From positions 1 through 21,157 of the IMG/VR virus record IMGVR_UViG_3300042559_001357: a stretch of DNA of 21,157 bases; one strand, written 5' to 3'. The notes below the pieces were generated by a model. The model was not told the origin of the DNA, did not search any database, and saw only the letters and a program-made list of their open reading frames with translations. Positions 1 to 21,157 of the stretch are shown here, one piece after another; within the stretch, counting starts at the first letter, position 1, and every line of letters begins with the position of its first letter. Source of the stretch: a virus. The position numbers and the translations under genes are program-made.

Positions 1-2
1 CA

Positions 3-380
3 TCAGCACGCATAGGTTTATTAGAAACTCAAGTTACAGACGGATTAGCTGCAAAAGTTGATAAGGCAACTATACCAACATTAAAGTCAGATACTGCCTA
101 CACAATTAATAATCAAACAGATAGATATAATAGAATTGAATTTGACGCCTCAACAGCAATTACAGTTACGATTCCAACAAATATAAATGATCCGTGGCCA
201 GTAGGCTCAAGCTGTGAAATTATGCAGGCTGGAACTGGAAAAATAACTGTAGTTGGTCAGTCTGGGGTAACACTAAGAGCCCCAGACAATCAATTTAAAA
301 CTAGAGTTCAGTGGAGTACTTTGATTCTTGAAAAAAGAGGTCAAGACGATTGGCTAGTATCTGGAGATTCTGATCTATAA
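3..380 (+). CDS. Phage virion protein, C-terminal beta domain (5' end outside window)
   Basis: The reading frame is open from the left edge to the TAA at 378-380, giving about 125 residues of a longer protein. The visible part starts with a short heptad-like stretch (LLETQV, then GLAAKVDKATIP), followed by a beta-rich domain with alternating hydrophobics (ITVTIPTNI, then PVGSSCEIMQAGTGKITVVG) and the ending WLVSGDSDL. Small C-terminal domains of this kind, with 'I-x-V-x-IP', 'G-x-x-x-x-I-x-QAGTG' and a final W-x-x-x-GD, are common on phage fibre and capsid-decoration proteins. I infer a trimeric stalk plus a beta tip exposed on the virion. The stop overlaps the next start (TAATG), so the two are probably translationally coupled. 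The N-terminus and thus the anchoring partner are unknown. Confidence 0.85.
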   Translation, partial: SARIGLLETQVTDGLAAKVDKATIPTLKSDTAYTINNQTDRYNRIEFDASTAITVTIPTNINDPWPVGSSCEIMQAGTGKITVVGQSGVTLRAPDNQFKTRVQWSTLILEKRGQDDWLVSGDSDL

Positions 381-1783
381 TGGGACTATCAAGAAAAAAG
401 AGAAATATTGTATCTTCAAGGCTTAAGGCTTTTGTATTCTTCCAAGATAGCTTTAATAATTATTTTAAAGGCGGATGGAAATTTAGAAGAGGTCAATGGG
501 TAGCTGGGTCTTCTACTGCATCAACAGCATATAGCTCAGCTCTTTATCCAATGGCTTCAGTTCCAATGAAAGATCCAAATGTAACTATTTCTATTAAGAA
601 TCCAGGAGTTGGATCAGGTGCCGCTCTTTGGGTAACAGATGAAGGTAACTGGTACGGATTAGTTTCTTCACAAGTAGCAAGTCCTGGAACGGGTGCATGT
701 CTTTCTGTAAATCCATATAACCCTTGTGGCGCAACTAATGGTTGCGAAGGCACTGGTGGTAATTGTTATGGAAGTGGAGGCTGCTCAGGCACTGGAGGAA
801 ATTGTGTTGCAACTGGTGGAAACTATGCTGGCTCACAAGATCAGTGTGTAGCAGCAAATCCACAGTGTAATGTTGAATTTGGTAACTGTAATACATCTGG
901 TGGAACCTGTAATCAGGGAGGATTTAACTGTAACACATCAGGTGGAAACTGTAAAGCAGCAACTGGTGGAAACTGTAATACTGGTGGTGGAAACTGTAGA
1001 GCAGGAACTGGTGGAAACTGTGCTCAATATGGCTGGTGCGGAGTCCCAACAGCCGTAAACTATTGGTGCTGTAATAGAACTAATCCTTATAACCCATGCC
1101 CAAGCCGTAACCCATACAACCCATGTGTCAACGTAAACCCATATAACCCATGCCCAGGCGTCAACCCATATAATCCATGTGTAAATATTAATCCATATAA
1201 CTATTGCATAAATATAAACCCATATAACCCATGTGTTAACGTTAATCCATATAACCCATGTGTTAACGTTAATCCATATAACCCATGTGCGTATACTACT
1301 TCTGTAGATTATTATAACCCAGTAAATCCATGTGGATCTACAAATCCATATAATCCATGTGGCTCCGTAAACCCTTACAACCCATGTGCTGGAGTAAACC
1401 CATACAATCCTTGTGGTGCAGGTGGAAACTGTGCAGGAACTGGAGGATCATGCAGTTCTTATGCAACTACCTATCCAAGATATTTACAGCTTATTCGATT
1501 TACATCAAATGTTGCAACAGCTATATATACTTTCACTCTAGATGCAGTAACAAGCTATGTTCAGGTAAAGGGGCTAAAAATTCAAATATCAAACGCCACC
1601 AGAGGTGGAACTACAGCTACAGTAACAGCCAAAGCATATTCTGACACCGCAATGGTTACCCAAATTGGAAGTGATTTGATATATAACGCAACAGGTGTTA
1701 ATATTGTAGCTAACTACGGAATAGTTGTTTCTCCAAGCAGCTATAACCAAGAAAGTTCACTTGGAGAAATTACAATATCGTGA
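380..1783 (+). CDS. Cysteine-rich repeat virion protein with split beta-sandwich
   Basis: A 467-residue protein in three parts. Residues 1-105 hold a basic start (GLSRKKR) and a beta-rich region with GGWKFRRGQW, YPMASVPM and AALWVTDEGNWYG. These resemble a lectin-like phage module that usually continues directly into strands such as YLQLIRF. Residues 107-358 are low complexity with 32 cysteines: TGGNC/SGGNC units first, then eleven exact NPYNPC hexapeptides and two variants (NPYNYC, NPVNPC), mostly at a 9-residue period. Residues 365-467 (YPRYLQLIRF to SSYNQESSLGEITIS) look like the second half of the beta domain. The Cys block therefore looks inserted into a loop of one domain, projecting from it as a disulfide-linked or metal-binding spike. 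There is no signal peptide or membrane segment. The ATG overlaps the upstream stop; the ribosome site is weak. Function is not known; a virion surface role is inferred. Confidence 0.88.
   Translation: MGLSRKKRNIVSSRLKAFVFFQDSFNNYFKGGWKFRRGQWVAGSSTASTAYSSALYPMASVPMKDPNVTISIKNPGVGSGAALWVTDEGNWYGLVSSQVASPGTGACLSVNPYNPCGATNGCEGTGGNCYGSGGCSGTGGNCVATGGNYAGSQDQCVAANPQCNVEFGNCNTSGGTCNQGGFNCNTSGGNCKAATGGNCNTGGGNCRAGTGGNCAQYGWCGVPTAVNYWCCNRTNPYNPCPSRNPYNPCVNVNPYNPCPGVNPYNPCVNINPYNYCININPYNPCVNVNPYNPCVNVNPYNPCAYTTSVDYYNPVNPCGSTNPYNPCGSVNPYNPCAGVNPYNPCGAGGNCAGTGGSCSSYATTYPRYLQLIRFTSNVATAIYTFTLDAVTSYVQVKGLKIQISNATRGGTTATVTAKAYSDTAMVTQIGSDLIYNATGVNIVANYGIVVSPSSYNQESSLGEITIS
737..1035 (+). repeat. GGNC-coding degenerate tandem repeats
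   Basis: This part of the 380 gene encodes about a dozen short units ending in cysteine (TGGNC, SGGNC, GGGNC, FGNC), 7-8 residues apart. The 12-base word GGTGGAAACTGT recurs exactly at 941, 965, 986, 1010 and again at 1421, after the NPYNPC block. Third-position variation in other units shows that they are old, with newer copies at 941-1021. Confidence 0.85.
1082..1414 (+). repeat. NPYNPC-coding tandem repeats, mostly 27-bp period
   Basis: This block encodes ten of the eleven exact NPYNPC units plus the variants NPYNYC and NPVNPC; the eleventh unit lies earlier, at residues 111-116. Linkers are three residues (VNV, PGV, VNI, GSV), giving a 9-residue/27-bp period, except for one 15-residue spacing around DYYNPVNPC. 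Regular Asn, Pro, Tyr and Cys every nine residues suggests a stiff cross-linked rod or a repetitive metal site. Confidence 0.9.
1231..1284 (+). repeat. Perfect 27-bp tandem duplication
   Basis: Two adjacent copies, 1231-1257 and 1258-1284, are identical at all 27 positions. Each begins ATGTGTTAACGTTAATCC. Other units of the array differ at several bases, so this is the most recent duplication and a likely site of copy-number change in frame. Confidence 0.95.
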
Positions 1784-1793
1784 GGAGTATATT

Positions 1794-2000
1794 ATGACAG
1801 AAAACATCCCAACCTGGGAAAGAATAGGTTCAGGAGAAGGGCCTGCTCAGATTGCCTTCGCTTTGGTTTTAGATGGCATCGTTCAGCAAATTATGTCTAC
1901 AAATGTAGCTACAGCATCTCTTTTATTAGAAGGACCACAAATCATAAGATGTAAGGATGACGCTGAAGTTGGAATGACAGTTGAACAAGCTGCGCTCTAA
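1794..2000 (+). CDS. Small conserved phage protein, ALVLD type
   Basis: A 68-residue protein. The ATG at 1794 is chosen because GAGGAG at 1782-1787 lies six bases upstream; an open frame reaches further up but overlaps the previous gene without such a site. The core is IAFALVLDGIVQQIM at about residues 20-34, followed by SLLLEGPQIIRC. The same pattern (IALVLDNEVQDIL, then LMSNPVIVDIT) occurs in the gene at 2703, so the two are paralogues. Proteins of this form are frequent near structural genes in aquatic phages, but I know of no established function. It is followed by a larger partner at 2029, as its paralogue is by the gene at 2968, so the pair may act together. No signal peptide or membrane segment is seen. 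Confidence 0.85.
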   Translation: MTENIPTWERIGSGEGPAQIAFALVLDGIVQQIMSTNVATASLLLEGPQIIRCKDDAEVGMTVEQAAL

Positions 2001-2028
2001 GTAACACCCTAATAGAATAGAGAAGTAA

Positions 2029-2706
2029 TTGAGAATAATAAAGTTTATTCCGTTTGGCGGAAGGAAAAACCTTATGCCTCCATCTATATCAAAAATACCA
2101 CAATGGTGGAAAGATGGAGAAACAGTTATATCTGTTGGTACGCCAGGTTTAAAATCATGTGTTCCGTTCATGGAAATAATGAAGTCTGGATATACAATAA
2201 ATCTACCATTCGATATATTTGTTTCTAAAGGTGAAGACGGAAATGTAAGTTTAAAGTGGAATGCTCCAAATGAGGCTGGCTGGCCAAACTTTATTGAAGA
2301 AAGACCACCAGATCTTGGGAAAACAATTCCAAGACCAGCAGGACATCTTCCTAATGGATTTGTTTGGTCGTCACAATGGTCATGGAAAACTCCAAAAGGA
2401 TATAGTTCTATAGTAACTCATCCATTTAACAGATTTGATTTACCATTTACTACAGTCTCTGGAATAGTAGATTCGGATAAATTCCAAGGAAATGGAAACA
2501 TTCCGTTTTTTATGAAAGAAGATTTCCAGGGTGTAATTCCAGAAGGAACGCCTATAGCTCAGGTATTTCCTTTTAAAAGAAATAAGTGGAAGTCTTGGGT
2601 AGATGATTCTGTGGTAGAGTCTATTTATAAGAATCAAATAGCTAATTTAAGAGAGCCCAATGGCTCATATAAAAAGGCATTTTGGGTAAAAAAGGTCTAT
2701 GAATGA
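2029..2706 (+). CDS. Conserved phage protein with dUTPase-like motif order (paralogue 1)
   Basis: A 225-residue protein. A TTG at 2029 is taken as start because AGAGAAG (2019-2025) precedes it and because the conserved segment KFIPFGG lies before the first ATG (2074, itself preceded by AAGGA, an alternative start). In order it has PPSISKIPQWWKDGE (residues 16-30), SGYTINLPFDI (53-63), TPKGYSSIVTHPFNRFDLPF (121-140), SGIVDSDKF (144-152) and GTPIAQVFPFKR (173-184). The gene at 2968 repeats this order, and 3645 does so distantly. The layout resembles the dUTPase/dCTP-deaminase fold: GYDL-like, GxVDxD and G-x-x-IAQ motifs in the right order. The RSS phosphate-binding motif is missing, so enzyme activity is doubtful. 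It is known to me only as a conserved marine phage family of unknown function. The stop overlaps the next start (ATGA). Confidence 0.87.
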   Translation: MRIIKFIPFGGRKNLMPPSISKIPQWWKDGETVISVGTPGLKSCVPFMEIMKSGYTINLPFDIFVSKGEDGNVSLKWNAPNEAGWPNFIEERPPDLGKTIPRPAGHLPNGFVWSSQWSWKTPKGYSSIVTHPFNRFDLPFTTVSGIVDSDKFQGNGNIPFFMKEDFQGVIPEGTPIAQVFPFKRNKWKSWVDDSVVESIYKNQIANLREPNGSYKKAFWVKKVYE

Positions 2707-3011
2707 TATTTAAAAAGAAAAATAGGATTGAAAAAATAAATCCAAAAACAGATAACTTTAAGGAGCCAAAACCTTATCACGAAGAAAAAAAAATATACTC
2801 AATTGCACTAGTTTTAGACAATGAAGTTCAAGATATTCTTAGAACAGAAGAAAGACTATGGGCGATGTTAATGAGTAATCCAGTAATAGTAGACATTACG
2901 GACAACGAGACAAGACCACAATTAAACTGGGAATACAACGAGGAAACAGGGGAGTTCACAAATCCAAATGCAATTCAACCCAACAACGAAGAAGATCAAA
3001 GCTCTATCTGA
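2703..3011 (+). CDS. Small conserved phage protein, ALVLD type (second copy)
   Basis: A 102-residue protein starting at the ATG that overlaps the upstream TGA by four bases (ATGA), which implies coupled translation. The first 30 residues are very basic (IFKKKNRIEKINPK). The core IALVLDNEVQDILRTEERLW spans about residues 34-53 and is followed by SNPVIVDITDN and a C-terminal LNWEYNEETGEFTNP. Short W-x-Y-(D/N)-x-x-T-G-x-F endings of this kind are frequent in small phage tail-associated proteins. It is the longer paralogue of the gene at 1794, with an added basic head and a tail of about 25 residues. It sits directly before a relative of the 2029 protein, so the small-large gene order occurs twice. 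Function unknown; a partner or chaperone role is only a guess. Confidence 0.85.
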   Translation: MIFKKKNRIEKINPKTDNFKEPKPYHEEKKIYSIALVLDNEVQDILRTEERLWAMLMSNPVIVDITDNETRPQLNWEYNEETGEFTNPNAIQPNNEEDQSSI

Positions 3012-3648
3012 AGATATTAGAATAGACTGGGAAAAACCTTCCCCAGCTTCAAAAGAAATACCTAAGTGGTTTAAAAAAATTGAAGCGGTAAATGATGAAA
3101 ATCATGACATGACAATAAAGAAGTGCATCCCTTTCTTGGACACACTTACAACTGGATATATGTTTAAAACATCTGCAGATGTAATGTATGACGAAGAATA
3201 TCATAGATTCTTAGACAATGGTGTATCTGAAACCGTTACACTTCATCCTACATTTCAAATAGAAAATATGGAGCTAGACAGCAATCTGCACCCACTTCCG
3301 TATAAGTGGATTAACAAGTTTATGTGGCAAACCCCTAAAGGATATAGCACCATGTTCTTGCACCCATTAAATAGAACAGACCTTCCATTCCAATCTATAT
3401 CTGGGATTGTAGATACAGATGACTTTCCTTTATCAGTACAGTTCCCGTTTTTTATGAAAAAGGGATTTTCTGGTTTAATACCAGCAGGAACTCCAATTAT
3501 TCAAGCCATACCTTTTAAAAGAGATGACTGGGATCTTAAGTTTCCAGATCAACAAGAATCTTACGAGTACGAAGGCTTTTGGAATTGGTTCCAGCCACCT
3601 ATGGCAAAGTACAAGAGACAATTCTGGAAGAGAAAGCGCTATCAGTGA
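2968..3648 (+). CDS. Conserved phage protein with dUTPase-like motif order (paralogue 2)
   Basis: A 226-residue protein clearly related to that at 2029. Matching segments are PSPASKEIPKWFKKIE (about residues 24-39), KCIPFLDTLTTGYMF (52-66), TPKGYSTMFLHPLNRTDLPF (122-141), SGIVDTDDF (145-153), FPFFMKK and GTPIIQAIPFKRDDW (174-188). The ATG at 2968 gives a 44-base overlap with the previous gene. No better canonical start lies between 2968 and the conserved region, so the true start is uncertain by about 15 residues. The C-terminus is basic and aromatic (FWKRKRYQ), like FWVKKVYE in paralogue 1. Either a beta-sandwich virion component or an inactive relative of nucleotide-binding dUTPase-fold proteins would fit. 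No RSS-type motif is seen. Confidence 0.87.
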   Translation: MQFNPTTKKIKALSEDIRIDWEKPSPASKEIPKWFKKIEAVNDENHDMTIKKCIPFLDTLTTGYMFKTSADVMYDEEYHRFLDNGVSETVTLHPTFQIENMELDSNLHPLPYKWINKFMWQTPKGYSTMFLHPLNRTDLPFQSISGIVDTDDFPLSVQFPFFMKKGFSGLIPAGTPIIQAIPFKRDDWDLKFPDQQESYEYEGFWNWFQPPMAKYKRQFWKRKRYQ

Positions 3649-4487
3649 AAGACAAGAAAACTCCATGGGATATTTTTAAATCTAAGGGTCAAGAAAAAGT
3701 ATCCTTAGAAGATGAAGTAAAAAAAGACTACATAAATGATGACGATTTCTTGGTACCAGAAAGAACTCTAGCATTTTACGCTACAAGAGATACCAGACAT
3801 AATTTTTCAGATGTAATGGAAAGTTTAATTGGGCACCCAAATAGAGATTGGTTTGCAGTCACAGCATTTTCTTTTTGTCTTCCATTAACAATAGCAAATC
3901 AATATGGATTTGTAGTAAAGTCAAATTGGGATATGGAAATAACTTGGGATGGTAAAGCAGAGTCTTCGCCTCAGATAAAATCAGATGGTTGGCAAAACCA
4001 TGATTCAATTCAGCCTATCATAGGAGATTTCGCAAATGGAATAATTAGCCTAGAAAATGCGTTTATAGTAAGAACCCCAAGAGATACGAATCTAATGATC
4101 ATGCAGCCGCCAAATTACTTTATACCAGGACTTCACACAATGAGTGCAGTAGTTGAAGCGGACAACCTTAGAAGAAATTTTACCTTCAACATAAAGGTTA
4201 CTGAGCCAAATAAGGTTATACATATTAAAAAGGGTGACTGGCTTGCGGCATTTATTCCAATACCAAGATTTTATGTAGATAGCTTTGAGATGAAAGACGC
4301 ATTTAAGCTCTTTGGCGATGAAGTAATAAAAAACGAGCTAGAGTCCATGCATAAACTTGGTTGGGAAAGGAATAATCAAGACTATGATAAAATTAATGGT
4401 TCAGGAAGAAGATATTTTAAGGGCAAGCATGTAAATGATACTCCTTATAGAAATCATCAGAAAAGGGCGGGGTTAAATGGAGAATAG
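3645..4487 (+). CDS. DUF6065-like phage protein
   Basis: The likely start is GTG at 3645, which overlaps the upstream stop as GTGA and gives 280 residues; an ATG at 3579 in frame would overlap the previous gene by 70 bases. The N-terminus has KTPWDIFKSKG (residues 5-15), a motif also found in the next gene. FSFCLPLTIANQYGF (75-89) followed by a W-rich stretch matches what I recall of the DUF6065 family (CLPLxIANxHGW). Later come FIVRTPRDTNLMIMQPPNYF (140-159), AVVEADNL (168-175), FNIKVTEP (181-188) and IKKGDWLAAFIPIPRF (194-209). The last segment is close to the dUTPase ending 'I-KKGD-R-IAQ-L'. Against 2029 and 2968 the same order of blocks can be matched, so all three may share a fold. Function unknown. 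Confidence 0.88.
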   Translation: MKDKKTPWDIFKSKGQEKVSLEDEVKKDYINDDDFLVPERTLAFYATRDTRHNFSDVMESLIGHPNRDWFAVTAFSFCLPLTIANQYGFVVKSNWDMEITWDGKAESSPQIKSDGWQNHDSIQPIIGDFANGIISLENAFIVRTPRDTNLMIMQPPNYFIPGLHTMSAVVEADNLRRNFTFNIKVTEPNKVIHIKKGDWLAAFIPIPRFYVDSFEMKDAFKLFGDEVIKNELESMHKLGWERNNQDYDKINGSGRRYFKGKHVNDTPYRNHQKRAGLNGE

Positions 4488-4746
4488 CGATATTCCTAAG
4501 TGGAAGAATGTCCCAGCTAGACCATGGGATTTGTTTAATAAGAAAATAGGAAGAGTCCCTTCTGAGGTTGCGGCTGAAAGATTTGAAATTTGCAAGGCTT
4601 GTCCTAGATATGTAAAATCTACACACCAATGCTTAGAGTGTGGATGTATTATGAATTTAAAAGTTAAGCTACCTAATGCCGAATGTCCTTTGGGTCATTG
4701 GGGCCAAGTAGACTTAGAAGAGAGTACAGACTTAGATAAGGAATAA
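4477..4746 (+). CDS. Small zinc-ribbon-like protein
   Basis: An 89-residue protein whose ATG lies 11 bases inside the end of the previous gene; the purine-rich AAAAGGGCGGGG lies just upstream. Residues 15-25 (RPWDLFNKKIG) repeat the PWDIF motif of the 3645 protein. The cysteines are C39-x2-C42, C52-x2-C55-x-C57 and C70, followed by H74 in NAECPLGHW. This spacing can make at least one four-ligand zinc site with extra ligands. Short proteins with 'ICxxCP ... CxxCGCxMxxKxKLPNAxCPxGxW' are common in T4-like and other aquatic phages; I know of no proven role. The very acidic tail (DLEESTDLDKE) suggests a protein rather than nucleic-acid partner. It is the last gene before the first TATAATTAA spacer. 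Confidence 0.9.
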   Translation: MENSDIPKWKNVPARPWDLFNKKIGRVPSEVAAERFEICKACPRYVKSTHQCLECGCIMNLKVKLPNAECPLGHWGQVDLEESTDLDKE

Positions 4747-4755
4747 CGATTTATG

Positions 4756-4776
4756 CTTAATTTAAGGTATAATTAA
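4756..4776 (+). promoter_or_regulatory. Candidate phage promoter: dyad plus TATAATTAA (site 1)
   Basis: TATAATTAA lies at 4768-4776 in the spacer before the 987-residue fibre gene. It is preceded by a perfect short inverted repeat, CTTAA-T-TTAAG, at 4756-4766. The same arrangement occurs at 9183-9202 and 15395-15416. No TTGACA-like -35 is present at normal spacing. The TATAAT ends only six bases before the ATG at 4780. Confidence 0.5.
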
Positions 4777-4779
4777 AGC

Positions 4780-7743
4780 ATGGCTACGTCATTCCCAACC
4801 TCAAAAGATACTCTGATTAATCCACAACCTACGGATTCACCAGAATTAGTATCACATGCCGCCCAACACGCTAATGCAAATGACGCAATTGAAGCGTTAG
4901 AGACCAAGGTTGGTGTAAACAACTCTGCCGACGCTACATCTCATGACTATAAGATCAGAGACCTTGAGTCTTATGCAATTAGCTATGAAACAGCTCAGGA
5001 TGCCGCAGGAGCTCTTCTAGGACACACTAACCATACAAACCTTATAGCTACCTATGATGATGTTTTAAATGAAGTTAGACTTTCAGTAGCCGCTCCAGAT
5101 GTTGCTAGAACAATTTATCAAACTGGACTAAATAATACTGGATCTACAATAGTAAAGGGTGTTCCAGTTTATGTTTCTGGATCAGTTGGGGCATCTGGAA
5201 AGATTAGAATTACTAAATCTTCTGCAGCTGCAGAGTCTACATCTACAAAAACATTTGGATTTACTGCAGAATCAATAGTTGATGGCGGAGAAGGTCAAGT
5301 CATTACAGAAGGACTTCTTACTGGCATAGATACTACTGGCGGAAATGATGGAGACCCAATCTGGCTTGGTTCAAGTGGAGGAACAGTATTATATGGAGTT
5401 GCTAATAAGCCAGTTGCGCCAAACCACCTAGTATTTCTTGGAATTGTTGTTCGTGGACAAAACGTAAACAATGGATCAATTTTTGTTAAAATTCAAAACG
5501 GATTTGAGCTTGATGAGATACATGATGTATTAATAAAGTCTCCAGCAAACAGTCAAGCACTTATATATGATTCAGCTTCAGGCCTGTGGAAGAATATAAG
5601 TATAAATGCTGGAACTGGCATAACAAAAACTTATACTTCCGTTCCACCTAATTATCGTGGAGATTATGATAATGGTGCATACTATGCTATAGATGATGTT
5701 GTTAGTATACCAGTTGGAAGCCCATACGGAATAGTAGGATCATACTTTATAAGAACAGGAAATCCAGGGAATCCAGGATATCCTCCAGAGCCAGGTGGAG
5801 CAACAAATGCTTCTTGGACTCTATTTAATTTTTCCTCAAATGTAACATTTGGAGTAGACACTTCAGTAATAGCAACTCAAACTTATGTAACTACAGCAAT
5901 ATCTAATTTGTTGGATGGCGCACCCGCCGCCTTAGATACTTTAAACGAGCTTGCTGCAGCAATAAATGACGACGCTTCTTATGCAGCAACAATAACAACT
6001 GCACTAGGGACAAAATTAAACTCAACAACTGCAGCCACCACTTATCTTGCACTTGCAGATACAGACGAAAGAATACAAGATGTAGTTGGAGGAATGGTTT
6101 CTTCAAATACTGAAGGCGGAATTGAAGTAACATATGATGACCCAACAGGTAAGATTAATTTTAGTGTTACCCCAGCGCTTATAACAGAGTTTGTAGAATC
6201 AGCACAAGATGCATCAGCTGCATTATTAAATCACTCAGATCATAATAAAATAACAGCTACATATAATGACGAAACAAATAAAGTAATATTAAATGTAGAT
6301 GAGCCAATTAAGGTTAGTGTTTCTGCTCCAGCAAACCCATTAAATGGAGATAGCTGGTTTGATCACCAGACTGGAGTTCTTTATGTTTACGATGGCTCAT
6401 ACTGGATTGAAGTATCAGGCGGAACTGGCTTTACAGCTAGTGGTATAAATGACTTGCCAGATAGTATTGGCTATCTAGAAGGCGTCACAGGTAACGTTCA
6501 AACACAATTAAATGCAAAAGCTCCATTGGCTTCTCCAGCTTTAACTGGCACACCAACTTCTACAACTGCTTCTGTAGACACAAATACTACACAGATAGCA
6601 ACTACAGCATATGTAATGGGTCAAGGATATGCTAAGTTGTCAGGACCGACATTTACTGGAACAGTTACATTGCCATCCACAACTTCTATAGGAACAATAA
6701 CATCAGCGGAGCTAGGATATGTTGATGGAGTAACCTCATCAATTCAAACACAAATAAATACTAAGTCTCCTTCTGTTTCTCCAACTTTTACAGGAAACGT
6801 AGTTCTTCCCTCTACAACATCAATTGGAAATGTTTCAGATATAGAGATTGGGTATTTAGATGGAGTAACATCTTCTATCCAAACTCAAATAAATACAAAA
6901 TTAGCAACTGCATCTTTTAGCTATGTAAATATGGTAAAGGCTACTTATGCAAATGTTGGCTCACTTCCTGCCGCTGCTTCAAATACTGGAAAGGTTATGT
7001 ATGTAACTGCTGACGGATATATGTATTATTCAACAGGAGCAACTTGGGTAAAGATTGCAAAATTTAACGATACAACAGCTTTAACATATAATATTAATGC
7101 GCTTACAGATGTTGATACTGGAACCGTTGCCCCATTAGTAAATCAAGTATTAGCATGGAATGGGTCTCAGTGGGTTCCAGCAAATCAGAATTCAGCAACC
7201 CCATCAATAACATTAGATGACATTACAAATGTTGATTTTTCTGTTCCTCCTGAAACTGATGATGTTCTTACATATAATGGGTCAGAATGGGTTGCAGCTG
7301 CTGGAGGAAATTCAGTTGTAGAAATACCAGCCTTTGCAGATTTAACAGATATATTCCAAACAGCAGACATGATTGCTTATCCAGCAATAACAAGGCTAAA
7401 CGTTACAGCAGCGGGTACGTCTGGATATGTCTTTGGAGATCAATATAACAATACAGTAAATCCAACAGTTTATGCTATATCAGGAACAACAATTGCATTT
7501 AATTTAAATGTGCCAGGTCATCCATTTTTAATTCAAACATCTGGCGGAGCTAACTCTAACGCAGGACTTGTGCATGTAGCTACAGATGGAACTGAAAGTG
7601 TTGGAGGAAATGCACAGGGTAAAACAGAAGGAACTCTTTATTGGCGCATACCATTCAATACTACTGGCAACTATAAATATCAATGCTCAATTCACGTTGG
7701 CATGAATGGAGTTATTACGATTAAGGATATTGCTACAATATGA
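4780..7743 (+). CDS. Multidomain tail fibre with C-terminal cupredoxin-like domain
   Basis: 987 residues. Residues 1-45 (FPTSKDTLINP ... SHAAQHANANDAIEALETKVG) are a fibre N-terminal module common in aquatic phages. At 70-103 and 473-507 are QDA-A-LL-H ... ITATYND modules. Residues 108-245 (VKGVPVYVSG, FGFTAESI, GLLTGIDT, GSIFVKIQNG) form a known tail domain. At 291-350 is a Y-RGDY-x-x-G-x-YY ... W segment like small chitin-binding modules. At 376-415 is GAPAALDTLNELAAAINDD, typical of fibres. Residues 555-705 hold three SIG..E.GY-DGVTSSIQTQINTK repeats, a likely trimeric stalk. The C-terminus (about 870-987) is cupredoxin-like with H914 (PGHPF), C969, H972 and M975 (CSIHVGM), spaced as in amicyanin. 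There is no Shine-Dalgarno site close to the ATG. It overlaps the next gene by four bases. Fibre role is well supported; copper binding is inference. Confidence 0.93.
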   Translation: MATSFPTSKDTLINPQPTDSPELVSHAAQHANANDAIEALETKVGVNNSADATSHDYKIRDLESYAISYETAQDAAGALLGHTNHTNLIATYDDVLNEVRLSVAAPDVARTIYQTGLNNTGSTIVKGVPVYVSGSVGASGKIRITKSSAAAESTSTKTFGFTAESIVDGGEGQVITEGLLTGIDTTGGNDGDPIWLGSSGGTVLYGVANKPVAPNHLVFLGIVVRGQNVNNGSIFVKIQNGFELDEIHDVLIKSPANSQALIYDSASGLWKNISINAGTGITKTYTSVPPNYRGDYDNGAYYAIDDVVSIPVGSPYGIVGSYFIRTGNPGNPGYPPEPGGATNASWTLFNFSSNVTFGVDTSVIATQTYVTTAISNLLDGAPAALDTLNELAAAINDDASYAATITTALGTKLNSTTAATTYLALADTDERIQDVVGGMVSSNTEGGIEVTYDDPTGKINFSVTPALITEFVESAQDASAALLNHSDHNKITATYNDETNKVILNVDEPIKVSVSAPANPLNGDSWFDHQTGVLYVYDGSYWIEVSGGTGFTASGINDLPDSIGYLEGVTGNVQTQLNAKAPLASPALTGTPTSTTASVDTNTTQIATTAYVMGQGYAKLSGPTFTGTVTLPSTTSIGTITSAELGYVDGVTSSIQTQINTKSPSVSPTFTGNVVLPSTTSIGNVSDIEIGYLDGVTSSIQTQINTKLATASFSYVNMVKATYANVGSLPAAASNTGKVMYVTADGYMYYSTGATWVKIAKFNDTTALTYNINALTDVDTGTVAPLVNQVLAWNGSQWVPANQNSATPSITLDDITNVDFSVPPETDDVLTYNGSEWVAAAGGNSVVEIPAFADLTDIFQTADMIAYPAITRLNVTAAGTSGYVFGDQYNNTVNPTVYAISGTTIAFNLNVPGHPFLIQTSGGANSNAGLVHVATDGTESVGGNAQGKTEGTLYWRIPFNTTGNYKYQCSIHVGMNGVITIKDIATI

Positions 7744-7979
7744 TGATGGAAAAAGTAGGTAACTTTGAATGGAAGGTTGAGGATAGCGAAAACATTCCTT
7801 TTCTTAATCTAACCATTAAAAATGTGTCCGAAAACAAGACGGTATTAATATCAGATGTAGTCTGGGCTACTGGACGAGAAGATTTCTTGTCTGGAGTATA
7901 TAATACTGCAGTTGAAACTTTAAATGGAGCGAATCATTGCTGCTATGAAGGTAAAGTTTCTTTAGTAGAGGAGGCATAA
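7740..7979 (+). CDS. Small hypothetical protein between fibre genes
   Basis: A 79-residue protein. Three ATG codons in a row (7740, 7743, 7746) are possible starts; the first overlaps the fibre stop (ATGA), so translation is probably coupled. It is mildly acidic, with a beta-rich pattern (FEWKVE, FLNLTIKNV, TVLISDVVWA) and a C-terminal NGANHCCYEGKVSLVEEA containing adjacent cysteines. I do not recognise the family. Its size and position after one large fibre gene and before another match small fibre-assembly or accessory proteins, but no assembly-chaperone motif can be seen. Its last codons contain GAGGAGG, which is the ribosome site of the next gene at 7981, one base beyond its stop. Confidence 0.8.
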   Translation: MMMEKVGNFEWKVEDSENIPFLNLTIKNVSENKTVLISDVVWATGREDFLSGVYNTAVETLNGANHCCYEGKVSLVEEA

Positions 7980-7980
7980 A

Positions 7981-9180
7981 ATGGCAACTTTTTTTCCAGC
8001 TAATCCAACTGTAAACCAGGAATATAATGGTTATAAATGGAACGGCGAAGCCTGGCGTATTATCAATGTTGAGAGAGAAACAGCTCAAGATGACGTTGCA
8101 GCAATGCTTACTCATGCAGAGCATCAAAATATTACAGTAACATATGATGATGCCAACAATAAGGTAATATTTACTGGATTTCCCCAGCTAACTCAAGAGC
8201 AGATACAGGACTTTCTTGCGCCAATGTTTACTCATGGCACAAATTCAAATATAACTGCTACGTACGACGACGAAACAAACAAGATGATGCTTGAGGCTAC
8301 AATACCTCCTTCAAAAGCATATATGTCTGTTATGGCTCCAGCAAACCCTATAGATGGTCAAATTTGGTATGACACTGATGAAGCAAGATCTGGAGTAACT
8401 GGTGCATTAAAAATATGGAATGCACTTACAACTCAGTGGGTATTTTTAAATCCAGATTTATCTCAGTCTACAACTAATACCTGGACCTCAAACAACACAT
8501 TTAGTAATGGCGTTATTATTGGTCTTGCTGCCGCACCAACTTCCCCAGTAGAAGGACAGATATACTACAACACTATTTTAAATAGTCTTAAAATATTTGA
8601 TGGACAATTATGGCAAGACGTTCAAGGCGGAGGTGGAGGTGGTGGACTAAGTTTAACTTCTACTGACCTGACAGTTCCACCCAGCACATTCTTTGTTGGA
8701 TTAATTGCTCCACCAACTGGCGCTACAAATCCTGGTGATTTGTGGATTGATATTGATGATGATGCTGGAGAGACAGAATTTATTTTTGCTGGACCCGAAG
8801 CACCAACAAACTATGGAACAGATACTCTGTGGATTGATACTGACGAACCAATAACAGAATTAATTTACAGTGCAAATGAACCAGCAAATCCATCTTATAC
8901 TGGAGAACTTTGGATAGATTTAGATGATACTTCAGGACAATCAATTTTGTCTGCTAACACTCCACCGTCTCCTTCAGAAACAGAATTTTGGTTAGACTTA
9001 ACATCAGAAGAAGGTTCCGTTCTTTATGCAAACGTGTCAGACTTGCCACCAGCATTAGATTCTTTAGGAGCTTTAGCTTATGTTAGTTCAAATCAATCTT
9101 TATATATTGGAACAGCTCAAGGCTGGAAGAAATTTTACCCAAACTATGATTCAGAAGCTCTTTCTTGGATGGGCTTTTGA
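7981..9180 (+). CDS. Tail fibre-like protein with repeated G-x-LWxD modules
   Basis: 399 residues, with a strong ribosome site (GAGGAGG) just upstream. The start FFPANPTVNQEYNGYKWNGEAWRII is a short fibre 'W-x-G-x-x-W' module. QDDVAAMLTHAEHQNITVTY (about residues 39-58) and MFTHGTNSNITATYDDETNK repeat a module seen twice in the 4780 fibre, so the two proteins share parts. Then come APANPIDGQIWYD and SPVEGQIYYN modules with their W-x-x endings, a run of seven glycines (216-222) likely acting as a hinge, and four 26-29-residue repeats with tryptophans at 255, 284, 311 and 337 (LWIDIDDD, LWIDTDE, LWIDLDD, FWLDLTS). The C-terminus is SQNQSLYIG-like (YVSSNQSLYIG, GWKKFYP). The acidic DxDD turns could bind calcium. 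A structural role in the tail or baseplate fringe is likely. Confidence 0.9.
   Translation: MATFFPANPTVNQEYNGYKWNGEAWRIINVERETAQDDVAAMLTHAEHQNITVTYDDANNKVIFTGFPQLTQEQIQDFLAPMFTHGTNSNITATYDDETNKMMLEATIPPSKAYMSVMAPANPIDGQIWYDTDEARSGVTGALKIWNALTTQWVFLNPDLSQSTTNTWTSNNTFSNGVIIGLAAAPTSPVEGQIYYNTILNSLKIFDGQLWQDVQGGGGGGGLSLTSTDLTVPPSTFFVGLIAPPTGATNPGDLWIDIDDDAGETEFIFAGPEAPTNYGTDTLWIDTDEPITELIYSANEPANPSYTGELWIDLDDTSGQSILSANTPPSPSETEFWLDLTSEEGSVLYANVSDLPPALDSLGALAYVSSNQSLYIGTAQGWKKFYPNYDSEALSWMGF
8707..9009 (+). repeat. Four LWIDxDD-coding repeats
   Basis: Four protein repeats of 26-29 residues, pattern 'P-x-x-P-x-x-x-G-x-LW-I-D-x-DD', centred on tryptophans 255, 284, 311 and 337 of the 7981 product. 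The DNA copies have diverged and only the protein pattern is conserved, which indicates selection on the fold. The fourth copy has lost the glycine and the acidic cluster (EFWLDLTSEE). Confidence 0.8.
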
Positions 9181-9182
9181 TA

Positions 9183-9202
9183 ACTATTCATAGTATAATT
9201 AA
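9183..9202 (+). promoter_or_regulatory. Candidate phage promoter: dyad plus TATAATTAA (site 2)
   Basis: The inverted repeat ACTAT-TC-ATAGT (9183-9194) runs straight into TATAATTAA (9194-9202, sharing one T). It starts three bases after the stop of the 7981 gene and lies before the collagen-like fibre gene at 9218, whose GCGAGG ribosome site follows at 9204-9209. It is the second of three such sites in the window. Confidence 0.5.
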
Positions 9203-9217
9203 GGCGAGGTATCAAAC

Positions 9218-9838
9218 ATGTCATTAAAACGTTGGAACGGCTCAGCTTGGGTTGTAGTAGCAGGATCACGTCCAGGACCACAAGGTCCTCAAGGACTTCC
9301 AGGTGCCGCAGCAACAGTTTCTATTGGAACTGTAACAACATTGCCTTCAGGATCTACACCGACTGTTGTAAATAGCGGAACATCAGCAGCAGCAGTTTTA
9401 AACTTTAGTCTTCCCTCTGGAACACAGGGCCCAGCAGGTGCCGCAGGTACCCCAGGAGCCCAGGGAACGGCAGGACAAAGAGGTTCCTACAACTATACTG
9501 GAATAGCAAATCCAACAGCCTTAAATCCATCCTCACCACTTGGACTAGATAATTATTTAAATACAACTACTGGAGATTGGTTTCAGTATAATGCGGGGAC
9601 AACAACATGGACACTTCAAGGAAATATTAGGGGTCCACAAGGCTTACAAGGTATTCAGGGAGAAACTGGAGCGGTAGGACCTTCTGGCAATGAACTGGCA
9701 AATGCTATACTAGAGGAGACTACAGTTGCTAGAGTAGACGCATTGCTTAACCTTGGCTTGTATTATCCAAAATATACAAGTACACTAACTCAAACACAGC
9801 TTAACAGTAGATTTGCAGCATCAAGTTATTTATTTTAG
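9218..9838 (+). CDS. Collagen-like tail fibre protein
   Basis: 206 residues, preceded by GCGAGG eight bases before the ATG. The start LKRWNGSAWVVVAGSRPG is a short fibre head common in phages. Three blocks of Gly-X-Y triplets follow: residues 20-29 (GPQGPQGLPG), 71-89 (GPAGAAGTPGAQGTAGQRG) and 139-157 (GPQGLQGIQGETGAVGPSG). Between the first two is a beta module (VSIGTVTTLPSGSTPTVVNS ... AAVLNFSLPSG) often found between collagen blocks. Between the second and third is a WFQYNAGTTTWTLQG segment. The C-terminus (about 158-206) has an amphipathic helix and ends RFAASSYLF. The product should form a trimeric triple-helical rod interrupted by beta knobs. It may have its own promoter (9183-9202). 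Confidence 0.92.
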   Translation: MSLKRWNGSAWVVVAGSRPGPQGPQGLPGAAATVSIGTVTTLPSGSTPTVVNSGTSAAAVLNFSLPSGTQGPAGAAGTPGAQGTAGQRGSYNYTGIANPTALNPSSPLGLDNYLNTTTGDWFQYNAGTTTWTLQGNIRGPQGLQGIQGETGAVGPSGNELANAILEETTVARVDALLNLGLYYPKYTSTLTQTQLNSRFAASSYLF

Positions 9839-9847
9839 GGAGAAAAA

Positions 9848-12800
9848 ATGGCAAGAAGACAAATAGAAGAAACATACTATACGTTTAACCCAGCAACAAA
9901 TACTATTGTTGTCCCTAGAATCATTCTTCAAGACCGCCTAATGCTTATTACCAATACCACTGCGGGTAAAGTAATTTATAATTTTGCAGATAACACAACA
10001 AATGCTTATAGTTTTACAGTAGATAACGAATTAGGATATGATCCAAAAACTACAATTGTATTAAAGTACAACTGTAATGGAATGAATGCTAATGACAAGT
10101 TGGCAATTATTGTTGATGAAGTTGCGGAGACAATGACATTTACAGAGCCTCTTCTAGACGCAGTAAATAAGCTTAGAGTAGCTCCACCACAATCACTTAT
10201 CGATACAGACTTTGAATACGGTGTACAGGGTTCTAAGTGGGAAGCCCTTGTATTGACAGCAAATTATCCTTCATTCTTCTCAAGAGCAACTGGAGGAAAC
10301 TCGTTTGACCTAGCCTCAATGGTTGGTGACGGAGCTTCTCCTAGATCATTAGTTACAGTTAACGTTATTTCACCAGCCACAGACCTTGCAGCTGGAGATG
10401 TTATCTCTGTACAGGATTCGCTAAACCCACTATCAGAAGGAACATACCCAATCCAATCAGTTTCTGCTGACGGATTCACATTCACATTTAGAGCATCTGG
10501 AGTAGTAAGTGGAAACCTAAGAGATGGAACACTAACTGCAGTAACAGGTGGAGGAATTTATGACAATGCTCATATTCCAGGAGGAAACGCAGCCGCAGGT
10601 TTAAATGGTTGGTCTGCATACTCTGATGAAGCAGGAGAGTCTACCATTACGGTTACAACAAGTAATCCACACGGATTGCTTCCAGGAACACCAATCCTTA
10701 TTGGAAACCAAAACCCTGCATGTCCAATTTCTGGTACATGGAGAATATTTAATGTTTCTACTCCAAACCAATTTAAGTTTAAAATGACTTCTTCAGTAAC
10801 AAACTCTTCAATGGTTACAGCTGGAGTAGGTTTGTATGCAAAGCCAAACGGATACGTCCAGCACAGACCATTTGACGGCGGAGTTATCTTGTCTACTACA
10901 GATAACGTATGTGGAGTTAGAGTAATTCGTCAAACACGTAGATACTTTAGATACCAGTCTGGTAAGGCTATGCAGTTCTCAACTGGTGTGAAGTTTACAC
11001 CAACATTTGATATTGATGGAATTACAGTTGCAGGAGTTCTTCCAGGAAGCCAAACAGTTACAGTTCAGACTATTCAAGACCACGGATTACAACCTGGAGC
11101 AAAGATTAAGATTGAAGGTGTTGTAACTGCTGGATCGTATAACCCATGGAATGGAAAATTCGTAGTCACTAATATTCTTGGTACAAACTCTTTCCAATAC
11201 AATATGGTTCTTACACAAGGACTTCAAGCAACAGATCAGTTCCCAGGCGGTATTGATGTAAAGGCAACAGTTTATGAGTGGGATGGAGCAGCAACACGTT
11301 GTGGTCTTTATAACGATCAGAACGGATTCTTCTTTGAGTATGACGGAACGTATCTATATGCTGTAAGAAGATTTACAAAGAAAGAATTATTTGGAAGACT
11401 ATCAGTAACACAAAATTCAAACATTGTTACTGGAATTGGAACAAGATTTAGAAAGCAGTTGTTGGTAGGAGAGCAAATTGTTATTAAGGGTGCTAACTAT
11501 GTAGTAGCTGAAATTTCAAGTGATACAAGAATTGCAATTACTCCAGCATATAAGGGTGCAACAAATGCAACCTCAAGATATTTGATCACTCAAGAAATTC
11601 GTGTTCCTCAAACAGAGTGGAGCATGGATAGAATGGACGGAACTGGTCCTAGCGGTTACACACTTGATACAACTCAAATGCAGATGGCCTATATCGACTA
11701 TACTTGGTATGGAGCAGGATTTATTAGATTTGGATTTAGAACTACTGAAGGTAACATTGCTTATTGCCATAAAATGCCTAATAACAATACCAATACAGAA
11801 GCATATATGCGTTCAGGTAACCTTCCAGCTAGATACGAAGCAATTAACTCACCATTCTTTAATACAAAGCTAAAGGCTGGTGGAAATGGAATTGTAGGAT
11901 CAGCACTGGCATCATCAGAAATTCTTATGTATGTAGATAGCATTAAGTTCTGGCCAACAGAAGGATGGTTAATTATCAAGGATAGCTCAGCCGTAGAACT
12001 TTGCTCTTATACAATTACAAATCCAGTATACAATCAAACAGCTCAGGGATATGCAGTTAATATTAACCGCAGACAGCCTATGACATCATTCTTTGGCGGA
12101 ACCCCATGGGCCCTAAGCGGAACAAATAACTCAATTACATTTACTCCAGATTCAACTATTACAAATGGCTCTGGAACATCTCAGGTATCAGTTCAAACAA
12201 TTACAAATACATGTGCTCCAGTTATTTCACACTGGGGATCATCAGTAATTATGGACGGAAGATTTGATGACGATAAGAACTTCATCTTCACCGCTGGTAT
12301 GCAGAGATTTATGAACATTGCAGGTTCTGGTACAGTAACAGCAAAGGTAACTTCAAAGTCAGCAACCGCTGGTACAGCAACTTTAACAACTGCAGCTAAC
12401 CACGGACTTCAAGCAGGATATCCAATAACAGTCTCTGACGTAAATACAAGAGCAGTTATTACTAACATAATTAGAACTTCAGCAACAACGCTATTGTTTA
12501 CTACTTCTGGAGCTCACAATTTCGTAGCAGGATATAACGTAACATTAGCAAATACAGTTCTTACAAATAGATCTGCAACTAACACAATAGTGCAAAATGC
12601 AATAGTATCGGTTGCTAATGGAGTTAGAACTATTGAGACAACTCCTGCAACAAACCAATTTACAATTACTTTGGCTGGAGCTTATGGATACATTGGTCAG
12701 GTACAGGGACCAACAGCGCTAGCAACTGAATCTTCAACATTCAATGGTATTTATACAGTATCAGCAGTTACAGCAAATACAATTCAGTACAACATAACTC

Positions 12801-13411
12801 ACTCAGGTACCGTTCCAGCCTCTATCGTAACTCCTAACGGAAGCGTTCAGCAGTCCTTCGGTTCTGCAGCGGTCCCAAGACCCTTGATTTCAATCAGAAT
12901 TGCACCTTCTGCAGATAACGGAATTGGAAGAAACTACGGTATTCGTGAAGTTATCAATACAATGCAGCTGCAGCTTTCAGAACTAGGAATCTTGGCTCAA
13001 GGAACATTCCTTATTCAGGGTCTCTATAACGTAGCTAAGTTCCCAACTGGAGTAAACATTCCATCAGATTGGGAAATTAAGAGAGTCCCAGGTGGATCAC
13101 TTGCACAGGTAATTTACCATGATGGAACTGGAGAAATTGGTTCAACCGTAACAACACCTATTACTACAGTGCAAGGCGGAGATCAGGCGTTTGCTTTCTA
13201 CGTATCTGGTACTGCTACAGACTACAATACAACAACATTCAACCTTTCAAAGGTTAGAGATCTTGGAACATCTATTCTTTCTGGAAATGGTAACTCTACC
13301 GCTCCAGGATTCCCAAATGGTCCAGACATCCTAACAATCGTTGCAACTAACTTAGGTTTAACATCTTCAGATATTTCAGCTCGTCTTTCATGGACTGAAG
13401 CTCAGGCTTAA
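9848..13411 (+). CDS. Large virion structural protein, cyanophage type
   Basis: 1187 residues, ribosome site GGGAGA at 9837-9842. The N-terminus (EETYYTFNPATNTIVV ... RLMLITNTTAGKVIYNF) and the segment PPQSLIDTDFEYGVQGSKWE (about 115-135) match, from memory, large structural proteins of T4-like marine cyanophages. The region MDRMDGTGPSGYTLDTTQMQ to MRSGNLPARYE (about 593-665) is another hallmark of that family (IDYTWYGAGFIRFGFR, CHKMPNNNTNTEAYM). Between and after are several 'N/P-HGL-x-x-G-x-x-I' units (PHGLLPGTPILIG, DHGLQPGAKIKIEG, NHGLQAGYPITVS, AHNFVAGYNVTL), each followed by a strand ending in F/Y-x-x-M or similar; these look like tandem small beta domains. There are no membrane segments. 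I infer a long, repeated-domain protein of the tail or baseplate that anchors the fibres encoded around it; its exact place in the virion is not known. Confidence 0.92.
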   Translation: MARRQIEETYYTFNPATNTIVVPRIILQDRLMLITNTTAGKVIYNFADNTTNAYSFTVDNELGYDPKTTIVLKYNCNGMNANDKLAIIVDEVAETMTFTEPLLDAVNKLRVAPPQSLIDTDFEYGVQGSKWEALVLTANYPSFFSRATGGNSFDLASMVGDGASPRSLVTVNVISPATDLAAGDVISVQDSLNPLSEGTYPIQSVSADGFTFTFRASGVVSGNLRDGTLTAVTGGGIYDNAHIPGGNAAAGLNGWSAYSDEAGESTITVTTSNPHGLLPGTPILIGNQNPACPISGTWRIFNVSTPNQFKFKMTSSVTNSSMVTAGVGLYAKPNGYVQHRPFDGGVILSTTDNVCGVRVIRQTRRYFRYQSGKAMQFSTGVKFTPTFDIDGITVAGVLPGSQTVTVQTIQDHGLQPGAKIKIEGVVTAGSYNPWNGKFVVTNILGTNSFQYNMVLTQGLQATDQFPGGIDVKATVYEWDGAATRCGLYNDQNGFFFEYDGTYLYAVRRFTKKELFGRLSVTQNSNIVTGIGTRFRKQLLVGEQIVIKGANYVVAEISSDTRIAITPAYKGATNATSRYLITQEIRVPQTEWSMDRMDGTGPSGYTLDTTQMQMAYIDYTWYGAGFIRFGFRTTEGNIAYCHKMPNNNTNTEAYMRSGNLPARYEAINSPFFNTKLKAGGNGIVGSALASSEILMYVDSIKFWPTEGWLIIKDSSAVELCSYTITNPVYNQTAQGYAVNINRRQPMTSFFGGTPWALSGTNNSITFTPDSTITNGSGTSQVSVQTITNTCAPVISHWGSSVIMDGRFDDDKNFIFTAGMQRFMNIAGSGTVTAKVTSKSATAGTATLTTAANHGLQAGYPITVSDVNTRAVITNIIRTSATTLLFTTSGAHNFVAGYNVTLANTVLTNRSATNTIVQNAIVSVANGVRTIETTPATNQFTITLAGAYGYIGQVQGPTALATESSTFNGIYTVSAVTANTIQYNITHSGTVPASIVTPNGSVQQSFGSAAVPRPLISIRIAPSADNGIGRNYGIREVINTMQLQLSELGILAQGTFLIQGLYNVAKFPTGVNIPSDWEIKRVPGGSLAQVIYHDGTGEIGSTVTTPITTVQGGDQAFAFYVSGTATDYNTTTFNLSKVRDLGTSILSGNGNSTAPGFPNGPDILTIVATNLGLTSSDISARLSWTEAQA

Positions 13412-13423
13412 AAGGGAGAAAAA

Positions 13424-14092
13424 GTGCCAGACTATAGCACACTCAATGATGAAATCGCAGTCTTAAAATCTAAGATTGATGGATTAACATCGCAGACTCT
13501 TACAGCAGAAAGCATCATGTATGTTGCTGAGTCTCTAACAATTCTCGGAGAGCTTCTAGGGGTAAAAGACATTGTTGGAGCAACAGCTTCTGCTATTGCT
13601 GATGTTAATGATGCAGCAGCAGCTGCAATAGTAGTTATAAACGGAACCGCAAATGGTGCAGCTGTATCAAGCCTACAAACTCAATATACAAATCTTCAGG
13701 CATCTTATAACAACCTTGAGCCTAGAACCAATTCTCTAGAAGGGCAAATTAATTCACAGTCTTCAGCTATTGCAACAGCATCAGCTCAAGCAGCCGCAGC
13801 ATCATTTAGTCCGTGGCAAATAATTACTGGAACAACATACCAAGCTTTTGCAAAAGATAGACTTATGGTTGTACCAGTTGCTACACAAGTAATTACATTG
13901 CCTCCTGGCCCAGCCAGAGGCGATGTAGTTGAAATTATTGATATTGCTGGAACGGCAGCAACAACAAACTTTACAGTAAATAGATCTGGAGAAAAAATAA
14001 ATGGTCTATCAGAAAACCTTTTGTTTAACGTAAACGGAAGAGCAATTAAACTACTATACACAAATACAACATACGGCTGGAGGGTCATCTAA
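13424..14092 (+). CDS. Stalk protein with coiled coil and C-terminal beta domain
   Basis: 222 residues from a GTG start with AAGGGAGA at 13411-13419. Residues 1-60 (DYSTLNDEIAVLKSKIDGLT, LGELLGVKDIVGATASAI) closely match the start of the gene at 15439 and probably attach both proteins to the same partner. Residues 80-130 form a heptad-rich coiled coil (LQTQYTNLQASYNNLEPRTN, then LEGQINSQSSAIATASAQA). Residues 135-222 are a beta domain (YQAFAKDRLMVVP, QVITLPPGPARGDVVEIID, FTVNRSGEKINGL, IKLLYTNTTYGWRVI), of the same general kind as the end of the left-edge gene. Such proteins form trimeric spikes. The stop TAA overlaps the next ATG by one base. Confidence 0.9.
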   Translation: MPDYSTLNDEIAVLKSKIDGLTSQTLTAESIMYVAESLTILGELLGVKDIVGATASAIADVNDAAAAAIVVINGTANGAAVSSLQTQYTNLQASYNNLEPRTNSLEGQINSQSSAIATASAQAAAASFSPWQIITGTTYQAFAKDRLMVVPVATQVITLPPGPARGDVVEIIDIAGTAATTNFTVNRSGEKINGLSENLLFNVNGRAIKLLYTNTTYGWRVI

Positions 14093-15018
14093 TGCCAGAT
14101 TTAAATTCAGTTCTAACTTTAGGCTCAGGACTTAAAGCAGCAGACTTAGCAACAATTGGTGTTACTGGTTCTGCACTAGGAATTACTCCAGCATCATTGG
14201 GTGTTGTTGATGCAGAATCTAGATTGTTTAGAGAAGTAACGGATGGAACCAGAAGGCCATTCTCTATTCCCACGATTAAAAGCCTGCATATGAGAAATAG
14301 TGGCTGGTCATATAACTTTTCATCAGGAGACGCTTGGACTAACTATCATAATTACCTTACTGGAGCAGGATCAAATGCTGACTCAGAAAGAGCTTTTTGG
14401 TTCGGCCTTGGAACAAATACAAGACAAAATACATTAAACTACTCTGAAACTGGAGATAATCGAGTAATTGAGTATGCTACAAATTCAGTTGTTGGAGGTT
14501 TTGAATTAACTTCAGGCCTTGATAACAGATCTAACTATTGCCCAATGATTTTTAGAACTATGTTTATTAGAAATTTTCATCCAACATTGTCAAAGACAAT
14601 TACCATGTGGGGCCATTATTCAAACTACTGGTCAGCAGGATATGAGGGGTCAGGGGTAGCAATAGGAACTCCAAATGTTAATGGCTCATATGCGGCAGTA
14701 ACAGATATTAACTGGTCAGTTCCAGTAAATAGAAGCAGTGGTAACTCTAACTATACATGGTCCTGGAGCGTAACAATACCAGCAAAAACAACAGTTGTTG
14801 TAGTACAGGCAAATACAGGATACTACTGGAGATCTAATCAGTATCTACAAAATAATAAATTTTATGATTTGCATAATACATTTACTGATTTTTGGGTTCA
14901 ACCAGATCACAAGATGACTCAATCAGCAGCTTTATATAATGATGTTAATAATGAATTCAACGTAAGAAACTCATATAGAGTGTGGCAATATGCCGCATCA
15001 CAGTTTGGAGATAGATAA
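14092..15018 (+). CDS. Putative adhesin/receptor-binding structural protein
   Basis: 308 residues, start overlapping the upstream stop (TAATG) with GGAGGG just before. The N-terminus (LNSVLTLGSGLKAADLATIG ... LGITPASLGVVDAESRLF) is a short helical head. The rest is rich in Trp, Tyr, Asn and Ser with beta alternation: MRNSGWSYNFSSGD, RAFWFGLGTNTRQNTLNY, MWGHYSNYWSAGYEGSG, YTWSWSVTIPAKTTVVVVQ, GYYWRSNQYLQNNKFYDLHN. Aromatic-rich compositions of this kind are typical of glycan-binding tips. It is followed at once by a small gene with an assembly-chaperone-like region (15018), which supports a fibre role. I see no sequence similarity to the two adhesin-like proteins further on beyond composition. 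Exact family not recognised. Confidence 0.88.
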   Translation: MPDLNSVLTLGSGLKAADLATIGVTGSALGITPASLGVVDAESRLFREVTDGTRRPFSIPTIKSLHMRNSGWSYNFSSGDAWTNYHNYLTGAGSNADSERAFWFGLGTNTRQNTLNYSETGDNRVIEYATNSVVGGFELTSGLDNRSNYCPMIFRTMFIRNFHPTLSKTITMWGHYSNYWSAGYEGSGVAIGTPNVNGSYAAVTDINWSVPVNRSSGNSNYTWSWSVTIPAKTTVVVVQANTGYYWRSNQYLQNNKFYDLHNTFTDFWVQPDHKMTQSAALYNDVNNEFNVRNSYRVWQYAASQFGDR

Positions 15019-15395
15019 TGTATTATGTTAAATTTGGACCAGATGGATTCCATGAAGAATCAAAATGGGCAGAGGAATTTCCTGGAGAAGGATGGTATGC
15101 TGCTGGAACCGATATTACTGGAAAGTATTTTAAGCTTTCAAAAGAAGTAGCAGTTGCATTAACAAAAAAGCAGTTTGAAGACCACATGTTGTACCTTGGA
15201 AATAAAGCTGCTTTTGATGTAGCAAGAAGAAGAAGAAACGAAGCTTTATCTGAATCAGATTGGACTCAGTTACCAAACAGCCCTCTATCTGATGAAAAAA
15301 AGGCACAATGGGAGGCCTACAGAGAAGCATTAAGAAACTATCCAACATTATTGGAAAGTGACATTAATGCAGAATTCCCTGCAGAACCGCAATAA
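15018..15395 (+). CDS. Putative tail-fibre assembly chaperone (Phage_tail_APC-like)
   Basis: 125 residues; the ATG overlaps the adhesin stop by one base. Residues 1-60 (YYVKFGPDGFHEESKWAEEF ... KLSKEVAVALTKKQFEDH) are a small beta/helix head seen on many cyanophage fibre-associated proteins. Residues 70-110 (RRRRNEALSESDWTQLPNSP, then LSDEKKAQWEAYREALRNYP) match the pattern 'RN-x-LL-x-x-SDWTQLPDSPL-x-x-x-x-x-x-W-x-x-YRQ-x-LR-x-x-P' of the Phage_tail_APC family, thought to assist tail assembly. Family known; role here inferred from position directly after the 14092 adhesin. The stop is doubled in frame (TAATAG), and the first TATAATTAA dyad base overlaps it, so it ends a transcription or translation block. 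Confidence 0.92.
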   Translation: MYYVKFGPDGFHEESKWAEEFPGEGWYAAGTDITGKYFKLSKEVAVALTKKQFEDHMLYLGNKAAFDVARRRRNEALSESDWTQLPNSPLSDEKKAQWEAYREALRNYPTLLESDINAEFPAEPQ

Positions 15396-15416
15396 TAGCG
15401 GCTATGCTATAATTAA
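15395..15416 (+). promoter_or_regulatory. Candidate phage promoter: dyad plus TATAATTAA (site 3)
   Basis: The inverted repeat ATAGC-G-GCTAT (15395-15405) is followed by GC and TATAATTAA (15408-15416). TGCTATAAT fits an extended -10 element (TGnTATAAT). A strong ribosome site, GAGGTGG (15423-15429), lies downstream, before the ATG at 15439. No -35 box at usual spacing. Together with sites 1 and 2 this makes the motif the best promoter candidate in the window. Confidence 0.55.
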
Positions 15417-15438
15417 TACAAAGAGGTGGTAGTAAAAA

Positions 15439-15771
15439 ATGACTGACTATTCAACACTTGGCACCCAAGTAACACTGGCCAAAAATAAGATTGATGCTTT
15501 AACAAGCTCAACTCTTGATGCCCAGGACCTAGTATTTTTAGCTAAGGCTTTAGAGACACTAGGAAACTTGCTCGGAGTCAACGATATTCTTGGAGTAACA
15601 AATAGCTCTATTACAAGCGTTCAAACCGCTGCCGCAGGTCAAGTCAACCTTGTTACTGCCGCTGGAGCAACACAGATTGCAGCAGTAAACACATCTGGTA
15701 CAACTCAGATCGCACTCGTCGCAGCAGCAATTAGCAACTATACTTTATACGCAAACATGGGAGTAATATAA
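15439..15771 (+). CDS. Small virion stalk protein sharing its head with the 13424 protein
   Basis: 110 residues. The N-terminal 55 residues (DYSTLGTQVTLAKNKIDALT ... LGNLLGVNDILGVTNSSI) match the start of the 13424 protein position by position, e.g. DYSTL, K-x-KID-x-LTS-x-TL, LG-x-LLGV-x-DI. After that comes a low-complexity Ala/Thr/Val stretch (VQTAAAGQVNLVTAAGATQI, AAVNTSGTTQIALVAAAISN), which lacks charged residues and may form a short trimeric helix or beta stalk, ending YTLYANMGVI. It lacks the coiled coil and beta domain of its relative, so it is either a reduced copy or an adaptor. It is the first gene after promoter site 3. The TAA is one base from the next ATG. Confidence 0.9.
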   Translation: MTDYSTLGTQVTLAKNKIDALTSSTLDAQDLVFLAKALETLGNLLGVNDILGVTNSSITSVQTAAAGQVNLVTAAGATQIAAVNTSGTTQIALVAAAISNYTLYANMGVI

Positions 15772-15772
15772 A

Positions 15773-16090
15773 ATGGCTACAATTAGCTTACCAGCAAGAC
15801 TATACAGCGGCGTAGTACCAAATACATCAACACAGATTTGGACATGCCCAGCAGGTGAAACAGATGTTATTACATCAGTTACAGTTGCTAACTTAACAAA
15901 CGTTGCAAATCAGTGCACACTGAGCTTTGCAGGAACAGAATTCTTCAAGAACCTAGACTTGGCTCCACGTCAAATCACAGTACTTGATTTCAAGCAAGTT
16001 TTAAACGCAGGAGATGCAATTTCAGTATCAGCATCAGTAGCAAGCGCAGTAAGCTTGTTCATCTCTGGCGTAAAAGTAACAAATATCTAA
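15773..16090 (+). CDS. Small beta-rich virion protein
   Basis: 105 residues, beginning SLPARLYSGVVPNTSTQIWT. The pattern 'P-x-R-L-x-x-G-x-V ... Y/W-T-x-PAG-x-x-x-V-I-x-S-V-x-V-x-N', then TLSFAGTEFFKNLDL, LDFKQVLNAGDAISV and SLFISGVKVTNI, is that of a small jelly-roll-like protein found repeatedly among phage structural genes. The gene cut by the right edge (20942) starts in the same way (YIPTRFAGPVALTT). It probably forms a virion decoration or an adaptor between stalk and adhesin, as it lies between the 15439 stalk and the 16116 adhesin. No cysteine pair, signal peptide or membrane segment. Only a 25-base spacer separates it from the next gene. Confidence 0.9.
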   Translation: MATISLPARLYSGVVPNTSTQIWTCPAGETDVITSVTVANLTNVANQCTLSFAGTEFFKNLDLAPRQITVLDFKQVLNAGDAISVSASVASAVSLFISGVKVTNI

Positions 16091-16095
16091 TAACA

Positions 16096-16114
16096 TAAAT
16101 TTAGGAGAAATTTA
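16096..16114 (+). promoter_or_regulatory. Ribosome binding site in the loop of an AT hairpin
   Basis: TAAATTT (16096-16102) and AAATTTA (16108-16114) are perfect inverted repeats enclosing AGGAG (16103-16107). In RNA this would be a 7-bp all-A/U stem presenting the Shine-Dalgarno core in a 5-base loop, with the ATG at 16116 one base after the stem. The stem is weak, so it may melt easily. Confidence 0.6.
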
Positions 16115-16115
16115 A

Positions 16116-17618
16116 ATGGCAGTAGCAAATAGCACGATACAGCTAATCATTCCAGGTATTGATAAGCTTATTGCAGATAGCTTTACAACAACTCTAGCAT
16201 CTAATGCTACTGTTACTGCTATTCAAACAAATATTGCTAACGCTGGAAGCATTACTGATATTCAGAATGCATTATCTGCATTGACTACAGATATTGGCTC
16301 TCTGCCAAATAAAGAGCCTCTCCCATACTTTGCTACATGGTCTAATAGAGATAACGATCCAAGAGCAACTATTTACAATAGCGATATGCGTGAAGTTTAT
16401 AATGGTAAGCCAGATACAAATGCTGAAATGTGGTCAGCATGGACTGGAAACAACTATACAAACGGAAACATTGGTTCTAACGGTTGGACATCTAACTGGA
16501 TGGGATCAACATCATTTTACCAAGCAGATACTCACTGGTACTTTAAGGTAAGTGAAGGATACAATAATCCAGGTTTTGCAATGAATCCAGATGGACAAGA
16601 GTCGTGGATGCCTTTCTGGGGTGTCATTATTGGAAACACTGGAAAGAGACAAAAGATTTCATTGTATTCAAATGGCTCATCTTTGAGAGTTATGCCAAGA
16701 GGAGTACAAAACGGAGACCTTGAGAGAATTGATTTAAACTCTACTACCTATGCTACTTGGTTTGGCGGAACCGAGTACGGAATGAACTCTTATAACGAAA
16801 GAACAGGAACCCTTGTAGTAATAGAAGCAAAAGACGGATCTAATAACTACCGTCTTCATAGATGGATTAATACTGGAACAAACAGATCAATTAATCAATC
16901 AAACTTTAAAGCTGGAATGCTACACAGATTTGTGTCAGAAGCAAAGGCTGGAACAACTATTGGTGGAATAGCTTCTTATAACTTCTACGACTTCCAGTGG
17001 CAAGCATCTGCTTCTCAAAACTATAATGAGTCAAGATACCGTATGCGTATTGTAGTTGGAGATAATGGAATTATCGGTATGCAGAGATTTGTACCTTCAA
17101 ACATTACACACTATGCAACATATACTCCGTCTTCTCAAACATTAAATACATCATTCAATACCATATCAAATACAACTTCATATGGAATTGAGCAGGGTAA
17201 CAAATACGGAGCTAGACATAATATTACCTGGGATAACTACTGGGTAGCAGCATATAACGTATACTACTACTATGGATCTGGAATGAACGTATTCTTTATT
17301 GATACTAGAGACCCTAGAAACTACTTTACTGGTCAATATGCCTCAACAGATAATGGATGTGCACTTGTACCATTTGATAGAAATAAGTTTATGTGGTCAT
17401 ATCACGTATCTAACTCTGACGGAGATTCTGGTCAAAGATTGGCAATCGTAGATCTTGAAGGTCCAAAAGCATATGGCAGAACATTATCTGGTACAATTGC
17501 TAATGGAGCAAATATCGGTCTTGACAAGAACGTTATGAATGGTATATTCGATACAAAGTATACAAGCACAAACTATACACTACTATTGCCAGTCCAACGC
17601 TGGCCAAGAAATATTTAA
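16116..17618 (+). CDS. Large aromatic-rich adhesin-like protein (paralogue A)
   Basis: 500 residues. Residues 1-66 form a helical head/stalk ending LPNK. Residues 67-500 form a large beta domain rich in Trp, Tyr, Asn and Gly, closely related to the 18385 protein. Shared signatures in order: PLP-x-FAT, TIYNSDM/TIYDSEM, the MPRG stretch, LN-x-x-TYATW-x-GG-x-x-YGM, LVVIEAKD/LVLIEAKD with NNYR, FQWQ, ESRYRMRI, RFVPSNITHYAT, NTTSYG, NITWDN-W-x-A-Y, YYYYGSGM, DTRDPRN, NGCALVPF, and FDTKYTSTNY. PNK sits at residues 64-66 in both. This suggests a trimeric receptor-binding protein with a conserved mount and a variable surface. The catalytic potential of the D/E/R clusters (DTRDPRN) is unknown. The ribosome site is in a hairpin loop. 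The 17637 gene follows as a possible partner. Confidence 0.9.
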   Translation: MAVANSTIQLIIPGIDKLIADSFTTTLASNATVTAIQTNIANAGSITDIQNALSALTTDIGSLPNKEPLPYFATWSNRDNDPRATIYNSDMREVYNGKPDTNAEMWSAWTGNNYTNGNIGSNGWTSNWMGSTSFYQADTHWYFKVSEGYNNPGFAMNPDGQESWMPFWGVIIGNTGKRQKISLYSNGSSLRVMPRGVQNGDLERIDLNSTTYATWFGGTEYGMNSYNERTGTLVVIEAKDGSNNYRLHRWINTGTNRSINQSNFKAGMLHRFVSEAKAGTTIGGIASYNFYDFQWQASASQNYNESRYRMRIVVGDNGIIGMQRFVPSNITHYATYTPSSQTLNTSFNTISNTTSYGIEQGNKYGARHNITWDNYWVAAYNVYYYYGSGMNVFFIDTRDPRNYFTGQYASTDNGCALVPFDRNKFMWSYHVSNSDGDSGQRLAIVDLEGPKAYGRTLSGTIANGANIGLDKNVMNGIFDTKYTSTNYTLLLPVQRWPRNI

Positions 17619-17636
17619 GGAAAGAAGGAGATTAAT

Positions 17637-17933
17637 ATGAAAATAAGCTTTATGCTAGGTGAAGGTTTTGTAGGTCAATTCCTTGAGAATGGTGAGTATG
17701 ACTTGCCTATTGAGTCTGATCTCCCACACCGCTTTGAGTTAAGAGATGGCGTAGTTGTAGATAAGTACGACGGCGTATCTGATGACGAAGTAAAAAGAAT
17801 TGATCATGAAAGAGCAATGGCTGAGCGTGAGGCAGTAATTGCTGCAGTAGAGGCTGGAGATGAAATAGAGTCAAATATTCCACCAGAGCTTCCATCACTA
17901 AACGCTGTTGCACCAGCAGAGGATAACGAGTAA
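17637..17933 (+). CDS. Small acidic protein after adhesin A, possible assembly partner
   Basis: 98 residues with a clear ribosome site (AAGGAG at 17625-17630). The N-terminus ISFMLGEGFVGQFLENGEYD is a short beta hairpin, followed by FELRDGVVVDKYDGVSDDEV, a helical RIDHERAMAEREAVIAAVEA (about residues 57-76) and an acidic, Pro-rich tail. Size, acidity and position after a large adhesin match the genes at 15018 and 19912, so I infer a fibre-specific folding or attachment factor. There is no direct match to the SDWTQLP signature of the 15018 protein, so this is a weaker case. Not recognised as a named family. Confidence 0.88.
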   Translation: MKISFMLGEGFVGQFLENGEYDLPIESDLPHRFELRDGVVVDKYDGVSDDEVKRIDHERAMAEREAVIAAVEAGDEIESNIPPELPSLNAVAPAEDNE

Positions 17934-17934
17934 T

Positions 17935-18372
17935 ATGCCAATAACACAAACACCGTCATCGATAGTTCCAGCTTTATGGACATACACATATGTTCAGGCA
18001 CCTATTAACGGTCAAGGAAATCCATACTTTAATATTCCTTCACAGTTCACAGACCTTGGAACAAAGACATCTGGAACTCTTACATTAGACCTTAGCACAT
18101 CAAATGTATTTAAGGTAATAGCAGGCGGAGCATTTACAGTAGCATTTTCAAATATTGCTGCGACAGCTAATACAGCACAGTTTTGGCAATTAGAGATTAA
18201 GGGTGGCGGAAGCTATGTTCAAACATGGCCAGCATCAGTAATCTGGGACGGTGGTGGAGCTTCAAACATTTCACCAGTCCTTTCTCTTGATACAACAGTA
18301 TTAAATTTTTACACAAGAAATAACGGTACAACCGTTTACGGATCATACGCATATTCTGATTTGAAGATATAA
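17935..18372 (+). CDS. Small beta-domain virion protein
   Basis: 145 residues from the ATG at 17935, one base after the upstream stop; a start at 17908 in frame would overlap the previous gene and add nine residues. Residues 1-45 are a Pro-rich head (TPSSIVPALWTYTYVQAPIN). Residues 48-145 carry a module common at the end of phage structural proteins: TSGTLTLDLSTSNVFKV, GAFTVAFSNIAATA, WQLEIKGGGSYVQTWPASVI, WDGGG, and LNFYTRNNGTTVYGSYAYSD. It probably trimerises. It is related in type to the left-edge gene and the end of 13424. It comes just before adhesin B, as 15773 does before adhesin A, so it may serve as a mount. Confidence 0.9.
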   Translation: MPITQTPSSIVPALWTYTYVQAPINGQGNPYFNIPSQFTDLGTKTSGTLTLDLSTSNVFKVIAGGAFTVAFSNIAATANTAQFWQLEIKGGGSYVQTWPASVIWDGGGASNISPVLSLDTTVLNFYTRNNGTTVYGSYAYSDLKI

Positions 18373-18384
18373 GAGGAGCAATAA

Positions 18385-19908
18385 ATGGCAATTTCAACTA
18401 GCAGTACATCAATAGACCTTCCTGGAATTGGAGCAACTATGGTGTCTAATTTAGACGCCGCTCTAAATGCTAGCCCAGTAATGCTAAATATTCTTTTAAA
18501 CTCAAATATCTCTTCAGGTCTTAATACACTTACAACAACAGTAAATACGCTTAGAACTGCAGTAACAGATCTGCCAAATAAATATCCACTTCCAACTTTT
18601 GCAACATACGCAAACTATAATAATACTCCAGGATGGACTATCTATGATAGTGAAATGCAACCAATTGGTGGAGCAAACGGATCAACAGACTTTGAAATTC
18701 AAGCTTCATATACTGGACAGAACTACACTACAAATAACTGGTCTTCAAACGGAGTAACAAATAGCTGGTCTGGAGCAACTCCAATGCACCAACAAGACGG
18801 CGACTGGTACTGTAACATTCCAGGAAGAGGCTTTGGTCCAGAAGGAATTTTTGCACGTAACCGTTCAACCATGAACTCCTACATGCCATATTTTGGAACA
18901 ATAATTGGAAATCGTGGTCTTCGTCAACAAATCTCAATTAGAAGTGCCGACGCTAACTTACAAATTATGCCAAGAGGCGCTTCAAACTATCTTGAAAACT
19001 TAAACTTAAACACAGCAACATATGCAACATGGGCTGGAGGAACAACATACGGAATGGTTTCTTATAACCAGAGACAACGCAAACTCGTACTTATTGAAGC
19101 TAAAGATGCTGCAAACAACTATAGAATGCATATCTGGAGAAATACTAACGTTGGAAGAGACTTAAACTCTGAGACACACGATGTAGGAACTCTACATCTA
19201 TTCTTATCAGAAGCAAAAACAGCTGGAACTCCAGCCGCTACAACAACTGGAGTTTACTACTACTACAATGATTTCCAATGGCAGGAAAATAGCTCACAGA
19301 GCTACACAGAGTCACGCTACAGAATGCGTATAACTGCTGGTGATAATGAATTTATTGGTTTATCAAGATTCGTTCCATCAAACATAACTCACTATGCAAC
19401 ATTCCTTCCTAATATTGCAGGAACATCTGGAACACTAACTACTAGAGGCGGAATTGGAAATACAACATCATATGGCTGGGATCAAGGAGTCGAGTACGGA
19501 ATTAGAAGCAATATAACCTGGGATAATAACTGGTTAGCTTCATACTCACCTTATTACTACTATGGCGCAGGAATGTGTGTAGTATTTAATGACACCAGAG
19601 ACCCACGCAACTTTTACTTTGGAAGATACACTCAGACAGGAAATGGCTGCCAGCTAGTACCATTTAACGAAGATAAGTTCTTGTTTAATGATTCAGCAGA
19701 AAACTCTGACGGTAACGTTGGAATGAGACTCTCTGTTGTAGATCTAGGCGGAATCTTTGAGTTTGGTAGAGATGCAACTACATCTGGAATTGCAAATGGT
19801 GCAACTATTAACTTAAGACCAACCACCATGCTGTATACATTTGATACTAGATATACATCAACTAACTATCCAGGACTTATGCAGCCAACATCTTGGACGA
19901 ATGGATAA
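18385..19908 (+). CDS. Large aromatic-rich adhesin-like protein (paralogue B)
   Basis: 507 residues with GAGGAG a few bases before the ATG. It has the same plan as the 16116 protein: head 1-66 with LPNK (P64-K66), then a large beta domain with TYATWAGGTTYGM, LVLIEAKDAANNYRM, FQWQENSSQSYTESRYRMRI, RFVPSNITHYATF, NTTSYGWDQG, NITWDNNWLASY, YYYYGAGM, DTRDPRNF, NGCQLVPF and FDTRYTSTNYPGL. Segments between these (e.g. about 95-150 and 250-270) differ strongly, as expected of exposed loops. The heads share little sequence except LPNK. It probably arose by gene duplication and may recognise a different receptor. The acidic small gene at 19912 follows three bases after the stop. Confidence 0.9.
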   Translation: MAISTSSTSIDLPGIGATMVSNLDAALNASPVMLNILLNSNISSGLNTLTTTVNTLRTAVTDLPNKYPLPTFATYANYNNTPGWTIYDSEMQPIGGANGSTDFEIQASYTGQNYTTNNWSSNGVTNSWSGATPMHQQDGDWYCNIPGRGFGPEGIFARNRSTMNSYMPYFGTIIGNRGLRQQISIRSADANLQIMPRGASNYLENLNLNTATYATWAGGTTYGMVSYNQRQRKLVLIEAKDAANNYRMHIWRNTNVGRDLNSETHDVGTLHLFLSEAKTAGTPAATTTGVYYYYNDFQWQENSSQSYTESRYRMRITAGDNEFIGLSRFVPSNITHYATFLPNIAGTSGTLTTRGGIGNTTSYGWDQGVEYGIRSNITWDNNWLASYSPYYYYGAGMCVVFNDTRDPRNFYFGRYTQTGNGCQLVPFNEDKFLFNDSAENSDGNVGMRLSVVDLGGIFEFGRDATTSGIANGATINLRPTTMLYTFDTRYTSTNYPGLMQPTSWTNG

Positions 19909-19911
19909 TAA

Positions 19912-20208
19912 ATGTATTATGCAATTATTAAAGCCAATAAGATAGAAAAGTTTGGCACTCTAAAAGACTTATTCCCAACTTCTGGATTTCCACCAACTGG
20001 ACCAGACGAATCCTTTATGACAGATAATGATATGCACAAGGTGCTTGAAGTTATTGATCATAAATCTACGACTCACAAGCTAGTTTACTGTGACCCATAT
20101 ATACTAGAAGATAAAGTTTACTGCGTAGTTGCAGAAAAGTTTACTAAGGCGGAGGCCTCAGAAAATAAAGATGCACTAGCTGCATTTGAAGCATTACAGG
20201 GGGAGTAA
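19912..20208 (+). CDS. Small acidic protein after adhesin B, possible assembly chaperone
   Basis: 98 residues beginning YYAIIKANKIEKFGTLKDLF, the same type of start as the 15018 protein (YYVKFGPDG). It continues FPTSGFPPTGPDESFM, a beta pair (VLEVIDHKSTTHKLVYCDPY, then YILEDKVYCVVAEKF) and a short helix near the C-terminus (EASENKDALAAFEALQ). It lacks the SDWTQLP region of the Phage_tail_APC family. The placement three bases after adhesin B suggests coupled translation and a role in folding or attaching it. Family not recognised with certainty; a function is inferred from context only. Confidence 0.88.
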   Translation: MYYAIIKANKIEKFGTLKDLFPTSGFPPTGPDESFMTDNDMHKVLEVIDHKSTTHKLVYCDPYILEDKVYCVVAEKFTKAEASENKDALAAFEALQGE

Positions 20209-20211
20209 TAT

Positions 20212-20931
20212 ATGCTAAGCAATCAAAGATCTATTTATAAGAGAGCTAGATATAGTCAATTTGGACTTAGTATGTGGATTGATGCAACTGCCATTGATAA
20301 TATTCAAAGAGATGTAAACCAAAAAGTTTCAGTATTTGAGGATAGAAGTCAATACATAAGACATCTAAGTCAGCCAACCCTAGCAAACAGACCAACATTT
20401 ATTCCATCTGGAATCAACTCTCTTCCATGCGTTAGATTTAATGGGATAGATCAATTTATGCTTTTTTCTGATCAAACGCTATCATGGCTTACCGCCTCAT
20501 CATTTACAGTTTTTTACGTAGCAACAAAAACATCACAAACCTCTAACTCATTTGTCCTTGGAGGACAATCTGCTGGTACAAGAGCAAACTTAGCTTCTGG
20601 ATATTTGGCAGCAAATACACACAGAATAGTTTTTGGTAATGATGATGCAAGCACAATTGTTCCACTAAAAACACCAGGACAGCCAGAGCTTTACACGATA
20701 TCTTTTAATGCAGAAACATTAGCAAGAGTTGTTAGAAGAAATGGAAGCGTAGTTGGAATTGGATCAGCAGCAGGCTCACTAGCTGGAATGACAGGACAAT
20801 CAGTAGGAAGATACCTAACGTCATACGGACAGTTTGATCTTGGAGAATTAATTATTTACAATAGAACACTTAGTGATTATGAGACAGGCCAAGTAGAGCG
20901 TGACTTAATCTCAAAGTGGACAATTAGCTAG
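20212..20931 (+). CDS. LamG/concanavalin-like lectin-domain virion protein
   Basis: 239 residues with GGGGGAG shortly before the ATG. After a basic head (LSNQRSIYKRARYSQF) comes LSMWIDATAIDNI (about residues 19-31), then QKVSVFEDRSQYIRHLSQPT, RPTFIPSGINSLPCVRFNGI, FTVFYVATK, the long beta region and LGELIIYNRTLSDYETGQVE with RDLISKW. This order ('LWLDA', 'W-x-D-x-S', 'P-x-x-x-x-x-x-N-x-x-x-V-x-F-x-G', 'FTVF-V-x-x', 'GE-I-x-I-YNR-x-L-x-x-x-E') is that of LamG-type jelly-roll domains found on phage and marine bacterial surface proteins. It probably binds a host glycan as part of the virion. Single cysteine; no signal peptide, fitting intracellular assembly. Confidence 0.93.
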   Translation: MLSNQRSIYKRARYSQFGLSMWIDATAIDNIQRDVNQKVSVFEDRSQYIRHLSQPTLANRPTFIPSGINSLPCVRFNGIDQFMLFSDQTLSWLTASSFTVFYVATKTSQTSNSFVLGGQSAGTRANLASGYLAANTHRIVFGNDDASTIVPLKTPGQPELYTISFNAETLARVVRRNGSVVGIGSAAGSLAGMTGQSVGRYLTSYGQFDLGELIIYNRTLSDYETGQVERDLISKWTIS

Positions 20932-20941
20932 GAAAGTAAAG

Positions 20942-21157
20942 ATGGCATATATACCAACAAGATTTGCTGGTCCAGTAGCATTAACTACAGTTCCTATGTT
21001 GCTATCAACATTTTCAACATCAGGAATAGTAAAAGAATTTAATATGACAAACACAAGCAGCGGAGTCCTTTATTTTTCTCTTGCTGTTGTTCCAAGCGGA
21101 ACAGAGTACGGACTAGATTCTCAAAAGATATATACTCTTGTTCCAATTTCTGGCAAT
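20942..21157 (+). CDS. Small virion protein, 3' end outside window
   Basis: An open frame from ATG 20942 (AGGAAAG at 20932-20938 upstream) to the right edge, 72 codons. It starts AYIPTRFAGPVALTTVPMLL, then IVKEFNMTNTSSGVLYFSLA and VVPSGTEYGLDSQKI. The pattern P-x-R-x-x-GP, a strand pair with 'F-x-M-TNTS' and 'VPSGTE' matches small phage structural proteins and resembles the 15773 product in its opening. It probably plays the same decoration or adaptor role. Its length and end are unknown. Confidence 0.85.
   Translation, partial: MAYIPTRFAGPVALTTVPMLLSTFSTSGIVKEFNMTNTSSGVLYFSLAVVPSGTEYGLDSQKIYTLVPISGN

Follow-up and report, generated by a model that had tools for sequence, protein, structure and literature searches.

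Three tandem viral genes encode putative paralogues with a predicted dUTPase-type fold, from the uncharacterised families phrog_7084 and DUF6065

The closest described systems to the proteins reported here are the trimeric dUTPases and the dCTP deaminases, including the bifunctional DCD-DUTs, which likewise lack motif V, together with phage dUTPases that play a regulatory role, known from the dUTPase-Stl pair of the staphylococcal phages 80alpha and phi11 (PMC5593958). We analysed a virus record of 21,157 bases from an aquatic phage, hereafter the window, whose large structural protein (9848-13411) has its nearest relatives in Synechococcus T4-like phages, with about 39% identity, and which contains three tandem genes on the plus strand, hereafter the trio. 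Structure predictions and profile comparisons support that their products are paralogues and belong to a branch of the trimeric dUTPase/dCTP deaminase superfamily that is large but uncharacterised and is represented by phrog_7084 and DUF6065.

Protein 1 (2029-2706; 225 amino acids) has a TTG start, at a position where a relative in locus L004 has ATG, and belongs to the phrog_7084 family, as does protein 2 (2968-3648; 226 amino acids), an old paralogue of it. Protein 3 (3645-4487; 280 amino acids) belongs to DUF6065 (PF19541); its GTG start overlaps the stop codon of gene 2, suggesting translational coupling, and the ORF listing offers an alternative, longer TTG start at 3579. The motifs on which a dUTPase-like arrangement had originally been proposed are all present, and in the order claimed, in the three translations: GYTINLPFD (residues 54-62), TPKGYSSIVTHP (121-132), GIVDSD (145-150) and GTPIAQ (173-178) in protein 1; GYMFKTSAD, TPKGYSTMFLHP, GIVDTD and GTPIIQ in protein 2; and RTP, VVEADN, FNIKV and KKGDWLA in protein 3. 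These motifs are far beyond chance, because proteins 1 and 2 share 33% identity across 209 residues (E 1e-38), because of the matches to phrog_7084 and DUF6065, and because the profiles of the two families align with each other (see below). As judged from these comparisons, the trio genes are homologous to one another. Compared with orthologues showing 58-99% identity, they have dN/dS values of 0.02-0.25 wherever dS is defined.

Two of the genes are directly preceded by a gene for a small protein, one of 68 amino acids with an ALVLDGIVQ segment (1794-2000, plus strand) before protein 1 and the other of 102 amino acids with an ALVLDNEVQ segment (2703-3011, plus strand) before protein 2, which resemble each other (E 2e-4). 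At the other end there is a gene for a small CxxC protein of the zinc type (4477-4746, plus strand; phrog_13558, with a weak match to DUF6171), a recurrent neighbour of the family, and the array is followed by a tail-fibre gene (4780-7743, plus strand); no oxygenase gene lies beside the trio in the window. Elsewhere, the window encodes a protein rich in Cys, in which NPYNPC is repeated many times and which matches no PHROG (380-1783); downstream of the trio, a collagen-like protein (PF01391; 9218-9838); and two proteins of around 500 amino acids (16116-17618 and 18385-19908) that by eye are apparent paralogues, sharing SRYRMRI and RFVPSNITHYAT.

All three products match the phrog_7084 profile (3.2e-32, 1.4e-38 and 6.2e-10 for proteins 1, 2 and 3, respectively). 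Protein 3 also matches DUF6065 with 104.2 bits (E 1e-29; Pfam gathering cut-off, 26.6), a model that proteins 1 and 2 do not match individually, and a profile-profile comparison gives a 98% probability for the DUF6065 and phrog_7084 families, indicating that they are homologous. Both families lack an assigned function, as the original prediction had it: our literature searches found no paper naming DUF6065, and literature on tail fibres that reuse the dUTPase-type fold and on hydroxylase/collagen-like phage modules held nothing on the DUF6065/phrog_7084 family. Likewise, an NCBIfam search retrieved no family for the trio proteins. In a tree of 103 sequences, the genes in the protein 1 and protein 2 positions form two separate, well supported lineages and are, therefore, two old paralogues kept side by side, for which a joint function or a heteromer is plausible. 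A third and more divergent clade, phrog_17480, of which we saw 15 members, shares its arrays with the phrog_7084 genes (L162:3590-4294, L139:6654-7367 and L144:6606-7346, among others); it scores 33.4 against the protein 1 family profile, with a shuffled maximum of 20.7, and may represent a further branch of this superfamily.

Proteins 1 and 3 were modelled with AlphaFold2 from alignments of 103 and 40 relatives, respectively, with mean pLDDT values of 92.9 and 89.4. For each model, the best 50 Foldseek matches in the PDB were all dUTPases, plus a few dCTP deaminases in the case of protein 1 (probability 1.00; best E values of 4e-5 and 1e-4), so that dUTPases are the top matches of both proteins, in agreement with the fold originally proposed. 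A second structural aligner reached Z scores of up to 9.7 and 10.0 across the domain, and its rows included alignments of 116-119 residues at 2.6-3.0 Å, for instance one of 119 residues at 2.6 Å. TM-scores were moderate, about 0.3-0.4 by query and 0.4-0.7 by target, as expected if the modelled proteins are diverged and enlarged relatives of dUTPases. In a library of viral structures, the named matches were mostly dUTPases or dUTPase-containing polyproteins, ranked behind uncharacterised phage proteins. Protein 2 is linked to the fold through its 33% identity to the modelled protein 1. We regard a dUTPase-type fold as well supported and highly probable for the trio.

Sequence profiles point in the same direction for proteins 1 and 2. 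We compared the families with an alignment of 26 dUTPases, 25 of which came from genomes and were found with PF00692; the other row is a presumed E. coli dUTPase sequence. The family of proteins 1 and 2 scored 34.2 against the dUTPase profile, above all of 60 block-shuffled controls (mean 16.0, maximum 22.0), and the similarity was collinear across motifs II-IV, pairing GLIDSDYQG with GIVDSDKFQ at the catalytic motif III and QPGERIAQ with PEGTPIAQ at motif IV. The family of protein 3 scored 17.1, which is not significant, and its link to dUTPases thus rests on its model and on its homology to protein 1. None of the trio proteins matched PF00692 of Pfam at E values up to 1, a single-sequence search of the PDB with protein 1 gave weak matches that are probably due to chance, and searching PDB sequences with profiles from both family alignments retrieved none of significance. 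With ordinary HMM searches being negative, the relationship to dUTPases is therefore seen by structure and by profile-profile comparison only.

The conserved positions show which parts of a dUTPase have been kept, lost or replaced. The Asp of motif I (AG[YL]DL) is absent, position 56 being M, I, T or V in most of the 103 relatives of protein 1 and the equivalent position being V, A, L or I in the protein 3 family; the Arg-Ser of motif II is also absent, with H-P-[LF]-N-R in its place in the protein 1 type and P-P-N in DUF6065; and the glycine-rich C-terminal arm of motif V gives way to a different conserved arm. These losses indicate that the trio proteins are not canonical dUTPases. By contrast with what was lost, Asp148 of motif III is kept in 100 of 103 sequences of the protein 1/2 type and Gln178 of motif IV in 102 of 103. 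The Tyr that follows IDxD is not conserved (K, E, S, T or N at position 151, and Y in only 6 of 103). Protein 3 has Glu-Thr/Ala-Asp at the motif III position, with the Glu present in 36 of 40 viral and 19 of 19 bacterial DUF6065 sequences, and lacks the motif IV Gln (KKGDWLAA). This agrees with the original prediction that the RSS and GE signatures are missing and that proteins 1 and 2 retain the motif III Asp. Other positions are near-invariant: a Cys-x-Pro before motif I (Cys44 in 102 of 103), a Pro-x-Asn at the motif II site (Pro-Asn in DUF6065), and an aromatic/basic C-terminal arm with Tyr214 and Lys222, or Tyr257 and His271 in protein 3. Glu171, Cys78, Asn157, Tyr257 and His271 are common to viral and bacterial DUF6065 proteins. 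From this pattern, we infer that the replacement positions probably form a rebuilt ligand pocket.

Hundreds of viral contigs carry relatives, with 220 and 579 stretches confirmed, and so do Hafunaviridae of haloarchaea and the cyanophage S-RIM4. In the haloviruses inspected, the homologue adjoins a thymidylate synthase or ribonucleotide reductase gene and faces the tail genes, and in S-RIM4 nrdA/nrdB precede it, with a few small genes in between. Together with the neighbouring DNA polymerase genes, with the Asp of motif III and the Gln of motif IV in proteins 1 and 2, and with 0 Pfam dUTPase matches in 18 viral records carrying the family (16 of which are possible fragments), these locations could be read as a sign of active, highly divergent hydrolases or deaminases that take the place of the classical enzyme, with dUTP, dCTP or a related dNTP as substrate. 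We consider this very improbable, since motif V, the Asp of motif I and the Arg-Ser of motif II have all been lost, each virus has several divergent paralogues, and HF2 and HJTV-2 encode a separate dCTP deaminase. The coexistence of Dcd with the homologue in these two viruses also led us to reject the genes as a simple replacement for a missing Dcd.

Among phages, DUF6065 is usually paired with an oxygenase: for 28 of 43 non-redundant DUF6065 genes, the gene immediately in front codes for a prolyl-hydroxylase-type 2OG-Fe(II) enzyme whose HxD...H...R pattern is intact, whereas such oxygenases represent 7.5% of all neighbouring ORFs; the loci are related, and so the computed probability of this pairing is not to be taken literally. 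Tail fibres, GlcNAc-transferases (PF11397), GT2 and GT61 glycosyltransferases, carbamoyltransferases, Trp halogenases, Asp/Asn hydroxylases and sulfotransferases are also recurrent neighbours. At seven loci (L145, L146, L151, L154, L155, L157 and L167), several 2OG-Fe(II) oxygenase genes flank a DUF6065 and phrog_7084 pair on both sides, with nine PF13640 matches in the record of the last one (G011). Tryptophan halogenase genes (PF04820, E 1e-107) adjoin phrog_7084 genes in L090 (652-2265) and, from the same cluster, in L113 and L130.

The location of the trio, and of most of its phage relatives, among tail-fibre genes, and the host-range fibre region that the halovirus gene abuts, would suit a role in virion structure or assembly, with a trimeric dUTPase-type barrel acting as a fibre cap, adaptor or decoration within the tail-fibre module. 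This is nevertheless unlikely in view of the pairing of DUF6065 with oxygenase genes, of the position of HrrHF2_475, the HF2 homologue, which comes after the repeat IR6 in a region of class I repeats, a class linked to early-middle transcription, and of the existence of chromosomal DUF6065 genes that stand alone and share the conserved residues. Of 398 Pseudomonadota genomes, 24 (about 6%) have a DUF6065 match above the cut-off, and a chromosomal copy is found in Caulobacter vibrioides. In 20 chromosomal regions, the recurrent neighbours among those scanned are cellular genes, for aminoacyl-tRNA editing, thioredoxin, LON-domain and Trm112 proteins and for purine and arginine biosynthesis. Four further loci are on contigs of metagenome-assembled genomes; these were left out of the cellular-gene count because two of them have the oxygenase-DUF6065 pair typical of phages. 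An oppositely oriented aminoacyl-tRNA editing gene of the YbaK/ProX type adjoins DUF6065 in 8 of the 20 chromosomal regions, for instance in L241 and L248 (alphaproteobacterial type). That DUF6065 stands alone in these genomes argues against a purely virion-structural function.

A regulatory or nucleotide-sensing role was also considered, in which the proteins would bind a partner in a ligand-dependent manner with no need for catalysis, as in the staphylococcal dUTPase-Stl system. The fold has this precedent (PMC5593958), with Dut-Stl among the structural matches listed, and the altered motifs would suit binding without hydrolysis, but no conserved regulator gene lies beside the family, which has tailoring enzymes and fibres as its conserved neighbours, and no repressor appears among the recurrent neighbours examined of the chromosomal bacterial genes. 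We regard such a role as quite improbable. The original prediction, a dUTPase-related fold reused for a structural, regulatory or nucleotide-sensing role, is thus supported for the fold; the role part is not established, and its purely virion-structural version is weakened by the chromosomal DUF6065 genes and by the early/middle location in HF2.

The best-supported role, to which we give roughly an even chance, is that of a non-structural ligand-binding protein or enzyme of a tailoring module. The trio proteins would be trimers, possibly heteromers in this phage, whose subunit interfaces would hold a ligand pocket made up of the motif III acid, the replaced phosphate site (H-P-x-N-R, or P-P-N in protein 3), the Cys-x-Pro, and the conserved aromatic/basic C-terminal arm that replaces motif V. 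The ligand would be a nucleotide or a nucleotide-derived compound, and dUTPase activity is not expected. They would act as non-structural partners or enzymes in a module of 2OG-Fe(II) oxygenases, glycosyltransferases, carbamoyltransferases and halogenases that adjoins the tail-fibre genes. This role is supported by the enzyme-like conservation at pocket-equivalent positions, the stand-alone chromosomal DUF6065 genes, which sit among genes of housekeeping type, the oxygenase pairing and the recurrence of tailoring enzymes; it is weakened because the neighbours in haloviruses and S-RIM4 are nucleotide-metabolism genes instead of tailoring enzymes, because the trio has no adjoining oxygenase, and because a location among tail-fibre genes fits a structural protein too. 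A more specific version, which we hold to be possible although rather doubtful, is that DUF6065/phrog_7084 is a dUTPase fold that has come to serve as the working partner of oxygenases of the prolyl-hydroxylase type in the modification of fibre proteins or glycans; homo- or heterotrimers would then use the rebuilt pocket to carry out a new reaction or to carry the substrate, and Caulobacter-type bacteria would have a cellular version. Recognition of the fold turns an abundant family with no described function, which occurs on hundreds of viral contigs, in viruses of haloarchaea, in a cyanophage and in around 6% of the sampled Pseudomonadota genomes, into concrete questions, namely which ligand occupies the pocket and why the pairing with hydroxylases is so frequent; chromosomal copies, including that of C. 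vibrioides, make them open to experiment.

In comparison with known systems, the trio shares with trimeric dUTPases (PF00692; for instance, PDB 2xy3 from a B. subtilis prophage, 1duc from EIAV and 5y5p from white spot syndrome virus) a domain-wide predicted fold and the order of motifs, with G-h-h-D-x-D at motif III and G-x-x-I-A-Q at motif IV of proteins 1 and 2, and differs from them in having longer chains with extra segments, another C-terminal arm and no Pfam match. The dCTP deaminases and bifunctional DCD-DUTs (PF22769; PDB 2yzj, 2qlp and 4xjc) have the same predicted fold and are among the best 50 matches of protein 1, whereas the trio lacks the R-S-S of their motif II and does not match their Pfam family. 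The staphylococcal dUTPase-Stl regulators also have the predicted fold in common with the trio; unlike it, the staphylococcal phage dUTPases are active, with motifs I-V plus an extra motif VI, and have a partner of a kind that we did not see for the trio. Within the uncharacterised families, phrog_7084 is matched by all three proteins, by protein 3 over its core only (6e-10), and the bacterial members of DUF6065 have the conserved residues of protein 3, with proteins 1 and 2 linked to DUF6065 through the family profiles only.
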